Shown piece after piece: positions 1 through 64,000 of a stretch of 64,000 nucleotides of DNA; position 1 is the stretch's first letter, and every line of letters begins with the position of its first letter. Both the position numbers and the translations under genes were made by a program. The DNA comes from Streptomyces sp. NBC_01353 (lineage in GTDB: Bacteria; Actinomycetota; Actinomycetes; Streptomycetales; Streptomycetaceae): NCBI RefSeq assembly GCF_036237275.1, contig NZ_CP108352.1, forward strand, positions 6,014,001 through 6,078,000, given 5' to 3'. The notes below the pieces were generated by a model. It searched no databases, was not told where the DNA came from, and saw nothing but the letters and a program-made list of their open reading frames with translations.

Positions 1-234
1 GTCCTTCACGATCGACCCCTTGCCGTGCCGCGTCTCCACGAGGCCACTGGCACGGACCTCGACCATCGCCTTACGGATTGTCCCGCCGGCGACGCCGTAG
101 CGCTCGACGAGCTCGGACTCACTCGGCACCAGGTCCCCGGGCTTGAGAACGCCAGCCTGAATCTGCTGCACGATCTCCTCGGCGATCTGGACGTACCGAG
201 GTACGGTCCTGCCACCTCCTGCGGTCGTTCCCAT
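1..234 (-). CDS. GntR family transcriptional regulator, N-terminal part (runs off window)
   Basis: The reverse strand from the ATG at 234 encodes a GntR winged helix-turn-helix: after a Gly-rich start come PRYVQIAEEIVQQIQAG, PGDLVPSESELVERYGVA, GGTIRKAMVEV and a wing ending VETRHGKGSIV. This is the DNA-binding half typical of GntR proteins; the effector-binding C-terminal domain lies left of the window, so the subfamily (HutC/UTRA, FadR or YtrA) cannot be assigned. The reading frame is open to the window edge. It is divergent from the NUDIX gene with only about 30 bp between starts, so it probably regulates that promoter and its own (inference). GntR proteins of this size class are common cargo of Streptomyces integrative elements. 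Confidence 0.85.
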   Translation of the reverse strand, partial: MGTTAGGGRTVPRYVQIAEEIVQQIQAGVLKPGDLVPSESELVERYGVAGGTIRKAMVEVRASGLVETRHGKGSIVKD

Positions 235-264
235 AGTCCTTCTCACTCTCCTATGCTCCTGTAC

Positions 265-723
265 ATGAGTAACGGGAGCGCGGGAACAAAGTCAACGCCA
301 CTGCATTCGGTGTCGGTGGCGGGAGCCGTCGTACGCGAGGACGGTCGCCTCCTGGCAATCCGCCGAGCGGACAACGGAACTTGGGAGCTCCCGGGCGGAG
401 TCCTCGAACTCACCGAGGCTCCCGAGGAAGGCGTAGCCCGCGAGGTCTGGGAAGAGACCGGCATCCGGGTCGAGGTCGACGAACTGACCGGCGTCTACAA
501 GAACACCACACGCGGCATTGTCGCCCTAGTCTTCCGCTGCAAGCCCTCAGGCGGCACGGAACGAACCTCCGCCGAGTCGACCGCGGTCACATGGCTCACC
601 CCGGAGGAGATCACCGAGCGCATGGCCGAGGTCTATGCGATCCGCCTCCTCGACGCCCTGGACGGAGCGGGCCCCCACGTCCGCAGCCACGACGGCCGTC
701 GCCTCCTGGAGAAGTCCGCATGA
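265..723 (+). CDS. NUDIX hydrolase
   Basis: A 152-aa protein with a perfect NUDIX box GX5EX7REUXEEXGU: G45, E51, R59-E60, E63-E64, G66-I67, following the usual strand-loop segment VAGAVVREDGRLLAIRR. NUDIX enzymes hydrolyse nucleoside diphosphates linked to another group with Mg2+ bound by the box glutamates; the substrate cannot be told from sequence. Start choice: ATG 265 is preferred over ATG 253 because neither has a Shine-Dalgarno sequence and a TATGCT -10-like hexamer at 252-257 lies 7 nt upstream, consistent with a leaderless mRNA (inference). The stop overlaps the next gene by ATGA, implying translational coupling. Divergent from the GntR gene at 234. Confidence 0.88.
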   Translation: MSNGSAGTKSTPLHSVSVAGAVVREDGRLLAIRRADNGTWELPGGVLELTEAPEEGVAREVWEETGIRVEVDELTGVYKNTTRGIVALVFRCKPSGGTERTSAESTAVTWLTPEEITERMAEVYAIRLLDALDGAGPHVRSHDGRRLLEKSA

Positions 724-1076
724 CGAAGCCGAAGCCGCCGGACGAGTTCGAGAACGTCTACGACTTCTTGGATCAGGTCCGCCACCGCCCTGGCATGTGG
801 GTCCCCGGTAGCTCTCTGGCGCACCTGGACGCCATGCTCATCGGCTACCGGGTAGCCATGGAGGTGCACGAAGCCGAAGAGGACTTCCCCTTCTGGACTC
901 CTGGCGGCGACACCCCTTTCGGCATCTGGCTCAACGAGCGCAACGGCCGTGCAAGCGCGCTGCGTTGGTCAACACAGATCGAGCACGAAGCCGAGACCAC
1001 CGGAGCCCCTGCGATCGAGCTGTTCTTCACCCTGCTCGACCAGTTCCGAGCCGAGCGCCAGCAGCCAGCGCGGTAA
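720..1076 (+). CDS. small hypothetical protein coupled to NUDIX gene
   Basis: A 118-aa protein beginning MTKPKPPDEFENVYDFLDQV, Asp/Glu-rich and without signal peptide or membrane segment. I do not recognise a family. The N-terminal stretch PPDEFENVYDFLDQVRHRPGMW looks like an amphipathic helix followed by a Trp-containing turn, and the C-terminal end (IELFFTLLDQFRAER) is helical. Its ATG overlaps the NUDIX stop (ATGA), so it is almost certainly cotranslated and may act with that enzyme. Start is fixed by the overlap. Similar small proteins accompany NUDIX/GntR cassettes in actinobacterial mobile elements, but that is only a context statement. Confidence 0.75.
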   Translation: MTKPKPPDEFENVYDFLDQVRHRPGMWVPGSSLAHLDAMLIGYRVAMEVHEAEEDFPFWTPGGDTPFGIWLNERNGRASALRWSTQIEHEAETTGAPAIELFFTLLDQFRAERQQPAR

Positions 1077-1215
1077 GAGTTTCTCTACTTCATCAAGGGC
1101 ACCCGCCGCGCACGCGCGGCGCGTGCGGCCGTCGTCCGGGCCGCCGCTCCTGTCTTCGCCCCGCTCCGGCCCGGCCGCCAGCCGCACGCCTGACAGTCTG
1201 GGTTGATGGGTGGGA
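1077..1215. repeat. noncoding repeat, copy A (partner at 14872-15016)
   Basis: This stretch and 14872-15016 share most of their sequence: both run from a CTCTAC-containing hairpin-like start, through a GC palindrome (CCGCGCACG.CGGCGCGTGCGG), then GTCCGGGCCGCCGCTCCTGT, a CCCCGCTCCGG block and finally GGGTTGATGGGTGG. No reading frame is conserved between copies, so the conserved object is RNA or DNA structure. Both copies are followed, after a few hundred bases, by a CCCAAAGCGGCTCC-type segment and then a small gene. Confidence 0.7.
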
Positions 1216-1343
1216 AGGACCATGGCGTGGCCGGGCCGAGTGCGAGAGGTGCTTGCCAGGACGATGCCTCCGGCGGGGGCGCTCAGGCTCCGGGATGGAG
1301 GGGGCACGTGGCCGGGTGCGGGCAGCGTCGTGGTGAAGGTGGG

Positions 1344-1496
1344 GGCTCCCATCCCGCCTGCCATCGACCCAGGCAGAGCCGAGCAGACACGGGCCCTGGC
1401 GTCCAGGTCGTTCGTACAGTGGCGCGCTCCACCTGGACGCCAGAACCCGCGCCCGCTCCACATACGTGTGGGTCGACGGCAGACGGGATGGGAGCC
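1344..1496. repeat. 153-bp imperfect palindrome
   Basis: Outer arms 1344-1370 and 1470-1496 pair over 27 bp with two mismatches; inner arms 1396-1408 (CTGGCGTCCAGGT) and 1431-1443 pair perfectly over 13 bp. Both arm pairs share the same centre near 1420, so the whole block folds into one long stem or cruciform. Apparent reading frames on both strands are a by-product of the symmetry. The interval 1077-1640 contains no gene I can support; it holds only this palindrome and the repeat at 1077. Confidence 0.75.
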
Positions 1497-1640
1497 AGGG
1501 CCAGCCGTTGGCAAGGCCGGCCGGACCAGTGACCGGTGACAGCTCCAGCCCAAAGCGGCTCCACCGACCTCCGCTGACGGTGACCGCCGCACCTGGCCAT
1601 TGAGGCTTCACCGGCCTCCGCGGTGCACCAGAATGCCGCC

Positions 1641-2159
1641 ATGGATCAGGCAGTTGCGGCCATCCTCGGCGCTGGCGTCGGCTCCCTTGGGGCTACCTTT
1701 GCGGCTGTATGGGCTGGCCGGCAGACACGATGGCAGACGAAGACGCAGATGCGAGGCCAGCACCAACAATGGAGAAGGGAGTCGCGACGAACCGCGTTCG
1801 CCGATGTCATACGCACAAGTGGTGATCTCCTGGATTCCGTCAAGCAGACGTTGATGGCTCTGGCGGAAACACCTCGCAACGACACCACGGTTGCGCAGTG
1901 CGACGAGGTCACGGGTCGGTGCTTCGCGGAGTTCTCCAAGGCGCGCATCGTGGCAGATCTAGAAGCGCCAGGTCTAGGTGAGAACCTTTCGCAGCTAATG
2001 GATGGCCACAACACGCTACTCACGAAGGTGAGCGCGTTCAGAATGGGCCAAGTCGAGTTTTCGGAGGTCATCACAGAGGCCGCCATGGCTAGCGCTTTGA
2101 CAGGATACTTCGTGGGCCATGCACAGCGACTCTTGAATGATTACGACGAAGATGCCTAG
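1641..2159 (+). CDS. hypothetical protein with N-terminal hydrophobic segment
   Basis: A 172-aa protein from ATG 1641 (GTG 1623 is an in-frame alternative). Residues 3-25 are Ala/Gly-rich and hydrophobic (AVAAILGAGVGSLGATFAA), followed by a Gln/Arg-rich, probably helical segment (RQTRWQTKTQMRGQHQQW) and then soluble helices containing LLDSVKQTLMALAE. This is the layout of a single-pass protein with a cytoplasmic coiled tail. No catalytic motif is seen and I do not recognise the family. It stands alone between noncoding stretches. No Shine-Dalgarno is visible before either start, so the start is uncertain. Confidence 0.65.
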   Translation: MDQAVAAILGAGVGSLGATFAAVWAGRQTRWQTKTQMRGQHQQWRRESRRTAFADVIRTSGDLLDSVKQTLMALAETPRNDTTVAQCDEVTGRCFAEFSKARIVADLEAPGLGENLSQLMDGHNTLLTKVSAFRMGQVEFSEVITEAAMASALTGYFVGHAQRLLNDYDEDA

Positions 2160-2538
2160 CATGCTCAACCGCTTTGGGCCGAAGGCCGCAATCACAGCCC
2201 GCTCCGCCGTCTCAGTTGCCGTCTCATTCAACGCCGTTCGACCACGTTCAGATGGGCCGAACCGCTAGGGAGTCTGCCTCAGTCCGGCCGTGAGCGCAGG
2301 TGAACGGGACCGGACAGGCCCCTCGCTAGGGTGTGCCAGATCGTGCGGGGAGTCACAGGGAACGGGGATGCCGTCGGGGCCTGAGTGTGCGGAATCAGTG
2401 CCGCGGGGCCTCGGCCAGTGCAGCTGGGCCGCGAGTACGTTCCCAACGTGGCGCCGTTGGGACGGGCCTCTATCGCCTACGGCGCGTGGGCGGGCCCCAT
2501 GACACTCGGCTGTGGCGTCGGAATACGTCCCGGCTTCT
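2160..2538. other. intergenic, no supported gene
   Basis: About 380 bp between converging genes at 2159 and 2539. Short frames exist but have no ribosome site and no recognisable composition. I see no hairpin strong enough to call a terminator. Confidence 0.5.
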
Positions 2539-3642
2539 TCAAGCGATGCGTGCCGCAGAACTCCGCTTCAAGAAGTCTGCAACGTCGCGCTCCAATACTT
2601 TGCGCAGCTTTCTCCGTAGATCTCTTCTGGACTTATAACTCCCGACCAGGCCTCTCGATCGGAGGTCGGCGACATAGTGTCGGAGCCTTTCATGTTCCTT
2701 CAGGTCGATGTCGACAGGGAGGGGCTCCTTGGAGACATAGACATGAACATCGGCACCTCGGTCTATTCCTCGCTCTATCTCTTCTGCTGCGCCCGAAGGG
2801 TGGTTGCTAGTCGGCTGGCCAAGACGACCCCGGAAGAGCGCGATTACGATTTCAGCGCGATCCGCAATTTGAACGTTGACTTGATCCTGGCCTGCACCTC
2901 CCATCCGCGCATACGTATCGGTCTCCCACATCTGAGGCATGAGGATCACTCTCAGGTCATGAGCGTGATCACTATTCCACTCTCTTATTACATCTTCTGC
3001 AACCTCTCGGTCGTCTGCGGTGTCGCCAGGTGACGCGACTAGCACATTCAGAATCGTGGCCGATATTCCTGTGGTCGGTTCCTGTACTACCGCAAGGCCG
3101 CCCGAAGGTGACGAGGAAGGGGTGGGGAGAGTGGGAGCTTCATCGACTGTGGGGTGGCCAGGAGTCGGAGCAGACCCCGGAGGCGGGGAGCTAGGCGCTG
3201 GCATGGCCGAGGAAGGCGCGGGCCCGTCTAGAAGTGAATCAATGACTTGAAACCGACCCTCTACAGCACGGCGAAATTCCTCAATGAAGATGCCGACTTG
3301 TGCGGCTGAACCTACGTCGGTCATGGAGGAAAGGTCTCGATCGGGAGGTGAAGGCGCTTCCCTGATCCGGTATAGGATATCCATATAGCCTGCTGCGTAA
3401 TCATCTACGCGGAAAATCCACTCACGCGCTTTTTTGAACGTCTTGCCATCCCACAGCTCGGCCGCGTAAAGCCTCAACGCCAACTCGGACTCGTGCGGTA
3501 GCTGTGAATTCTCGGGTATCGCAAACTCGGCGCGGCGTACTGCTGCGAGGATTTCATTTAGCCGCTGTTTCCCCTGCGTAGAGTAGGCTCGCAATTTACG
3601 GGGGCCTTCTGGCCCCAAGTGCGCGAGATCTGGATTCCTCAT
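2539..3642 (-). CDS. DUF4062-type (TIR-like fold) protein
   Basis: A 367-aa protein from ATG 3642, chosen because AAGGAA lies 6 nt upstream; longer upstream reading is out of character. The N-terminal 150 residues are helical (RLNEILAAVRRAEFAIPEN), followed by a Pro/Ser-rich linker, then a C-terminal domain starting LNVLVASPGDTADDREVAED and containing WETDTYARMGG, QVNVQIADRAEIVIALFRGR and SGAAEEIERG. That pattern (SPGD near the start, a Trp-Glu-Thr segment, then a VIALF strand and a GT/GA-EEIE motif) is the DUF4062 signature, a Rossmann-like domain related to TIR and deoxyribosyltransferase folds and frequent in bacterial conflict systems. Function in this protein is inferred only. Codon usage is AT-richer than neighbouring chromosome, suggesting transfer. 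Confidence 0.75.
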   Translation of the reverse strand: MRNPDLAHLGPEGPRKLRAYSTQGKQRLNEILAAVRRAEFAIPENSQLPHESELALRLYAAELWDGKTFKKAREWIFRVDDYAAGYMDILYRIREAPSPPDRDLSSMTDVGSAAQVGIFIEEFRRAVEGRFQVIDSLLDGPAPSSAMPAPSSPPPGSAPTPGHPTVDEAPTLPTPSSSPSGGLAVVQEPTTGISATILNVLVASPGDTADDREVAEDVIREWNSDHAHDLRVILMPQMWETDTYARMGGAGQDQVNVQIADRAEIVIALFRGRLGQPTSNHPSGAAEEIERGIDRGADVHVYVSKEPLPVDIDLKEHERLRHYVADLRSRGLVGSYKSRRDLRRKLRKVLERDVADFLKRSSAARIA

Positions 3643-4091
3643 GGAAGTTTCCTTAGGGTGTCTCCACGATGGGTTCCCGCAGGGTGCTCCTCTGAGGGAG
3701 CTCGGGAGGGGAGGCTGCCCGCCAGTGACCTCTTCTTGCAGGCTAGGCCAATCGCCTCGCGCGCGCATGGCGACAGTCAGGCCTGTGCGCGAAGGGGGCG
3801 CGGCGGCATTGGGGAGGCCTCTTGGGGAACCGCCCTCGACGCATGCCTGACTTGCACCAATAGACTTCGATAGCTTGTGCCCAATGCACCCAGGTCTCTA
3901 CGACAGAGAGCCGAGCTGTGGCCTATTCATAGACGGGTGGACCCAGCGGACCAACCTTGGGCCAATGACCTGCTGAAACGCGCGAGACACAGGGGGCCTC
4001 CGGACCGTATGCAGGGAAGCCACTGGGGCATCCGAACCAAACAGCAATCTGCTGGCCAGGACGCCTCGCGCCCTCCACGATGGTCGTCATC
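3643..4091. other. intergenic with diverged repeat copy
   Basis: About 450 bp upstream of the DUF4062 gene and downstream of the transposase remnant. No supported gene. Positions 3921-4008 resemble 9414-9504: both begin GCCTATTCAT, both contain TGACCTGCTGAAACG and end in a GGGGCCTCCGGA block. Confidence 0.55.
3921..4008. repeat. diverged about 90-bp repeat, copy 1
   Basis: Shares with 9414-9504 the opening GCCTATTCAT, the core TGACCTGCTGAAACG, then GAGAC.CA and GGGGCCTCCGGA. The middle has diverged. Both copies are noncoding and inside the island. Confidence 0.6.
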
Positions 4092-4816
4092 TCATCTCAT
4101 GGCGTGGTGCACGCCATCGCCCTTCAAACGGCAATCGCGGAGGATCTTCCAACTCTTCATGCGGGCGAACGCATGCTCGACGCGGGCACGGACCTTGCGG
4201 TGGGAGGTGTTGTGTTCTTCCTTCCAGGCGGGCAGGTTGCTCTGCCCGCGTTCACGGCGGTGCGGGATGACCAGCCCAGTGCCCCGGTAGCCGCCGTCGG
4301 CAATCACTGTGGTGTCCCGACAGCATCCTTGGCGCCGGACAGCGCCCATGCCTTGCAGTCATTGCGGTTGCCGGGAAGGGGCCGGCCGACCACCACGACA
4401 AGACGGGTATCGGCGTCGATGACGACCTGATGGTTGGTGGAGTAGCGGTAGTTCTTCGACTGCTCGGCCACCGTGTGGTCGCGGGTGGGCACCAGGGTTC
4501 CATCCACGATGAGCACCGTGTCCTTGCGGAACCGCTTGCGCGGCCGGAGCGCGAGCAACGGGCCGAGATGTTTGATGATGCGGTCGGCCGCGGACTTCGA
4601 GATGCCGAACAGCGGGGCGAGCTGGCGCAGCGTCAAGTTGGTGCGCCAGTACGCCGCGACCAGCAGCACCCGGTCTTTCAGCGGCAGGCTCCACGGTCGG
4701 CCCCGGCGGACCGCGTCCGCGCCTTCACGCCGCAGCATCGTCACCAACTTGCCGAGACAGCGGGGGCTCAGCCCGGTGAACGGGGCTATCCAGGACGGCT
4801 GCGACGCCGTGATCAC
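4092..4816 (-). pseudogene. IS5-type transposase with frameshift
   Basis: Two overlapping reverse frames together give one IS5-family transposase. The first, from GTG 4816, has the HTH part (TNLTLRQLAPLFGISKSAAD) and the catalytic segment VLIVDGTLVPTRDH with its DDE aspartate, then YSTNHQVVIDADTRL and GNRNDCKAW. It stops at 4304. The second frame continues with the middle DDE segment TTVIADGGYRGTG and the C-terminal RARVEHAFARMKSWKILRD, reading to 4092. The break lies at about 4313-4320 at a GGGA string; a single-base deletion is the simplest explanation. Some IS5 relatives use programmed frameshifting, but no slippery heptamer is evident. Terminal inverted repeats were not identified. Confidence 0.85.
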
Positions 4817-4930
4817 ACCAGCCACGGCCAAGATCGTCCCATGGCACGTTGACCTGCCCGATCTGGAGGTGTGGTCACGACTTTGCCACCGCGAGATCAC
4901 CCGAACTGCCGCCCGGGGTACGGTCTGCAC

Positions 4931-5479
4931 GTGATCTACCTGATAGGCGGCCCGCCACGGGTGGGCAAGAGCACCCTCGCGTGGATGCTGCTGGAACGGG
5001 ACGGCATCCCCGGATGCCCGACCGACGCTCTGGTTTCGATGCTGCAGCGCGCCGCGCCCCAGCACGGCGTGCGCCACGGCACGCACCCGGACAAGGCCGT
5101 ACCGGCGCAGCCCTTCCTTGTTGAGTTCATCCGTGCCACCGCGGAGAGCCTCGACGACTCCGACCCCCTGGACGGCTATGTGGTCGAGGGCGACATCGTC
5201 ACGCCGGCGGCAGCCACCGCCGCCGCTGATCTCGGGATGCCACTGAGCTGCGTCTTCCTTGGGAACGCGGAGCTGACCACCGAACACTTGCGGGCCGCCC
5301 CGGACTGGCTCGACGGAGCCGATGACACCACCTATCGGGAGATCGCCGTGTGGGTCAGGGAACAGAGCACTGCCCTACGTGAAGCCTGTGCGGCCAGCGG
5401 GCACGTCTACGTCGAGTTGGGGGCTGGCTACGCCCAGGGCCTTGAGAGGGCCTACTCGACACTGGTGGAGAGGCGCTGA
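4931..5479 (+). CDS. P-loop NTPase / small kinase-like protein
   Basis: A 182-aa protein from GTG 4931 with an N-terminal Walker A motif GGPPRVGKST at about residues 6-15, an adenylate-kinase-like LID/substrate layout (LDGYVVEGDIVTP at mid-length) and no second domain. It resembles small-molecule kinases of the shikimate/gluconate/AAA_33 type. The substrate cannot be identified. An earlier start at 4871 would overlap the transposase remnant, so 4931 is preferred. It lies immediately beside the IS5 remnant and is closed by a terminator at 5506. Streptomyces genomes contain many solitary proteins of this type, so island membership is by position only. Confidence 0.75.
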   Translation: MIYLIGGPPRVGKSTLAWMLLERDGIPGCPTDALVSMLQRAAPQHGVRHGTHPDKAVPAQPFLVEFIRATAESLDDSDPLDGYVVEGDIVTPAAATAAADLGMPLSCVFLGNAELTTEHLRAAPDWLDGADDTTYREIAVWVREQSTALREACAASGHVYVELGAGYAQGLERAYSTLVERR

Positions 5480-5505
5480 CCGCCCACCGTCAGCACCTGC
5501 GAAGG

Positions 5506-5523
5506 CCCGCAAAGAATTGCGGG
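5506..5523 (+). terminator. hairpin terminator after P-loop gene
   Basis: CCCGCAA-AGAA-TTGCGGG, a perfect 7-bp stem with a 4-nt loop, 27 bp after the stop at 5479. No T-run follows, as usual in high-GC actinobacteria. Confidence 0.6.
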
Positions 5524-5548
5524 ACAAGCCTTAGCCTCGGCGCACTCC

Positions 5549-5569
5549 CGTGCCAGATGCGTGCCAGAT
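5549..5569. repeat. CGTGCCAGAT direct repeat (candidate integrase arm sites)
   Basis: Two copies of CGTGCCAGAT at 5549-5558 and 5560-5569, period 11 bp, one helical turn. Equivalent pairs lie at 14652-14672 and 15898-15918, each beside a tRNA 3'-end-like sequence. Arm-type sites for tyrosine integrases are short direct repeats near the crossover site; the assignment is inference. Confidence 0.5.
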
Positions 5570-5683
5570 CGAGCGGTCAACCACGGACACTCGGAGCCCG
5601 TAGCGGGGCGAACGCCCGTCGGCAGACTCGACACCGTGGCACGCACGACGACCAGCGAGGACGTATTCACGCGTGGCGCCAGG

Positions 5684-5728
5684 CTTACAAAGCAGATGTG
5701 GGTGCCGCAGAAACCGCCCCGCCCACCA
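5684..5728 (+). other. fossil attachment site 1 (tRNA 3'-end-like)
   Basis: A 45-nt segment beginning CTTACAAAGCAGATGT and ending CGCCCACCA. The segment at 14516-14560 has the same length, the same first 16 bases and the same last 8 bases. The form (anticodon-loop-like CTTACAA, T-arm region, acceptor end, CCA) is a tRNA 3' half, though in this copy the T-arm no longer pairs well. It is followed directly by a strong terminator and an integrase C-terminal remnant. No 5' tRNA half precedes it, so it is not a functional tRNA. Confidence 0.55.
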
Positions 5729-5733
5729 CTACA

Positions 5734-5765
5734 AAGGCCCCCAGCTGGTTCAGGCTGGGGGCCTT
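5734..5765. terminator. strong bidirectional terminator
   Basis: AAGGCCCCCAGC, an 8-nt loop, then GCTGGGGGCCTT: a perfect 12-bp stem flanked by A and T ends. It follows attachment-like site 1, as expected for a terminator copied with a tRNA 3' end. Confidence 0.8.
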
Positions 5766-5782
5766 GACATCCACAGGCGACA

Positions 5783-5944
5783 TCAACAGGGGCGGTCACT
5801 TATAGCCGGACCGCCGATGAGCATCCGGCCCATATGGCTGACAGCTTCGCGCTGCGTGTCCTGGACGACGCGCCCGTAGACGTTCATAGTCACCGCGATT
5901 TGACTGTGCCCGAGGATCTCCATCACGACGCGCGGAGGCAGGTC
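5783..5944 (-). pseudogene. tyrosine integrase C-terminal remnant
   Basis: The reverse frame reads DLPPRVVMEILGHSQ followed by IAVTMNVYGRVVQDTQREA and VSHMGRML. This is the last part of a tyrosine recombinase: the LGHS block with its histidine and the nucleophile-region tyrosine in MNVY. Upstream of 5944 the frame changes to unrelated sequence (related to the segments near 1541 and 15108), so the catalytic arginines and N-terminal domain are gone. It lies just beyond the attachment-like site at 5684, where an integrase gene would be expected. Confidence 0.75.
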
Positions 5945-6052
5945 TGTAGACTGCCCGAGTCGCGGAGACTTACGGGCCGCGAGCTCTCGCCCCATGGCGA
6001 CTCCAACCCAAAACCGCTCCACCGACCTTGCTGGATTTCTTCGGCCGGTTCC

Positions 6053-7543
6053 CTACAAATTCAACTTACCGAGATCGTCGGCGAGTGCCTGAAGAAGTGC
6101 AGCCTGAACGAGGGGAAAACGCTCGGGAGCCAGGGTCGAGGGTGAAGTCTCGCCCGAAGCGTAGCGAGCGAACGCCTCACCGATTTTCCTTCGCTTAGCC
6201 GCAACCGCACCCGATTTGCCGTGGTCGACATCGTGCTGAAGCCCCGTACGAAGGAGATTTACGTCGACAAAGGAGGGAGGCGCACTATTTTCAAGGCGAG
6301 ATCCCGGGCCTTCACGAAATGTGAAGTAGAGTTCCCCGATGAAGTTCGAGTAAGCCTCGAAGTTCTCAACGGGTTCACGAATGGAGGTCATAGCCTTGAT
6401 TGTCCTAGTTGTGGCCTTGAAAAGGTCGGATCCATGCTTTGCAGAGTACTCCTCATTCTTTTGCGAGATGAGAGCACTGATCCTCCTTCCAAGATTGTCA
6501 ATCTCCTCACGGATAGCGGAAGAAGCGACCTCCCTAAGGGTCATCACCTCCATCCAGGCGGGGTCGGAAATCAGCAGCTTACGAAGCAGGATTTCATGTC
6601 GATCCTTGGCTCCAGATTTGACGTTGGCGGAAAGTGTGCGCTGATAGTCTAGATATGAGGTATCGGTCGCCTTAATGCCCAACTCATTCTGCCTTGCGAG
6701 CTGGACGGCGAAGTCTTCGACGAATGCGTGCAGACGAGACTCCGTTCCCGCCGACTTCCCCGTCTGCACGATATTGGCCGCCAGCGTGATGATGGACTGG
6801 ATAGTGCTCCGGTTTCGAAGGAAGGGACTCTTCTCGGGAAACGCTTCATCAAGGTAGTCGAGGGTATTCACGAGCCTCGTGGCGGTCAGAGAATTCTCGG
6901 AGAAGCCATTCTGAGAGTCGCTCAAAGCCTTGAGTTCATCGTAGCGAAGGCCAATCCCAAGTCCTTCGATCTCCACTGCTGCAGCCTTGAGCGCCATATC
7001 GAAGTAGGCTTTCCTCGTGTTACTCGTCACCACCTTTTCTTTAAAGAATCGATGCGTGGACAACTTGCGGGCAAAACGCGTCAGGTTGCTATTGACGGAA
7101 TTGAGGCGCTCCGCAGAAGTGAGGCTTTTTCCGGCCTGCAGCCTCTGGAAGAACTCTTGAATGTCATCATCGGTGGCTTCGGTGATCTCATCGTACTGGA
7201 TTGTGAAGTCGTCGAAGCTGTCGGTGAGCGCATCCGGGAGTTCAGAATAGGTATAACCACCAAACCTCTTGAAGGATTCATCGGAGAGGCGGAGCTTATT
7301 TTCGAAGAATTCCCAGATCGTAGCAAGGCGCTGCTGCCCATCTACTACGTCGAATTCATCAGGGTCACTCGACGTCTTAGCGAAGTAGAACTTAGGCAGC
7401 TTCCATCCGCTAAGGATTGAGTCGATGAGCAGCTGCTTCTGCTGGGGCGTCCATACTTCATCGCGCTGCCAGTCGGGGATGTCGTAACGGCCGCGGCGCT
7501 TGAATACCTTGTCGAGCGCCATGCTGCGCGGCTCCATCTTCAT
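6053..7543 (-). CDS. DUF262 (GmrS-like, ParB-nuclease fold) protein
   Basis: A 496-aa protein from ATG 7543. The N-terminus has the DUF262 hallmarks IPDWQRDEVWTPQQKQLLIDS and VVDGQQRLATI (D68-G-Q-Q-R72), the nucleotide/nuclease core of GmrS and of related phage-defence proteins. The remaining 400 residues are helical, with FFQRLQAGKSLTSAERLNSV the next conserved DUF262 block. The DUF1524 HNH half (GmrD) is absent and no such gene is adjacent. GmrSD cleaves glucosylated-hmC DNA in an NTP-dependent way; stand-alone DUF262 proteins are common in defence islands, but the activity here is unknown. Base composition is clearly AT-richer than the surroundings. No partner gene shares its operon. Confidence 0.85.
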   Translation of the reverse strand: MKMEPRSMALDKVFKRRGRYDIPDWQRDEVWTPQQKQLLIDSILSGWKLPKFYFAKTSSDPDEFDVVDGQQRLATIWEFFENKLRLSDESFKRFGGYTYSELPDALTDSFDDFTIQYDEITEATDDDIQEFFQRLQAGKSLTSAERLNSVNSNLTRFARKLSTHRFFKEKVVTSNTRKAYFDMALKAAAVEIEGLGIGLRYDELKALSDSQNGFSENSLTATRLVNTLDYLDEAFPEKSPFLRNRSTIQSIITLAANIVQTGKSAGTESRLHAFVEDFAVQLARQNELGIKATDTSYLDYQRTLSANVKSGAKDRHEILLRKLLISDPAWMEVMTLREVASSAIREEIDNLGRRISALISQKNEEYSAKHGSDLFKATTRTIKAMTSIREPVENFEAYSNFIGELYFTFREGPGSRLENSAPPSFVDVNLLRTGLQHDVDHGKSGAVAAKRRKIGEAFARYASGETSPSTLAPERFPLVQAALLQALADDLGKLNL

Positions 7544-7921
7544 GAGCTTTCCCCACCCCTAGTTCGTTCCCTGTGACCCTCGCCCCAGTTTGAGAGTAAA
7601 TCGTAGTCTCCCGGAGAGCGCGGATGCATACGGATTCTCGAACTATTCGCCTTCGTTGTGGGCGGTGATGGTCGTGGGCGTCTCCCACGGGAAGGCGCGT
7701 GCGATCGCGTCGCCCCGCCGGCCAGGCGCCAACGCCCCGCAGCACCTCCCGCGGACGTGGCCACGACCTGCATGAACTTCGCTAAGCGATCTCTCTCGTA
7801 GCTACTGATCAGACGACCGGAGCGGCATCTGGGGGCTCAGCAACAACAGCTGGGGGAGCCGAGCCCCTGACCGGGTCCCTTGGTCACCGACTCGGCTCCG
7901 GAAGGGCGGAAGGCCTGCGCT
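7544..7921. other. intergenic, contains one hairpin
   Basis: About 380 bp. GGGGCTC at 7832-7838 pairs with GAGCCCC at 7861-7867 with further internal pairing, a plausible terminator for the small gene ending at 7922. Short frames on both strands around 7590-7775 look like eroded coding sequence but I cannot assign them. Confidence 0.45.
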
Positions 7922-8113
7922 TTACTCCCCCTTCCCACCCTTCCGTTCCGTAGACACAAGGGTGACAACTGCGGTTGCGGCGCCCAAGGCGGAGCCGGCC
8001 GCCGGCGCCACCAAGGCCACACCAAACGCCACGGCTCCGGCTGCAACGAGCAGCAGGGTCTTACGGGTCGGCCGACGCCGCTCGCCATCGGGCCTGGTTC
8101 GTCGTAGGTTCAT
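7922..8113 (-). CDS. small single-pass membrane protein (63 aa)
   Basis: From ATG 8113 with a strong Shine-Dalgarno AGGAGG seven nt upstream, the frame encodes a basic N-terminus (MNLRRTRPDGERRRPTRK), one long hydrophobic segment (TLLLVAAGAVAFGVALVAP) continuing into a Gly/Ala-rich part, and a basic tail ending KGGKGE. The excellent ribosome site makes this a real gene despite its size. Small hydrophobic proteins of this build (Spd type) occur in Streptomyces conjugative plasmids and integrative elements; that assignment is a guess from size and place. Divergent from the restriction gene at 8449. Confidence 0.65.
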   Translation of the reverse strand: MNLRRTRPDGERRRPTRKTLLLVAAGAVAFGVALVAPAAGSALGAATAVVTLVSTERKGGKGE

Positions 8114-8448
8114 GAAGACGCCTCCTGGAGACATGAAGAGGTGTTTCACAGGCGGCCCCCGGTGCAACGGGTGGCCGCCTGCTCCACGCAGGGGCCCGGC
8201 CGCATGTTCTTGATCTAGCCCGCTCGGCGCCCCACAGGGTGCCAGCCGGCCTACCCAGCGACCGCAGCAGAGTCGCCGCGTCGCCGCTGCCCCAACGCAC
8301 CCCCTTCCGGCCGCAGCCCTCACGCGCCATGTCCGATTTGGATGCTTGCTTCAGCCATCCGATTCGTCCATCTGATTCCCATGGCGCATCGGCAGCGTAC
8401 ACTACGACGAGCTGTAGTAGATCGGCCAGCGCGAGGAGGAGGACGGGC

Positions 8449-9387
8449 ATGACGGAGGTGGGCATCACTGCACCCTCAGACACCGAGTGGGGTCTTGAAG
8501 CAGGTGACTCGATCGAGCGCAAGCAGCTCCATGTCGAGTACGGCGGGCGAACTCAGGGCGGCATCGGCCCTTCAGCTAAGACGCCGAACGTGATGATCTT
8601 TACTGACCCAATTGCCGGTGAGAAGCACGGCTACTACGACGGTTGGATGCCGGACGGCTTCTTCCACTACAGCGGCGAGGGGCAGTACGGGGACCAGAGG
8701 ATGCTGTCTGGTAACGCCAGCATCCTCAATCACAAGGCCGAGGGTCGCGCGCTTCGCGTCTTCCAAGGGGCCCGCGGGACCGTTACGTACCTCGGCGAGT
8801 TCGCCGTAGACAGTTGGTATGAGGCGGACGCTCCCGAGACGGGCGACGGGCCACTACGCAAGGTGATCGTCTTCAAGTTGCAGCCGGTGGACACTCCGGT
8901 GCGAGAGCCCGGAACGAAGCTGGGTCGCCTCTTGCGTATCCAGCCCGAAACCGTCACGCACATCGACATCGAGCAGCAAGAGACCGAGAAGTCGTTCGTG
9001 GAACCCAGCCGCGAGCCGTATGAAGCAGAGCGGCGAGAAGCCAAGCTGGTGCTCCAGTTCAGCGACTACCTGCGTTCCAAGGGGCACCAGGTCCACCGCC
9101 ACCGGATTCTGCCTCCTGGTGAGACTCGCCCGCTTCTGACTGACCTCTACGTTGAGGATCTTGGCTTGTTGGTTGAAGCCAAGGGGAGCGTCACGCGTGA
9201 GAACCTCCGCATGGCGATCGGGCAGCTCGTCGACTACAGCAGGTTCGTGAAGCCGACCACATGCGCCATCCTCTTGCCTTCTGAACCGCGCGAGGACCTG
9301 ATCGCCCTTGCCGAAAGCCAGGGCTGTGTGGCCATCTGGCCGGACGGTAAGAAGTTCGCCAGCACCAAGCCTGAGGTCATCCCGTAA
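8449..9387 (+). CDS. SRA-like plus PD-(D/E)XK type IV restriction protein
   Basis: A 312-aa protein from ATG 8449 with GAGGAGGA upstream. The N-terminal domain contains YYDGWMPDGFFHYSGEGQYG (YDG at residues 63-65) and MLSGNASILNHKAEGRALRV, the layout of SRA-like domains in actinobacterial McrA-type restriction proteins, which flip modified cytosine or read phosphorothioate DNA. The C-terminal domain has DLYVEDLGLLVEAKGSV with D237, E243 and K245 as a PD-(D/E)XK nuclease core, followed by a helix AIGQLVDYSRF. Together this is a modification-dependent (type IV) restriction enzyme; which modified base it reads is not visible. ScoMcrA of S. coelicolor uses an HNH nuclease instead, so this is a variant architecture. 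It stands alone in the island. Confidence 0.8.
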   Translation: MTEVGITAPSDTEWGLEAGDSIERKQLHVEYGGRTQGGIGPSAKTPNVMIFTDPIAGEKHGYYDGWMPDGFFHYSGEGQYGDQRMLSGNASILNHKAEGRALRVFQGARGTVTYLGEFAVDSWYEADAPETGDGPLRKVIVFKLQPVDTPVREPGTKLGRLLRIQPETVTHIDIEQQETEKSFVEPSREPYEAERREAKLVLQFSDYLRSKGHQVHRHRILPPGETRPLLTDLYVEDLGLLVEAKGSVTRENLRMAIGQLVDYSRFVKPTTCAILLPSEPREDLIALAESQGCVAIWPDGKKFASTKPEVIP

Positions 9388-9413
9388 CGGATAGTCCAGG
9401 TGCCTGGCCTCCG

Positions 9414-9504
9414 GCCTATTCATGGACCAGCAGGGCGGAGCAGTCCACTCGTAACGCCCTGACCTGCTGAAACGTGGGAGACGCACGGGGCCTCCGGAGC
9501 CGTG
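9414..9504. repeat. diverged about 90-bp repeat, copy 2
   Basis: Partner of 3921-4008: GCCTATTCAT start, TGACCTGCTGAAACG core, GGGGCCTCCGGA end. It lies just after the restriction gene stop. Confidence 0.6.
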
Positions 9505-9525
9505 TACGCGAGCGCTGCAACACAA

Positions 9526-9553
9526 AGGGGCCTCGGACTGCGTCCGGGCCCCT
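9526..9553. terminator. bidirectional terminator
   Basis: AGGGGCC, then CGGAC-TGC-GTCCG, then GGCCCCT: two stacked perfect stems (7 and 5 bp), flanked by CAAA and TTTG. It separates the restriction gene (plus) from the gene ending at 9577 (minus). Confidence 0.75.
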
Positions 9554-9576
9554 CTGTCCTTTGTTGCTCATCGACG

Positions 9577-9921
9577 CTAGCCGAAGGAGGCCGCTGGCAG
9601 TCGTGGGCCTTCACTGCCTTCGCGAGTGCTGACGTCCGGTGCAGCCAGGCGATGGCCGCGGCTTGTTGCCACGCGGAGAGCGTCTTTGAGGGCATCCGTG
9701 AGGTCCGCTGTCAGGCGCCGAAGTTCCTCCGGCTCGGTGTCCTCGTTACTGAGGGATTCCTGCGCGTGCGCCACGAGGTCGGCCGCCAGGCCGAGTTGGA
9801 TCGCTTCAGTGTCGTCGGCCAGGCGAGACAGGTAGCTACTGCTGTTGTCGGTGCTCAGGTAGCAGGGCTTGCCGTTGGGGCCCGTCCACGGGAGGAGGCG
9901 CAGTTCGTTGTGGGGCGTCAT
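9577..9921 (-). CDS. hypothetical protein, last gene of GntR small-gene operon
   Basis: A 114-aa protein, MTPHNELRLLPWTGPNGKPC at the start, then a helical acidic region (DDTEAIQLGLAADLVAHAQE) and a C-terminal part rich in Ala/Arg. No domain recognised. Its ATG overlaps the stop of the GntR gene (ATGA), which fixes the start and indicates translational coupling. Proteins with this opening (short, LRLLPWTGPNGKPCYLSTD) accompany GntR regulators in many Streptomyces genomes, from memory of the family only. It is the promoter-distal gene of a run of closely spaced or overlapping reading frames from 11584 to 9577. Confidence 0.7.
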   Translation of the reverse strand: MTPHNELRLLPWTGPNGKPCYLSTDNSSSYLSRLADDTEAIQLGLAADLVAHAQESLSNEDTEPEELRRLTADLTDALKDALRVATSRGHRLAAPDVSTREGSEGPRLPAASFG

Positions 9922-10625
9922 CCCTCGGCCCTTCTGTCTTCGGTCGTGTAGTCGGTGGTGAAGCGGGCGTCGGCGCGGTCTCCGGGGAGGACCAGGAGGG
10001 CCGCCTCGACGACGCGGCCTGTGGTGTCGGCAGATACGCGAGTGATCGCGAGGACAGCCAGCGCCGAGCTGATCCGGAGGGTGGAGGCCTCCTCCGAGGT
10101 GGGGAGGCGGGCGCTGACCTTCTCTCGGATCTCCGCGATCCGGGGCCCGCTTGCTGCCGGCTTGGGCCAGCGGAGGGACGATTCGGCTGGCGCCAGGTCT
10201 CGGGGGACGTAGATGCGGGCCAGGCTGTGTGGCGACTCCCCTACGTGGCTGACGCAGAGGTACTCGGTCAGCAGGGCTCGTGATGGCACCTTCAGCAGGG
10301 CGCTCAGCGTCCCTTGGGCTAGGAGCTGAGTGGTGCGGACCGTGACGTGGAGAGTCGGAACGATGGGCGTGAGGGCGCCTCCCTCGTACGTGAGTCGCCG
10401 GCGGAGGCGGCGGACGAAGTTGCCCTTGCCGTGGATCTTCTCGATCAGGCCCTCGGCCTGGAGGAGCGCGAGGGCGTTGCGCAGCGTCGCCGTGCTGACC
10501 TTGTAGCGCGTGGCGAGCTGGGGCTCCGAGGGGAGGCGTTCGCCGGGCTTGAGGAGGCCCGTGGTGATCTGGGTCCGGAGGTCGTCGGCGATTGTGTGGC
10601 GGAGTGACGGCACGGGCGGGATCAC
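9918..10625 (-). CDS. GntR/UTRA family transcriptional regulator
   Basis: About 235 aa. The N-terminal wHTH reads SLRHTIADDLRTQITTGLLK, PGERLPSEPQLATRYKVS and TATLRNALALLQAEGLIEK with wing GKGNFVRR; the remainder has the UTRA ligand-binding layout (LLTEYLCVSHVGES, ISSALAVLAITRVS). GTG 10625 overlaps the previous stop as GTGA; GTG 10628 is one codon upstream. It probably regulates this operon or the divergent GntR gene at 11636. UTRA domains bind small molecules, often sugar or amino-sugar phosphates; the ligand is unknown. Two different GntR proteins facing one divergent promoter is typical of integrative-element control circuits (inference). Confidence 0.82.
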   Translation of the reverse strand: MIPPVPSLRHTIADDLRTQITTGLLKPGERLPSEPQLATRYKVSTATLRNALALLQAEGLIEKIHGKGNFVRRLRRRLTYEGGALTPIVPTLHVTVRTTQLLAQGTLSALLKVPSRALLTEYLCVSHVGESPHSLARIYVPRDLAPAESSLRWPKPAASGPRIAEIREKVSARLPTSEEASTLRISSALAVLAITRVSADTTGRVVEAALLVLPGDRADARFTTDYTTEDRRAEG

Positions 10626-10846
10626 CACCTTCTGAGGACTCGCACGGCGACGAGCCGGGTTCGGGGGTGCATGGTCAGCAGTTCGCCCGACTCAAAGAGG
10701 AGTCGCTTGGCGCCGCGGGGTAGTTGGAAGAGGTCGGCCACTCGGCACGGCTGGCCGCCGATTTGGATGACGTCGCCGCGCTGCACGTTGGTCGAGGTGA
10801 TCTCGACGGTGGAGGCCATGGCACCGCTGGGAGTCCAGGTGTTCAT
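10622..10846 (-). CDS. small protein (74 aa), probable beta-barrel
   Basis: From ATG 10846 preceded by GGGGGCAGC. The sequence MASTVEITSTNVQRGDVIQ, IGGQPCRVADLFQLPRGAKR and LLFESGELLTMHPRTRLVAV has alternating hydrophobic residues and a GDxIxxGGxxCRV pattern like small SH3/KOW-type barrels. The function is unknown. Its start overlaps the stop of the 59-aa gene upstream (ATGA) and its stop overlaps the GntR start (GTGA), so it is locked into the operon. Confidence 0.65.
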   Translation of the reverse strand: MNTWTPSGAMASTVEITSTNVQRGDVIQIGGQPCRVADLFQLPRGAKRLLFESGELLTMHPRTRLVAVRVLRRW

Positions 10847-11022
10847 GAAGCTGCCCCCGCGGGCGTAGTTGAGGCGGCCGGCGCGTGGCAGGGACAGGCG
10901 CATGTCTCGTAGACGACGGGAACGCCGACCGGCGCCGTCACCGGGGACGAGTGCGCGCACTCGTAGTGCGTGCCGATCCGGCACGAGGTCGATCGGTAGG
11001 GGGCGGCCTTCGTCTGTGGCAT
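10843..11022 (-). CDS. cysteine-containing 59-aa protein
   Basis: A short frame between two overlapping neighbours: start ATG 11022 (GGAGG 7 nt upstream, and overlapping the stop of the gene above as TGATG), stop at 10843 overlapping the next ATG. It reads MPQTKAAPYRSTSCRIGTHY, then ECAHSSPVTAPVGVPVVYET and CACPCHAPAASTTPAGAAS. Five cysteines (one SCR, one ECA, then CACPC) and two His nearby suggest metal or disulfide binding (inference). The gene call rests on perfect overlap geometry on both sides plus a good ribosome site. Confidence 0.6.
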   Translation of the reverse strand: MPQTKAAPYRSTSCRIGTHYECAHSSPVTAPVGVPVVYETCACPCHAPAASTTPAGAAS

Positions 11023-11267
11023 CAGTGGGCCTCCGCCGGCTTGAAGCAGGTGCAGGCGAGGAGTTCCTCGACTGCCAGTACGTACGGGCGGACGAGGGCG
11101 GTCTCCTCACCCATACGGAAGTCCGTGCGGTCCCGGAGTTGCCTCAACGACAGCGTCGGCCAGTCGGCGACGGTGCGGCGGGCGAGCGTTAATGCGGCGC
11201 GGTGGCGGTCCTTCCGGGAGTACCGCTCCCTGGTGCGTGCTGCGGCGTGGCGGATACGGTTGAACAT
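11022..11267 (-). CDS. small basic helical protein (81 aa)
   Basis: Starts at ATG 11267 with AGGAG 9 nt upstream. It is rich in Arg (MFNRIRHAAARTRERYSRKD and RHRAALTLARRTVAD), followed by SLRQLRDRTDFRMGEETALV and a VEELLACTCF tail. No domain recognised; the charge pattern would suit DNA or RNA contact. The stop overlaps the next start as TGATG. Confidence 0.6.
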   Translation of the reverse strand: MFNRIRHAAARTRERYSRKDRHRAALTLARRTVADWPTLSLRQLRDRTDFRMGEETALVRPYVLAVEELLACTCFKPAEAH

Positions 11268-11272
11268 GCTGA

Positions 11273-11584
11273 TCAGCTCCTATCGCTGATGGCCAGGTCC
11301 CCGGACTCGCCCGTCGCGGGGACCGCTTTGCGTACGACGGCCCATAGGGTGCGGCCGCCGAGGCTGGTGGCGAGGAGCCCGAACCGGTCTGCCTTCGCCA
11401 CCACTTCCAGGACCTCCCGCCATGTCTCGGCGTGGAGGGAGTCCGGTACCTCCGCTTCGATCGACGTGTGTCTGGCGTGCTCTTCCACGCGTGTGGTGAG
11501 CCCGAGGGCCGATAACCGGACGGCGATGGCCTCCGCGCTTACTTCTGAAGCAGGCACAGGGAAGCCTCCGTCACCGACGATCAC
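11273..11584 (-). CDS. hypothetical protein, first gene of the small-gene operon
   Basis: A 103-aa acidic protein from GTG 11584; no Shine-Dalgarno is visible and the start lies close to the twin palindromes at 11596-11626, so the mRNA may be leaderless (inference). Sequence features: MIVGDGGFPVPASEVSAEAI, ALGLTTRVEEHARHTSIEAE, then AETWREVLEVVAKADRFGLL and TSLGGRTLWAVVRKA, giving a ferredoxin-like alternation of strands and helices. Family not recognised. It is divergent from the GntR gene at 11636 and followed 5 bp later by the 81-aa gene. Confidence 0.65.
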   Translation of the reverse strand: MIVGDGGFPVPASEVSAEAIAVRLSALGLTTRVEEHARHTSIEAEVPDSLHAETWREVLEVVAKADRFGLLATSLGGRTLWAVVRKAVPATGESGDLAISDRS

Positions 11585-11595
11585 TTTGAGTGAAG

Positions 11596-11626
11596 CTAGT
11601 TAACTAGATTAGAGCTAGTGGACTAG
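11596..11626. promoter_or_regulatory. twin CTAG palindromes, candidate GntR operator
   Basis: CTAGTTAACTAG (11596-11607, perfect) and CTAGTGGACTAG (11615-11626) lie 19 bp apart centre to centre between divergent starts at 11584 and 11636. The second overlaps a TAGATT -10-like hexamer (11624-11629), 6 nt from the ATG at 11636. Confidence 0.65.
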
Positions 11627-11635
11627 ATTTTCCAT

Positions 11636-12391
11636 ATGCCTGAGCAGCCGCCCTATCTCCGCATCGCCGACGTACTCCGGCAGCGGATCGCGGAGCACGA
11701 GTGGACTCCTGGAGACCGGCTGCCCTCTCGGGCCCAGATCGCCCAGGAGTGCGGGGTGGGCGAGAACGTCGTCCGCCGAGCCCAGGAGCTATTGATCTCC
11801 CAGGGCGTGCTGGAGGGACGGGCCGGGTCCGGGACCTACGTGGCCGAGCCTCGACAGCGGGTACGGATGGTTCGGTCCGCGGCGCGCGAGCAGCCTGACG
11901 GGTCGCCATTCCGTGCGGACATGAAGGCCGTGGGACGGCAGGGCGGCTGGGAGAGCCGGACCGATGCCAAGGTGCCCGCGCCGGCGGAGATTGCTGCGCG
12001 GCTCGGGATCGGTGAAGGCGAGTTGTGCGTCCGGACCGTGTACGAGTTCCTCGCCGACGGGCGGCCCGTGCAGTTGTCGACGAGCTGGGAGCCGTACGAC
12101 CTCACCGGCGGGACCCTCGTCGTCCTTCCCGAGGGCGGACCTCACGCCGGGGTCGGCGTCGTGAACCGCATGGCCGAGATCGGCATCACGATCAGCCACG
12201 CCGTCGAGCAGCCGGAACCGCGGCAGGCGACCGCCGCGGAGGCGTCCCTGCTTGGCGTTCAGAAGGCCGCGCTTGTCACCCACATCCGCCGGACCTACTA
12301 CAGCGACCAGGGGCGGCCAGTGGAGACGGCGGACATCATCGTCCCCGCCGCTCTCTGCGAGATCGTCTACGAGATTCCCGTCGATTGCTAG
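11636..12391 (+). CDS. GntR/UTRA family transcriptional regulator
   Basis: A 251-aa protein. wHTH: PPYLRIADVLRQRIAEHEWT, PGDRLPSRAQIAQECGVGEN, VVRRAQELLISQGVLEG, wing GSGTYVAEP. The UTRA part contains ELCVRTVYEFLADGRPVQLS and ALVTHIRRTYYSDQGRPVE with the usual STSWEPY strand. ATG 11636 has no Shine-Dalgarno and sits 6 nt after a TAGATT hexamer, so a leaderless transcript is likely. Twin CTAG palindromes lie directly upstream. It is divergent from the five-gene minus-strand operon and probably represses it and itself, as KorSA-type GntR proteins do in Streptomyces integrative elements (family knowledge; not proved here). Confidence 0.85.
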   Translation: MPEQPPYLRIADVLRQRIAEHEWTPGDRLPSRAQIAQECGVGENVVRRAQELLISQGVLEGRAGSGTYVAEPRQRVRMVRSAAREQPDGSPFRADMKAVGRQGGWESRTDAKVPAPAEIAARLGIGEGELCVRTVYEFLADGRPVQLSTSWEPYDLTGGTLVVLPEGGPHAGVGVVNRMAEIGITISHAVEQPEPRQATAAEASLLGVQKAALVTHIRRTYYSDQGRPVETADIIVPAALCEIVYEIPVDC

Positions 12392-12489
12392 CGGGGCGGC
12401 ACTGCTTGCATTCGATGCGGCATCCAGGCAGGAAGGCGGCCCCCAGGTCGGCTTTGCGTACTCCAGGAGCCCACACTTACCGTGTGCCC

Positions 12490-13059
12490 TTAGGGGTGAT
12501 GGGTAGAGGACCCGGGCAGCGGTTCGTTGGGGGGCTCGCCAGCCAGTCGAATTGCTGGAGAACGTGCGGGCTCGATCGCATCTCGATCCGTGACGCCAAT
12601 TAATGCGTTGAAAAGCCAGACAAGGCGCATGGACCGTAGGGAGCCCAGGAGTAGCAAGCCCTCGGCAGCCCAAGCCGTGGCTCCAGGTTTCGGGCCCCGG
12701 TCGATCAAGAGCAGGATGATGCATCCTCCGGCAATCCCGAGCATGCTGCTCAGGATGCTGGACCAATTCCTCCGCAGGCTAGGCCCGAAGCGCTGACGCA
12801 TGGCTTGGATCGTTTCGCCGCGAGAACTTGCGTACTGTGCGATGGCGGCGGTAGCGAACCCGCCAACCAGGGCCGCAACAGACGCAGTTGTCGTGTAGAC
12901 ATCCTTCCTTCTGTCCAGGGTTGGACCTTCAAACAAGGCTGGCATCCCTCCAGCTTTCCACCAGCCCGCATGAACGACGAGTATGAGCACTGCGACCAGC
13001 CAGTCAAGGCCCGGTGTCTCGCTCCATATATTCTTGATTCTTGTGACCAACCGGAACAT
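12490..13059 (-). CDS. four-helix membrane protein, gene 2 of unknown pair
   Basis: A 189-aa protein from ATG 13059 (GAGGGGG about 10 nt upstream; GTG 13095 is an alternative). Hydrophobic segments: LDWLVAVLILVVHAGWW, VYTTTASVAALVGGFATAAI, ILSSMLGIAGGCIILLLID and AAEGLLLLGSLRSMRLVWLF. Between segments 2 and 3 is a charged stretch ASSRGETIQAMRQRFGPSLR. No family recognised and no transporter motif. It follows the 311-aa gene by about 40 bp, or 5 bp if the earlier start is used, on the same strand. A small multi-TM protein with a larger soluble partner is a frequent layout of abortive-infection systems, which is why it is flagged (inference). Confidence 0.65.
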   Translation of the reverse strand: MFRLVTRIKNIWSETPGLDWLVAVLILVVHAGWWKAGGMPALFEGPTLDRRKDVYTTTASVAALVGGFATAAIAQYASSRGETIQAMRQRFGPSLRRNWSSILSSMLGIAGGCIILLLIDRGPKPGATAWAAEGLLLLGSLRSMRLVWLFNALIGVTDRDAIEPARSPAIRLAGEPPNEPLPGSSTHHP

Positions 13060-13100
13060 AGTTGCCACACCCCCTCGACCCAAGGAGTCCAACACTAGCC

Positions 13101-14036
13101 CTAGGCACTGACAGCAGCCCTCAGGTCCCTTTCGCGGTCGCGCGCCACCTGCAGGATCGCGGCCACGGCAGACTCGTAGCGGGGGCGCGGGTAGTTTGAC
13201 CCCACTTCAATGCGGCACTTGACTGTAATGTGGTGCTTTATGAAGTCGAGTGGCTCATCGGTCACTTCGCCGTCTTCATCGATCAGTGTGATGTTGGCTT
13301 GTGCGCGATCGATCCCGCTGGGTTCCTCCAGGTAGCCGAGTTCTGACATTAGAGAGTGGATGTCTCCCTGTAGCCTGCGCTGCGCCCGGAAGCGTGCCAC
13401 TGGCCCGGGTCCATTCTTCTTGGGGACCTCCAGCTTCAGTGAAATGCGGTGATCTGGATAGCGCTCGGAGCTGAGTCTTACAAAGCTTGCCAGTCCCTCG
13501 CCGTCGGGGGGCGGGATAGCGGGGCTTGGCCTGTAGCTGAACTCGAAGCTATGAACCGCTTCTGCCTTTTCGAGCTTCTCCCATACATTCTGTCCGATGA
13601 CAGGCCAGAGGGCGATTTCCTCACTCGCAACATTGCAGCCGTTTAGCCACCGTTGGATAGAAGACGCTCTGGGGGAGCCTGGCTTCCCTTGTAGGACCCC
13701 GATGATATTCCCATAGTCCAGGAAGCACACGGTTGTCGTGTCGATGGTTCCTTTATTGCCCTCTAGCCGCATCTCCTCGATTCGCCCCAAATCGAGGTCC
13801 ACTGTCTGGAGCTCACTGGTTCCCACTCTTCCGACGAGAAGGTTGAACCGGTTGGAGGTGTGGACGGATTGGCCGATGTAGCTATGTTGTGTGTGGGTCA
13901 AGACTCGATCGGCAACTGGTCGATTCTCGATCTCCATGAGAGGTGCCTGCCAATTGGCATGCTCCATGCGGGGGTTGACTCCATCCTTGGCGCGCACGAT
14001 CTCAAAAAAAGCAACCGTTCCTGTCCTCGTCGCCAT
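13101..14036 (-). CDS. unrecognised 311-aa protein, gene 1 of unknown pair
   Basis: From ATG 14036 with GGTGGGGG upstream. The start reads MATRTGTVAFFEIVRAKDGV; later blocks are NRFNLLVGRVGTSELQTVDL, TTTVCFLDYGNIIGVLQGKP, ASSIQRWLNGCNVASEEIAL and a helical C-terminus AAILQVARDRERDL. It looks alpha/beta and soluble, with no signal peptide. No active-site motif is recognised. The mid-region VCFLDYGNIIGVL could be a core strand pair, which is not enough to name a fold. Composition is AT-richer than the core chromosome. It is followed on the same strand by a membrane protein gene and lies in an island with DUF4062, DUF262 and type IV restriction genes. Confidence 0.7.
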   Translation of the reverse strand: MATRTGTVAFFEIVRAKDGVNPRMEHANWQAPLMEIENRPVADRVLTHTQHSYIGQSVHTSNRFNLLVGRVGTSELQTVDLDLGRIEEMRLEGNKGTIDTTTVCFLDYGNIIGVLQGKPGSPRASSIQRWLNGCNVASEEIALWPVIGQNVWEKLEKAEAVHSFEFSYRPSPAIPPPDGEGLASFVRLSSERYPDHRISLKLEVPKKNGPGPVARFRAQRRLQGDIHSLMSELGYLEEPSGIDRAQANITLIDEDGEVTDEPLDFIKHHITVKCRIEVGSNYPRPRYESAVAAILQVARDRERDLRAAVSA

Positions 14037-14515
14037 GGCCCCCACCTCGTTCGCCGTACAGCCGTGTAGCCACATAGCGTGACGGTCCGTGACGATCTCC
14101 GCAAGGCGTTGCTGGAAAGCGAGCCGTAGCCGCGTGCGCACACGTGTGCTTTGGCTTGATCGGGATGGCCAGGTGGCCGGTCTTACCTGGGCGGTGCCAA
14201 AAGGTGAGTCCGTCGCCGCTGCTGGCCATACGAGGCGCACACAAGTTCAGTCGAAGTGCGGGCGAGCGGGGGGCGCTAGGTCACCCAGTGGCAGCTCGCG
14301 GTGCTGTAGTTATGGCTTCGGCCACCAGGCCCTCGATGCCAGCTTCCAGGCTTGCGCCGAGCAGGAGTTTGGTGCGCGTGCCGGGTGGCGGTGTGAGTAG
14401 CCGCGTGCTGACATCCACAGCTGACATCAACGACGGTGGATAACGGCAGACAGGCACGTTTCTCCACGGCATCCGCGAGCAGCAGCCTGCCTCCGGCGGC
14501 GGTAGTCCGACCGAA
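14037..14515. other. intergenic before attachment site 2
   Basis: About 480 bp with no supported gene. It holds CTGACATCCACAGCTGACAT at 14409-14428, which resembles the segment just after terminator 5734-5765 (TTGACATCCACAGGCGACAT from 5764), a further similarity between the two attachment-like regions. Confidence 0.5.
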
Positions 14516-14560
14516 CTTACAAAGCAGATGTCGGCGGTTCGAAACCGTCCGCGCCCACCA
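14516..14560 (+). other. fossil attachment site 2 (tRNA 3' half)
   Basis: A 45-nt segment: CTTACAA (anticodon-loop-like, anticodon UAC, which would be valine), AGCAG (3' side of the anticodon stem), a short variable region, then T-arm GGCGG-TTCGAAA-CCGTC with all five pairs possible, acceptor strand CGCGCCC, A, CCA. The bases before CTTACAA do not pair with AGCAG and no D-arm or 5' acceptor strand is present. Hence this is only a 3' half, as left by integration of an element carrying the tRNA end. Confidence 0.72.
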
Positions 14561-14574
14561 GCGGGAAGCACGAC

Positions 14575-14616
14575 AAGGGCCCAGGTCACCGGTATCGAAC
14601 CGGAAGCCTGGGCCTT
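14575..14616. terminator. terminator after attachment site 2
   Basis: AAGGGCCCAGG pairs with GCCTGGGCCTT, and an inner CCGGT/ACCGG stem stacks inside. It lies 15 bp after the CCA. Confidence 0.75.
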
Positions 14617-14651
14617 GTTCGTTGCTCAGCCGTGTGGGCGGGGGGAGGCGT

Positions 14652-14672
14652 CGTGCCAGTTACGTGCCACAT
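14652..14672. repeat. CGTGCCA direct repeat, 11-bp period
   Basis: CGTGCCAGTT at 14652 and CGTGCCACAT at 14663, period 11 bp; matches the pairs at 5549 and 15898. The stop codon of the integrase remnant lies inside it. Confidence 0.5.
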
Positions 14673-14830
14673 GCCCCGTCGGAATCTGCCGGCCGGACCT
14701 TCCTGATCTGCTCGTCGACGTGCGCGGCGATGGCGTGGTCACGGCCGTTCACCGGGCGCTGATAGATCAGCGCGGCCCGCACCGAAGAGTGTCCTATCCG
14801 CTGCATCAGTTCACGCGTTGTGGCGCCGGG
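14660..14830 (-). pseudogene. tyrosine integrase C-terminal remnant
   Basis: Reverse frame PGATTRELMQRIGHSSVRAA then LIYQRPVNGRDHAIAAHVDE and QIRKVR, ending in TAA at 14660-14662. ELM.RIGHSS..AAL.YQ with IGHSS (conserved His) and the tyrosine of LIYQ is the C-terminal end of a Streptomyces-type integrase. The region upstream is replaced by the noncoding repeat copy B; the N-terminal and the RHR arginine parts are missing. A different subfamily from the remnant at 5783, so the two sites were used by different elements. Confidence 0.75.
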
Positions 14831-14871
14831 TTCACGAGTCGGCTCGCCCCTGATGCCGCTTAGGCGGAGTG

Positions 14872-15016
14872 AGTAGAAACCTTCTCTACGGGTTCAAGGC
14901 ACCTGCCGCGCACGACGCGGCGCGTGCGGCCTTGTCGTCCGGGCCGCCGCTCCTGTCTCCGCCCCGCTCCGGCCCCGGCCGGCGGCCGCACGCCTGACGG
15001 CTCGGGTTGATGGGTG
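14872..15016. repeat. noncoding repeat, copy B (partner at 1077-1215)
   Basis: Same order of blocks as copy A: CTCTAC start, CCGCGCACGACGCGGCGCGTG palindrome, GTCCGGGCCGCCGCTCCTGT, CGCACGCCTGAC and GGGTTGATGGGTGG. It begins within about 45 bp of the integrase remnant, so it may be part of the element end. About 155 bp further on, GCCCCAAAGCGGCTCC at 15170-15185 parallels CCCAAAGCGGCTCC at 1549-1562. Confidence 0.7.
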
Positions 15017-15227
15017 GTGAATCCCTCTGCGGCTGGGGCCGGTCGGCTCCACGGCTTTCGGCAGCCACTTTGGGGCGAGCCTCTAAGATCACGGCCCCAA
15101 CGTCGTGCATTACCGGGCAGGTCCACAGACTGCCCGAATCGCCGGAAGCTTACGGGGCCATGATCACTCGCCCCAAAGCGGCTCCGGCCCAAAGCCGCCC
15201 CACCGCCCGCTGGGCTACCTTGACGCC

Positions 15228-15392
15228 GTGGACCACGACATGAACGGGCCGCCATCGGTCGATGAACTCGAATACCTGCGACGCATCGAACGAATGGCCC
15301 ACGCAGTCGCCGAGGCAGCAGCCCAGGAAGGGTGGCAACGCCGCCCGGGCAGGTCAGCGCCCATACGCATACGGGATCTTCCAAACTGGTGA
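15228..15392 (+). CDS. possible small protein (54 aa)
   Basis: From GTG 15228 (ATG 15240 alternative): MDHDMNGPPSVDELEYLRRI then ERMAHAVAEAAAQEGWQ and RSAPIRIRDLPNW. One amphipathic helix followed by a basic tail. There is no clear Shine-Dalgarno; CTACCT sits just upstream as a weak -10 candidate. Included because the helix composition is protein-like and the frame starts just after the repeat, as the gene at 1641 does relative to copy A. Confidence 0.35.
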   Translation: MDHDMNGPPSVDELEYLRRIERMAHAVAEAAAQEGWQRRPGRSAPIRIRDLPNW

Positions 15393-15490
15393 TGTACAGC
15401 AGCGAGGTGCAGCAACCACCGCGCCCGCAGCCGACCGCCTACCAGCCTCGACAGGCCGACGATGCCCCCGCAGACCACAACGGTTTCGGC

Positions 15491-15778
15491 CTATATCGCC
15501 CAGGCTTCAAAAAGGCCTGACTCCCTCCCGATGAAGAGCGCTGCCGAAGTAGGAACCAGCAAGCAAATGCCGATGCCGCCAAGCACATATGGTGCCGCTG
15601 GCGTCGCCTTCGGGAAGTGGCCATCGCCTCGACGCTTGCGCGCAATAGTAAAGCGCCGGATAAACAGAGCGGCACTCAACATAATCAGGAACGCGCCGGC
15701 GATCTGCAACGCCATCAAGGCGCATGCAATAAGAAAAAGGAACAAGTACGAGAGCAGCACCCCCACGACTACCCTCAC
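15491..15778 (-). CDS. small membrane protein (95 aa)
   Basis: From GTG 15778, preceded by GGAG at short spacing. Hydrophobic segments VVVGVLLSYLFLFLIACALM and IAGAFLIMLSAALFI are followed by the basic loop RRFTIARKRRGDGHF and a third segment YVLGGIGICLLVPTSAALFI. Three membrane passes are likely. No family recognised. The AT-richer codons fit the island. Confidence 0.55.
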   Translation of the reverse strand: MRVVVGVLLSYLFLFLIACALMALQIAGAFLIMLSAALFIRRFTIARKRRGDGHFPKATPAAPYVLGGIGICLLVPTSAALFIGRESGLFEAWAI

Positions 15779-15897
15779 TTACTCCGATATCGGCATTGAT
15801 CAGAATCCGGTCGGCTTTCATTGCCGACGGCTGCAGCCACGCGCAAGGCGGACAATATGATCATGGCCTGGACCGCGTCAACCCGTGCAGCTGAACG

Positions 15898-15918
15898 CGT
15901 GCCCGATGCGTGCCCAGC
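15898..15918. repeat. CGTGCC direct repeat, 11-bp period
   Basis: CGTGCCCGAT at 15898 and CGTGCCCAGC at 15909; third occurrence of the pattern seen at 5549 and 14652. Confidence 0.45.
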
Positions 15919-16045
15919 CGGTTGGTAAGTACAGCAGCGACAGCAACCGGCAGCGTCCGACGCGCCCGCCGTGAAGTCCACAGCGGCCCGAAAACGGCTG
16001 TAATGACTCTGGATGGCCGATCCATTCTTAGCTACGGATAAGAAG

Positions 16046-16070
16046 TCTCTGAAATCGTCCGCGCCCACCA
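16046..16070 (+). other. fossil attachment site 3 (tRNA acceptor end)
   Basis: TCTCTGAAATCGTCCGCGCC then CACCA, sharing CGTCCGCGCCCACCAG with the fragment at 14516. Only the T-arm 3' side and acceptor strand remain. A terminator follows 4 bp later. It may mark the boundary between island and chromosome. Confidence 0.6.
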
Positions 16071-16074
16071 GTGC

Positions 16075-16109
16075 AAAGGCCCCCGCAGCGAGTCGCTGCG
16101 GGGGCCTTT
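16075..16109. terminator. strong terminator at island edge
   Basis: AAAGGCCCCCGCAGCGA, then TCGCTGCGGGGGCCTTT: a 16- to 17-bp perfect stem with hardly any loop. Confidence 0.8.
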
Positions 16110-16219
16110 GGCGGTAGTGGTTGACGGCAGTCGCTCACTCGGGCCGGCGCCGCCGCAGCAGCCGGTCCACGGCTTCTGGACCCCGGAGGACCGAACTAAG
16201 TGGATGGCGATCGCTACCG

Positions 16220-16515
16220 ATGCCGCCGTGCGGAGCATGGCGAACAGGACGCTGATGCGGTGGCGGGCGAGGCGAAGGAGGGCCTGGGCGTGGGTTTTGC
16301 CCCGGGCGCGACAGCGGTCGTAGTAGGGGCGGGAGTCAGGGCCGTGCAGGGCGGCGAACGAGGACAGGAACGTCGCGCGTTCGAGCTGCCGGTTCCCGCT
16401 GCGGGGTGCGTGTTTCGCCGTGGATCGAGGTTCCCGACTGCTTCGTGGCCGGTGCGCGGCCGGCGTAGGAGGCGAGGTGGGCGGCGGTGGGGAGGTTGGT
16501 GCCGTCGCCGATGGC
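16220..16515 (-). pseudogene. IS110-family transposase C-terminal remnant
   Basis: The reverse strand reads GDGTNLPTAAHLASYAG, then, after a frame change near the HGET/APRSGN junction, GNRQLERATFLSSFAALHG, DSRPYYDRCRARGKTHAQAL and LRLARHRISVLFAMLR. This is the C-terminal transposase_20 part of IS110-type elements. The N-terminal DEDD domain is absent and a frameshift interrupts what is left. It lies immediately outside attachment-like site 3. Confidence 0.75.
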
Positions 16516-16594
16516 GCGAGACGCATTTGGTGTGCTCAGCCCTCATGCGCTTGAGTGTCCACGTCAAATCGGTAATGAGTGCGAGGGGTTGACG

Positions 16595-17251
16595 TTGAGT
16601 AAGGCAGCACGGGGGATCGTGGCCGGAGTGGTGCTGATGGCCGTACTGACGGCGTGTGGTGGTTCGGACGACGGCCTGGATGCCTTCCGCGGGGACGGCG
16701 ACAAGCCCCCGGTCACGCTGACGCCGGACATGGTCCGCACCGCTCTCCCCAGCAAGGCGAGCGCCCCCAAGGGCTTCGAGGGCGACGACATCGAGGTCGA
16801 GGTCGGCGACGAGGCCGTCGAGGCGTGCACCGGATCGACCGAGTCCAACTGCGGCGGGCTGCTCAGTATGGGCGGCACCGACTTCGACACGGATGACAGC
16901 GGCCGGAGCGACAGCTCCGACTACGACGGTGAGGTCGTCTTCGGCATCCTGGCCTTCCAGAGCCCGGACGACGCCAGAGCCACGTACAAGGCCCTGGTCA
17001 CCGATGAGCGCAGCAAGGCCGAGAAGGACGGAAAGAAGGCGAAGCCGGTGGAGATCGACGCGGGTGCCGAGGAGACCGTTGCCTTCGAGGACGCCGACGG
17101 CGAGACCATGGTCATGATGCGGATCGGCAGCGTCGTCGCCGTGGTGAACGGCGACGGCACCTTCGTGGAGAAGCCGAACTACAACGACTTCGCGAAACTC
17201 CAGATCGACCGGCTGAAGAAGACCGCCGAGGGCATGAACCCCGACGCGTGA
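16595..17251 (+). CDS. lipoprotein of unknown function
   Basis: From TTG 16595, chosen because GAGGGG lies 6 nt upstream. A signal peptide with lipobox LTAC (GVVLMAVLTACGG) is followed by an acidic 200-aa body: a Thr/Pro segment VTLTPDMVRTALPSKASAPK, then EACTGSTESNCGG with two cysteines that may form a disulfide, and a mixed alpha/beta part (VVFGILAFQSPDDARATYKA, TMVMMRIGSVVAVVNGDGTF). Exported and lipid-anchored on the outer face of the membrane. It fits the many sensor-like lipoproteins of Streptomyces; no ligand is evident. Single gene beside the IS110 remnant. Confidence 0.75.
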   Translation: MSKAARGIVAGVVLMAVLTACGGSDDGLDAFRGDGDKPPVTLTPDMVRTALPSKASAPKGFEGDDIEVEVGDEAVEACTGSTESNCGGLLSMGGTDFDTDDSGRSDSSDYDGEVVFGILAFQSPDDARATYKALVTDERSKAEKDGKKAKPVEIDAGAEETVAFEDADGETMVMMRIGSVVAVVNGDGTFVEKPNYNDFAKLQIDRLKKTAEGMNPDA

Positions 17252-17439
17252 TCCGCCCAGCCTCCAAAGCGCCGGCCCCGCGCGGCCGCCGGGTCGGGGC
17301 GGAGGCCGGGCGCACCCGAGGAGGGAACGGCGGGTACCCGGCTGCGCGCCTTTCGTGCGAGCGGCGTGTGCCGTTCGCCGACTCGGAGTGGGGCATGGGG
17401 AGTTGACCTCGCGCGGCCAGGGGCGGTGTACTCGCGGGT

Positions 17440-17985
17440 ATGGATGAGGTGGGGGACGCTCCGGAGGCCGGGGTCGAGGGTGGGGCCATGACTCCGCAGG
17501 GGTACATCGAGAGTCGGCTCGTGCAGTACCAGGAGTGGTACGACCGCAAGGCCACCAAGATGAAGGCCATGCATCTGCGGATGCGGACCGTCTCCGTCGT
17601 CGGTGCCGCGCTCGTGCCCGTGTTGGTCAATCTCGATCTGTCGTTCGCGAGGGTGACCGCCACCGCGCTCAGTCTGATCGTCGTCGCTTCGGTGTCGCTG
17701 GAGAGCGTGTACCGGTATCGCGAGCAGTGGAAGAACTACCGGTCGACTGAGCAACTGCTGGGGCACGAGAGGGTCTACTTCGAGGCCAAGGTCGGGCCCT
17801 ATCGGAACCTCTCCGAGCGGGACTCCTTCACCACCCTGGTCGCCCGCGTGGAGAAGGCCATCGCCAACGAGAACTCCGCGACTCTCAACGTCATGACCCT
17901 CGGCGGGCAGGTGAACGCCGACGTGCAGCAGAACGGCGTGCCGGCGCCCCGCCCCGAGGCCGGGACCGCGACAGGCGGAAGTTGA
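17440..17985 (+). CDS. DUF4231/SLATT-like two-helix membrane protein
   Basis: A 181-aa protein from ATG 17440; ATG 17488 has a better ribosome site (GAGGGTGGGG) and is a real alternative. Core: YIESRLVQYQEWYDRKATKM, then LRMRTVSVVGAALVPVLVNL and TATALSLIVVASVSLESVYR as two membrane helices, then a cytoplasmic helix YREQWKNYRSTEQLLGHERV. The pattern of a Tyr/Trp-rich helix, two TMs and a QWK.YR..E.L helix is DUF4231, a SLATT relative. SLATT proteins are proposed pore formers in nucleotide-signalling conflict systems, but chromosomal DUF4231 proteins may have housekeeping roles. The stop overlaps the next start (TGATG). Confidence 0.8.
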   Translation: MDEVGDAPEAGVEGGAMTPQGYIESRLVQYQEWYDRKATKMKAMHLRMRTVSVVGAALVPVLVNLDLSFARVTATALSLIVVASVSLESVYRYREQWKNYRSTEQLLGHERVYFEAKVGPYRNLSERDSFTTLVARVEKAIANENSATLNVMTLGGQVNADVQQNGVPAPRPEAGTATGGS

Positions 17986-18809
17986 TGGACGACGACGCGC
18001 TGCGGATCACCGTGCTCGGATCCGCCACCCCCTGTCCCAGGCCCGGGAACCCCTGCTCCGGGTATCTCGTCGAGGGCGGCGGCGTCCGCGTGTGGGTGGA
18101 CGCCGGCAGCGGGTCGCTCGGGGAGCTGCAGCGGTACACCGGGCTCGGAGAGATCGACGCGGTGTGGATCTCCCATCTGCATGCCGATCACTGCTCCGAC
18201 CTGCTCACCGCCTACTACGCGCTCCTGTACGCCGACATCCGGCTCGATGCGCCGGTGCCTCTCTACGGGCCGCCTGCCGTCGCCGATCGGCTCGCCGCGT
18301 TTCTGACCAACGGGCCGCACCGCAGTCCCGTCGAAGACGCCTTCGCCGTCGAGGAGTTGTACGACGGGCATGAGGTCCGCATCGGTGGGCTGAGTCTGCG
18401 TGCACGCGCCGTCGAGCATGGTGGGATCCCCGCCTTCGCGCTGCGCGTCGAGGACCGGGACGGGCGCCGGATCGCGTACTCCGGTGACTGCGAGCCCTGC
18501 CCCGCCCTCACCGAACTCGCCGGGGACTGCGAGCTGTTCGTCTGCGAGGCCGACGGCGAGGGGCCCGGGCACCACTCCGCCGAGCAGGCGGGGAGGACGG
18601 CCGTCGACGCCCGTGTCGGCAGGCTCGTCGTGACCCATGTCGGGCCCGGCATCGAGCCCGAGCACGCTGTGGCGGACGCCGGACGGGTGTTCGCGGGCGC
18701 GGTCGAGTACGCCGCGCCCGGCGCCGTGTTCGCCGTCACGCGTCGAACCGTCACGCGTCGAAGTCGTACTCCAGGACGTACGACGCCGAGTCCAGCGTCA
18801 TCTCGTTGA
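17985..18809 (+). CDS. metallo-beta-lactamase fold hydrolase
   Basis: A 274-aa protein from ATG 17985, overlapping the previous stop as TGATG. Motif HLHADHC (H64-x-H66-x-D68-H69) follows the strand VRVWVDAGSGSLG; later AYSGDCEPCPAL and LVVTHVGPG supply the remaining metal ligands (Asp in SGD and the final His). The ribonuclease Z/PhnP-like branch fits best (single domain, GSATPCPRPGNPCSGYLV opening). The substrate is unknown. The last 19 codons overlap the convergent GntR gene (18751-18809), and the C-terminal basic Ser/Thr-rich end looks like read-through into it. Coupled to the DUF4231 protein, which may tie both to the membrane. Confidence 0.82.
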   Translation: MDDDALRITVLGSATPCPRPGNPCSGYLVEGGGVRVWVDAGSGSLGELQRYTGLGEIDAVWISHLHADHCSDLLTAYYALLYADIRLDAPVPLYGPPAVADRLAAFLTNGPHRSPVEDAFAVEELYDGHEVRIGGLSLRARAVEHGGIPAFALRVEDRDGRRIAYSGDCEPCPALTELAGDCELFVCEADGEGPGHHSAEQAGRTAVDARVGRLVVTHVGPGIEPEHAVADAGRVFAGAVEYAAPGAVFAVTRRTVTRRSRTPGRTTPSPASSR

Positions 18810-19509
18810 GCTCCACCGCAACCCCCTTGTCCGTGAAGGCCGTACGGCCGATCAGGATCACCGGCGTTCCGAACTCCAGGGAGAGCCGGGTGGATTCGTC
18901 GGCCGTGGGCATCCGGCAGCGGATCTCCTCGCGGAAGTGGACCGGCTGGTGGCCGAGTTCGGTCAGCCGGGCGTAGGTGCCGCCCGGGCCCGTGTCCGGG
19001 GCCGTGATCGGGGTGCCCTGGGCGAGGACGGCCGGCAGGTAGGAGACGGAGAGCAGGACCGGCTTTTCGTCCAGGACGAAGCGGCGGCTGCGGACGCAGA
19101 CCGGGGAGTCCGGCGGCAGGCCCAGCGCTGCGGCCACCCGCGCGTCCGCCGCCGCCTCGCCGACCTCGATCTCGTCCACCACGAGAGCCCGGTCCTCGAT
19201 GTCCGCCGACCAGACCGAGCGGCCCGTGCCCCAGTGATCCTGCGCGAGCCGGGGGATGCCCCGGCGGCGCAGCGGGCGGAAGGAGCGGACGAAGACCCCG
19301 GCGCCCTTGCGGGCCTCGGCCAGGCCCTCGTTGCGGAGGACGGACAGGGCCTGGCGGGCCGTCATCCGGGCCACGTCGTACGTGGTCATCAGATCGTTCT
19401 CGCCGGGGAGCCGGTCGCCGGGGGCGAAGGCGCCTGACTGGATGGCGGTTCTCAACTCGTCGGCGATGCGCTGGTACTTGGGCCGACGACCGCTGTCCTG
19501 GTCAGTCAT
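18751..19509 (-). CDS. GntR/UTRA family transcriptional regulator
   Basis: A 252-aa protein from ATG 19509 with GGGAGTGG upstream. wHTH: PKYQRIADELRTAIQSGAFA, PGDRLPGENDLMTTYDVA, RMTARQALSVLRNEGLAEAR and wing GAGVFVRSF; UTRA: CVRSRRFVLDEKPVLLSVSY and RLSLEFGTPVILIGRTAFTD with terminal strand YVLEYDFDA. It is divergent from the small gene at 19701. Two identical 12-bp palindromes in the gap are the likely operators for autoregulation (inference). In Streptomyces this type of regulator is often widely conserved; the ligand is unknown. Its 3' end overlaps the MBL gene tail to tail. Confidence 0.87.
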   Translation of the reverse strand: MTDQDSGRRPKYQRIADELRTAIQSGAFAPGDRLPGENDLMTTYDVARMTARQALSVLRNEGLAEARKGAGVFVRSFRPLRRRGIPRLAQDHWGTGRSVWSADIEDRALVVDEIEVGEAAADARVAAALGLPPDSPVCVRSRRFVLDEKPVLLSVSYLPAVLAQGTPITAPDTGPGGTYARLTELGHQPVHFREEIRCRMPTADESTRLSLEFGTPVILIGRTAFTDKGVAVELNEMTLDSASYVLEYDFDA

Positions 19510-19612
19510 GGGTGGACCACTCCCTTCGTTGCGGGACACCCTACGGCGCGCTCGGACGAGCGGATGCACGTGTGTGCGCCGACCCGTGCGGTCGATCCGT
19601 CCATCGGGGGAC

Positions 19613-19674
19613 ATCTCTAGAGATACGTTGACAGGGAGGGGCCATCGGGTTTCTCTGGGTGTATCTCTAGAGAT
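19613..19674. promoter_or_regulatory. two identical 12-bp palindromes, candidate GntR operators
   Basis: ATCTCTAGAGAT occurs at 19613-19624 and again at 19663-19674, exactly 50 bp apart, between divergent starts at 19509 and 19701. A TTGACA hexamer at 19628-19633 follows the first copy, so the pair brackets the plus-strand promoter. The 50-bp offset is close to five helical turns, which would put both sites on one DNA face and permit looping. Confidence 0.75.
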
Positions 19675-19700
19675 CTGGAGCTCCGGGACGGAGGGGATTC

Positions 19701-19925
19701 GTGCAACCACTGCCCGAGGTCGGTGACCTGGTCCGTGACGCCGCCACCGGGCGGGTCGGCTTCTATGTGGACAGCGTCGCCGGCCGGTTTCTGATCCGGC
19801 CCGTCCACGGCGGCTGCGAGTGGGAGGCCGAACCCGGCGACGTACAGCTCGCCACGCCCATGAGAGAGCTGCGGGCGCGCGCCGCGGAGATCAACGCGCG
19901 GAGCAGACGGGGTCTCGGGACCTGA
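19701..19925 (+). CDS. small SH3-like protein (74 aa)
   Basis: From GTG 19701 with GGAGGGG upstream. Sequence MQPLPEVGDLVRDAATGRVG, FYVDSVAGRFLIRPVHGGCE, WEAEPGDVQLATPMRELRAR: a short beta-rich domain (VGDLVRD.ATGRVG...RFLIRP..GG..WE) followed by a helix. It resembles many tiny actinobacterial proteins that accompany GntR genes; function unknown. Controlled by the twin palindromes. Confidence 0.7.
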   Translation: MQPLPEVGDLVRDAATGRVGFYVDSVAGRFLIRPVHGGCEWEAEPGDVQLATPMRELRARAAEINARSRRGLGT

Positions 19926-19981
19926 CCTGCCGGCGCCGACCGCCGCCGTGCGTGCCGATCGCCGCGTGGCATGCCGACCCG

Positions 19982-20070
19982 CCGTGCGTGCCCGACCGCC
20001 GCGATCCGTGCCGATCGCCGCCGTGCGTGCCCGACCGCCGCGATCCGTGCCGACCGCCGCCGTGCGCGCC
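19982..20070. repeat. 39-bp tandem repeat (2.3 copies)
   Basis: A unit starting CCGTGCGTGCCCGACCGCCG occurs at 19982, 20021 and, truncated, 20060. It lies in the 200-bp gap before the DUF2277 gene. The block also reads as an open frame but its composition is repeat-driven. Confidence 0.65.
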
Positions 20071-20127
20071 GGGCGTACGGAGTCGGCGGGACCTGACGTT
20101 GTCAGCGGGGCGCGTCACACTGGAGAC

Positions 20128-20376
20128 ATGTGCCGCAGCATCAAGACTCTCCGACCGCCCGCCCTGCCCGAAGAGGCCACGGAGGAGGACATGCGCGCCG
20201 CCGCCTTGCAGTACGTGCGCAAGGTCTCCGGCTTCCACCACCCCGCCGCGCACAACCGCGAGGTGTTCGACCGGGCCGTGGACGAGATCGCCGCCGCGAC
20301 CGAGCGGCTCCTCGACGGTCTGGAGGTGCGCGGGCTCAGGAAGCCGGTGCGGGAGCCGCAGCCGGACGCCGTATGA
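20128..20376 (+). CDS. DUF2277 family protein
   Basis: An 82-aa protein from ATG 20128. It has the family signature at both ends: MCRSIKTLRPPALPEEATEE with Cys2, then AAALQYVRKVSGFHHPAAHN and EVFDRAVDEIAAATERLLDG, giving a small helical protein. Function unknown in the family; almost universally present in streptomycetes. The last 41 bp overlap the convergent DedA gene. Confidence 0.85.
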   Translation: MCRSIKTLRPPALPEEATEEDMRAAALQYVRKVSGFHHPAAHNREVFDRAVDEIAAATERLLDGLEVRGLRKPVREPQPDAV

Positions 20377-20965
20377 CATAGGCCGCCAGCGCACCCGCCA
20401 GGAAGAGCGCGAGGATCGAGACCCCCGCGCCGATCCAGGTCGCCCCCAGCCACAGCCCGCCGAACCAGCCGAGGGCCACGCTGTAGCCCGCCCAGGCCAC
20501 GCCAGCGAGCGCCGACCACGGCAGGAACTCCACGATCCGGCGCCTGGCCGCACCCGCGCCCAGCGAGACCACCGAGCGGCCCGCGGGGGCGAAGCGCGCG
20601 ATCACCACGAGCAGCCCTCCGCCACGCGCCAGCGCCACGCCGAGACGTTCCTGCGCGACGGTCAGCCGGCGTGAGCGGGCAATGGCCCGATCCAGCCTTG
20701 CGCCGCCGCGCCATGCCAGCCGGTACGCGACGAAGTCGCCGAGGACGGAGGCCGTGGCCGCGCAGAGGAGGAGGGGGAGCACGGAGGGGACGTCGGGGGA
20801 GGCCGCCGTGGCGGTCGCCGCCGCCGTCGCGGCCGTGATCACGAGGACCCCGCTCGGCAGCACCGGCAGGAAGACGTCGAGAAGCACCGACGTGGCCACC
20901 GCCGCGTAGATCCACGGGCCCGCGGTCAGTGACCGCAGTGACCCGATGCTGTCGAGCACATTCAC
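20336..20965 (-). CDS. DedA / SNARE-associated family membrane protein
   Basis: A 209-aa protein from GTG 20965. Membrane segments: PWIYAAVATSVLLDVFLPVL, SVLPLLLCAATASVLGDFVA, GGLLVVIARFAPAGRSVVSL and ATWIGAGVSILALFLAGALA. Hallmarks of DedA: the re-entrant PSGVLVIT-type segment, LGDFVAYRLAWRGG and the ARF.P.GR motif (IARFAPAGRSVVSLGAG). DedA proteins are undecaprenyl-phosphate or phospholipid flippases/scramblases in the inner membrane. No ribosome site is evident upstream, so the start could be later. Overlaps the DUF2277 gene end. Confidence 0.85.
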   Translation of the reverse strand: MNVLDSIGSLRSLTAGPWIYAAVATSVLLDVFLPVLPSGVLVITAATAAATATAASPDVPSVLPLLLCAATASVLGDFVAYRLAWRGGARLDRAIARSRRLTVAQERLGVALARGGGLLVVIARFAPAGRSVVSLGAGAARRRIVEFLPWSALAGVAWAGYSVALGWFGGLWLGATWIGAGVSILALFLAGALAAYVIRRPAAAPAPAS

Positions 20966-21002
20966 AGCGCCAGAGCCTACGCGGGCGCGGCGTGCGAAAA
21001 CG

Positions 21003-21046
21003 GGGCAGGGGCCGGAAACCGCACAAGCGGAATCCGGCCCCTGCCC
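21003..21046 (-). terminator. terminator of DoxX gene
   Basis: GGGCAGGGGCCGGA (21003-21016) pairs perfectly with TCCGGCCCCTGCCC (21033-21046), just after the DoxX stop. Confidence 0.8.
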
Positions 21047-21054
21047 TCCGGGAG

Positions 21055-21516
21055 TTACGCCGTGACCGGAGCGCCCTGCTTCTCGCGCTGCTCCGCCTCG
21101 GCGCCGCGGGCTGCGCCGAAGAGCCGGTCGAGTGCCACCGCGCCCGGGCCGGTGAAGACGAGCAGCAGGAACGCCCAGCAGAACAGCGCCGCGGACTCGC
21201 CACTGTTCTGGAGCGGGAAGAGCGCCTCGGGCTGGTGGACCTTGAAGTACGCGTACGCCATCGAGCCGGAGGCGAGGAACGCGGCGGTACGGGTGCCCAG
21301 GCCGACAAGGACCAGCCCACCCGCGACCAGCTGGATCACGGCCGCGTACCAGCCGGGCCACGTGCCGGTGGGCACGGTGCCGCCGCCCATCGCGCCGCCG
21401 AGCACGCCGAAGAGCGAGGCGGCGCCGTGGCAGGCGAAGAGCAGGCCTATGACGATCCGGAACAGGCCGAGCGCGTACGGCTGGACCTGATGCAGGCGGT
21501 TCGACAGGTTGTTCAT
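21055..21516 (-). CDS. DoxX family membrane protein
   Basis: A 153-aa protein from ATG 21516, AAGGAG 10 nt upstream. Four hydrophobic segments: GLFRIVIGLLFACHGAASLF, WYAAVIQLVAGGLVLVGLGT, AAFLASGSMAYAYFKVH and AALFCWAFLLLVFTGPGAVA, followed by the DoxX end DRLFG. DoxX proteins are small quinone- or thiosulfate-related membrane subunits; in actinobacteria they are linked to redox and thiol stress, with no firm reaction. Single gene, own terminator. Confidence 0.87.
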   Translation of the reverse strand: MNNLSNRLHQVQPYALGLFRIVIGLLFACHGAASLFGVLGGAMGGGTVPTGTWPGWYAAVIQLVAGGLVLVGLGTRTAAFLASGSMAYAYFKVHQPEALFPLQNSGESAALFCWAFLLLVFTGPGAVALDRLFGAARGAEAEQREKQGAPVTA

Positions 21517-21688
21517 GGGGACGGGACTCCTTCGGTCGGGTCCGCTTCCGGGGAAACGGAACGTGGGGGACGGAACCGATGAGGCCGTCAGGTTAGGCAC
21601 CCCTCAGTAGTACTTGCAAGTTCAACATTCGGTCATTCGAAGATCTGTGGCGATCGTCACGCGGCATCGGCCGCGTCGCGGCCGGGAC

Positions 21689-23338
21689 TCAACTGCCGCT
21701 GAGGATCCGTTCGTCCACGGTCACCAGGCGGCCGCCCCGGCGGGCCTGGGTGAGCGTCAGGCGGGCCGAACGGCCATGCAGGGCGAGGGTCATCAGCTGG
21801 TTCCCGAACCAGGGGCCGCCCGTTCTGCGCCAGCTGACCGGCGCGGGGCCCGCGTGGGCGTGGCGGGCGAGGACGCGGCCCAGCCGGCGGCCCGGGCGGC
21901 TCCAGCCGAACCGGAAGCCCAGGCGGACCGAGAGCGGGATCGCGTTGTGGAGCGGCGAGCAGGTCAGCTGCGTCACCCGCGCCTCGGGTTCCCTCTCGGG
22001 CCATCGGGGCTCCGCCACATACGCGTGGTGGACGTCCCCCGACAGGACGCACACCGTCGCCGGCGCCTGCGGACCGCTGCCCGCCTCCGCCAGCAGGCGC
22101 GTCAGGGCCTCGAACGACGAAGGGAACGCCGCCCAGTGCTCCAGGTCGGCCCGCTGCCGCAGATCCTCCGCGAACCGCGCCCACCGCCCGCCCGGACCGC
22201 CCCGCACGCCCCGGCACAGTGCCGCGTTCCAGGTCTCCGCGTCATGGATCAGCGGTGGCAGCAGCCAGGGCAGCGAGGTGCCCACGAGGAGATGGTCGTA
22301 CGAACCCGGGTCGGTCAGCGCTTGTTCACGGACCCAGGCCGCCTCGGCCTCGTCCAGCATCGCCCGCCCGTCCTCCCGCAGGACGCGGGCCGCCCGGGTG
22401 TCGATCATCAGCAGCCGGGTGCGGCCGAAGTCACGGCGGTAACTCCAGCGCGTGCCCGCCGGGTCGGCATCCGCCTGCGCCACGAACCGCCGCAGCGCGT
22501 CCGTGCCGTCGGGCGAGCCGCACACCTCGGCGTACAGGGGGTCGGCGGCGAGCTCCGCCGGGGAGAGATTGCCGAGGTGCTGGTAGACCCAGTACGACAT
22601 CAGCCCGCTCAGCACCCGCTCGCTCCACCAGTGCGTGGCGCGCATCCGCGCCAGCCAGGCGGCGCTGGTGTTCCAGTCGTCGATGATGTCGTGATCGTCG
22701 AAGATCATGCAGCTGGGGACGGTGGAGAGCAGCCAGCCGACCTCGGGGTCCTGCCAGGACTCGTCGTAGAGCCGGGTGTACTCCTCGTACTCGCCGACCT
22801 CCGAGCCCGGAGGGTCGCGCGGATCCCGGCGGGCGGCGAGCCAGCGGCGAGTGGCGGTCGAGGTCTCGTCCGCGTACACCTGGTCGCCCAACAGCAGGAG
22901 CACGTCGGGGCGTTCGGCGTCGGGGTGGGTGGCCAGATGCGCCGCGAGGGTGTCGAGGGCGTCCGGGCCGACCGGGTCGTGACCGGCCGCGGGCTTCGCC
23001 GCCCAGCGGCACGAGCCGAAGGCCACGGCGACCCCGTCACCGGGGGCCGGTGTGCGGATGGTGCTCGGCGGGAAGCGGGAGTCGGGCAGGGGCCAGACCC
23101 TGCGGCCGTCGAGCCGTATCTCGTACTCCGTCGTGGTGCCCGGCGTCAGGCCGGTCACCGGGATCACGGCGTAGTGGTGGCCGGCGATCTGGAACGTACG
23201 GGTGCTGCCGCCGGCGCCGGACGCGCACCGGGCCTCCGCCGTGCACGGCCGGTCGGCCTCGATCCAGATCGTCGCGGAGTCGCCCGTCACCCCGTCGACG
23301 TACCGCAGCAGTGGTCCGATTCTGAGCCCGGCCGCCAT
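21689..23338 (-). CDS. phoD: PhoD-like alkaline phosphatase / phosphodiesterase
   Basis: A 549-aa protein from ATG 23338. An N-terminal Ig-like PhoD_N region (DSATIWIEADRPC, YEIRLDGRRVW) precedes the metallophosphatase core: GSCRWAAKP, LLLLGDQVYADETS, MIFDDHDIIDDWNTS, GTSLPWLLPP and SGDVHHAYVAEPRW. These supply the aspartate, asparagine and histidine ligands of the Fe/Ca centre of PhoD. No twin-arginine or Sec signal peptide is present, unlike classical PhoD, so it may be cytoplasmic or exported by other means. No Pho box was recognised. Single gene; upstream gap to the nuclease gene is short. Confidence 0.88.
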   Translation of the reverse strand: MAAGLRIGPLLRYVDGVTGDSATIWIEADRPCTAEARCASGAGGSTRTFQIAGHHYAVIPVTGLTPGTTTEYEIRLDGRRVWPLPDSRFPPSTIRTPAPGDGVAVAFGSCRWAAKPAAGHDPVGPDALDTLAAHLATHPDAERPDVLLLLGDQVYADETSTATRRWLAARRDPRDPPGSEVGEYEEYTRLYDESWQDPEVGWLLSTVPSCMIFDDHDIIDDWNTSAAWLARMRATHWWSERVLSGLMSYWVYQHLGNLSPAELAADPLYAEVCGSPDGTDALRRFVAQADADPAGTRWSYRRDFGRTRLLMIDTRAARVLREDGRAMLDEAEAAWVREQALTDPGSYDHLLVGTSLPWLLPPLIHDAETWNAALCRGVRGGPGGRWARFAEDLRQRADLEHWAAFPSSFEALTRLLAEAGSGPQAPATVCVLSGDVHHAYVAEPRWPEREPEARVTQLTCSPLHNAIPLSVRLGFRFGWSRPGRRLGRVLARHAHAGPAPVSWRRTGGPWFGNQLMTLALHGRSARLTLTQARRGGRLVTVDERILSGS

Positions 23339-23401
23339 CGTGATCCCCCTCCGTCGTCCCGCCGTACGGTACGGAACGACGGAGGGGCGCAGGAAGCGTT
23401 C

Positions 23402-24064
23402 TCAGCAGCCGTTCAGGACGGACTGGAGGGCGCTCTTCTCGGCCGAGTCGACGCTCAGGCCCCAGTAGTACTTCGTGTGGACCCACGCGCGGACGTAGGT
23501 GCAGCGGTACGAGGTGCGCGACGGCAGCCACTCGGCGGGGTCCTGGTCGCCCTTGGACTGGTTGACGTTGTCCGTCACCGCGATGAGCTGTGGACGGGTG
23601 AGGTCGTTGGCGAACTGCTGGCGCTTGGCGGTCGTCCAGGAGTTCGCTCCCGAGCGCCAGGCCTCGGCGAGCGGCACCATGTGGTCGATGTCGAGGTCGG
23701 AGGCGACGGTCCAGGTCGCGCCGTCGTACTCGGAGAACCAACTGCCGCTGACCGCGGCACAGCTGGAGTCCTGGCCGACGTTCACGCCGTCGCGCTTGAG
23801 GACGACCTCGCGGGTGTTGCAGGCGCCGGACTGGGTGATCCAGTGCGGGAAGAGATCACGGCTGTAGCCGGAGGAGGAACCTTCCGCCTTCACCGTGAGG
23901 GAGGCGAGGTAGGTACGGGCGGTGGCCGCGCTGACCGGCGTGGGCATGGCGGCCTGCGCGGTGGGGGCGGTGGCGAGGAGACCCGTGACGGAGAGGGCGG
24001 CGGTGGCGGCGAGCACGGTCGTGCGACGGGCTATTCGACGCGCGTAGACACTTGCGGCAAGCAT
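23402..24064 (-). CDS. secreted DUF1524-type HNH nuclease
   Basis: A 220-aa protein from ATG 24064 (AGGGAG upstream; an in-frame ATG at 24097 is less likely). Twin-basic signal peptide: MLAASVYARRIARRTTVLAA with hydrophobic core and cleavage at TAQAA. The mature part has SDLDIDHMVPLAEAWRSGA, the DHxVPLxxAW active-site signature of GmrSD_C/DUF1524 nucleases, followed by NDLTRPQLIAVTDNVNQSKG with the catalytic Asn and DQDPAEWLP. Cysteines (ACNTR, SSCAA, RCTYV, NGC) suggest disulfides. It is an extracellular DNase, common in streptomycetes, likely for nutrient scavenging or developmental DNA breakdown. Confidence 0.9.
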   Translation of the reverse strand: MLAASVYARRIARRTTVLAATAALSVTGLLATAPTAQAAMPTPVSAATARTYLASLTVKAEGSSSGYSRDLFPHWITQSGACNTREVVLKRDGVNVGQDSSCAAVSGSWFSEYDGATWTVASDLDIDHMVPLAEAWRSGANSWTTAKRQQFANDLTRPQLIAVTDNVNQSKGDQDPAEWLPSRTSYRCTYVRAWVHTKYYWGLSVDSAEKSALQSVLNGC

Positions 24065-24250
24065 ACGAACTCCCTGGGGATGGGGGACCTTGGCCATGCC
24101 GTCCCCGGGCGGGGTCCGGGCGGCCAGGTCATGGTGTCGGCGCCAGGTTGCGGTGGGGGGTGCGCCAGGTAACAGAGTGGCGACATGGGCACGTCACATC
24201 AAGGGGTATGACGGAATGGCAGTTCCGTTTCTCGGCCCTAGGGTTGGCGT

Positions 24251-24991
24251 GTGCTTCTGGATGTGAACATCACCTTTGCGGTGGTTCTGGCCGTTCTGCT
24301 TGCCGTGGCCGCGGGCGTCGTCGCGCTCGCCCGGCTCGGGCGCGCCCGCGACACGCTGATCGCGGGTGGGCGTGCGGCGGTCCAGCTGATCGCGGTGTCG
24401 CTCGTGATCGGCTGGGTGATGCGGCATCTGCCGCTGCTGCTGGGGTTCCTGCTGCTGATGTACGGGGTGGCCGTGTGGACGGCCGGGCGGCGGGTGGTGC
24501 CGTCCCCGGGGCGCGGCTGGTGGTGGGCCGGCGTACCGATCGCGGCGGGTGTGGTGCCGGTCGTCGGGTCGCTCGTGCTCACCGGGCTCGTACCGGTGCG
24601 TGGCGTGGCGCTCATCCCGGTGACCGGCATCCTCATCGGCGGCGCGCTGACGGCCACGGTGCTGGGCGGGCGGCGTGCGCTGGACGAACTGGAGACACGG
24701 CGCGGCGAGGTGGAGGCGGGGCTCGCCCTCGGCCTTGTCGAGCGTGAGGCGCGCCTGGAAGTGGCGCGGCGGGCGGCGTCGGACGCGCTGCTGCCGGGTC
24801 TCGATCAGACGCGAACGGTGGGACTCGTCACGCTGCCGGGCGCGTTCGTGGGGATGCTGCTGGGCGGTGCGTCACCGTGGGAGGCGGGGGCGGTGCAACT
24901 GTTCGTGCTGGTGGCGCTGTTGGTGGTCCAGGCGGTGGCGGTGGCCGCGGTCCTGGAACTGGTGGCGCGGGGTGCTTTGGCGCGCGGCTGA
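24251..24991 (+). CDS. ABC transporter permease, FetB/UPF0014 family
   Basis: A 246-aa protein from GTG 24251. Membrane segments: ITFAVVLAVLLAVAAGVVAL, AAVQLIAVSLVIGWVMRHLP, LLLGFLLLMYGVAVWTA, GVPIAAGVVPVVGSLVLTGL and the C-terminal AVQLFVLVALLVVQAVAVAA. Family marks: GRAAVQLI early and DALLPGLDQTRTVGLVTLPG near the end. FetAB of E. coli is an iron exporter; the ATPase partner (FetA) is not next to this gene. The substrate in actinobacteria is unknown. Confidence 0.82.
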   Translation: MLLDVNITFAVVLAVLLAVAAGVVALARLGRARDTLIAGGRAAVQLIAVSLVIGWVMRHLPLLLGFLLLMYGVAVWTAGRRVVPSPGRGWWWAGVPIAAGVVPVVGSLVLTGLVPVRGVALIPVTGILIGGALTATVLGGRRALDELETRRGEVEAGLALGLVEREARLEVARRAASDALLPGLDQTRTVGLVTLPGAFVGMLLGGASPWEAGAVQLFVLVALLVVQAVAVAAVLELVARGALARG

Positions 24992-25051
24992 CCGGGTGGG
25001 CGGGGCGGGGGCATCCCGCGGCCGCCCTCGGGTGGGCGCCGCCGCCGGGCG

Positions 25052-25720
25052 TTACGCCGAGAACGTCAGGCGGAGGGTGCCGTCGGGTATCCGCGTCGCC
25101 GTGAGCGCCGTGAGGTCCATGACGTGGACGTCCGGGGCGAAGGCCGCCGCCCTCGGGCCCACGCCCACCACCCGCATTCCGGCCGCGCGTCCCGCCTGGA
25201 TGCCGGCCTCGGAGTCCTCGAAGACCACACAGTCGGCCGGGTCGAAGCCCAGTTCCGCCGCGCCCTTGAGGAAGCCCTCCGGGTCAGGCTTGCTCGCGCC
25301 GACCCGCTCCGCCGTGACCCGGGTCTCCGGCATCCGCAGCCCCGCCGCGCCCATCCGGGCCTGGGCGAGGGCCTCGTCGGCCGAGGTCACCAGCGCGTGC
25401 GGGAGGCCGTCGATGGCGTCCATGAACGCCGGAGCGCCCGGGACGGGGACGACGCCGTCGAGGTCGGCGGTCTCCTCCGCCAGCATCACCCGGTTGTCCG
25501 CGTAGTTCTGCTCCATGGGCCGGTCCGGGAGGAGGACGGCCATCGTCGCGTACCCCTGGCGGCCGTGGACCACCTTGAGCGCCTGCTCAGGGTCCAGCCC
25601 GTGCCGGATCGCCCATCGGCGCCAGCAGCGCTCGACGACGGCGTCCGAGTTGACGAGGGTGCCGTCCATGTCGAGCAGGAGGGCGCGGGTCGTGAGCGTT
25701 GCCGGGGTGATGGCGGGCAT
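25052..25720 (-). CDS. HAD-superfamily sugar-phosphatase-like protein
   Basis: A 222-aa protein from ATG 25720, preceded by TGGAGA. HAD motif I LLLDMDGTLVNSD, motif II HALVTSADE, motif III KPDPEGFLKGA and motif IV VVFEDSEAGIQAGRAAGM, with a helical cap between I and II (VVERCWRRWAIRHGLDPEQA). Subfamily IA, closest in style to sugar-phosphate phosphatases such as glycerol-3-phosphatase or 2-deoxyglucose-6-phosphatase. Cytoplasmic, Mg2+-dependent. Single gene. Confidence 0.88.
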   Translation of the reverse strand: MPAITPATLTTRALLLDMDGTLVNSDAVVERCWRRWAIRHGLDPEQALKVVHGRQGYATMAVLLPDRPMEQNYADNRVMLAEETADLDGVVPVPGAPAFMDAIDGLPHALVTSADEALAQARMGAAGLRMPETRVTAERVGASKPDPEGFLKGAAELGFDPADCVVFEDSEAGIQAGRAAGMRVVGVGPRAAAFAPDVHVMDLTALTATRIPDGTLRLTFSA

Positions 25721-25754
25721 CGACGGTCTCCAGAGGGGGTGGGAGGAGAACGAA

Positions 25755-25795
25755 GTGGTCCCGCCCACCGGTCAGGGAGTGCGGGCGGGAGCCAC
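25755..25795. terminator. hairpin in gap between 25720 and 25900
   Basis: GTGGTCCCGCCC (25755-25766) pairs with GGGCGGGAGCCAC (25783-25795) with one mismatch, followed by TTTGTTT. It lies upstream of the HAD gene and could be a leader hairpin or terminate plus-strand transcription. Confidence 0.55.
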
Positions 25796-25899
25796 TTTGT
25801 TTCTCCACGATACAAAACGAGCGGCCGTCTACGCCAATCCGTTCCGCATCGCGGACCTCGGGCGGTGCCCGGTGGATCGGACAGTGCCCGGTGGAGACC

Positions 25900-26961
25900 T
25901 CAGCCGGTGGTCATCGACTCCAGGGTGCGCCGGGTCTCGGGCCCGTACACGCCCTCCTCGTCGTCCTCGATGGAGTGGTACTCCTGGAACCTCTCCACCG
26001 CGCGCCTCACCTGCCTGGAGTACTCGCCGTCGATCGGGCCGTCGTAGACCCCCCACGCCTGCGTGAGCCGCCGCTGCAGCTCCTCGACCTCGGCCCCGGA
26101 GTCCCCCTGGCGCAGCGTCGGGGGTGCTGTCTCCCGGGTGGGCGTGGGGGTGGGTGCGGAAGTGGTCCGGGTGGCCGTGGGTGGCGGCGGTACGGCCGGC
26201 GCGGTGGTGGTGGCCTTCGTGGTCCGGACGGCTGAGGGTGAGGGCGAAGCGGAGCGCGATGCGGAGGCCGACGCCGATGCCGACGTCGACGTGGACGGCG
26301 TGGTCGTCGGCTCCTCCGACACGGCGACGTTCTCCGACGCGCTCGTCGTGACCGTGGGTACGGCCGCGCGGTCGTCCGTCTCGTCCCCGCCGTCCAGCAG
26401 GCCGGCCGCGACCGCCGCCGTGGTGATGACCGCGACCGCGACCGCCGCCGCGAGCGCCACGATCGCGCCGCGCCGGCGCGTGGCGGGCCGCGGCTCGGGC
26501 TCGTCGTACCTGTCGTACTCGTAGCGCCCGTCGGTCCCGTCGTACGCGTCGTCGTACGCGTCGTCGTCGTCCGGGGCGGGCATCGCGCCGATCCCGGGCA
26601 GCAGCAGCGGCATGGTCTCGGCGGCGTCCCCCATCGGGTGCGCCGCCGTCGGTGGTACGGGTTCAGCCACGGGCGGCACCGGACCGGGAACAGGAACCGG
26701 ACCCGCAACAGGGCCGGGAACAGGGCCCGGAACAGGGCCCTGAATCAGACCCGGAACAGGACCCGCAACCGGAATCGGAACCGGAAGTGGAACCGGGGGT
26801 GGCGGCGGTGTCTCGTTCGCACCCGGCTCCGGCGCGTCGAGGGTCACGTACGGCCTGATGCGCAGCGGGTCGAAGTCCTCCGCCGCGGCGATCTCCGCCT
26901 GGACACAGGCGCAGCCCGGTCTTCTCTGTACTCCACATTCAGGACAGACGTGTCCGGTCAT
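25900..26961 (-). CDS. membrane-anchored peptidoglycan-binding protein
   Basis: A 353-aa protein from ATG 26961. N-terminal zinc-ribbon-like cysteines (CPECGVQRRPGCACVQ), then a Pro/Val repeat region (about residues 52-105, units like GPVPGPVPG), an acidic/Tyr stretch, one transmembrane helix (AIVALAAAVAVAVITTAAVA at about 165-185), a Ser/Thr/Ala linker, and a C-terminal PG_binding_1 domain: LRQGDSGAEVEELQRRLTQA, WGVYDGPIDGEYSRQVRRAV, ERFQEYHSIEDDEEGVYGPE. Topology: cytoplasmic Zn-ribbon, extracellular wall-binding domain. Widely found in Streptomyces; the role is probably sensing or anchoring at the wall. Confidence 0.85.
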   Translation of the reverse strand: MTGHVCPECGVQRRPGCACVQAEIAAAEDFDPLRIRPYVTLDAPEPGANETPPPPPVPLPVPIPVAGPVPGLIQGPVPGPVPGPVAGPVPVPGPVPPVAEPVPPTAAHPMGDAAETMPLLLPGIGAMPAPDDDDAYDDAYDGTDGRYEYDRYDEPEPRPATRRRGAIVALAAAVAVAVITTAAVAAGLLDGGDETDDRAAVPTVTTSASENVAVSEEPTTTPSTSTSASASASASRSASPSPSAVRTTKATTTAPAVPPPPTATRTTSAPTPTPTRETAPPTLRQGDSGAEVEELQRRLTQAWGVYDGPIDGEYSRQVRRAVERFQEYHSIEDDEEGVYGPETRRTLESMTTG

Positions 26962-27111
26962 GGTGGATCCCCTCCCCAGTTCACCTGGCAGCGATTATGC
27001 AGGCCGCCCTGTCCGTCACCTGAACAGCCGTTCCCCTCGGGAGGACATAAGGGGGCACAACGATCAGGATGAGGGGATACGGACCCCTGAGGACACGCCC
27101 CGGAGATGCTT

Positions 27112-29166
27112 ATGGCCCAGGAAGTACGCTCGCCGGACCTCGGCGGCGACCCCGCTCCTGGGGAGGGGCGGAGTCGCCGAAGCATTGTCGTCGCGATCGG
27201 TGCGCTGCTGCTCGGCATGTTGCTCGCCGCACTCGATCAGACCATCGTCTCCACCGCCCTGCCGACGATCGTCAGCGAGCTCGGCGGCATGGAGCACCTC
27301 TCCTGGGTCGTCACCGCGTACATCCTCGCGTCGACGGCGGGGACGCCCCTGTGGGGCAAGCTCGGAGACCAGTACGGCCGCAAGAAGCTCTTCCAGTCCG
27401 CCATCGTCATCTTCCTTGTCGGCTCCGCCCTCTGCGGCATCGCGCAGAACATGCCGCAGCTCATCGGCTTCCGCGCCCTCCAGGGGCTCGGCGGCGGCGG
27501 CCTGATCGTCCTGTCGATGGCCATCGTCGGCGACCTCGTCCCGCCCCGGGAACGCGGCAGGTACCAGGGGATGTTCGGCGCCGTCTTCGGCGGCAGCAGC
27601 GTCCTCGGCCCGCTGCTCGGCGGACTGTTCACCCAGCACCTCTCCTGGCGCTGGGTCTTCTACATCAACCTGCCCATCGGCATCGTCGCCCTCTTCGTGA
27701 TCGCCGCCGTGCTGCACATCCCTGCACGCGGCACCCGGCACACCATCGACTACCTCGGCACCTTCCTCATCGCCTCGGTCGCCACCTGCCTCGTGCTCGT
27801 CGCCTCCCTCGGCGGCACCACCTGGGACTGGGGCTCCCCGCAGATCATCGGGCTCGCCGTCCTCGGAGCCGTACTCCTCGTCTGCTTCGTGTACGTCGAG
27901 CAGCGCGCGGCCGAGCCCGTACTGCCGCTGAAGCTGTTCCGGATCCGGACCTTCACCCTCGTCTCGGTCATCAGCTTCGTCGTGGGCTTCGCGATGTTCG
28001 GCGCCATGACCTATCTGCCGACCTTCCTCCAGGTCGTCCAGGGCGTCACCCCGACCGCGTCCGGCGTCCATATGCTGCCCATGGTCGTCGGCATGTTCAT
28101 CGCCTCGACGACGTCCGGTCAGATCGTCTCCCGCACCGGCCGCTGGAAGGTCTTCCCCATCGCGGGCACCGCCGTCACCGCCCTCGGGCTGCTGCTGCTC
28201 CACAGACTGACGGAACACAGCTCCACCTGGCAGATGAGCGTCGACTTCTTCGTCTTCGGCGTCGGACTCGGCCTGGTCATCCAGGTCCTCGTCCTCGTCG
28301 TGCAGAACGCCGTCTCCTACCAGGACCTCGGCGTCGCCACCGCGGGCGCGACCTTCTTCCGGTCCATCGGGGCCTCGTTCGGTGTCGCCGTCTTCGGCGC
28401 GATCTTCACCAACGGGCTCAACACCCAGCTGGAAGGCGCCCTCGCCGGACAGCCGCTGCCGCCGGGGACCGGCCCCGAACAGATCGCCGCCGACCCGCGC
28501 GCGATCGCCGCGCTCCCGCCCGAGCTGCAGCCGTCCGTCGTGCACGCGTACGCGACCTCGATCACCGACGTCTTCCTCTACGCGGCGCCGGTGGTCTTCG
28601 TCGCCTTCGTGGTCGCCTGGTTCCTCAAGGAGGACAAGCTGCGCGGCTCGGTCACCGCCCCCGACGCCAGCCAGACCGTGGCCTCCAACCCGGTGGAGCG
28701 GTCCTCCTACGAGGAGTGCGCCCGCGCCCTGTCCGTGCTCGGTTCACGCAAGGGGCGCAGGGAGATCTACGAGAAGATCACCGCGAGGGCCGGGCTCGAT
28801 CTGCTGCCGGCCGCGAGCTGGCTTCTGTTGCGGATCCGCCGCCACGGGACCGTGGAACCTGCCCGGCTCGCCGAGAGCACCCCCGTACCGCTGCGGGCCA
28901 TCACGGAGGCGTCCCGCCAGGTCGAGGAGCGCCGCCTCGCGCGCCGGGAGGGGCTGCAGCTGATCCTCACGGACGACGGGGTCGAGGCCGCGGCGAAGCT
29001 GGCGAAGGCGCGTGAGGATTCGCTCGCCGAGCTGCTGGGGGACTGGTGGGGGCCGGACCGGCCGACGGATCTGGTGCAGTTGGTGGAGGAGCTGACGGCC
29101 GAACTGAACGGCTCGGACGCGGAGCGACCGCGCGCGCCGGAGCCACCCGGCGACCACCACGCGTAA
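27112..29166 (+). CDS. DHA2-type MFS multidrug exporter with C-terminal winged-helix-like tail
   Basis: A 684-aa protein. Start ATG 27112 is preferred because GGAG lies 7 nt upstream; ATG 27106 is adjacent to it. Fourteen TM segments with motif A GKLGDQYGRKKLF, motif D1 ALDQTIVSTALPTIVSEL and motif C-like GSSVLGPLLGGLF are typical of DHA2 proton-coupled exporters (LfrA/QacA class). After TM14 (VVFVAFVVAWFLKEDKLRGS) a 150-aa cytoplasmic tail follows with RAGLDLLPAASWLLLRIRRH, EASRQVEERRLARREGLQLI and LTDDGVEAAAKL, which resembles a MarR-like winged helix. Such tails occur in actinobacterial DHA2 exporters. The substrate is unknown. The stop lies inside a 24-bp tandem repeat. Confidence 0.9.
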   Translation: MAQEVRSPDLGGDPAPGEGRSRRSIVVAIGALLLGMLLAALDQTIVSTALPTIVSELGGMEHLSWVVTAYILASTAGTPLWGKLGDQYGRKKLFQSAIVIFLVGSALCGIAQNMPQLIGFRALQGLGGGGLIVLSMAIVGDLVPPRERGRYQGMFGAVFGGSSVLGPLLGGLFTQHLSWRWVFYINLPIGIVALFVIAAVLHIPARGTRHTIDYLGTFLIASVATCLVLVASLGGTTWDWGSPQIIGLAVLGAVLLVCFVYVEQRAAEPVLPLKLFRIRTFTLVSVISFVVGFAMFGAMTYLPTFLQVVQGVTPTASGVHMLPMVVGMFIASTTSGQIVSRTGRWKVFPIAGTAVTALGLLLLHRLTEHSSTWQMSVDFFVFGVGLGLVIQVLVLVVQNAVSYQDLGVATAGATFFRSIGASFGVAVFGAIFTNGLNTQLEGALAGQPLPPGTGPEQIAADPRAIAALPPELQPSVVHAYATSITDVFLYAAPVVFVAFVVAWFLKEDKLRGSVTAPDASQTVASNPVERSSYEECARALSVLGSRKGRREIYEKITARAGLDLLPAASWLLLRIRRHGTVEPARLAESTPVPLRAITEASRQVEERRLARREGLQLILTDDGVEAAAKLAKAREDSLAELLGDWWGPDRPTDLVQLVEELTAELNGSDAERPRAPEPPGDHHA

Positions 29167-29288
29167 ACCGCCCGGCGACCACCAGGCGTATGCGTCCGGC
29201 GACCACCAGGCGTATGCGTCCTGCGATCACCGGGCGTATGCGCCCGGCGACCACCACGCGCAACCGCCCGGCGACCACCTCGCGTAGC
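29145..29288. repeat. 24-bp tandem repeat across MFS stop codon
   Basis: Six copies of a 24-nt unit (type CGCCCGGCGACCACCAGGCG plus TATG) from 29145 to 29288. The first copy encodes the end of the MFS protein and contains its TAA; later copies would read in frame if the stop were lost. Confidence 0.8.
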
Positions 29289-29314
29289 CATGAGGCGGCG
29301 TAACCGCCGCGCCG

Positions 29315-29791
29315 TCAGAGCTCCTTGCCGTACCAGATCTCCATGTACGGGCCCTCGCAGTACGCCGGGATCTCCGCGTACCCGTGGCGGCTGTACAGGG
29401 CCCGCGCCTCGACCAGGTCCAGACGGGTGTTGAGGACCATCCGACGCGCGCCCAGCTCTCGGGCCGCGCCCTCCAGGTGCCCCATCAGAGCCCCGGCGCC
29501 GCCCGTGCCCCGGAAGGCGTGGCGCACGAACACCCGGGTCAGCTCGGCGCGTTCGCCGTCGAGGAGCAGCACGCCACCGCAGCCGGCGGCCTTGCCCTCG
29601 TACCGGGCCACCAGGAACTGTCCGGTCGGCGGCGTCAGAAGCTCCACCCCGTCGTTCGTCAGCCCCTCGTCGATCTCCGCCTCGGTCGCGGGCCGCTGCC
29701 AATAGCGGCTCGCCACGTCGTCGTAGTAGTCGCGGCGCAGGGCGGTGGCGTCCGGGGCGTCGACACGCTCGGGGGCGAAGGTCCAGGTCAT
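29315..29791 (-). CDS. GNAT family N-acetyltransferase
   Basis: A 158-aa protein from ATG 29791 (ATG 29800, three codons earlier, possible). Acetyl-CoA motif A: AELTRVFVRHAFRGTGGAGA then LMGHLEGAARELGARRMVLN, and motif B LYSRHGYAEIPAY. N-terminal part FLVARYEGKAAGCGGVLLLD is the usual first beta hairpin. The acceptor substrate is unknown. The next gene is 45 bp away with its own start on the same strand, so cotranscription with 29846 is possible. Confidence 0.85.
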   Translation of the reverse strand: MTWTFAPERVDAPDATALRRDYYDDVASRYWQRPATEAEIDEGLTNDGVELLTPPTGQFLVARYEGKAAGCGGVLLLDGERAELTRVFVRHAFRGTGGAGALMGHLEGAARELGARRMVLNTRLDLVEARALYSRHGYAEIPAYCEGPYMEIWYGKEL

Positions 29792-29845
29792 GCGCCTCAT
29801 TGTGGGCGCAGGACCCGGACCCGTCGCCTGCTTTTTCGAGCGGTG

Positions 29846-30181
29846 TCAGCCCTGCTTGGGCGCGGCCTGCTGGACGACCTCGAACGACCACAGCGTCGAG
29901 CCGGTCGCCGCCGGCTTCGGGCGGCCCTCGCCCTCGGGACCGCCGGAGGTGCCCTGGTGGGCCGCCTTCATGGAACCGCTCATCCAGTTCTGGAAGTCCT
30001 CCTCGCTGCGCCAGCGGGTGTAGACCAGGTACTGGTCCGTACCCTCCAGCGGGCGCAGCAGCTCGAACCACTCGAAGCCGTCGGACCCCTCCACGGCACC
30101 GGCGCGGGACGCGAAGCGCTGCTCCAGGACCTCGCGCTGCTCGGCCGGGACGGTCAGGACGTTGATCTTCACGATGCTCAT
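29846..30181 (-). CDS. antibiotic biosynthesis monooxygenase (ABM) domain protein
   Basis: A 111-aa protein from ATG 30181. MSIVKINVLTVPAEQREVLE, then GAVEGSDGFEWFELLRPLEG, TDQYLVYTRWRSEEDFQNWM: the ferredoxin-like ABM fold with the W.S.E.F..W motif. C-terminal tail SSTLWSFEVV-like strand. ABM proteins include heme-degrading IsdG/MhuD and quinol monooxygenases. The Asn/Trp/His set of IsdG is not clearly present, so the reaction is open. Confidence 0.85.
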   Translation of the reverse strand: MSIVKINVLTVPAEQREVLEQRFASRAGAVEGSDGFEWFELLRPLEGTDQYLVYTRWRSEEDFQNWMSGSMKAAHQGTSGGPEGEGRPKPAATGSTLWSFEVVQQAAPKQG

Positions 30182-30212
30182 GAAGGGCAGGATATGACCG
30201 GCACCCCGGGTC

Positions 30213-30881
30213 CTAACCCACGACCCGGGCGAGCAGCAGCCCGTCGTACCCCCGTACGCCCACCGTCTGGAACGCCGTCGCGTCCAGCCGGGGCTCGCGA
30301 GAGATCAGTTCGAACATGGCGCGGGTGCCGGTGATCGCCGCGTCGTTCGGGTCCTCCTCGGCCACCTTGCCGCCGCGCACCACGTTGTCGACGACGATGA
30401 CCGTGCCGGGGCGGGAGAGCCTCAGCGCCCACTCCACGTAGTGCGGGTTGTTCGCCTTGTCGGCGTCGATGAAGACGAAGTCGAACGGGCCCGCGCCCTC
30501 CGCCTCCAGCTTCGGCAGGGTGTCCAGGGCCGCGCCCGTCCGGACCTCGACGATCGAGTCGAGGCCGGCGCGGGCGATGTTGGCGCGGGCCACCTCCGCG
30601 TGGGCCGGGTTGTACTCCAGGGTGATCATCCGGCCGTCGGCGGGCAGCGCCCTGGCCATCCAGATCGTGCTGTAGGCGCCGAGCGTGCCGATCTCCAGAA
30701 CCGTGCGCGCGCCCCGCGTCGCGACCAGCAGGTTCAGCAGCTTGCCCTGGTTGGGGGCGACGGCGATCTCGGGGAGCCCGGCGGCCGTGGAGTCGGCGAG
30801 CGTGGCGGCGAGCGCCTCGTCGGCCGGGGCGAGCAGGTCGGTGAAGTAGCGGTCTACGGCGGTCCATTGGTCGTTGGTCAT
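30213..30881 (-). CDS. class I SAM-dependent O-methyltransferase
   Basis: A 222-aa protein from ATG 30881, start fixed by ATGA overlap with the DUF2330 stop. Methyltransf_3 (catechol/caffeoyl-CoA type): APNQGKLLNLLVATRGARTV, LEIGTLGAYSTIWMARALP (SAM motif I), MITLEYNPAHAEVARANIAR, FDFVFIDADKANNPHYVEWA (metal-binding D...DADK..N) and IVVDNVVRGGKV. Divalent-metal-dependent, soluble; acceptor probably a vicinal diol or catechol, unknown. Confidence 0.9.
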   Translation of the reverse strand: MTNDQWTAVDRYFTDLLAPADEALAATLADSTAAGLPEIAVAPNQGKLLNLLVATRGARTVLEIGTLGAYSTIWMARALPADGRMITLEYNPAHAEVARANIARAGLDSIVEVRTGAALDTLPKLEAEGAGPFDFVFIDADKANNPHYVEWALRLSRPGTVIVVDNVVRGGKVAEEDPNDAAITGTRAMFELISREPRLDATAFQTVGVRGYDGLLLARVVG

Positions 30882-31963
30882 GCGGCCGAACGTACCGCAG
30901 GGCGCCCGCGCCGGGCGCGTATCGCCGCGGCCGTTCCGACCGCCGCGAGCAGCACGCCGGAGACCGTCAGGAGCCAGACCGGGATGCCGTCGCCGACCGT
31001 GAGCAGCCGGCCGGTGTAGATCACCTCGCGGTACGGGGTGTCGGCGACCGTCCTCAGTTCGTGGTCGCCGTCGATCCGCGAGGGTTCGGGGAACTCCTGG
31101 TCGAGGGCGGTCAGATAGACCGGGCGCCCGCCGGTGAGCGCCGCCACCGCGCCCTCCTTCTCCTCGATCCCGCCCGCGAAGGTCACCTCGGGCGGTGCTC
31201 CGCCGATGTCGTCGCGCGGCTCCATGCGGTGGTCGGCGAGGACGTACAGGCCGAGGGACTGAGGGGTCTTCGCCAGGCGGGAGAGGCGCATGGGGTAGAC
31301 GAGACGGTCGCTGGCGAAGGTGATCCTGAGCGGGGTGAGATCGCCCCGGAGCGCCGTGCCGGTGGCGTCGGGCGCGAGGCGCACCGCGACGTACTCCCAC
31401 TTCCGCTCGACGTACGGCCGCAGTTCGGTCGAGAGCCGGTCGGAGAGCTCGAAGCCGTTCTTCTCCAGCCAGCCGCTCAGCGCCTTCGGGTCGGTGGCGG
31501 TCAGCCGGGCCACGTCGAAGGGTCCGAGCCGCTCGCGCCCGATCACACCGACGTCCGCGCCCTTTCCGGGCGGGGCGGCCCCGGCGCCGTCCGAGACGTT
31601 GAGGTCGAAGGGCCAGTCGCCGCCGCGCGGCCAGAAGTAGTACCGGTCCTTGCGCTCGGGCCGGGTGAGGTCCTCCAGGGCGTCGAAGAGCTCCGGGTCG
31701 CCCAGCGCGACGTCGGCCCGGCCGGGTACGGGCATGATCCAGGCGGCCCGCTCGGCGTTCCCGCGCACGGTGAAGCGCATGACGATCTGTTCCGTACGGC
31801 CGTCCCAGCGCACGGCCGAGGTTTCCCGGTCGACGCCGATGCGCTGGTTCCGGTCGGGGATCATCGCCCCGCAGCCGCACGCGTAGGCCGGTGCGATCAG
31901 TGAGCCGAGCTGGAGCGCGAGCAGCGCGACGATCATGGCCAGAATTCTCTGTGTCCCCCGCAT
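30878..31963 (-). CDS. DUF2330 family surface protein
   Basis: A 361-aa protein from ATG 31963. Signal peptide: MRGTQRILAMIVALLALQLG to APAYA, mature start CGCGAMIPDRNQRIGV with two Cys, then ERAAWIMPVPGRADVALGDP and YYFWPRGGDWPFDLNV, and a C-terminal TM helix (GIPVWLLTVSGVLLAAVGTA) with a basic tail, so membrane-anchored and facing outward. DUF2330 has no known function. Its stop overlaps the methyltransferase start (ATGA), so the two are coexpressed though in different compartments. Confidence 0.87.
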   Translation of the reverse strand: MRGTQRILAMIVALLALQLGSLIAPAYACGCGAMIPDRNQRIGVDRETSAVRWDGRTEQIVMRFTVRGNAERAAWIMPVPGRADVALGDPELFDALEDLTRPERKDRYYFWPRGGDWPFDLNVSDGAGAAPPGKGADVGVIGRERLGPFDVARLTATDPKALSGWLEKNGFELSDRLSTELRPYVERKWEYVAVRLAPDATGTALRGDLTPLRITFASDRLVYPMRLSRLAKTPQSLGLYVLADHRMEPRDDIGGAPPEVTFAGGIEEKEGAVAALTGGRPVYLTALDQEFPEPSRIDGDHELRTVADTPYREVIYTGRLLTVGDGIPVWLLTVSGVLLAAVGTAAAIRARRGRPAVRSAA

Positions 31964-32074
31964 GTGCGCTCAGACGCGGCGCGCGAGATTCCGGTTCCGC
32001 GTGCCACCAGGCTGAGGGAGGCGGGAGGCGGGAGCCCCAGGCGTAGGGGGGATGGACTCCCGCCTTCCGGTCTG

Positions 32075-33322
32075 TCAGGAGCCGACCCGGACCTGCAACT
32101 CCTTGATCCCGTTCAGCCAGGCCGCGCGCAGTCGGCGCGGCTCGCCCGCGAGTGTCAGATCGGGCAGGACGTCCGCGAGCGCGTTGAAGATCAGGTCGAT
32201 CTCGTTGATGGCGAGCGACTTGCCGAGGCAGAAGTGCGGGCCTCCGCCGCCGAAGCCGAGGTGCGGGTTCGGGTCACGGGTGATGTCGAAGGTCTCAGGG
32301 TTCTCGAAGACCTCGGGGTCGTTGTTGGCGGAGGAGTAGAAGAGTCCGACCCGGTCGCCCTTGCGGACCTTCTGGCCCCCGATCTCGGTGTCCTGGGTGG
32401 CCGTCCGCTGGAAGGAGACCACCGGGGTCGCCCAGCGCACGATCTCCTCGGCGGTGGTCGCGGGCCGCTCCCGCTTGTAGAGCTCCCACTGCTCGGGGTG
32501 GGTGAGGAAGGCGTACATGCCGTGGCTGATGGCGTTACGGGTGGTCTCGTTGCCGGCCACCGCGAGCAGCAGCACGAAGAAGCCGAACTCGTCCGAGGAG
32601 AGGTTGCCCTGGCCCTCGGCGGCGACGAGCTGGGTCACGATGTCCTTGGCCGGACACTCCTTGCGTTCGGCGGCCAGGTTCATCGAGTACCCGATGAGCT
32701 CCATGGCGGCCTCGGCGCCGATCTCCTCGGTGATGGCGTACTCGGGGTCGTCGTACGCGACCATCTTGTTCGACCAGTCGAAGATCCGGGCGCGGTCCTC
32801 CTGCGGTACGCCGATGAGTTCGGCGATCGCCTGGAGCGGGAGCTCGACGGCGACCTGGGTGACGAAGTCGAAGGAGCCGTCGGACGCGGCGTTCTGCTTC
32901 GCCTCCTCGACGATCGCCCGGGCGCGCTCGCGCAGCGCCGCCTCCAGGCCGCGGATCGCGCGGGGCGTGAAGCCGCGCTGGACGATCTGGCGGACCCGGG
33001 TGTGCTCGGGCGGGTCCATGTTGAGCATGATCAGCTTCTGGACCTCGATCTGGTCCCGGGTGATGTGCTCGTTGAAGCGGATGACGGCCGTGTTCTCCGT
33101 GGAGGAGAACAGCTCCGGGTGGGTAGAGACGTACTTGACGTCCGCGTGCCGGGTGACGGCCCAGTAGCCCTCGTCGTCGAAGCCGGTGATGCCGCGCGGC
33201 TGGGGGCACCACCAGACGGGCGCGGTCTGTCGCAGCCGCGCGAACTCCGGGAAGGGGATGCGGCTCTGGAGCAGATCGGGGTCGGTGGCGTCGAACCCTT
33301 CGGGGAGGTGAGGGCAGGGCAT
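32075..33322 (-). CDS. cyp125: cytochrome P450, CYP125 family (steroid side-chain oxidase type)
   Basis: A 415-aa protein from ATG 33322 (GGAG 10 nt upstream). I-helix AVAGNETTRNAISHG, K-helix EEIVRWATPVVSFQRTA with E-x-x-R, heme loop HLGFGGGGPHFCLGKSLA with Cys365 as axial ligand. CYP125 marks along the chain include FDATDPDLLQSRIPFPEFA, ITRDQIEVQKLIMLNMDPPE and IFDWSNKMVAYDDPEYA, plus LNGIKELQV at the end, closely matching the mycobacterial enzyme that oxidises the C26/C27 methyl of cholesterol. It needs a ferredoxin; one is encoded at 49704. Divergent from the FadA5-like thiolase, with a KstR-like site at 33399-33412. Confidence 0.9.
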   Translation of the reverse strand: MPCPHLPEGFDATDPDLLQSRIPFPEFARLRQTAPVWWCPQPRGITGFDDEGYWAVTRHADVKYVSTHPELFSSTENTAVIRFNEHITRDQIEVQKLIMLNMDPPEHTRVRQIVQRGFTPRAIRGLEAALRERARAIVEEAKQNAASDGSFDFVTQVAVELPLQAIAELIGVPQEDRARIFDWSNKMVAYDDPEYAITEEIGAEAAMELIGYSMNLAAERKECPAKDIVTQLVAAEGQGNLSSDEFGFFVLLLAVAGNETTRNAISHGMYAFLTHPEQWELYKRERPATTAEEIVRWATPVVSFQRTATQDTEIGGQKVRKGDRVGLFYSSANNDPEVFENPETFDITRDPNPHLGFGGGGPHFCLGKSLAINEIDLIFNALADVLPDLTLAGEPRRLRAAWLNGIKELQVRVGS

Positions 33323-33398
33323 CGGCAACACACTCCATGTCTGAGACATGCGTGCCTGACAGCATGTCTGACGGTCCATCAGAAGGTGACCGCAAGGT

Positions 33399-34768
<1,370 letters not shown>

Positions 34769-34852
34769 CGCTTCTTCTTCGTGTCCGTGTCCGCGACTCC
34801 GGCGTCCGCCGTCACTGCCGCTGAGTCTCGGCCGGCGCCCGAGAAACGCCGC

Positions 34853-34885
34853 AGGCCCCGCCCCTCCGTGAGGAGGGCGGGGCCT
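34853..34885. terminator. bidirectional terminator
   Basis: AGGCCCCGCCCCTCC and GGAGGGCGGGGCCTT form a stem with one bulge and a 4-nt loop, between convergent thiolase and transglycosylase genes. Confidence 0.85.
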
Positions 34886-34922
34886 TGCGATGGCGCGGGC
34901 TGCCGGCGGCTGGGGGTGACTC

Positions 34923-35348
34923 TTAGTACCAGCCGTTGGCCTGCCAGAACGCCCAGGCGGCGTTCGGGGAGCCGTAGCGCTCGTTCATGTAGTTGAGGCC
35001 CCACTTGATCTGGGTGGCCGGGTTGGTCTTCCAGTCCGAGCCGGCCGAAGACATCTTCGAGGCCGGGAGGGCCTGGACCAGGCCGTAGGCGCCGCTGGAC
35101 GAGTTGGTGGCGGAGGGGTTCCAGCCGGACTCGTGAGAGACGATCTTGCTGAAGGCCTGGTACTGCGAAGCCGGAACGATCTTCTTCGCAATCTCCTGCG
35201 GAGTCGCGGCCGAAGCCGTGGACGTCGTGCCGAGCACCGCACCCGACGCGCCCAGCAGCACGGCTGCGGACACGGCGAAGGTCTTCTTGCGGGACGAGAC
35301 ACGAGTGGAGAGCGAGCGGAACACGAAGCGACCTAACGTCGGGGACAT
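34923..35348 (-). CDS. secreted transglycosylase-like (lysozyme fold) protein
   Basis: A 141-aa protein from ATG 35348. Signal peptide: basic MSPTLGRFVFRSLSTRVSSR, hydrophobic KTFAVSAAVLLGASGAVLG, cleavage after TASA. The mature domain ATPQEIAKKIVPASQYQAFS, IVSHESGWNPSATNSSSGAY (catalytic Glu in HESGW), GLVQALPASKMSSAGSDW and NPATQIKWGLNYMNERYGSP with the AFWQANGWY end is the compact transglycosylase domain common in Streptomyces cell-wall remodelling proteins. Acts outside the cell on peptidoglycan. The 260-bp region upstream is GC-rich and partly structured; no riboswitch could be confirmed there. Confidence 0.88.
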   Translation of the reverse strand: MSPTLGRFVFRSLSTRVSSRKKTFAVSAAVLLGASGAVLGTTSTASAATPQEIAKKIVPASQYQAFSKIVSHESGWNPSATNSSSGAYGLVQALPASKMSSAGSDWKTNPATQIKWGLNYMNERYGSPNAAWAFWQANGWY

Positions 35349-35609
35349 GGGGTGCGCCGGGCGTTTTCGGCAAGCCGGAACCAGAGCCCGGGGAACCCGG
35401 ATCCTGTGGGGAATCGGCCTGTCCGAGGCGCTGCGCTGAGCGCTGCTGCCTGGCGACGTCCACCAGACAACCAGGGCCGGAACGCCGACGCAACGACCCC
35501 CAGTACGAGGCGGATTCGGACCCGCGCCGAACGGCCCGGGGTGAGGGCTGTGGTGTTTTCGCAGCTCACGGCCGACTATGGGGTGATTTGAGAGGGTCTG
35601 AACCCTCTC

Positions 35610-36476
35610 CTACTCCGCTTCGTACGTGACGTAGGTCCTGTGGGGCGCCTCACCCCGAGGGGGCCCTTCCGGGGCCTCGAATGTGACCTGGGCCTCGAAG
35701 TTCGCCCGCCGCGTGGCCCGCCGAAGCGCCTTGAGAAGGGTCCGGCCAACGGTGAGTGTGAGCACCACCGTGAGAGCGGCCCGGCCGAGGTCCCAGCCGA
35801 GGGAGGTGGCGAGGACGTACGCGAGGAAGCGGACCAGGTTCTCGTGGACCGGGTCGCCGGGGACGAAGGAGATCCCCGTCCCGAGGCCACCCACGGTGAC
35901 CCAGCCGTACAGATTGGTGACGGTGCCGTACGCGAACGCCGCGACGAACCCGTACGCCGACAGCATCAGCAGCTCGCCCCGGCCCCTGACCTTCTCCGGC
36001 CCCGGCAGCAGACCCGCGCCCATGGTGAACCAGCCCATCGCCAGCATCTGGACCGGCATCCATGGGCCCACACCGCCCGTGAGCAGGGCGGACGCGAACA
36101 TCGTCACCGCGCCGAGGACGAAACCGAACCCCGGCCCGAGGACCCGGCCGCTCAGCACCATCAGGAAGAACATCGGCTCCAGGCCCGCCGTCCCCGCCCC
36201 GAGCGGGCGCAGCGCCGCTCCCACGGCAGCCAGCACGCCCAGCATCGCGACCGCCTTCGCGTCCATCCCGCAGTCGGCGATCGTGGCGACCACCACCGCG
36301 ATCAGGAGAGGGAGGAGGGCGGCGAAGAACCAGGGGGCGTCGGCGGCGTGCGTGGTCACGGCCGAGGAGGCGTCCGCGAAGAGGGGCCAGCCGATGGCGA
36401 TCAGCCCGATGACGGAGACCAGGACGAGGGCGGCGACCGAACGCGGACCGAGCCGGACGGGTCCTCTGCCGCTCAC
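35610..36476 (-). CDS. ECF transporter S component (substrate-binding membrane subunit)
   Basis: A 288-aa protein from GTG 36476 (GTGA overlap with the ATPase stop). Six or more hydrophobic segments: SVAALVLVSVIGLIAIGWPL, APWFFAALLPLLIAVVVATI, AVAMLGVLAAVGAALRPLGA, FFLMVLSGRVLGPGFGFVLG, FASALLTGGVGPWMPVQMLA and LRFLAYVLATSLGWDLGRA-like. The S-component feature GRVLGPGFGFVLGAVTMFAS then GVGPWMPVQMLAMGW fits ECF S proteins of the corrinoid/cobalt group. Terminal gene of the riboswitch operon. Substrate inferred as cobalamin precursor or cobalt. Confidence 0.82.
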   Translation of the reverse strand: MSGRGPVRLGPRSVAALVLVSVIGLIAIGWPLFADASSAVTTHAADAPWFFAALLPLLIAVVVATIADCGMDAKAVAMLGVLAAVGAALRPLGAGTAGLEPMFFLMVLSGRVLGPGFGFVLGAVTMFASALLTGGVGPWMPVQMLAMGWFTMGAGLLPGPEKVRGRGELLMLSAYGFVAAFAYGTVTNLYGWVTVGGLGTGISFVPGDPVHENLVRFLAYVLATSLGWDLGRAALTVVLTLTVGRTLLKALRRATRRANFEAQVTFEAPEGPPRGEAPHRTYVTYEAE

Positions 36477-38533
36477 AGCGCCTCCCTGACCTGCTCGACC
36501 GTGAGCCACGGCTGCGGGGCGAGGATCTTGGCGACCTGAGGGGAGAAGGCGGGGGAGGAGACGACGACCTCGGCCGTCGGACCGTCCGCGACGACCTCGC
36601 CGCCCGCCAGGATCACCACCCGGTGCGCCAGCTCGGCGGCCAGCTCCACGTCGTGCGTGGCGAGCACGATGGCGTGGCCGTCGGCGGCCAGCTCGCGCAG
36701 GTGCGCGACGAGACGGGCCTTGGCCGCGTAGTCGAGACCGCGGGTCGGCTCGTCGAGGAGCAGGAGCGGGGGGCGCCCGGTCAGCACGACGGCCAGGGCG
36801 AGCGCGAGGCGCTGGCCCTCGGACAGGTCGCGGGGGTGGGTGTCGTCCGCGACGCCCGGCAGCAGCTCGGACACCAGGGCCCGGCAGGTACCGGGCGCGG
36901 CGCCCGCGTCGGTGTCGGCGGCGGAGCATTCGGCGGCGACGGTGTCGGCGTACAGCAGATCGCGCGGCTCCTGCGGTACGAGCCCCACCTGCCGGATCAG
37001 CTCGCGGGGGTCGGTCCGGTGGGGGACGCGGCCGGAGACGAGGACGGCGCCGGAGGTGGGGGTGACGGTGCCGACGAGGGCGTTGAGCAGGGTGGACTTG
37101 CCGGCGCCGTTACGCCCCATGAGCGCGACGGTCTCGCCGGCCCGGACCTTCAGGTCCACCAGCCGAAGCGCCTCGACGCGCCCGCGCCGGACGCCGAGGG
37201 CGTCGACCTCGACGAGTTGGTCGGCGGGCGAGACCCCGCCAGGCCGGGGGCGCCGCCGGAAGAAGGACATTCCCCCACCCCACCCTCCCCCAGAGCTTCG
37301 CCTGGAAGGTACCCCCATCCCTGCGGTGTCCATGAGCGGCACCACCGCGGGCCGCCGGGGACTGGTGGGGAGCTGAGACCCGGGGGCTGCCGCCCCCGAA
37401 TCCTGCGGGGCGGCGGCTTCGCGCCGCACGGGCGTGGGGTTTCCCTGGGCGGCGGCTTCGCGCCGCGGGGGTTGGGCGCCTTGCCCGGGGTCGGCTTCGT
37501 GCCGCACGGGCGTGGGGTTCCCCTGGGCGGCGGCTTCGTGCCGCACGGGCCGGGTGGCTTGACCAGCGGCGATTTCGGGCCGTGCGTCGGTATTCGGCCC
37601 CGCCGGCGTTTGAGGCGCGGGGGGCTGGGGGCGCAGCCCCCGGTTACGGGATGGGGGTACCTCCCAGGCGAAGCTCTGGGGGAGGGCGGGGTGGGGGAGA
37701 GGCCCCACAGGGGCCGCCTCGGGGGCTCGGGCCTCCAGGCGGGACCGCAGGTCGCCGGCCCGGCGTCGCGCGTCGCGGACCGTCAAGGGCAGCGGCGACC
37801 AGCCCGCCAGCCGCCCCAGGGCCACCACCGGCGGGTGTACCGCCGAGATCGACATGATCTCGGCCGGTGGGCCCATGGCGCCCTCCGGCAGGAGGATCAC
37901 CTGGTCCGCGTACTGGACCACCCGCTCCAGGCGGTGCTCCGCCAGCAGGACCGTCGTGCCCAGGTCGTGCACCAGACGCTGGAGCACCGCCAGGACGTCC
38001 TCCGCAGCCGCCGGGTCCAGCGCGGACGTCGGCTCGTCGAGGACCAGGACCTCGGGGTGCGGGGTCAGCACGGAGCCGATCGCCACCCGCTGCTGCTGGC
38101 CGCCGGAGAGCGTGGCGATCGGCCGGTCGCGGAGCTCCGCGAGGCCCAGCAGGTCCAGGGTCTCCTCGACCCGGCGCCGCATCACCTCGGGTGCGAGGCC
38201 CAGGGACTCCATCCCGTACGCCAGCTCGTCCTCGACCGTGTCCGTGACGAAGTGCGCGAGCGGGTCCTGCCCCACGGTGCCGACCACGTCCGCCAGTTCG
38301 CGGGGCCGGTGCGTGCGGGTGTCCCGGCCCGCGACCGTGACGCGGCCGGTCAGCGTGCCGCCCGTGAAGTGCGGGACGAGCCCCGACACCGCGCCGAGCA
38401 GCGTCGACTTCCCGACCCCCGACGGGCCGACCAGCAGGACCAGTTCGCCCTCCGGGATCGTCAGGTTCAGGTCGCGCAGCGTGGGCTCCGACTCCTCCCC
38501 GTACCGCACCGAGACGTTCTCGAACCGGATCAC
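36473..38533 (-). CDS. fused double ECF-type ABC ATPase
   Basis: A 686-aa protein from GTG 38533 (overlaps EcfT stop). First ATPase: Walker A GPSGVGKST at residues 36-44, Q-loop VGQDPLAHFVTDTVEDE, signature LSGGQQQRVAIG, Walker B VLVLDEPTSALDPAAAE, switch AEHRLERV. A 150- to 170-residue linker, low complexity and repeated (AAAQGNPTPVR occurs twice), follows. Second ATPase: Walker A GRNGAGKST, signature LSEGQRLALA, Walker B LLLLDEPTRGLDY, switch THDVELA. The two halves correspond to EcfA1/EcfA2, here joined; VGQDPLAHFVTDTVEDELAY is a typical cobalt/B12 ECF ATPase motif. It energises uptake with EcfT and the S component. Confidence 0.9.
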   Translation of the reverse strand: MIRFENVSVRYGEESEPTLRDLNLTIPEGELVLLVGPSGVGKSTLLGAVSGLVPHFTGGTLTGRVTVAGRDTRTHRPRELADVVGTVGQDPLAHFVTDTVEDELAYGMESLGLAPEVMRRRVEETLDLLGLAELRDRPIATLSGGQQQRVAIGSVLTPHPEVLVLDEPTSALDPAAAEDVLAVLQRLVHDLGTTVLLAEHRLERVVQYADQVILLPEGAMGPPAEIMSISAVHPPVVALGRLAGWSPLPLTVRDARRRAGDLRSRLEARAPEAAPVGPLPHPALPQSFAWEVPPSRNRGLRPQPPAPQTPAGPNTDARPEIAAGQATRPVRHEAAAQGNPTPVRHEADPGQGAQPPRREAAAQGNPTPVRREAAAPQDSGAAAPGSQLPTSPRRPAVVPLMDTAGMGVPSRRSSGGGWGGGMSFFRRRPRPGGVSPADQLVEVDALGVRRGRVEALRLVDLKVRAGETVALMGRNGAGKSTLLNALVGTVTPTSGAVLVSGRVPHRTDPRELIRQVGLVPQEPRDLLYADTVAAECSAADTDAGAAPGTCRALVSELLPGVADDTHPRDLSEGQRLALALAVVLTGRPPLLLLDEPTRGLDYAAKARLVAHLRELAADGHAIVLATHDVELAAELAHRVVILAGGEVVADGPTAEVVVSSPAFSPQVAKILAPQPWLTVEQVREAL
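37272..37698. repeat. Streptomyces GC-rich palindromic repeats inside coding linker
   Basis: Two inverted copies of a block flank the linker: 37272-37319 (CCCCCAGAGCTTCGCCTGG then AAGGTACCCCCATCC) and 37649-37698 (GGATGGGGGTACC, CAGGCGAAGCTCTGGGGGAG). The segment 37598-37650 contains CCCCGCCGGCGTTTGAGGCG and a GGGGGCTGGGGGCGCAGCCCCC hairpin-type motif, a form of the intergenic repeat scattered through Streptomyces genomes. Between them are several GGCGGCTTCGCGCCGC-type units. All this is translated in frame as the ATPase linker. Confidence 0.75.
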
Positions 38534-39627
38534 GAAGACTCCTTGGAGACGGGCACAGGGGCCACGAACGCGGGGACCAGGCCCACCAGGACCGACAGTG
38601 CGGGCCACACCGGAAGCTCCGGCGCGACGAGCGGGACGACGCCGGGGTGCAGCGCCTCGTACGCGTAGACGTTCGCCCAGATCATCAGCGCCGCCACCGC
38701 CACCCCCGAACCGGCGACCAGCCACGCCCGCACCCCCCACCGGTCCGGCCGGTACCGGGTCCGTACCGCCCGGCGGCCACCGAGCCGGAGTCCGGCCATG
38801 GCGGCGACGAGACCGACGACGACCAGCGGCAGCCCGTACCCCGCGCCCTGCGCCGCCAGCAGACCGTACGAACCGGCGCACACCCCGAGCAGCCCGCCGA
38901 GTGTCAGGACGTTCGTCGTCCGCCGTACGGCCGTCGGCACCTGCGCCGTACGTCCGTATCCGCGCGCGTCCATCGAGGCCGCCACCGCGATCGACCGCTC
39001 CAGCGCGCCCTCCAGCACCGGCAGCCCGATCTGGAGCACCGCGCGCACCCCGCCCGTCGGCCGCCCCCGCAGCCGCCGGGCCGTCCGCAGCCGCATCACG
39101 TCCGCGACCATGTTCGGCGCGAAGGTCATCGCCACGACGACGGCGACCCCGACCTCGTACAGCGCGCCCGGCAGCGACTTGAGCAGCCGCGCCGGGTTGG
39201 CGAGCGCGTTCGCCGCGCCCACACAGATCAGCAGGGTCGCCAGCTTCGCCCCGTCGTACACCGCGAAGACGACCTGCTCCGCCGTCACCCGGCCACCGAT
39301 CCGCACGCCCTGCGCCCAGTCCGGCATCGGCACCTCGGGCAGGGTGAACAGCTCGTACGTTCCCGGGATCGCAGATCCGAGCACGATCGAGAACACCACC
39401 CGCAGGGCCACGACGAACAGGCCCAGCTTCACGAACGCCCCGTACGAGCGCGCCCAGGGGGCGTCCGTACGGCGGGCCGCGACGACATAGCCCGCGACCG
39501 CGACGATCAGGCCGAGGAGGAGCGGGTCGGTGGTACGGGAGGCGGCCACCGCGAGCCCCAGCGCCCAGAGCCACCAGGCGCCGGCGTGCAAGGCGTTGGA
39601 GCGGTTCGCCTCGGGGGCACGGATCAT
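38530..39627 (-). CDS. EcfT-type transmembrane subunit (CbiQ family)
   Basis: A 365-aa protein from ATG 39627, overlapping the previous stop as ATGA and the following start as GTGA. N-terminal TMs (AWWLWALGLAVAASR, DPLLLGLIVAVAGYVVAARR, VKLGLFVVALRVVFSIVLGS) then the CbiQ/EcfT coupling region TFAPNMVADVMRLRTARRLR and GLPVLEGALERSIAVAASMD, ARGYGRTAQVPTAVRR (the Ala-Arg-Gly signature contacting the ATPases), and further C-terminal TMs. It couples ATP hydrolysis to the S component. Slightly longer than typical EcfT because of the extra C-terminal membrane segments. Confidence 0.9.
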   Translation of the reverse strand: MIRAPEANRSNALHAGAWWLWALGLAVAASRTTDPLLLGLIVAVAGYVVAARRTDAPWARSYGAFVKLGLFVVALRVVFSIVLGSAIPGTYELFTLPEVPMPDWAQGVRIGGRVTAEQVVFAVYDGAKLATLLICVGAANALANPARLLKSLPGALYEVGVAVVVAMTFAPNMVADVMRLRTARRLRGRPTGGVRAVLQIGLPVLEGALERSIAVAASMDARGYGRTAQVPTAVRRTTNVLTLGGLLGVCAGSYGLLAAQGAGYGLPLVVVGLVAAMAGLRLGGRRAVRTRYRPDRWGVRAWLVAGSGVAVAALMIWANVYAYEALHPGVVPLVAPELPVWPALSVLVGLVPAFVAPVPVSKESS

Positions 39628-40364
39628 GCGCGGCGGCGTGCCTTCCAGATCGCGGCGCCGCCGAGCGCGAGGACGGCAGCCCCGCCCACGACGATCCCGG
39701 CGGAAGGACCGCCGTCGTCGCCGTCGGCCTTTTGGGTCGCCGACGGCGTGGGATTCGTGGCCGTCGTCCCCGCCGGGGACGACGGCTTCGTCTCCGCCAC
39801 CTGCTCGCCGCAGCCCTTCGCCGGATACCCGGCGATCCCGCAGAGCAGGGCCGCGCTGTCGTACCGCAGTGGCTTCACCACGGCGGCCAGCGCCTCCGCG
39901 CCCGTCGCGTCCTCACGGACCTGCGCGCAGCCGACCTTCAGCCGCTGGGCCGGCGGGGTCTCGCCGGGCGGGGCGTCCTCGGGGCCGCCGAAGTCGACGA
40001 CGACCGCGACACGCTTGGTGTCCGCCCTCTCCTCGACATCGGCGCAGATCGTCGTGAAGGAGGGGGCGGCGGAGGGCTGGGAGGCGTCACTGGTGTCGTT
40101 GCTGAGGGCGAAGCGGAAGCCGATCGCGTCCCCGTCCCCGGGGCGGGCGGTCGCCGGGCCCTGCGTCGCGTACGTCCACTTCCCGCCGCCGTCGCTCTCC
40201 CAGAACGACCAGTACCGGTATCCCGCGGCCTGCGCGGGAGCGGCGACGGCCAGCGTCAGTACGACACCGGTCGCCGCGCCGGCCGCGACCCTGACCGCGC
40301 GGCGGCCGGAGGCCCCGGCCACGGCGCCGAGAACCCGGGGCGTCCAGAGCCGGGGCGTCCTCAC
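39624..40364 (-). CDS. surface-anchored SCO2322-family-like protein of B12 operon
   Basis: A 246-aa protein from GTG 40364, overlapping the alpha-barrel stop (GTGA). Signal peptide (AVRVAAGAATGVVLTLAVAA then PAQA), mature start AAGYRYWSFWESDGGGKWTY, ATQGPATARPGDGDAIGFRF, then TTICADVEERADTKRVAVVV and CGIAGYPAKGCGEQVAETKP, a Ser/Thr/Pro stretch, a C-terminal TM (AGIVVGGAAVLALGGAAIW) and basic KARRRA. Thus it is tethered to the outer face of the membrane. Such proteins are annotated as SCO2322 family in Streptomyces (from memory). The W-rich YRYWSFW...W.YATQGPAT start and placement with an alpha-barrel protein recall the small beta domain of transcobalamin-type proteins; this is inference. Confidence 0.72.
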   Translation of the reverse strand: MRTPRLWTPRVLGAVAGASGRRAVRVAAGAATGVVLTLAVAAPAQAAGYRYWSFWESDGGGKWTYATQGPATARPGDGDAIGFRFALSNDTSDASQPSAAPSFTTICADVEERADTKRVAVVVDFGGPEDAPPGETPPAQRLKVGCAQVREDATGAEALAAVVKPLRYDSAALLCGIAGYPAKGCGEQVAETKPSSPAGTTATNPTPSATQKADGDDGGPSAGIVVGGAAVLALGGAAIWKARRRA

Positions 40365-41617
40365 TTCTTGCGCCCGCTCAGCAGGAAGCCGATGCCGACG
40401 CCGACCACCATGCCGATGCCGATGATCCACCACAGGTCGAAGGAGCCGGAGTCCCCGTCCCCCTCGCTCGGCGACGCGCTCGCGGACGGCGTGCTCTGCG
40501 GCGCGGGGCCGGTGGCGTTCAGCTCCTTGACGAGGTCGGTCGAGCCGAAGGCGCGGGGGTCGACACCCATCGCGTTCGAGGCGAAGACCAGCTGCGCCCA
40601 GGCGGCGGGGCCGCTCTCCCTGGCCCAGGCAGCGGAGTTCTGCTGCAGCCAGGTCAGCGCCCCGGTCGCCTCCTTGGTGGCACCGGTCGCGGCGAGTGCG
40701 ACGACGGCGTCGGCGGTGTTGCCGAAGTCGGGCAGCTCGGTCGGGTCGGTGGCGCCGGGCATCGGCGGGGTGTTCAGGTGACCGGTCCGCGCGAGCGCGC
40801 CGGCCAGGTAGGAGGCGCCGTTGAGCGCGGCCCGCTCGGCGGAGGGCTTCGGCAGGTCCTTGCAGGTCGGGGACTGCTCGGGCTTCACCCCGCCGGCGGT
40901 GATGCCCTTGCCGAGCCCGGCGATGGTGGCGGCCGCGGTGGCGTCGGCGTTCGCGAACAGCCGCCCGTCCTTGTCCGGCTGGTACGCGAAGGCGCCCGGG
41001 CCGTCCTTCGTGGAGCAGGGGGTCGCGAAGGTGAGCAGGGCGTCGTACGGCGTCCGGCCCTCGACCGACTTCACCTCGCCGGGCTTGTCGCCCAGGGCGG
41101 CGAGCGCGCTGACCACGAGGGAGGTCGAGTTGGCGTCGCTGGGGCTGCCGGGGTTGTAGCCCCAGCCGCCGTCCTTGTTCTGGACGCCCTTCAGCCAGCC
41201 GGAGCCCGCCTTGACGGCCTTGGACACCGCCTCGGGGTCGGCGCTCTGCTTCTGCACGGCGGCGAGGGCATGGAGGGCGACGGCGGTGGCGTTGGTGTCC
41301 AGCATCGTGGCCGGGGTGCACGGCTTGGCGGGGTCCGGCCGGTACGAGGAGAACGCGCCGCTCTCGCACTGCTGCCCCTTCAGCCAGGTCACGGCCTGCT
41401 CGGCGGGCTGCACCCCACTGATCCGCTGCGCGATGAAGGCGAGCGACTGGCGCCAGACACCGTCGTACGTCGGGTCCTTCGCGCCGTAGAGACCGGCGGG
41501 GATCACCGGTGCGGGCGTGGGGGTCGGAGAGGGCGCGGCGGACGCGGCGGGGGCCAGCGCGGTGCAGAGCACGGCGGCGGTGGCGAACGCGGCGGCGCCG
41601 CGGCGGACGGTGGTCAT
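40361..41617 (-). CDS. surface-anchored alpha/alpha-barrel (prenyltransferase/squalene-cyclase repeat) protein
   Basis: A 418-aa protein from ATG 41617 (AGGAGAGG 10 nt upstream). Signal peptide MTTVRRGAAAFATAAVLCTA to APAASA. Repeats of the terpene-cyclase/prenyltransferase type: AEQAVTWLKGQQCESGAFSS, TNATAVALHALAAVQKQSAD, VKAGSGWLKGVQNKDGGWGY, ANSTSLVVSALAALGDKPGE and NTADAVVALAATGATKEATG. The C-terminus has a TM (WWIIGIGMVVGVGIGFLLS) and GRKK, so it is anchored on the outside. No catalytic DXDD motif, so it is not an active cyclase. It is the first gene after the cobalamin riboswitch; human transcobalamin and intrinsic factor have the same barrel fold, suggesting corrinoid binding (inference). 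Confidence 0.83.
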   Translation of the reverse strand: MTTVRRGAAAFATAAVLCTALAPAASAAPSPTPTPAPVIPAGLYGAKDPTYDGVWRQSLAFIAQRISGVQPAEQAVTWLKGQQCESGAFSSYRPDPAKPCTPATMLDTNATAVALHALAAVQKQSADPEAVSKAVKAGSGWLKGVQNKDGGWGYNPGSPSDANSTSLVVSALAALGDKPGEVKSVEGRTPYDALLTFATPCSTKDGPGAFAYQPDKDGRLFANADATAAATIAGLGKGITAGGVKPEQSPTCKDLPKPSAERAALNGASYLAGALARTGHLNTPPMPGATDPTELPDFGNTADAVVALAATGATKEATGALTWLQQNSAAWARESGPAAWAQLVFASNAMGVDPRAFGSTDLVKELNATGPAPQSTPSASASPSEGDGDSGSFDLWWIIGIGMVVGVGIGFLLSGRKK

Positions 41618-41699
41618 GCGTGCTGGCCTCTCCTGCGGCCGGGCACCGGCACGCACAAGGCACCAGGCTCGGCTCCGTATTCCTCGACGGTGCCGGCGG

Positions 41700-41830
41700 T
41701 CACGTCCCGACGGGGCATTCCGACTCACCGTCGACGGCTTGAGGACGACGGTTCACGGTTGCGGGTCAGTGCCGGAATTGCACCGGCTTCCCCCCGTACG
41801 GGCATGATGACGACTCGCACACTCTACCGG
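41700..41830 (-). ncRNA. cobalamin riboswitch
   Basis: Reading the reverse strand: GGGGGGAAGCCGGTGCAATT, CCGGCACTGACCCGCAACCG, TGAACC, then a variable arm and GTGAGTCGGAATGCC. These are the conserved B12-riboswitch blocks (GGGAAnccGGUG, the B12 box GCACUGACCCGCAACCGUGA, AGUCGGAnnCC). It precedes the alpha-barrel gene at 41617 with about 85 nt to the ATG, so it controls the five-gene ECF operon: repression when cobalamin is plentiful (family knowledge). Ends are approximate. Confidence 0.9.
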
Positions 41831-41867
41831 CCCGTACCCTTTGCGACCGGTGGGTGCGAGGCGCCTC

Positions 41868-42146
41868 ACACACAGCCTGCACGGGCCCCGGCTCGCCCGG
41901 TTACATGTCGCCCGAGCAGGCGGAGGGCAGGACGGTCGGCTCGGCCGCGGACGTCTTCTCCCTCGGCACGGTCCTTGCCTTCGCGGCGACGGGGCGCGGG
42001 CCGTTCGGCGGCGGGTCGGTGGCCGAGCTGCTCTACCGGCTCGGGCACCACGAGCCGGACCTCGACGGGGTCGGGGGCCGCTTCGGTGAGCTCGCGCGGG
42101 ACTGTCCGGCCAAGCGGCCCGAGGACCGGCCGCCGCGCCGGCGCGT
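41868..42146 (+). pseudogene. Ser/Thr protein kinase fragment
   Basis: The frame reads TGPGSPGYMSPEQAEGRTVG, SAADVFSLGTVLAFAATGRG, PFGGGSVAELLYRLGHHEPD and LARDCPAKRPEDRP. This is the activation segment (GSPGYMSPEQA), helix F (DVFSLG) and the C-terminal lobe of a Hanks-type kinase. The N-lobe, Walker-like lysine and catalytic loop are absent, and the frame runs into the MBL gene end. It is a decayed remnant between the riboswitch and the MBL gene. Confidence 0.75.
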
Positions 42147-43186
42147 CAGACCGCCACGTACGCCACCGGGTCGGTGCCCTCGGCGGCCTCCGCGCGGCCC
42201 AGTTTCACCAGGCGTCGCACATGGGCCTCGGCCTCGCTGACCGCGATGTTCCTGGAGCCGTACGGGATCTGCTCCCAGGGCCTGTTCCACTCCATGCGCT
42301 CGGCGAGCTGCCACGGCGTGAGCGGGGTCGCCAGCAGGCCGAGGAGCCCGGTCAGCCGCTCCTCGTGGTGGTCGAGCAGCTCCCGTACCCGGCCGGCCGC
42401 GTCCGCGAAGGCGTACTGGTGGGCGGGGAGCACCTCGGCGACGCCGAGCCTCCCGATCCGCTCCAGCGAGTCCAGGTAGTCGCCGAGGGGGTCGGTGACC
42501 GTGGAGTCGTCCGGGTCCTCGTACAGGCCGATGTGCGGGGAGATCCCGGGCAGCAGATGGTCGCCGGAGAAGAGCCGGCCGTGGCCGGGCAGCCGCGCGG
42601 GGTGCTCCTCCTCCAGGTGGAGGCAGACATGGCCGGGGGTGTGGCCGGGGGTCCAGATCGCGCGCAGCCGCCGCCCGGCGAGGTCGAGGAGCTCGCCGGG
42701 GACGATCTCGCGGTCGGGGACGGCCGAGCGGAGCCCGGGAAGCGTCCGGGTCCGGCCGCCCGACGAGCGGGCGGCGAGGAGGGGGGCGATGTGATCCTCG
42801 GGGGCGCCGACGGTGGCCAGTTTGCGGGCGAGGTACTCGAGCCAGGTGGCGGGCTCGGACCCGCGGGTACGGCGGACGACGGCGGTGTCGGCGGCGTGCA
42901 TCGCGATCCACGCGCCGGACGCCTCGCGGACCTGCCCGGACAGACCGTGGTGGTCGGGGTGGTGGTGGGTGATGACGACCCCGTGGACGTCCCGTACGGA
43001 GGTGCCCAACGCGGCGAGCCCGTCGGACAGTTCGTTCCAGGAGGCGGGGTCGTCCCAGCCGGTGTCGATCAGGACGGGGCCGCGGTCGGTGTCGATGACG
43101 TGGACCAGGGTGTGGCCGAGCGGGTTGTCGGGGATGGGGACCTGGATCGACCAGACGCCTCCGCCGTGTTCGGTCACCTGGCTCAT
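42146..43186 (-). CDS. metallo-beta-lactamase fold hydrolase (lactonase/glyoxalase-II like)
   Basis: A 346-aa protein from ATG 43186 (GAGGG 5 nt upstream). ITHHHPDHHGLSGQ carries H74-x-H76-x-D78-H79; AIWTPGHTPGHVCLHL gives the next His, RLFSGDHLLPGISPHI the bridging Asp. A C-terminal helical extension (RVRELLDHHEERLTGLLGLL, EAEAHVRRLVKLGRAEA) is typical of the LACTB2/actinobacterial MBL group often located with steroid or acyl-CoA genes. The promoter element at 43224-43262 matches that of the aldehyde dehydrogenase at 48235, implying shared regulation. Confidence 0.87.
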   Translation of the reverse strand: MSQVTEHGGGVWSIQVPIPDNPLGHTLVHVIDTDRGPVLIDTGWDDPASWNELSDGLAALGTSVRDVHGVVITHHHPDHHGLSGQVREASGAWIAMHAADTAVVRRTRGSEPATWLEYLARKLATVGAPEDHIAPLLAARSSGGRTRTLPGLRSAVPDREIVPGELLDLAGRRLRAIWTPGHTPGHVCLHLEEEHPARLPGHGRLFSGDHLLPGISPHIGLYEDPDDSTVTDPLGDYLDSLERIGRLGVAEVLPAHQYAFADAAGRVRELLDHHEERLTGLLGLLATPLTPWQLAERMEWNRPWEQIPYGSRNIAVSEAEAHVRRLVKLGRAEAAEGTDPVAYVAV

Positions 43187-43223
43187 GGGCCCTCATCTCT
43201 CCGCGACGGCAAGGAGCTTGCTC

Positions 43224-43262
43224 GACCACTGCCCACTATAACGAGAACTGACGATCCGTCAG
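43224..43262. promoter_or_regulatory. shared promoter/operator element (partner at 48153)
   Basis: GACCACTGCCCACTATAACG then AGAACTGA at 43224-43251 differs at 2 of 28 positions from 48153-48180. It is followed by CTGACGATCCGTCAG (43248-43262), a perfect interrupted palindrome. It lies upstream of the MBL start at 43186. Confidence 0.75.
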
Positions 43263-43482
43263 AGTGGCCTGCGTCGCATTGACTTAACACCGTGTCCGAC
43301 CTGCGGTCGGGCCGTCATGGCTGGTCGTTGCCGACCTCGCTGGCCCCCCTCGCACGGCCCAAGGACGGCCCAGCGCATCATCGCCGAGCGAAGCAGTGAT
43401 GGCTGTCAGTGCCGGAGGCTGGTGCGACCCGCCGTTTCGAGTGCAACGGGTGTGGCGCTCTCGGAGGAATTCGAGCGCCCGT

Positions 43483-43516
43483 GGGCATGCCGCGTGACGT
43501 GTCGTGCGGCATGCCC
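43483..43516 (-). terminator. terminator of NCS2 permease gene
   Basis: GGGCATGCCGC pairs perfectly over 11 bp with GCGGCATGCCC, 5 bp after the permease stop. Confidence 0.8.
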
Positions 43517-43520
43517 TGAT

Positions 43521-44972
43521 TCATCGGCGTCGTCGGACGTGACGCGGGGGGAGGTGTGCCTGGCTGTTGATGCCTTCGAAGGCGTTGACCTGCGCGGTGG
43601 GGATGTGGCTCTCGTTGGCCTCGCTGCCGCGCCCGAAGTGGTTCAGGAGCAGGTTGAGGAGGGCGGCGACGAGGCATCCCGCCGTGATGCCCGATCCCAG
43701 CACCATGGTGACGGGCGCGGGGAGCCGGCCGTAGAAGTCGGCCGATGCGACGGGGAAGAGGCCGAAGGCGAGGGCGACGGACACGATGATGCCGTTGTGT
43801 CCGGTGGCCAGGGACGCCTTGGCGAGGGTCCGGATTCCGGCGACGGTGATCGAGCCGAAGAAGACGACTGCTGCCCCGCCGAGTACGGGCAGCGGCACGA
43901 GCGCGACCAGCGAGCCCAGGACCGGTACGAGGCCCATGAGGACCAGGATCGCTCCGCACAGGGTGACCGCGTACCGGCTGCGGATGCGGCTGATCGCGAC
44001 CAGGCCGACGTTCTGCGCGTAGGCGCAGCTCACGAAGGCTCCCAGGGCTCCGCCGAGTGCGGTGCCCAGTCCCTGGGCGCGCAGGCTGCCGGCGATGACG
44101 CGGTCGTCGACCGGCCTGTCGACGACCGATCCCACCGCGATCAGGGATGCGGTGGACTCCGTCATGGAGACGAGCATGACGACGAGCATGGTGGCGATGA
44201 CCGGCGCCTCGAACTGCGGGGCGCCGAAGGCGAAGGGTTCCGGGAGTGCGAACAGCGGTGCCTGGGAGAGGTGGTGGAAGTCGACCTTGCCCATCGGTAC
44301 CGCGGCGGCCGTGCCGGCGATGAGGCCGAGCAGGATCGCCACCCGTTGCAGGAAACGTCCGCTCAGGAGTCGGTGGAGGAGAAGGGTGAAAGCGAGGGTT
44401 CCGGCGGCGAGCGCGAGGTTGGACGGTGAGCCGTAGCCGGAGGACTCGGGGTCGCCGCCCCGGGCCCACTCCCCGGCCACCGGCAGCAGCGAGAGTCCGA
44501 CCAGCGTGATGACGGAACCGCTGACGACGGGCGGGAAGAAGCGGACGAGCCGGCAGAAGGCGGGCGCCAGGAGGAAGCAGACGGCCCCGGCGACGAGCGT
44601 GGCGCCGAACACCAGGGGCAGGGTGTCCTGCCCCCGTGATACGGAAGCGGCGAGGGCCGGGGAAACCACGGCGAACGAGACGCCGTTGGTGACGGGCAGC
44701 CCGGCCCCGACACCCCAGAAGCGCAGCGTCTGGGCGACGGTGGCCAGGCCCGCGACGACCAGGCTCGCGGCGAGCAGAACGGTGAGCTGTGCCGCGGTCA
44801 GTCCGATCGCGCCGCCGATGATCAGTGGAGGCGCCGCGAGGCCCGCGTACATGCTGGCCACGTGCTGCAGGGCGGCGGGGAGCATCCGCCGCATGGGTAG
44901 CACTTCGTCCGCGGGACGGGTGGGGAGGGACGGGGCGGAGCGGTCGTGCGTGAAGAGCGTAGGCGAGCGCAT
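43521..44972 (-). CDS. NCS2 family nucleobase (xanthine/uracil-type) permease
   Basis: A 483-aa protein from ATG 44972 (GGAGGGAC upstream). Family features: ALQHVASMYAGLAAPPLIIG, the NCS2 QHV motif, GLPVTNGVSFAVVSPALAAS, MTESTASLIAVGSVVDRPVD (the ESTA motif of TM8), FVSCAYAQNVGLVAISRIRS (with QNVGLV) and LVPLPVLGGAAVVFFGSITV. Xanthine/urate type is favoured by the E-S-T-A and Q-N-V-G pattern. Proton-coupled uptake across the membrane. A GGAA-N6-TTCC element lies 160 bp upstream. Paralogue of the permease at 46377. Confidence 0.9.
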   Translation of the reverse strand: MRSPTLFTHDRSAPSLPTRPADEVLPMRRMLPAALQHVASMYAGLAAPPLIIGGAIGLTAAQLTVLLAASLVVAGLATVAQTLRFWGVGAGLPVTNGVSFAVVSPALAASVSRGQDTLPLVFGATLVAGAVCFLLAPAFCRLVRFFPPVVSGSVITLVGLSLLPVAGEWARGGDPESSGYGSPSNLALAAGTLAFTLLLHRLLSGRFLQRVAILLGLIAGTAAAVPMGKVDFHHLSQAPLFALPEPFAFGAPQFEAPVIATMLVVMLVSMTESTASLIAVGSVVDRPVDDRVIAGSLRAQGLGTALGGALGAFVSCAYAQNVGLVAISRIRSRYAVTLCGAILVLMGLVPVLGSLVALVPLPVLGGAAVVFFGSITVAGIRTLAKASLATGHNGIIVSVALAFGLFPVASADFYGRLPAPVTMVLGSGITAGCLVAALLNLLLNHFGRGSEANESHIPTAQVNAFEGINSQAHLPPRHVRRRR

Positions 44973-45344
44973 GGGGACAGTCCCTCCGAGGGGCCGCCCG
45001 GCCGGCACACGGCTGGGACGGTCGAAGCGAAGCACGGCCGGACGAGTCGGACAGGTGGACGGACCTGCCCGGAGGGATACGGAAATCGTGCCGGGATTCC
45101 GGATGGGGAGAACGGCACGATTCCTTATTACGGAATTTACTTTCCGCTGTGGACGGCTGCGACCCTACGAACGGGCCCCCTGGTCGTCAACTCCTCCAGG
45201 CAGACGAATTGATTCCTGTGATTCTTTGGAGGTATGCACAATCGCTGTCGGTCAGGGTGTCGATGAGCGCCAATCGGCGTCCTGAGCGCCTGCGGAACCC
45301 GCAGGTCTTGGCTGGAGCGCCCCCGACCCCTACGGTGTCCGGCT
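44973..45344. other. divergent intergenic region with inverted repeat
   Basis: A 372-bp gap between the permease and the HTH gene. It contains ATTCCTTATTACGGAAT (45119-45135) and the overlapping GGAATTTACTTTCC (45132-45145). A TACGGT hexamer (45331-45336) lies 8 nt before the ATG at 45345. Confidence 0.5.
45132..45145. promoter_or_regulatory. GGAA-N6-TTCC element upstream of NCS2 permease 1
   Basis: GGAATTTACTTTCC followed by GC and, two bases on, GTGGACG. The element at 46137-46150 has the same half-sites and a similar downstream block (GCATCGTGGACG). E. coli IclR-type repressors such as AllR use GGAA..TTCC operators, so an IclR-family regulator of purine uptake is a plausible reader (inference). 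Confidence 0.55.
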
Positions 45345-46061
45345 ATGTCATCCCCAGGTGATCTCCACGGAGCGTCCGAGGGCGAAAACTCCGCCTACCC
45401 GCCGCTCGAGCCCCGCCGCGCCGCCCGATTGCGCGAGGAGCTCGGACTCACGCGCGGCCAGGTCGCCTGGGCCGTCTCGGCCTTCCAGGGGCGCCCCTTC
45501 CACCCCGACACGCTCCTGGCCTGGGAGCAGGGGGCCGAGGTGCCGACGGCCCGTCAGGTCGACGCGCTGGCAGCCGCGTTGTGGTGTTCGCCGGGTGATT
45601 TGCTCGGCGAACCGGCCACGCTCCTGCAGTGCCGGAGGCTCCTCGGGCTGACGGTGGAGCAGGTGGCCGTGGGGGTCGGCATGACCCGCGACCGCTACGC
45701 CGAGGCGGAACGGCGCAACCGCTGGCGCGGGTCCGGGCGGCAGACCGAGGCACTGTTCGAGGTACTTCGGCCGTCTCCCGCCTGCTTCGTCGGCGCCTGC
45801 GGCAGGACGGGGCAGCTGCGCGTGCTGCTGCGCGAGGCGGTCACCGGATGGTGGCCGAACTACGTGAGGCCCGTCGCGAAGATCGTCCCCGTGGCGCCGG
45901 CGGAGATCCACCGCGCCCTGGAGCAGCTTCACTTGGCGTACCAGCGGATCGACAACCACGGCCGGATCGGAGCTGCTGCCGAAGAGATTGAGCGTGAGGC
46001 CTTGGCGTTCCTTGACCGGGTCGACGAACAGCTGTGGCGGCGGCTGCCCCAGGGCGCCTGA
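45345..46061 (+). CDS. XRE-like helix-turn-helix regulator
   Basis: A 238-aa protein from ATG 45345; the start lacks a Shine-Dalgarno and follows a TACGGT hexamer by 8 nt, so it may be leaderless. Two HTH-like units: ARLREELGLTRGQVAWAVSA ... TLLAWEQGAEVPTARQVDAL, and a second one CRRLLGLTVEQVAVGVGMTR with DRYAEAERRNRW. A C-terminal helical part (IHRALEQLHLAYQRIDN, EEIEREALAFLDRVDEQLWR) may dimerise. It lies between two NCS2 permease genes and is a candidate for their control or for a linked signal; no ligand domain is evident. Confidence 0.78.
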   Translation: MSSPGDLHGASEGENSAYPPLEPRRAARLREELGLTRGQVAWAVSAFQGRPFHPDTLLAWEQGAEVPTARQVDALAAALWCSPGDLLGEPATLLQCRRLLGLTVEQVAVGVGMTRDRYAEAERRNRWRGSGRQTEALFEVLRPSPACFVGACGRTGQLRVLLREAVTGWWPNYVRPVAKIVPVAPAEIHRALEQLHLAYQRIDNHGRIGAAAEEIEREALAFLDRVDEQLWRRLPQGA

Positions 46062-46136
46062 CTCCACCCGCCTCCCGGAAAGGAGCTCTTGACACGCTCG
46101 CCTTCAGGTGAGGCAATAGAGCCACCCAGCAATAAT

Positions 46137-46150
46137 GGAAGCTGCTTTCC
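46137..46150. promoter_or_regulatory. GGAA-N6-TTCC element upstream of NCS2 permease 2
   Basis: GGAAGCTGCTTTCC, followed by GCATCGTGGACG, parallel to the element at 45132. A TTGACA (46089-46094) lies 42 bp upstream, so the element would sit near the transcription start, consistent with repression. The 315-bp gap 46062-46376 has no gene. Confidence 0.55.
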
Positions 46151-46376
46151 GCATCGTGGACGATTCGTTTCAAGCAGTCTTCGGCAGGGCCTGTCGGGGC
46201 TCGCTCACCCCGCGGCACCCCAGCTCGGGCAACTCCCACGTTCCCCGTTCCTCAGGGCCCTCCTGCCGCCCGCTCGACTGCGTCATCGAACCAGTCCACA
46301 CGGCCCTCCGAGGCATCGGCTCTCCAGCGCCCCTCCTCGGACACCGTCGTGCACAGCAGCCCAGGAGGTACCTCCG

Positions 46377-47813
46377 ATGTCGCCCAGCGCCACCCCCCGC
46401 CCCGCCCCGGAGCCGGACACGGCCCCCGCCGCGAAGCATCCCGTCGACCAGACCCTGCCGTTCGGAAAGCTCCTCGGCGCCGGTCTCCAGCACGTGGCGG
46501 CCATGTACGCCGGTGTCGTCGCCCCGCCTCTGATCGTCGGCATCGGCGTGGGGCTGAGCACGACAGAGATCGCGTTCCTGATGGGCGCGAGCCTCTTCAC
46601 CGCCGGTATCGCCACCCTGCTGCAGACCATCGGCTTCTGGAAGGTCGGCGCGCGTCTCCCCTTCGTCAACGGCGTCTCCTTCGCCGGCGTGGCTCCGATG
46701 CTGGCCATCGCCAAGGCCGAAGGCCCCGAGGACGCACTGCCCGTCATCTACGGCGCCGTGATCGTGGCCGGAGTGTTCGGCTTCCTGCTCGCCCCCTGGT
46801 TCTGCAAACTCATCCGGTTCTTCCCGCCCGTCGTCACGGGCACCGTCATCACGCTCATCGGCGTGTCCCTGCTGCCCGTCGCCTTCAACTGGGCGCAGGG
46901 CGGCAACCCGCAGGCCGCGGATTACGGAGACATGAAGTACATCGGCCTCGCCACCGTGACACTCCTGATCACCGTGGTGCTCCGCAGAGTGCTGCGCGGT
47001 TTCCTCAAGCAGATCTCCATCCTGCTCGGACTCGTCGCCGGCACCCTGATCGCCCTGCCCCTCGGCCTCGCGGACTTCAGTGCCGTCACCGATGCCGACA
47101 TCATCGGCTTCCCCACTCCCTTCCACTTCGGCGCTCCGCAGTTCGCCGCCGCCGCGATCATCTCCATGATCATCGTGATGATCGTCTCCATGACCGAGAG
47201 CACCGCCGACGTGCTCGCCCTGGGCCAGATCGTCGACAAGCCCGCGGACGAGAAGACCCTCGCCGCAGCGCTGCGCGCGGACGGCCTGGGCACCGCGCTG
47301 AGCCCGATCTTCAACGGCTTCGCCGCCAGCGCCTTCGCGCAGAACGTCGGCCTGGTCGCCATCACCAAGGTCCGCAGCCGGTACGTCGTGGCCGCGGGCG
47401 GCGGCATCCTCCTCCTGCTGGGCCTGTGCCCGTTCCTCGCCTCGGTCGTCGCACTGGTCCCGCAGCCCGTCCTCGGCGGCGTCGGACTCGCCCTGTTCGG
47501 CACCGTGGCCGCCAGCGGAATCCAGACCCTCACCCAGGCGGGCCTCGACCGCGGCGACAACATCCTCATCGTGGCCATCAGCCTCGGCGTCGGTGTGATC
47601 CCCATGGCCAGCCCGAACTTCTACCACGCCTTCCCCGAGAGCATGCGCATCGTCCTCGACTCCGGCATCAGCACCGGCTGCGTCGTCGCCGTACTGCTCA
47701 ACCTCGCCTTCAACCACATCGGCCGCGGCAGTCAGAGCGACATCGCGGACACCGCCACGGAGCACGACACCACCCCGGAAACGGAGCCCACGTCGGCCGC
47801 GCAGGCGCACTGA
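46377..47813 (+). CDS. NCS2 family nucleobase (xanthine/uracil-type) permease
   Basis: A 478-aa protein from ATG 46377, with AGGAGGT upstream. GLQHVAAMYAGVVAPPLIVG (QHV motif), RLPFVNGVSFAGVAPMLAIA, MTESTADVLALGQIVDKPAD, GFAASAFAQNVGLVAITKVR and LVPQPVLGGVGLALFGTVAA are the NCS2 landmarks. It is a close paralogue of the protein encoded at 43521 with the same motif set, and the two share a GGAA-N6-TTCC upstream element. Substrate xanthine, urate or hypoxanthine type; not resolvable. A terminator follows immediately. Confidence 0.92.
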   Translation: MSPSATPRPAPEPDTAPAAKHPVDQTLPFGKLLGAGLQHVAAMYAGVVAPPLIVGIGVGLSTTEIAFLMGASLFTAGIATLLQTIGFWKVGARLPFVNGVSFAGVAPMLAIAKAEGPEDALPVIYGAVIVAGVFGFLLAPWFCKLIRFFPPVVTGTVITLIGVSLLPVAFNWAQGGNPQAADYGDMKYIGLATVTLLITVVLRRVLRGFLKQISILLGLVAGTLIALPLGLADFSAVTDADIIGFPTPFHFGAPQFAAAAIISMIIVMIVSMTESTADVLALGQIVDKPADEKTLAAALRADGLGTALSPIFNGFAASAFAQNVGLVAITKVRSRYVVAAGGGILLLLGLCPFLASVVALVPQPVLGGVGLALFGTVAASGIQTLTQAGLDRGDNILIVAISLGVGVIPMASPNFYHAFPESMRIVLDSGISTGCVVAVLLNLAFNHIGRGSQSDIADTATEHDTTPETEPTSAAQAH

Positions 47814-47824
47814 CCGCAGGCGGT

Positions 47825-47863
47825 GAGTGGGGTGTGCGCTCCCTGAGAGCGCGCATCCCACTC
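47825..47863 (+). terminator. terminator of NCS2 permease 2
   Basis: GAGTGGGGTGTGCGCTC pairs with GAGCGCGCATCCCACTC through two stem segments, 12 bp after the stop at 47813. Confidence 0.75.
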
Positions 47864-47865
47864 GT

Positions 47866-48102
47866 GTGCGGGAGGACGGGATGCACGCGCTCAGGCACTT
47901 CTACGCCTCGGTCCTTCTGGACGCGGGGGAGAACATCAAGGCTCTGAGCGGCTACCTCGGGCACGCGGACCCCGGGTTCACGCTGCGGGTGTACACGCAC
48001 CTCACGCCGAGCAGTGAGGGCCGGACCCGGAAGGCCGTCGACGACATGTATCGGAAGGTCGGCGGGGCGTCCGACGGCCCAGAGACGGCCCAGGCGGCAT
48101 GA
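47866..48102 (+). pseudogene. tyrosine integrase C-terminal remnant
   Basis: The frame reads REDGMHALRHFYASVLLDAG, ENIKALSGYLGHADPGFTLR then VYTHLTPSSEGRTRKAVDDM. It contains HALRHFYAS (Arg of the catalytic HxxR), LGHADPG (His) and the nucleophile Tyr of VYTHL, i.e. the C-terminal third of a tyrosine recombinase. The N-terminal domain and the first catalytic Arg are absent. It sits directly after the permease terminator, so it is a fossil of an integration at that spot. Confidence 0.8.
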
Positions 48103-48106
48103 CACA

Positions 48107-48141
48107 GGCCCCCACCAGCGGTAAAGCGGCTGGTGGGGGCC
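48107..48141 (+). terminator. strong terminator
   Basis: GGCCCCCACCAGC, 9-nt loop, GCTGGTGGGGGCC: a perfect 13-bp stem just after the integrase remnant. Confidence 0.8.
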
Positions 48142-48152
48142 CATCTCGTCCT

Positions 48153-48194
48153 GACCATTGCCCACTATAACTAGAACTGATATCAGTTCTGATA
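48153..48194 (+). promoter_or_regulatory. promoter/operator of aldehyde dehydrogenase gene
   Basis: GACCATTGCCCACTATAACT, then AGAACTGATATCAGTTCT (48173-48190), an 18-bp perfect palindrome. The first 28 bp match 43224-43251 at 26 positions. TATAAC is a plausible -10. The half-sites AGAAC and GTTCT recall the KstR half-site but the spacing is longer, so another TetR-type regulator is as likely (inference). Confidence 0.75.
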
Positions 48195-48234
48195 CACAGT
48201 CAGAAACATCGCGGGTTCCGGGAGGCAGTCGGTC

Positions 48235-49703
<1,469 letters not shown>

Positions 49704-49704
<1 letters not shown>

Positions 49705-49937
49705 TGGGCGACCGCTGGCACGTCGAGGTCGACCGGGGGGTGTGCATCGGCTCCGGCATGTGCGTGAACCACGCCCCGGACGGCTTCCGCCTCGACACGG
49801 CCCGTCAATCCCACCCGCGCGAACCGGAGTCGGACGCGAACGAGAAGGTGCTCGCGGCGGCCGAGGGGTGCCCGGTGGAGGCCATCCTCATCACCCTCCT
49901 CGACGGCGGGGAGCCGGTCTTCCCGCCGGAGGAGTGA
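49704..49937 (+). CDS. 3Fe-4S / 4Fe-4S ferredoxin (P450 partner type)
   Basis: A 77-aa protein from ATG 49704 overlapping the ALDH stop. VDRGVCIGSGMCVNHAPDGF with Cys14 and Cys20, and AAEGCPVEAI with the third Cys; the position between the two N-terminal cysteines (where a fourth ligand would be) is not Cys, so a 3Fe-4S cluster is expected. This is the small ferredoxin class that reduces actinobacterial cytochromes P450. The CYP125 gene at 32075 has no ferredoxin beside it, so this one is a candidate donor (inference). Confidence 0.88.
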
Positions 49938-50006
49938 CCTCCCACGGGCGGTTCCCCGAGCGCTGTGTGACACTCCTGCGGCACACGATGAGCAGGGGTG
50001 GGAGAC

Positions 50007-50612
50007 ATGCGGAAGACCTGGTGGACGGCTGCCGGTGGGGCGGTTCCGGTAGCGATCCTGGCGGTGTTGGTGACCGGTTGCGGCGGCGGGGGGCAGGCCG
50101 CCGCGCCGTCCAAGTCAGCCACGTCGGCCGCCCGGTCCGGAGAGACGGGCCAGAAGTTCGGACGGACGGCGGCGCAGGCCGACATCGACACGGCCACGTC
50201 CGCCGCCGGTCTGCCGGAGTCCGGACGGCCCCAGCCGCTGCCGTCCGTCACCCCGGCCACGGCCACGGAGAAGGACAGACTCAAGGCCCGGGCCGCGGCG
50301 TGCTCGGCGCACTGGATGAGCGCCGATCGGGAGGTGCGCGAAGGCGGCGGTCCTCGGGGGAAGTTCGACGCGACCGTCGCCGCACTGGTGGAGCGCGGCT
50401 GGCGGGTGACGACGGACCGGCGCGAGGACAAGACCGGGGAGAAGGGCAGCACCCTCAGCATCACGCTCAAGAAGAGCGGCTGGTCGCTGTTGGGCCGGCA
50501 TCACGCCCTGGGGGCCGTGGACATGGTGTCCTTCCAGGCGACGGAGGACGCCTGCATGAACGGGTTCAGCGAGCAGGAGTGGAAGCTGATGCTGAGCGAA
50601 GACGAACTGTAG
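50007..50612 (+). CDS. lipoprotein, tandem paralogue 1
   Basis: A 201-aa protein from ATG 50007, GGGTGGGAG 4 nt upstream. Lipobox LVTGC after MRKTWWTAAGGAVPVAILAV. The mature part has a Ser/Ala linker then RAAACSAHWMSADREVREGG, FDATVAALVERGWRVTTDRR and KGSTLSITLKKSGWSLLGRH, ending with VSFQATEDACMNGF. Two Cys (ACSAHW and DACM) probably pair. It shares the order C..W, FDATVAAL..GW, KGSTL, GWSL and a late Cys with the next gene, so the two are duplicates. Exposed on the outer face; function unknown. Confidence 0.78.
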   Translation: MRKTWWTAAGGAVPVAILAVLVTGCGGGGQAAAPSKSATSAARSGETGQKFGRTAAQADIDTATSAAGLPESGRPQPLPSVTPATATEKDRLKARAAACSAHWMSADREVREGGGPRGKFDATVAALVERGWRVTTDRREDKTGEKGSTLSITLKKSGWSLLGRHHALGAVDMVSFQATEDACMNGFSEQEWKLMLSEDEL

Positions 50613-50711
50613 AGCTGACCGGACGCGCTTCGACAAACCGTTCCCACGTGCAAAACTACTCCCTTGATGACGGGGGCAAAGGGCCTTCGTGCGCCTGTAA
50701 TTGGGAGAGTT

Positions 50712-51248
50712 GTGCGCAAGGTGAGGTTGGTGGCCGCGGCCGCTGGTGTGGTGCTGCTGGTCGCGGGTTGCGGTGGCGAGGGCGGCTCGGGCAAGAACAA
50801 GGGCGGCTCGTCCTCCAGCTCCTCCGGTTCCACCACCGGCGGTTCGGAGGCGGGCGGCGGCGAAAGCCCGGACGCGGCCGCGGTGGAGAAGGAGATCGAG
50901 GCCGCTGCCACGGCGGCGGGCTTCGTCCAGGACGCCACGGGCGAGGACGTCCCGGCGGAGCTGAAGGACTGCATGGTGTCCTGGACGGCCGACACGAAGA
51001 AGGTCGCCGACCCGAAGAAGTCCTACGACGCCACGGTGAAGACGCTGTCCGGCGGCGGCTGGAAGGAAGGCCAGGGCACCGAGCAGGCCGGGTCCACCAT
51101 CAAGACGCTGAACAAGGGCACCTGGTCGCTCAAGGCCAGCAACCACGGCGCCGCCGGCTTCTCGATCGTGATGTTCATCGGCACGGACAACACCGCGACG
51201 TGCGAAGCCCTGTTCAAGGCCGACCTGGAGAAGAACAAGAAGCCGTAA
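50712..51248 (+). CDS. lipoprotein, tandem paralogue 2
   Basis: A 178-aa protein from GTG 50712 (GGGAG 5 nt upstream). Signal with lipobox LVAGC (RLVAAAAGVVLLVAGCGG). A Gly/Ser-rich linker of about 35 residues is followed by CMVSWTADTKKVADPKKSYD, ATVKTLSGGGWKEGQGTEQA, GSTIKTLNKGTWSLKASNHG and ATCEALFKADLEKN. The same C..W, YDATV.TL..GW, GSTI..L.KG.WSL pattern as paralogue 1. Ends 8 bp before the kstR gene stop on the other strand. Confidence 0.78.
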   Translation: MRKVRLVAAAAGVVLLVAGCGGEGGSGKNKGGSSSSSSGSTTGGSEAGGGESPDAAAVEKEIEAAATAAGFVQDATGEDVPAELKDCMVSWTADTKKVADPKKSYDATVKTLSGGGWKEGQGTEQAGSTIKTLNKGTWSLKASNHGAAGFSIVMFIGTDNTATCEALFKADLEKNKKP

Positions 51249-51256
51249 CGGCTCAC

Positions 51257-51931
51257 TCACACCGTCCCGCGGCCCTCCGGGGCCGCGGACGCGGTCGGCG
51301 CGGCGGCCATGGGGTGCGCGGTCGCCGTCCCGTTCGGCGCGGTCAGGTCGATCAGCCGGCAGACCGTCTCGATGTCGATCTTCACCTGGGCGATCGAGGC
51401 CCGTCCCGACAGCCAGGTGATCAGAGCCGAGTGCCAGGTGTGCTCGATCACCCGCACCGCCGACAGCTGCTGCGGCGTCGGGTGCTCCAGACCCATCGCG
51501 TCCAGGATGATCGCCGTCGTCAGCCGCGAGACCGTGTCCACCTCGGGGCTCACGCTCCGGTCCGCGAACGTCAGCGCCCGCACCATCGCGTCCGCCAACT
51601 GCGGCTCCCGCTGGAGCGCCCGGAAGGCCCGCATCAGGGTCTCCGCGACCCGCTCCGCCGAGCTCTCGCCGGCCGGCGGACGCTTCCGCAGCGTCGTGTG
51701 CATGTGCTGGAGCTGGTCCTGCATCGTCGCGACCAGCAGATGGATCTTGGAAGGGAAGTAGCGGTACAGCGTGCCCAGCGCCACCCCGGCTGCCTCGGCG
51801 ACCTCGCGCATCTGTACGGCGTCGAAACCGCCCCGCCCGGCGAGCTGCGCGCTGGCGTGCAGGATGCGGCGGCGACGCGCCTCCTGGCGCTCTGTCAGGG
51901 GCGGCGAGGCGGGTCTGTCTTCCGGCGTCAT
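51257..51931 (-). CDS. kstR: TetR family regulator, KstR-like
   Basis: A 224-aa protein from ATG 51931. TetR HTH: RRRRILHASAQLAGRGGFDA, VQMREVAEAAGVALGTLYRY then FPSKIHLLVATM. These segments and the rest (MVRALTFADRSVSPEVDTVS, VIEHTWHSALITWLSGRASI) align well by eye with mycobacterial KstR (GGYEAVQMRAVADRADVAVG, TLYRYFPSKVHLLV, LLAWLTRRAS). KstR represses cholesterol-uptake and side-chain genes and is released by 3-oxocholestenoyl-CoA. Operator-like sites precede CYP125 and FadA5 in this window, and a perfect consensus lies at 52071 in its own promoter region, implying autoregulation. Confidence 0.85.
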   Translation of the reverse strand: MTPEDRPASPPLTERQEARRRRILHASAQLAGRGGFDAVQMREVAEAAGVALGTLYRYFPSKIHLLVATMQDQLQHMHTTLRKRPPAGESSAERVAETLMRAFRALQREPQLADAMVRALTFADRSVSPEVDTVSRLTTAIILDAMGLEHPTPQQLSAVRVIEHTWHSALITWLSGRASIAQVKIDIETVCRLIDLTAPNGTATAHPMAAAPTASAAPEGRGTV

Positions 51932-52070
51932 GAGGTCCCGTTCCGTGCGGTGGGGGAGCGACAGTATGGCGGGGCTCCGGCCGTGGCGCGAATCACCTGA
52001 TCCGGCTCTTACAGCGGGGCTACCTGCCGGTAGATTCTGTGCTCCTTGAACGATCAAGAACGATCAAGTC

Positions 52071-52084
52071 TGAAACTTGTTCTA
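52071..52084. promoter_or_regulatory. perfect KstR consensus between kstR and glycosyltransferase
   Basis: TGAAACTTGTTCTA fits TNNAACNNGTTNNA at every fixed position. Just before it GAACGATCAA is directly repeated (52048-52067). The site lies 140 bp from the kstR start and 55 bp from the glycosyltransferase start. Confidence 0.75.
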
Positions 52085-52138
52085 GATTAGCGCGAGCGGT
52101 TACGCTCCCGCGAAACGCAAGCTCGAAGGGGGCAGCGA

Positions 52139-53479
52139 GTGACCGCTGAGGCCATAGAAGCAGGCCCCCGCCGGGGCGCCGCCCCAGATGCTCCCGCCGA
52201 CGGTGACAGTGCGTTGCGGATCGCTCTCCTCACGTACAAGGGGAATCCGTTCTGCGGCGGCCAGGGCGTCTACGTCCGGCACCTGTCCCGCGAGCTCGCC
52301 CGCCTCGGACACCATGTCGAGGTCATCGGCTCGCAGCCGTACCCCACCCTCGACGAGGGTGTCCCGCTCACCGAGATCGCCAGCCTCGACCTCTACCGCT
52401 CGCCGGACCCCTTCCGCACGCCGAAGCGGGACGAGTACCGCGACTGGATCGACGCCCTCGAGGTCGCCACCATGTGGACCGGCGGCTTCCCCGAGCCCCT
52501 CACCTTCTCCCTGCGCGCCCGGCGGATGCTCGCCGCCCGCCGCGGGGACTTCGACGTCGTCCACGACAACCAGACCCTCGGGTACGGGCTCCTCGGTGGC
52601 CCCAAGGCGCTCGGCGCCCCGCTCGTCACCACGATCCACCACCCCATCACCGTCGACCGGCAGCTCGAACTCGACGCCGCCGCCGACTGGAAGCGCCGCG
52701 CCTCCGTCCGCCGCTGGTACGCCTTCACCCGGATGCAGAAGCGGGTCGCCCGCCGGATGCCGTCCGTACTGACCGTCTCCGGCACCTCCCGGCAGGAGAT
52801 CGTCGAGCACCTCGGCGTACGCGACGAGCGCATCCGGGTCGTCCACATCGGCGCCGACACCGACCTGTGGTCCCCCGACCGGTCCGTCGCCGAGATCCCC
52901 GGCCGGATCGTCACCACCTCCAGCGCCGACGTCCCGCTCAAGGGCCTCATCCATCTCGTCGAGGCCCTCGCCAAGCTCCGCACCGAGAACCCGGCCGCCC
53001 ACCTCGTCGTCGTCGGCAGGCGCGCCGAGGACGGGCCGGTCGCGCAGGCCATCGAACGGTACGGACTCGAGGACGCCGTCGAGTTCGTCAAGGGAATCTC
53101 GGACGCCGAGCTCGTGGACCTCGTGCGCTCCGCCCAGGTCTCCTGCGTGCCCTCGCTGTACGAGGGGTTCTCGCTGCCGGCCGCCGAGGCCATGGCCACC
53201 GGGACCCCGCTCGTCGCCACCACCGGCGGCGCGATCCCCGAGGTCGCCGGTCGTGACGGCGAGACCTGCCTGGCCGTGCCGCCCGGCGACGCGGGCGCGC
53301 TCGCCGCGGCGCTGGGCCGGCTGCTGGGCGACGCGGACCTGCGGACCCGGCTGGGTGCCGCGGGGCGGGCCCGGGTCCTCGCCAACTTCACCTGGGCGCG
53401 GGCCGCCCAGGGCACGGCCGAGCTGTACCGCGAGGCGATCGCCCGCCAGGGCGCCGGGGTGCGCGGGGGCGCCCGGTGA
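52139..53479 (+). CDS. GT4-type glycosyltransferase
   Basis: A 446-aa protein from GTG 52139 (AAGGGGGC 7 nt upstream). N-terminal Rossmann half with CGGQGVYVRHLSRELARLGH (donor/acceptor Gly loop), DVVHDNQTLGYGLLGG, HHPITVDRQ; C-terminal half with TTSSADVPLKGLIHLVEALA, LVVVGRRAEDGPVAQAIERY and the GT4 signature VPSLYEGFSLPAAEAMATGT with E-x7-E. It transfers a sugar from an activated donor; substrates unknown. First gene of a three-gene operon under a KstR motif. GT4 + methyltransferase + alpha-barrel triads recur in actinobacteria, from memory. Confidence 0.87.
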   Translation: MTAEAIEAGPRRGAAPDAPADGDSALRIALLTYKGNPFCGGQGVYVRHLSRELARLGHHVEVIGSQPYPTLDEGVPLTEIASLDLYRSPDPFRTPKRDEYRDWIDALEVATMWTGGFPEPLTFSLRARRMLAARRGDFDVVHDNQTLGYGLLGGPKALGAPLVTTIHHPITVDRQLELDAAADWKRRASVRRWYAFTRMQKRVARRMPSVLTVSGTSRQEIVEHLGVRDERIRVVHIGADTDLWSPDRSVAEIPGRIVTTSSADVPLKGLIHLVEALAKLRTENPAAHLVVVGRRAEDGPVAQAIERYGLEDAVEFVKGISDAELVDLVRSAQVSCVPSLYEGFSLPAAEAMATGTPLVATTGGAIPEVAGRDGETCLAVPPGDAGALAAALGRLLGDADLRTRLGAAGRARVLANFTWARAAQGTAELYREAIARQGAGVRGGAR

Positions 53480-53591
53480 CGCCGCGCCTCGTTCGCCGGG
53501 TGCGGCCCGGTGGTCGGGTTGTGCCCACCCGTTCCGCCCCGGCGGAACGCATGCCCACAACGCCCGTCAACTTCGAAAGCAGGACGACCCC

Positions 53592-54392
53592 GTGCTGACC
53601 GTCGACTTCACCCGCTTCCCGCTCGCCCCCGGCGACCGCGTGCTCGACCTGGGCTGCGGTGCGGGCCGGCACGCCTTCGAGTGCTACCGGCGCGGCGCCC
53701 AGGTCGTGGCCCTCGACCAGAACGGCGAGGAGATCCGCGAGGTCGCCAAGTGGTTCGCGGCGATGAAGGAGGCCGGCGAGGCCCCGGCCGGCGCGACCGC
53801 CACCGCGATGGAGGGCGACGCGCTGAACCTGCCGTTCCCCGACGAGTCGTTCGACGTCGTGATCATCTCCGAGGTGATGGAGCACATCCCGGATGACAAG
53901 GGTGTCCTCGCCGAGATGGTCCGGGTGCTCAAGCCCGGCGGTCGGATCGCCATCACCGTCCCGCGCTACGGCCCCGAGAAGATCTGCTGGGCGCTCTCCG
54001 ACGAGTACCACGAGGTCGAGGGCGGCCACATCCGCATCTACAAGGCGGACGAGCTCCTGGCCAAGATCCGCCAGGCCGGCCTCAAGCCGTACGGCACCCA
54101 CCACGCGCACGCGCTGCACTCGCCGTACTGGTGGCTGAAGTGCGCCTTCGGCGTGGACAACGACAAGGCGCTGCCCGTGAGGGCGTACCACAAGCTCCTG
54201 GTCTGGGACATCATGAAGAAGCCCGCCCTCACCCGGGTCGCCGAGCAACTGCTCAACCCGGTCGTCGGCAAGAGCTTCGTGGCGTACGCGACCAAGCCGC
54301 ACCTGCCGAAGGACGCCGCCGTCTCCGGCGACGACAGCACGGACGCCGTCGACAGCACGGACGCCGTCGACGCCGTGGACGCTGCCAAGTGA
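53592..54392 (+). CDS. class I SAM-dependent methyltransferase
   Basis: A 266-aa protein from GTG 53592. SAM motif I VLDLGCGAGRHAFECYRRGA, motif II ALDQNGEEIREVAKWF, motif III LPFPDESFDVVIISEVMEHI and post-III MVRVLKPGGRIAITVPRYGP, then a substrate part EKICWALSDEYHEVEGGHIR. The C-terminus ends in DSTDAVDSTDAVDAVDAAK, a short Asp/Ala/Val repeat that may be a recent expansion. The methyl acceptor is unknown; UbiE/MenG-like fold. Its stop overlaps the next start (GTGA). Confidence 0.87.
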   Translation: MLTVDFTRFPLAPGDRVLDLGCGAGRHAFECYRRGAQVVALDQNGEEIREVAKWFAAMKEAGEAPAGATATAMEGDALNLPFPDESFDVVIISEVMEHIPDDKGVLAEMVRVLKPGGRIAITVPRYGPEKICWALSDEYHEVEGGHIRIYKADELLAKIRQAGLKPYGTHHAHALHSPYWWLKCAFGVDNDKALPVRAYHKLLVWDIMKKPALTRVAEQLLNPVVGKSFVAYATKPHLPKDAAVSGDDSTDAVDSTDAVDAVDAAK

Positions 54393-55465
54393 CCTCTCCC
54401 GAGCAGATCGCGGAGCACCTGCTCCTGCCCGGGGTCCTCACCGCCGAGCAGGCCGCCGAGACCGTCGCCGGGATACTCGCCGTCCAGCGCGAGGACGGGG
54501 CGATCCCGTGGTTCCGGGGCCACCACCTCGACCCGTGGGACCACACCGAGGCCGCCATGGCCCTGGACACGGCCGGCGAGCACGCCGCGGCCGCCCGCGC
54601 CTACGAGTGGCTGGCCCGCCACCAGAACGCCGACGGCTCCTGGTACGCGGCCTACCACGACGGCGACCACACGGACGTCACCGACCGGGGCCGCGAGACC
54701 AACTTCGTCGCCTACGTCGCCGTCGGCGTCTGGCACCACCACCTCGCGACCGGCGACGACGCCTTCCTCGACCGGATGTGGCCGGTCGTCTACGCCGCCG
54801 TCGAGTTCGTCCTCGGCCTCCAGCAGGCCGGCGGGCAGATCGGCTGGAAGCGCGAGGAGGACGGCACGCCGGTGAACGACGCGCTCCTCACCGGGAGTTC
54901 CTCCGTCCACCACGCGCTGCGCTGCGCGCTCGCCATCGCCGAGGCCCGCGAGGAGCCCCAGCCGGACTGGGAGCTCGCCGCGGGCGCGCTCGGCCACGCG
55001 ATCCGCAACCACTCCGAACGCTTCCTCGACAAGTCCCGCTACTCGATGGACTGGTACTACCCGGTCCTCGGCGGAGCGCTGACGGGCGCGGCCGCGCAGG
55101 CCCGTATCGACGCGCACTGGGACGAGTTCGTGGTCCCGGGGCTCGGCGTGCGGTGCGTGCTGCCCAACCCGTGGGTCACCGGCGGCGAGAGCTGCGAACT
55201 CGCCCTCACCCTCTGGGCGATGGGGGAGTCCGACCGGGCCCTGGAGATCCTCCAGTCCATCCAGCACCTGCGCGCCGAGGGCGGCATGTACTGGACGGGG
55301 TACGTCTTCGAGGGCGACAAGGCCGTGTGGCCCGAGGAGCTCACCACCTGGACCGCCGGCTCCCTGCTGCTCGCCGTGGCGGCGCTCGGCGGCGACGAGG
55401 CGACGGTGGCGGTCTTCGGCGGGGAACGGCTGCCGAAGGGCCTGGAGCCGGACTGCTGCGGGTAG
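54389..55465 (+). CDS. alpha/alpha-barrel prenyltransferase-like protein
   Basis: A 358-aa protein from GTG 54389 (overlap with the methyltransferase stop). Repeated helix pairs: ETVAGILAVQREDGAIPWFR, WDHTEAAMALDTAGEHAAAA, AYEWLARHQNADGSWYAAYH, RALEILQSIQHLRAEGGMYW. This is the (alpha/alpha)6 barrel of terpene cyclases and glycoside hydrolases, but no DXDD or typical catalytic residue is visible. DGAIPWFRGHHLDPWDH and QNADGSWYAAYHDGDHTDVT look like an acidic/aromatic pocket. Cytoplasmic. The operon GT-methyltransferase-barrel suggests a modified glycan or glycolipid; role unknown. Confidence 0.78.
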   Translation: MTSPEQIAEHLLLPGVLTAEQAAETVAGILAVQREDGAIPWFRGHHLDPWDHTEAAMALDTAGEHAAAARAYEWLARHQNADGSWYAAYHDGDHTDVTDRGRETNFVAYVAVGVWHHHLATGDDAFLDRMWPVVYAAVEFVLGLQQAGGQIGWKREEDGTPVNDALLTGSSSVHHALRCALAIAEAREEPQPDWELAAGALGHAIRNHSERFLDKSRYSMDWYYPVLGGALTGAAAQARIDAHWDEFVVPGLGVRCVLPNPWVTGGESCELALTLWAMGESDRALEILQSIQHLRAEGGMYWTGYVFEGDKAVWPEELTTWTAGSLLLAVAALGGDEATVAVFGGERLPKGLEPDCCG

Positions 55466-55502
55466 TCGTCGGCCCCGGGCGGCCCGGTTCGCCTGGTCGG
55501 GG

Positions 55503-55525
55503 GGACCGGTCCACGGGGCCGGTCC
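55503..55525 (+). terminator. possible terminator
   Basis: GGACCGG, 9-nt loop, CCGGTCC, about 40 bp after the stop at 55465. No T-run. Confidence 0.45.
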
Positions 55526-55604
55526 GGCGCCGGCGCGTCGTAACGTGACACATCGGTCCGCGGGTTTTTTGACGTGTGCCAGTCGTCCGGAGGACGCTCT
55601 GGAC

Positions 55605-56147
55605 ATGCCTCAGACAGAGAACTCCCAGAGTGTGCTGCTCGAAGCGCGATCGGCCGTCGTGATTTCCGCGGAGCCGCATGCCGTCTATTCCGTCGTCAGT
55701 GATCTCCCGCGCAGCGGTGAATGGAGCCCGGAATGCGTCGGGGGCGAATGGGTCTCCGGTGAGCCGGGTGCGGTCGGCTCGGTCTTCCGAGGGGAGAACG
55801 AGCGCAGTCCCGAGGTCGTGGCCTGGGCGCCTGTGGTGCGGGGGACCTGGCACACGGAGGCCGAAGTCGTCGCGGCCGAGCCCGGAGTGACGTTTCGTTG
55901 GTCGATGCGGAGCAGTTCCGGAGAACGTCAGGACAGCGTCTGGGGATTCGACGTCGAACCGTCGGGATCCGGCAGCCTCCTGACGCATCATTTCCGCATG
56001 GGAAATCCCACCGAGGGAATCCAGGGAATCACCGCGGAAATGGACGGCCCCACCCGGGCGCGCTTTTTCGCGGAGTGGCAGGCCAAGGTGGCGGACGACC
56101 TCGCGGCCACGGTGCGGCGCATCAAGGGCATCGTCGAGCGCGGGTGA
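55605..56147 (+). CDS. SRPBCC (START-like) family protein
   Basis: A 180-aa protein from ATG 55605, GGAGGACG upstream. The SRPBCC fold: LLEARSAVVISAEPHAVYSV, VSDLPRSGEWSPECVGGEWV, AEPGVTFRWSMRSSSGERQD and the C-terminal helix RARFFAEWQAKVADDLAATV, RRIKGIVERG. It binds hydrophobic small molecules; in actinomycetes such proteins include polyketide cyclases/aromatases, but the closest here is the polyketide_cyc2 type without catalytic residues that I can name. Single gene. Confidence 0.83.
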   Translation: MPQTENSQSVLLEARSAVVISAEPHAVYSVVSDLPRSGEWSPECVGGEWVSGEPGAVGSVFRGENERSPEVVAWAPVVRGTWHTEAEVVAAEPGVTFRWSMRSSSGERQDSVWGFDVEPSGSGSLLTHHFRMGNPTEGIQGITAEMDGPTRARFFAEWQAKVADDLAATVRRIKGIVERG

Positions 56148-56161
56148 CTGGCGCGACAGAA

Positions 56162-56182
56162 CCTGGATAGTTAGACTCCAGG
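56162..56182. promoter_or_regulatory. Rrf2 operator-like palindrome
   Basis: CCTGGA, 9 bp, TCCAGG. It ends 3 bp before the ATG of the Rrf2 gene, so the site overlaps the transcription or translation start and implies autorepression. Confidence 0.6.
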
Positions 56183-56185
56183 ATT

Positions 56186-56668
56186 ATGCGTACGGGTGAA
56201 GTCGTCGAGTGGGGCCTGCACTGCTGTCTGACGCTGGCCTGGCTCGACGAGAAGCAGCCGGCGCCGTCGGCGAAGCTTGCGGCGGTGTTCGACCTGTCGC
56301 CCTCGTACCTCAACAAGTGCTTGCAACGCCTGGTCCGGGCGGGGATTCTGACCTCCACCTCCGGACCCCGCGGGGGCGTGCGCCTGGCAAAGGCCCCCGA
56401 AGCCATCACTGTCATGGACATCGTCTCGGCCCTGGAGGGTCGTGACGAACTCTTCCGCTGCTCGGAGTTGAGACAGCGGGGGGCGGGCGGTGCGGAGATC
56501 CCCGCATCCGAGTCCCTGCAACCGTGCGGCATCGCCACCGTGATGCGCCGGGCCGAGATGGCATGGCGACGTGAACTCGCCGGCCAGACACTTGCCGATC
56601 TGATGGCATCCGCCCCGGCCGCCACGCCGCGCAGGATCCGCAGGAGTTACGACCGCATCTCCACCTGA
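56186..56668 (+). CDS. Rrf2 family transcriptional regulator
   Basis: A 160-aa protein from ATG 56186. wHTH: HCCLTLAWLDEKQPAPSAKL, AAVFDLSPSYLNKCLQRLVR, wing TSTSGPRGGVRLAKAPEAIT, then MDIVSALEGRDELFRCSELR, typical of Rrf2/IscR/NsrR. Cys92 and Cys114 are in the region where NsrR has its cluster ligands, but the three-cysteine arrangement of [Fe-S] Rrf2 proteins is not complete, so redox sensing is possible but unproved. The operator lies right at its start; divergence is absent. The following gene is an MFS exporter 95 bp away that it may regulate. Confidence 0.87.
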   Translation: MRTGEVVEWGLHCCLTLAWLDEKQPAPSAKLAAVFDLSPSYLNKCLQRLVRAGILTSTSGPRGGVRLAKAPEAITVMDIVSALEGRDELFRCSELRQRGAGGAEIPASESLQPCGIATVMRRAEMAWRRELAGQTLADLMASAPAATPRRIRRSYDRIST

Positions 56669-56763
56669 GTCTCGCGAGCACTTCCGGCGTGGGCGCATCA
56701 GGCTGCCCCCGCCCCGACTCGCCCCCGACCCCTTGACCTGACCCTCCCAGCGGGAGATTCGAG

Positions 56764-57975
56764 ATGAAAACTATCCTGAATAAGGAACGGAAGAACCCGA
56801 CGGACCAGGAGGCGGGAAGCCGAGGACTCGGCCCCACCTTCGTCCTCGCGCTCGGCACCTTCGCCGTCGGTACCGACGCCTTCGTCGTGGCCGGCTTCCT
56901 GCCCTCCATGGCCCAGTCCCTGGACGTGTCCACGTCCGCGGCGGGCCAGTCCGTCACCCTCTTCGCCGCGGCCTACGCGGTCCTCTCGCCCGTCCTCGCC
57001 ACCCTCACCGCGCGCATCCCGCGACGTACCCTGCTCGTGTCGGCGCTGGTCGTCCTCGCCTTGGCCAACCTGCTCTCCGCGTTCGCCCAGGACTACCCCA
57101 CCCTGCTGATCAGCCGGGTCCTCGCGGCAGCCGGCGCCGCCGCGTACACACCCAACGCCGGCGCCGTCAGCGCCGCCCTGGTCCGCCCCGAACTGCGCGC
57201 CCGCGCCCTCGCCGTCGTCATCGGCGGCCTCACCATCGCCACGGCGCTCGGCGTCCCGCTCGGCAACGCCGCCTCGCAGTGGACGAGTTGGCGTGTCGCG
57301 CTCGGCGCCGTCGCCGCCCTCAGCCTGATCTGTGCGATCGGCGTCCTGCTCGTCATGCCACACCTGCCCGGCGGCCCCCGAGTCCCGCTCGCCACGCGGC
57401 TCGCCGTCCTGCGCAGGCCCGGAGTGATCGCCGTGCTGCCGCTGACCGTCCTCGGCATGGCCGCCTGCTACACCGCGTACGCCTACAGCGTGCCCACCTT
57501 GAAGGCCGTCGGTGTGCCGCAGTCCGGCGTGGTGCTGATGCTCTTCCTGTACGGGGTGGGCGCCGTCGTCGGCAACTTCGTCGCCGGACAGGCCACCGAC
57601 CGGGTCGGCTCCGTCCGCGTGCTCACCGTCGGCTATGTCGTCATGGCCGCCACCTTCGGCATCCTGACCTGGCTCGCCGGGGCCTCGACGCACCTCCCTG
57701 TCCTGGTCGGAGTGCTCGCCCTGGCCTGGGGAGCGAGCAGTTGGTGTCAGACGCCCCCGCAGCAGCACCGCCTGATCTCCGCCGCCCCGCAGGAGGCGGC
57801 CCTCGTGGTGTCGCTCAACTCCTCCGGCATCTACCTCGGCGTCGGCCTCGGCACGGTCATCGGCGGACTCGCCCTGCCCACCGGCGTCTGGCTGGTCTAT
57901 CTGATCGGCGGGATCCTCGCCCTCGCCTCGCTCGTCTGGCTCCGTGCCGGCGCACTCCTCATGAAGCGTCCGTGA
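56764..57975 (+). CDS. DHA1-type MFS exporter (Cmx/chloramphenicol-efflux like)
   Basis: A 403-aa protein from ATG 56764 (GGGAG upstream). Twelve TM segments; starts [80 protein letters not shown] (motif A-like), [20 protein letters not shown] (motif C-like GVPLGN). Such proteins (Cmx, CmlR, AraJ/NepI class) export drugs or sugars; drug export is plausible beside an Rrf2 regulator. Cytoplasmic end MKRP. Next gene 14 bp downstream, so cotranscribed with the ThDP protein. Confidence 0.88.
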
Positions 57976-57989
57976 AGGGGGCCACAACG

Positions 57990-59210
57990 ATGACCGTCGC
58001 ACCGAACCCCACACCGAATCCCACACCGGACTCCGCGCCGAACCCCGCATCAGCCCCCGCGCCGAACCCCGCATCAGCCCCCGCGCCGAACTCCGCACCA
58101 GACCTCGACCCTGAGATCACGGGCGCCGACTGCCTGATGCGCGCCTTGGAGGCCGCCGGAGCGGACCTCGTCTTCGGCATGCCCGGCGGAGCGATCCTCC
58201 CCGCGTACGACGCACTCCTCGACGCTCCGTCGATCCGGCACGTCCTCGTCCGGCACGAACAGGGCGCCGGGCACGCCGCCGCCGGATACGCCCAGGCCAC
58301 CGGCCGGGTCGGCGTCTGCATGGCGACCTCGGGGCCCGGCGCCACCAACCTGGTCACGGCCATCGCGGACGCCCATGTCAACGACGTCCCCCTGGTGGTG
58401 ATCACCGGTCAGGTGCCCAAGGAACTCGTCGGCACCGACGCCTTCCAGGAGGTCGACTTCTGCGGCGTCACCCGGCCCGTGACCCGGCACAGCTACCTCG
58501 TCAGCGACCCTGCCGAGATCGCGGAGTGCGTCCTGAACGCCTTCCGCATCGCCGGCGGCGAGTACCCGGGCCCGGTCGTCGTCGACATCACCAAGGACGC
58601 GCTCCAGCGGCGGGTGCGGCAACCGGCCCTGCCGTACCAGCCCGCCCCGGCCCGCCCGAGGCCCGCCCCTATGGTGGCTCAGGGCGATCCGGCGGGCCCG
58701 GACAACCCCGTGGGGGCCGTTCTGGCCACCCTGGCCCGCGCCACCGGCCCGGACACGCTGCACGTCCTCGGCGGCGAACTCCACCATCTGTGGCGGGGGA
58801 GCGGCGACTCGGCGCTCGCCTCCCACCAGTGGAGCACCCCCGGCTACGCCCTGCCGGCCGCCCTGGGCGCCCGGATGGGCCTGCCGGATCGCAACGTCTG
58901 GGCGGTCACCGACCCTGGCTGCTTCCTGGCCACCGGGCGCGAGCTGGTCACGGCGGCACTGAACAAGGTGCCGCTGAAGGTCCTCGTCCTGCGGGACGCG
59001 GGCAGGGCCGTCGCCGATCTCGGCGGTATGGCCGAGGCGATGGGCTGCTCCGCCCTCGGCCGCACGGATCCGGCCGGTCTCGCCGCCGCCGTCGAGCGGG
59101 CGCACGCCGTGCACGACCGGCCGGTGCTCGTGGAGTGCGTCGTCCCGGGCGGAATCGAACCGGGCACGCACCGAACATGGCCTGAAGTGGTCGTACCCGA
59201 AGCGGCCTGA
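57990..59210 (+). CDS. acetolactate-synthase-like ThDP protein, shortened and degenerate
   Basis: A 406-aa protein from ATG 57990 (AAGGGGGCC upstream). A repetitive Pro/Ala N-terminus ([20 protein letters not shown]) is followed by the intact PYR domain: [40 protein letters not shown] with the conserved Glu90, and [20 protein letters not shown]. Then the usual FAD-binding middle domain is missing (only about 60 residues) and the C-terminal PP domain reads [40 protein letters not shown] and [18 protein letters not shown]: the Mg-ThDP motif GDG...NN is replaced by TDP and RD. Full enzymes are 550-600 aa. So this may be inactive, or a regulatory/alternative-function relative. Confidence 0.82.
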
Positions 59211-59219
59211 AAGGGCCAC

Positions 59220-59259
59220 AGGGGAGGGGCATCCGCGTCCGGGCGGATGCCCCTCCCCT
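59220..59259 (+). terminator. terminator of MFS/ThDP operon
   Basis: AGGGGAGGGGCATCCG pairs perfectly with CGGATGCCCCTCCCCT around an 8-nt loop, 9 bp after the ThDP gene stop; also fits the end of the convergent ANL gene. Confidence 0.85.
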
Positions 59260-59282
59260 GCTGCGTGCCGTCCTTCGTACCG

Positions 59283-60842
59283 TCAGTTCTCCGCGAGCTG
59301 CCGGGCCAGCTCCAGCCGCTTCACCTTCGTCGTCGCCGTGTGCGGCAGTTCGTCGAGCCGACGCTGCACCGGCCGGGCGAGCATCGGCAGATCGGCCACC
59401 GCCCGCTGCCACACCAGCGGGTCCAGCGGCTCGTCGTCCCGTGTGCACACCACCGGGACGGCCCTGCCGTCAGGACCGGGGACGATGATGACCTCGACGA
59501 GGGAGGGGATGCTGCTGAAGAGCCGGTCCTCGATCTCCAGCGTGCTGTGGATGCCCGGGATCTCGTCCACCTCGCGGTCGAGCAGATGCAGACAGCCGTA
59601 CTTCGTCCGGTAGCCGAGGTCGCCCATCCGCCACCAGCCGTCCGGCGTGACCTGCTCGTCGTACCGCTCCTCCTCCCCCAGATACGTGAGGATCCGTCCT
59701 CCGCTGCGGACTTCGATGCGTCCCGGGGAGGTACGGCTCACCGGTCGCCCGTCGCGGCTGACCACCCGAACCCGTGTCATGCCGGGGAAGGTGGTCCCCA
59801 CGCACCGGCCCTCCGCGCCCACACGGTGGCGGCGCGTGTAGGTGCGGGCCGCGATGGCACCGGTCTCGCTCTGGCCGTACGTCTGGGCGAAGTACGGCGC
59901 CCGGCGCCGCGAGGCGGCGAGCAGGGTGCGGACGGTCCTCGGATGGATGGCGTCGAACGTGTTGCTGAAGCAGGTGACCCGGGCCAGCGGGCGGGCCGGG
60001 TGGTCCGCGAGGACCTCCCAGGCGAGCAGCGTGTTGGGATGGGCCTCGATCACCCCCGGCGGTATCCGCGCGAACAACTCGGCGACGGACTCCGGGTCGT
60101 CGTCCCGCAACACGATCAGGGGATGCCCGCGGAGCGCGAACAGGGCGACCCCGCTGATCATCCGGGAGTGCGCGAAGGAGACGTGCAGGGCGAGAGGTTC
60201 GTGCCGGCCGACGGCCGCGAGGACCGTCGACTGCGGGCGGCAGCGGGCCTGGATCGTGAGGCCCGTCTGCACCGCCAACTTCGGCAGCCCGGTCGTGCCC
60301 GAGGTGTGGGTGACCAGCGCCGGGCCGTCCTGCGGCATGGTCACCGGGGCGACCCGCGGTACGTCGGCGAGCCCTTCGAGCCCCACGGCGCCCGGGAAGT
60401 CGCCGACCGCCGTCACCACACGGTCGGCGAGCGTGAACACCTCCTGGGGCAACTCGCCGTCCAGCTTCGTCGCGTCGGTCAGCAGGACCGGCCGGTCGAG
60501 CCGCTCCAGGAGCCGGGCCACCGTCTGGCCGTCGAGCTTGGGCGAGAGGAGCACCGGCACGCCACCGACCCTGGCCACGGCGTAGGCGAGCAGGGAGATG
60601 TCGAAGTTGTCCGTCTTGAACACGGCGACCCGCTGCCCGGGCCGTACGTGCGCGGCCCACAGCCGGGAGGCGAAATCGTCCACGAGATCGGCGAGCTCGG
60701 TGAGGGTCGGCCGACGCCCCAGGCGAGGTGCGATGTCCAGGTCGTGATCGAGGTAGACCGGGTTCGCGGGGTGGCGCGCGGCGGCCCGGTCGAAGACCGT
60801 GCCCAGCCGGATGCCCTTGTTGCCGATGCGTTGCAGGAACAT
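59283..60842 (-). CDS. ANL-superfamily acyl/aryl-CoA ligase or adenylate-forming enzyme
   Basis: A 519-aa protein from ATG 60842. ATP-binding A3 THTSGTTGLPKLAVQTGL, A5-type FAQTYGQSETGAIAA, A7 WWRMGDLGYRTKYGCLHLLD, A8 GIHSTLEIEDRLFSSIPSLV, A10 lysine region ATTKVKRLELARQL. A stand-alone ligase: no carrier-protein or condensation domain is fused. It activates a carboxylate as acyl-AMP, probably to CoA. Fatty or aromatic acids of a specialised pathway are likely. Convergent with the ThDP gene and divergent in spirit from the MT gene that follows 140 bp upstream on the same strand. Confidence 0.87.
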   Translation of the reverse strand: MFLQRIGNKGIRLGTVFDRAAARHPANPVYLDHDLDIAPRLGRRPTLTELADLVDDFASRLWAAHVRPGQRVAVFKTDNFDISLLAYAVARVGGVPVLLSPKLDGQTVARLLERLDRPVLLTDATKLDGELPQEVFTLADRVVTAVGDFPGAVGLEGLADVPRVAPVTMPQDGPALVTHTSGTTGLPKLAVQTGLTIQARCRPQSTVLAAVGRHEPLALHVSFAHSRMISGVALFALRGHPLIVLRDDDPESVAELFARIPPGVIEAHPNTLLAWEVLADHPARPLARVTCFSNTFDAIHPRTVRTLLAASRRRAPYFAQTYGQSETGAIAARTYTRRHRVGAEGRCVGTTFPGMTRVRVVSRDGRPVSRTSPGRIEVRSGGRILTYLGEEERYDEQVTPDGWWRMGDLGYRTKYGCLHLLDREVDEIPGIHSTLEIEDRLFSSIPSLVEVIIVPGPDGRAVPVVCTRDDEPLDPLVWQRAVADLPMLARPVQRRLDELPHTATTKVKRLELARQLAEN

Positions 60843-60982
60843 GCGGGAAAACCCTTCGGTTTCGGGGCGTCCGCGGGGACCGGCGTCGGCGCCTGGCCCG
60901 CGCTGCCCGGTCGAGCATCCTGAAGGGGTCGCACATGCGGCAACGAAGCCGCGGCCATCACGTCAAGTGGTCCCGATGTCCG

Positions 60983-61714
60983 TCATGTCGTGCGCGGCAC
61001 GGCCTCCCGGATCTCCAGGAGCAGGTGCTCCACCGGCCCGTCGCCCTCCGGCACGGCCACCGAACCCACCTGCCGCAGTTCGCGCCCGCACTCCTCGGCG
61101 AGCCCGCGCAGCAGGGGCAGGCTCCCCCGGCTGCTGAAGTGCAGCAGGGCCCGGCCGTCGGGCGTCAGACGGCCCGTCGCCTCGGCGAGGAAACGCCGGT
61201 GGGCGGCGTAGCCGGGGTCCACATAGGCGCGCTCGTGGTCGTTGCCGTAGCGGTAGCCGTCCGGCGCGAGGACGTAGTTGGAACTCCAGAACACGGTGTC
61301 GAATCGTTCCTGCGGGTCCAACGCGTGGAAGAGGTCGCTGTGCACGACCCGCATCCGCCCGGTCATGTCGTGCCGGGCCGCGTTCAGTTCGGTGTTCCGA
61401 ACGGCGTTCGGGTTGATGTCGGCCGCCACGACCCGGTCGCAGCCCGCGAGCGCGGCGAGCACGGAGATCACGCCCGCACCACAGCCGATCTCCAGGAAGG
61501 CGCCCAGCCGCGGGGCCGGCGCGTCCGGACCGGGGGAGCCGAGGCCCAGGAAGTCGAGCGCGGTCTCCGTGGAGGGGGAGTGGATCGGCGCGAACACCTC
61601 GTCCAGCAGGTCCCACTCGTACCCCCGCATCGAGAAGACCCGAGGGCGGTCGGCTCGCGTGCGCGACTCGGCGCAGCGGGCCAGCGATCGTTCGTAACTC
61701 TGCGTCTGTCGCAC
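60983..61714 (-). CDS. methyltransferase of the PrmC/HemK-like small-molecule type
   Basis: A 243-aa protein from GTG 61714. SAM motif I GAFLEIGCGAGVISVLAALA, motif II DRVVAADINPNAVRNTELNA, then VVHSDLFHALDPQERFDTVF and WSSNYVLAPDGYRYGN. In PrmC the corresponding tetrapeptide is NPPY; here it is SSNY, so it is not a release-factor methylase but a relative. The N-terminal 30 residues form a helix MRQTQSYERSLARCAESRTR. Acceptor unknown. It lies between the ANL ligase and the PucR-like regulator and may modify their product. Confidence 0.8.
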   Translation of the reverse strand: MRQTQSYERSLARCAESRTRADRPRVFSMRGYEWDLLDEVFAPIHSPSTETALDFLGLGSPGPDAPAPRLGAFLEIGCGAGVISVLAALAGCDRVVAADINPNAVRNTELNAARHDMTGRMRVVHSDLFHALDPQERFDTVFWSSNYVLAPDGYRYGNDHERAYVDPGYAAHRRFLAEATGRLTPDGRALLHFSSRGSLPLLRGLAEECGRELRQVGSVAVPEGDGPVEHLLLEIREAVPRTT

Positions 61715-61923
61715 GGAAACCTCGGCTGGAAGGAACGGTGCCGCCCGAAGGCGACAGAGGATGCCACTCTCTCCCGCCCACCGGGTCCGGCGAAACGTTC
61801 AGGCCAATTCCGGGAACCATCGCTGCACGCCTGTTGAGACGCATTCGTGACCTCGGTCGAACTTCCCTACGATGAGGCGTCTGACCAGTAGTGATGGAGA
61901 GAACCACAGTCGTTGGGGGATCC

Positions 61924-63864
61924 GTGGACGAGGGGCCTGTCGCCGCCACCCGCGACGCCTTTGCATACCTGGAGCTGCTCGCGCGCGAGGCGCCCGCCGC
62001 CCACTTCGACGAACCGCTGCTCCACGTCCCGCCCGTCCCCGGGGCGGACGCCACCGCCGAGGGCCACGGCGCGACCTCCCACCGGGCACGGCAGCTCGCC
62101 CGCGAGATACGGGGGAATGTCGAGCGGCAGCAGCGCCGCGACATGGGCAGCACGGCTCTCCTCGACGTGGCCCGCGAGTTCCTGGCCAGCCACGGCGTCG
62201 ACGAGCTGCTACGGCTGACCTGCCGCCGGGCGCGGACGCTGCTCAGCCTCGACATCGCGTACCTCTGCCTGTACGACCAGAAGACCGACAGCCATGTCGT
62301 CAAGGCCGTCGACGGCCACTCCTCCGATCTGACACCGGGCTTCGTGGTGCCGCCCGGCGCGGGACTCGCCAATCCCGCCACCCGGCGGGCGGCACCCGTG
62401 TGGACCCAGGACTACCTCGCCGACGCCCGGATCAACCACTCCGCCTCCATCGACGAGGTGGTACGGGCGGAGGGGCTGCGCGCGATCATCGCCGTCCCCC
62501 TCGGCGGCAACGGCACCAACTTCGGGGTCCTGTACGCGGGACACCGCACGGTCCGCCACTTCTCCCCGGAGGAGGCGGCGCTCCTCGGGACCTTGAGCGA
62601 GATGGCGGCGGCGGCCCTGGAGAACGCCGGACTCCTGGACGAGGTGAGGGCCGAGACCACCGCGCGGGCCACCGAGGCCGTGCGGATCGGCGAGGAGCTG
62701 CGCTCCGTGCGCCGGCTCGCCGAGGGACAGGCCGCGCTGATGGAGCGGACCCTGGACGGCAGTTCGCTGCCGCAGCTCCTGGCCACCGCCGGAGACCTGC
62801 TGGGCGGGAGCGTCCTGCTCGCGGACGCGGCGGGCCGTACGGTGGTGGGGCACGGCGCCGCCGAGGCGCAGCCGGCTCCCGAGGCGTTCACGGCGGCGGC
62901 CCTGGCGGCGCGGGCGACGGACGCCCCGGTGCTGTCGGCGCCCGGGGTGTGGATCGCTCCGATCCGTGGCGCGGACGACCGGCTCGGCCATCTGGTGTTG
63001 CACCGAGCGGAGCCGCCGACCGCCGAAGACGCCGGCCTGCTGCGGCTCTGCGGCCAGGCCGTGGCCCTGCTGGTGAGACCGGGCGCAGCCACCGAAGAGA
63101 CCGTTCTGCGCGAGGAACTCGCCGAGGCCCTGTTGGTCGGCGGCGAGTGGATCGGGCAGCGGCTGATCGCCCACGGCCGGACCGTCGGCCTCGACTTCAC
63201 GGCACCGTTCGTCGTGGTGGCCGCCCGGCCCGTGGCCGGACTCACCGACCGGGCCCTCGCCTGGGCCGCCGCGTACACCCGCGACCACGGGGGTCTGCGG
63301 GTCCGGATCGACGACCACCTCGTCCTGCTGCTGCCGGGCGAGGACCCGGCCGAAGCTGCCCGTACGGTCGAGGCGTTCGCCCGCGGCATGGGCAGCCCGG
63401 CCACCGTGGGCGCCGCGGGTCCGGTGACGGAGGGCCCGGGCGCCCTGCCCGCCATGTACGACCGGTCCGTACGGTGCCTGGGCACCCTCACGGCGCTCGG
63501 CGCCACCGGTAAGGCGGCATCCGCGCAGCAACTCGGCCCGGTGATGACGCTGCTCTCCCATGAGCGTGACGTCGACGGCTTCATCCGGGCGACGATCGGC
63601 CCGGTCCTGGAGTTCGACGCCCGGCGCTCCGCCGACCTCGCGGTCACCCTCGAGGCGTACTACGCGGCGGGAGGCAGCCCCACCCGGGCAGCGCGCCGCC
63701 TCTACCTCCACCCCAACACCGTCTCCCGGCGGCTCGACCGGATCACCGAACTCCTCGGCCCCCAGTGGCAGGACCTGACCGCAGGCCTCGACATCCAGCT
63801 CGCCCTGCGCCTCCACCGGACACGGGAGTCCCTCGCGCCCTGCCCGGGTTCGGCAGACCGCTGA
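61924..63864 (+). CDS. GAF plus PucR/CdaR-type transcriptional regulator
   Basis: A 646-aa protein from GTG 61924 (GGGGGA just upstream; GTG 61891 and ATG 61894 are alternatives). The N-terminal third has RARTLLSLDIAYLCLYDQKT, VVPPGAGLANPATRRAAPVW, GLRAIIAVPLGGNGTNFGVL and ALLGTLSEMAAAALENAGLL, a GAF domain for small-molecule or redox sensing. The middle is a PucR-type region with LREELAEALLVGGEWIGQRL and the C-terminal HTH ADLAVTLEAYYAAGGSPTRA, ARRLYLHPNTVSRRLDRITE is the PucR HTH_30 motif. Such activators often control acyl-CoA, purine or specialised metabolism; its target here is unknown but the ANL/MT genes are divergent from it. Confidence 0.87.
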   Translation: MDEGPVAATRDAFAYLELLAREAPAAHFDEPLLHVPPVPGADATAEGHGATSHRARQLAREIRGNVERQQRRDMGSTALLDVAREFLASHGVDELLRLTCRRARTLLSLDIAYLCLYDQKTDSHVVKAVDGHSSDLTPGFVVPPGAGLANPATRRAAPVWTQDYLADARINHSASIDEVVRAEGLRAIIAVPLGGNGTNFGVLYAGHRTVRHFSPEEAALLGTLSEMAAAALENAGLLDEVRAETTARATEAVRIGEELRSVRRLAEGQAALMERTLDGSSLPQLLATAGDLLGGSVLLADAAGRTVVGHGAAEAQPAPEAFTAAALAARATDAPVLSAPGVWIAPIRGADDRLGHLVLHRAEPPTAEDAGLLRLCGQAVALLVRPGAATEETVLREELAEALLVGGEWIGQRLIAHGRTVGLDFTAPFVVVAARPVAGLTDRALAWAAAYTRDHGGLRVRIDDHLVLLLPGEDPAEAARTVEAFARGMGSPATVGAAGPVTEGPGALPAMYDRSVRCLGTLTALGATGKAASAQQLGPVMTLLSHERDVDGFIRATIGPVLEFDARRSADLAVTLEAYYAAGGSPTRAARRLYLHPNTVSRRLDRITELLGPQWQDLTAGLDIQLALRLHRTRESLAPCPGSADR

Positions 63865-63912
63865 GCGGACCGTCGGCCTGAGCGGACCGTCGGCCCGAGC
63901 GGACCGACGGCC
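63862..63912. repeat. 17-bp tandem repeat after regulator stop
   Basis: Three copies of TGAGCGGACCGTCGGCC (third slightly changed) at 63862, 63879 and 63896. The first includes the stop TGA of the regulator. Confidence 0.75.
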
Positions 63913-64000
63913 GAAGCGAGCTTCGGCGACAACGGCGGTCCGCGGGGCCTCAGACCGGCACGGCGGTCCGCCGGCGCGGCCGCGGGCCGACCCGCTGCTC

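Follow-up and report, generated by a model that had tools for sequence, protein, structure and literature searches.

The operon preceded by a cobalamin riboswitch in the window (the whole 64,000-nucleotide stretch of Streptomyces sp. NBC_01353 DNA analyzed here) most probably encodes an importer of corrinoid (B12 or a precursor), in which an exported alpha/alpha barrel and a small beta-domain protein of the SCO2322 family would form a receptor pair feeding the S component of an ECF transporter. Judged from sequence comparisons, the probability of this reading is roughly 0.8. The sequence-only reading had proposed such a corrinoid receptor, and the comparative evidence speaks in its favor: riboswitches associated with the genes across the phylum, 42 of 48 carrier genomes lacking CbiC, gene fusions, the occurrence of DUF4430 in the position of SCO2322 and the link to CbrT.

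Operon structure and conservation in Streptomyces

The five genes are all located on the minus strand, with a 4-nt overlap at each of the four junctions. They encode, in order, the exported and membrane-anchored barrel of the SCO2321 family, a proposed corrinoid binder (40361–41617), the likewise exported and anchored SCO2322-family protein (39624–40364), an EcfT-type transmembrane coupling protein (38530–39627), a fused EcfA-EcfA' double ATPase (36473–38533) and an S component, proposed to be corrinoid-specific (35610–36476). The aptamer (RF00174; 41692–41846, minus strand) scored 34.6 bits (gathering score 31.5) and was the sole Rfam match above gathering score within the window. The riboswitch and the five overlapping genes of the earlier reading were confirmed. 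A conserved hairpin immediately 3' of the aptamer match (41675–41690, minus strand) may belong to the expression platform. All 33 sequences retain its four stem pairs (alignment columns 183–186 with 195–198), which, being invariant, bring no covariation support. The signal peptides and anchors claimed for the surface proteins agree with the sequences: both the barrel and the SCO2322 protein have an N-terminal hydrophobic stretch, and a C-terminal hydrophobic stretch with a basic tail was present in 81/81 barrels and 81/81 SCO2322 proteins, including those of the window.

Conservation was followed in the 80 best-scoring loci among 547 related ones (79 titled Streptomyces and one Microtetraspora). 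The SCO2322 gene followed the barrel gene in all 80, while EcfT was present in 79, EcfA in 78 and the S component in 74; each of the six loci with missing genes stops at a contig edge. The place of EcfT, between the surface pair and the ATPase, is conserved across the loci. A custom covariance model was trained with the window plus 32 of these loci. In all 48 held-out loci, which are kin of the training set, it detected the riboswitch upstream of the barrel. Rfam's own gathering score for RF00174 was reached in just three of eight Streptomyces-type loci tried. A strict B12-box regular expression recovered only 34 of the 80 loci and was abandoned for the covariance model.

The two surface proteins

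The barrel belongs to the NCBIfam family NF053823 (SCO2321_fam; 542.9 bits, cut-off 300). Its AlphaFold model (pLDDT 94.6) is an alpha/alpha toroid matching human transcobalamin (2bb5) with an E-value of 4.3e-4 and a probability of 1.00, albeit at rank 29, below terpene cyclases, prenyltransferases and others. The structural comparison with transcobalamin suggested earlier gave a mixed outcome: the barrel has the toroid fold, with 2bb5 among the matches but terpene cyclases ranking higher, whereas the SCO2322 model in its native order (pLDDT 88.9) had no significant match in the PDB (Foldseek and VIA-align; nothing usable), as might be expected for a permuted domain. Searched by sequence against the PDB, neither SCO2322 alone nor its non-permuted relatives retrieved a relative.

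The SCO2322-like protein is a member of NCBIfam NF040672 (SCO2322_fam; 213 bits, cut-off 85). A rotation scan identified the Streptomyces SCO2322 as a circularly permuted version of a family with distant kinship to DUF4430, and the Streptomyces barrel looks circularly permuted as well; both observations are new here. The non-permuted relatives of SCO2322 aligned colinearly with DUF4430 with an hhalign score of 30.1 over 99 columns, compared with a maximum of 19.1 in 200 column shuffles and up to 19.8 for four unrelated families, and the profile comparison gave an E-value of 9e-5. This link is one of distant kinship, not of membership. Compared with DUF4430 directly, the Streptomyces SCO2322 scored 20.7, with shuffles reaching 20.6, and, rotated or not, it did not stand above the shuffles. 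Pfam listed no DUF4430 (PF14478) match at E ≤1 for the SCO2322 protein of the window, and PF14478 was found neither in the window's own genome nor among five stand-alone non-permuted relatives scanned. DUF4430 occurs at the C-terminus of animal transcobalamins, and its profile reaches haptocorrin (4kki) with an E-value of 0.01. Four rows were removed from the non-permuted SCO2322 alignment (34 remain) and five more for alignment A3 (29 remain); alignment A2 does not contain L042 and L068, while A4 and A5 comprised 20 of 21 DUF4430 rows and 25 of 29 rows, respectively.

The ECF module and its S component

EcfAA' (ABC_tran, 194.1 bits in two stretches) contains two sets of Walker A, signature and Walker B motifs, and the two ABC ATPase domains, EcfT and the S component that make up an ECF transporter are found together. 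The ATPases are above the Pfam cut-off; EcfT (CbiQ, 20.7 bits, cut-off 25) and the S component, whose sole Pfam match is PF12822 (ECF_trnsprt, 27.6 bits, cut-off 30.7), are below it, yet their order and family are conserved. No CbiM or CbiN appeared at E ≤1 in the Pfam listings of EcfT, the S component and the two surface proteins.

Searched alone, the window S component did not match CbrT. The Streptomyces S family profile picks up the S components of sister clusters of the DUF4430 type (see below), and these match CbrT (6FNP_A) with an E-value of 6.8e-24, which is their only PDB match and the sole solved relative found. A mixed S-component profile likewise matches 6FNP chain A, and the similarity is gone from a profile of closer relatives in which the sister-group S components and L162 were left out. 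The window S component would accordingly be related to CbrT through intermediates, from the S profile over the sister group to 6FNP_A. The S-component alignments (A6, A8 and A9, with 18, 14 and 11 rows) were picked by hand. CbrT binds cobalamin and cobinamide with nanomolar affinity, as stated in the available part of its description (PMC5997447).

Distribution in other Actinomycetota

Many lineages of Actinomycetota possess related gene sets. The 58 other loci considered (38 plus 20 regions) were picked from the search matches and do not represent all of them. All five genes were present together, by profile, in 23 of the 38 fetched loci, and in 11 of the further 20 the full five-gene set was found with DUF4430 in the place of SCO2322, adjoining EcfT. 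A riboswitch was counted when an RF00174 match lay on the same strand up to 4 kb upstream of a cluster gene or overlapped a gene start, and 51 of the 58 loci had one; in 11 DUF4430-type loci (L216–L226) it lies 2.7–3.5 kb before the DUF4430 gene. Where the barrel genes are separated from the ECF genes (G134, G284, G102 and G166), they have an RF00174 match of their own. Among the seven loci without a riboswitch by this rule (L155, L162, L165, L182, L228, L234 and L235), the riboswitch of L155 precedes the barrel match with an orientation opposite to that of the ECF genes, the L162 cluster sits at a contig start, and in L165 the riboswitch is on a different contig, next to another barrel match. 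Three genomes (L227, L229 and L230) encode the barrel and the S component as one fused protein. Fusions of the barrel to the small domain occur in L153 and L183, with L185 probably a third case.

The 48 carrier genomes were defined by the ECF genes plus at least one surface gene; left out were G036, G058 and G108 (ECF genes absent from the fetched stretch), G143, G120 and G077 (whose fetched stretch showed no barrel) and any genome from which no region had been retrieved. B12-binding domains were present in all 48 carriers. CbiC, a marker of corrin synthesis, was absent in 42 of them (34 of 40 at ≥90% completeness), a strong, near full-length BtuC-type FecCD permease was absent in 32, and neither was found in 30; some of those 32 genomes have weak partial FecCD matches, several of them above the Pfam cut-off. 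The Streptomyces genome studied here has CbiC and 11 FecCD matches, one of which follows another cobalamin riboswitch at a distance of about 1.3 kb; its main supply of B12 need therefore not come from the operon.

Proposed function and alternatives

At corrinoid scarcity, the riboswitch, presumably an OFF switch, would permit expression of the operon. The anchored barrel and the SCO2322 beta domain might then sandwich the corrinoid in the manner of the two transcobalamin domains and hand it over to the S component, from which the EcfT-EcfAA' module would drive it across the membrane.

Cobalt import for corrin synthesis, with a merely accessory surface pair, would fit the CbiQ-like, though below cut-off, EcfT and the presence of CbiC in this genome. 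It was rejected and appears very unlikely, since the 42 carriers lacking CbiC speak against it while still possessing B12-binding domains; the lack of CbiM and CbiN matches and the CbrT-like sister S components point the same way. A ligand other than corrinoid (heme, another tetrapyrrole or a B12-related metabolite), with the riboswitch only coordinating uptake with the B12 status, is the most improbable of the alternatives. The available text of PMC1796856 anticipates diverse ligands within the SLBB superfamily, but the resemblance of the sister S components to CbrT, the riboswitch in 51 of 58 loci and the DUF4430 relationship all count against it here.

An unlikely but more serious alternative keeps the corrinoid importer and denies the joint binding pair: one of the two surface proteins would serve as an enzyme or as a tether to the cell wall, leaving the S component to capture its substrate alone, like CbrT in Lactobacillus. 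Purified ECF-CbrT indeed transports cobalamin in liposomes by itself, according to the accessible part of that study (PMC5997447). Moreover, the best structural matches of the barrel are terpene cyclases, and the genome G062 has SCO2322, the ECF genes and the S component with no barrel match anywhere in the genome. Both kinds of barrel fusion, to the small domain and to the S component, argue against this. So does the lack of DxDD, the motif of class II terpene cyclases, among the first 380 residues in 79 of the 81 barrels. The corrinoid receptor pair remains the preferred reading. For its stronger form, in which Streptomyces possesses a split transcobalamin-like receptor, both halves permuted relative to most of the phylum, together with an ECF importer dependent on this extracellular receptor, we consider the odds slightly better than even. 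As a rule, ECF importers work without a binding protein, and this rule would then fail for this corrinoid branch.

Relation to known systems

In vertebrate transcobalamin, haptocorrin and intrinsic factor, an alpha/alpha toroid and a beta-grasp (SLBB) domain jointly hold cobalamin, as outlined in the available text of PMC1796856. The barrel match to 2bb5 and the reach of the DUF4430 profile to 4kki are shared with these carriers; in contrast, the Streptomyces components are two separate membrane-anchored proteins, the small one permuted, whose genes share an operon with those of an ECF importer. B12 scavenging by surface toroid and transcobalamin-like SLBB proteins with CbiO/CbiQ neighbors, in genomes usually without B12 synthesis, was proposed by Burroughs et al. 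(2007), who assigned the transcobalamin clade to animals, planctomycetes and low-GC Gram-positives, with euryarchaea represented less often (PMC1796856). The systems are alike in the surface toroid, the SLBB protein, the CbiO/CbiQ neighbors and the scavenging proposal, whereas the available part of that article has no mention of SCO2321/SCO2322, a permuted form, riboswitches or S-component fusions. ECF-CbrT of Lactobacillus delbrueckii shares the ECF architecture and the similarity of CbrT to the DUF4430-type S components, but there one ECF module is common to several S components, while here it is encoded with one, and its description, as far as available, mentions no extracellular receptor pair (PMC5997447). 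BtuFCD also imports B12, and one FecCD gene of this genome follows a cobalamin riboswitch as noted above; it differs in its permease family, and strong FecCD members are missing in 32 of 48 carriers.

The proposal gives a testable function to two families named by locus tag only, SCO2321 and SCO2322. It extends transcobalamin-like receptors to Actinomycetota, in a split form that is permuted in Streptomyces, and points to an ECF importer equipped with its own surface receptor, which in three genomes is joined to the S component itself. If correct, the system may provide the principal entry of B12 in the 30 carriers in which neither CbiC nor strong BtuC-type permeases were found, and it bears on the origin of the animal B12 carriers. 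In the open-access literature searched, no paper was found for SCO2322, SCO2320, SCO2323 or SCO2324, none joined "cobalamin riboswitch", Streptomyces, ECF and "S component", and none of the papers listed described this operon in its title or abstract opening. SCO2321 figures in one paper, where, in the part available, a skin-penetrating peptide was taken from its signal sequence and the protein was called hypothetical.

Operon structure and proposed function

The operon has an upstream cobalamin riboswitch (RF00174, 41692-41846, minus strand; 34.6 bits, gathering score 31.5), 3' of which lie, on the minus strand, the genes for an SCO2321-family barrel, an SCO2322-family protein, EcfT, a fused EcfAA' ATPase and an S component, with a 4-nt overlap at every junction among the five. 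This confirmed the arrangement described in the sequence-only reading. The signal peptides and C-terminal anchors which it ascribed to the first two proteins agree with their hydrophobic ends: both have hydrophobic N-termini in the window, and a C-terminal hydrophobic stretch with a basic tail was present in 81/81 SCO2321-family barrels and 81/81 SCO2322-family proteins. Its proposal that these two proteins would form a corrinoid receptor feeding the ECF importer is supported by comparative genomics.

The idea of B12 scavenging is not new, since Burroughs et al. (2007; PMC1796856), in the excerpts consulted, defined the SLBB superfamily and already proposed it for toroid-SLBB systems, describing toroid-SLBB fusions and predicted CbiO/CbiQ operons in bacteria usually without B12 synthesis. 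Within the open-access literature searched, what is new is an SCO2321/SCO2322 branch in Actinomycetota, a permuted form, the phylum-wide riboswitch association, fusions of S component with barrel, and a link between the S components of these systems and CbrT. According to an excerpt of another paper, the signal sequence of SCO2321, the S. coelicolor homologue of the barrel at 40361-41617, was the source of a skin-penetrating peptide (PMC9237094).

The fused-ATPase linker (37271-37698) holds a dispersed genomic repeat with 51-nt inverted arms (96% complementary); a 91-base query gave 11 genome matches, two in the linker and nine elsewhere. The linker is further extended by 39-nt tandem repeats (37404-37559). 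Directly downstream of the operon, a small SLT-domain transglycosylase gene (34923-35348, minus strand, 39.7 bits) is probably unrelated to it.

Cluster composition across Actinomycetota

Among 296 Actinomycetota genomes, NF053823 (SCO2321 family) had matches in 97 (9 above cut-off) and NF040672 (SCO2322 family) in 44 (10 above cut-off). A selection of 38 regions around these matches, the first set, was scanned with Streptomyces-family profiles and an iterated SCO2322 profile. The SCO2322-like domain was found in 33/38 loci, and in 23/38 it occurred together with barrel, EcfT, EcfA and S component. The barrel of four genomes (G134, G284, G102 and G166) is located elsewhere, away from the ECF genes. 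DUF4430 (PF14478) matched in 42/246 genomes; in a selection of 20 regions around these matches, the second set, 11 combined DUF4430 with EcfT, EcfA, S component and barrel, six lacked only a separate EcfT and/or S match, and three lacked the barrel. Wherever EcfT was found in this set, DUF4430 preceded it, the position held by SCO2322 in the first set. One genome, labelled as the same genus, carries a Streptomyces-type cluster (L156) and a second cluster (L157, G171:C1:3645000-3664000) that combines SCO2322-like (non-permuted), ECF, barrel and DUF4430 genes with a riboswitch of its own.

Natural fusions were also present. In three loci (L227, L229, L230) a single open frame encodes S component and barrel, and in L153 and L183 barrel and SCO2322-like domain; a frame at L185:8454-11282 has two SCO2322-like domains, preceded by a half whose toroid matches are all below threshold. 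Cell-wall-binding repeats (PF04122) come next in L153 and L185, and, by eye, in L183.

In 80 Streptomyces-type loci, the best of 547 related loci (by title 79 Streptomyces and one Microtetraspora), SCO2322 was present in 80/80, EcfT in 79/80, EcfA in 78/80 and the S component in 74/80, all six incomplete loci running out at contig edges.

Riboswitch association

A covariance model trained on the window and 32 Streptomyces-type loci found the riboswitch upstream of the barrel in 48/48 held-out loci (64.6-189.1 bits), which are relatives of the training set. The Rfam gathering score was reached in 3/8 such loci tried. In L040, L052 and L064 a short, GC-rich, inverted-repeat-like insert lies within the aptamer upstream of the barrel, close to the B12 box; the model still matched these aptamers.

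RF00174 occurred in 36/37 first-set genomes (above the gathering score in 25) and in 30/36 second-set genomes (above it in 26). A same-strand match at most 4 kb upstream of a cluster gene, or overlapping a gene start, was found in 51/58 fetched loci. Chance placement is unlikely, because 25/37 first-set genomes have exactly one match; the window's own genome has seven. The four displaced barrel genes have an RF00174 match of their own, and in G016, scored as a miss, the riboswitch precedes a barrel match encoded on the other strand from the ECF genes. The distance from riboswitch to DUF4430 gene is 2.7-3.5 kb in L216-L226. In two of these loci, L216 and L217, it includes an open frame (873 and 893 aa) that looks by eye like a secreted, beta-propeller-like part with repeats behind it, and that may be a further surface part of the system.

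Corrinoid versus cobalt

CbiC (precorrin-8X methylmutase) served as marker for corrin-ring synthesis. It was found in 7/63 genomes searched, the B12-binding domain in 63/63. Of 48 carriers (genomes whose fetched cluster includes ECF genes and a surface gene, the window's own genome among them), 42 lack CbiC, as do 34/40 at completeness of at least 90%. Hence the majority of carriers use B12 but show no corrin pathway. The BtuC-type permease family, FecCD, matched strongly in 16/48 carriers; in the other 32 it was absent or weak and partial (≤35 bits, several above the Pfam cut-off of 26.5). The genome of the window itself departs from this pattern, having CbiC and strong FecCD genes. Another of its cobalamin riboswitches lies about 1.3 kb ahead of a strong FecCD match (G000:C1:5432249-5434609), probably a BtuFCD-type importer.

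When 11 S components of DUF4430-type clusters, the sister group, were combined in a profile, one solved sequence matched at E ≤ 1: 6FNP_A (E 6.8e-24, residues 5-177 of 182). Excerpts of PMC5997447 give 6FNP as the deposited ECF-CbrT structure, and we infer that this 182-residue chain is CbrT, the B12-specific S component of Lactobacillus delbrueckii. A mixed S-component profile also matched it (E 5.2e-15). The link runs via the sister group, since neither the window S component alone nor a profile without that group matched 6FNP_A; the Streptomyces S profile finds sister-group S components with E down to 1.3e-16.

Circular permutation and relation to DUF4430

In non-permuted SCO2322 relatives strand-strand-helix-(C.IDG) comes first and YWSYW...VEGW second, with secondary structure assigned by analogy with a SCO2322 structure model; in Streptomyces SCO2322 the two halves are swapped. 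hhalign aligned the families in two segments of swapped order (E 4.8e-12 and 7.4e-7). Once the Streptomyces alignment was rotated at residues 88-112, the score rose to 110-111, from about 69-72 before, and one colinear match of 101-103 columns resulted. The Streptomyces order also occurs in G062, which belongs to another family of the class (176.2 bits across profile positions 3-143).

The non-permuted family aligned colinearly with DUF4430 (score 30.1, 99 columns; E 9e-5 in another run); 200 column shuffles reached 19.1 at most, and four unrelated families 19.8. Direct comparison gave no significant score for DUF4430 with Streptomyces SCO2322 (20.7, with shuffles reaching 20.6). An excerpt of PMC4350170 mentions that TCN proteins carry a DUF4430 domain at their C-terminus. 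The step from DUF4430 to haptocorrin in a profile search (4kki, E 0.01) is weak alone, because 3u7z, a putative metal-binding protein (0.0009), and a translation factor (0.0025) score better.

Permutation of the barrel in the same manner is suggested by its profile alignment to 14 chosen barrels, in which a cut at 255 raised the score from 190 (185 columns) to 278 (287 columns), and is less certain because the toroid has internal repeats. Two barrels outside Streptomyces, in L175 and L184, aligned colinearly with the Streptomyces barrel profile.
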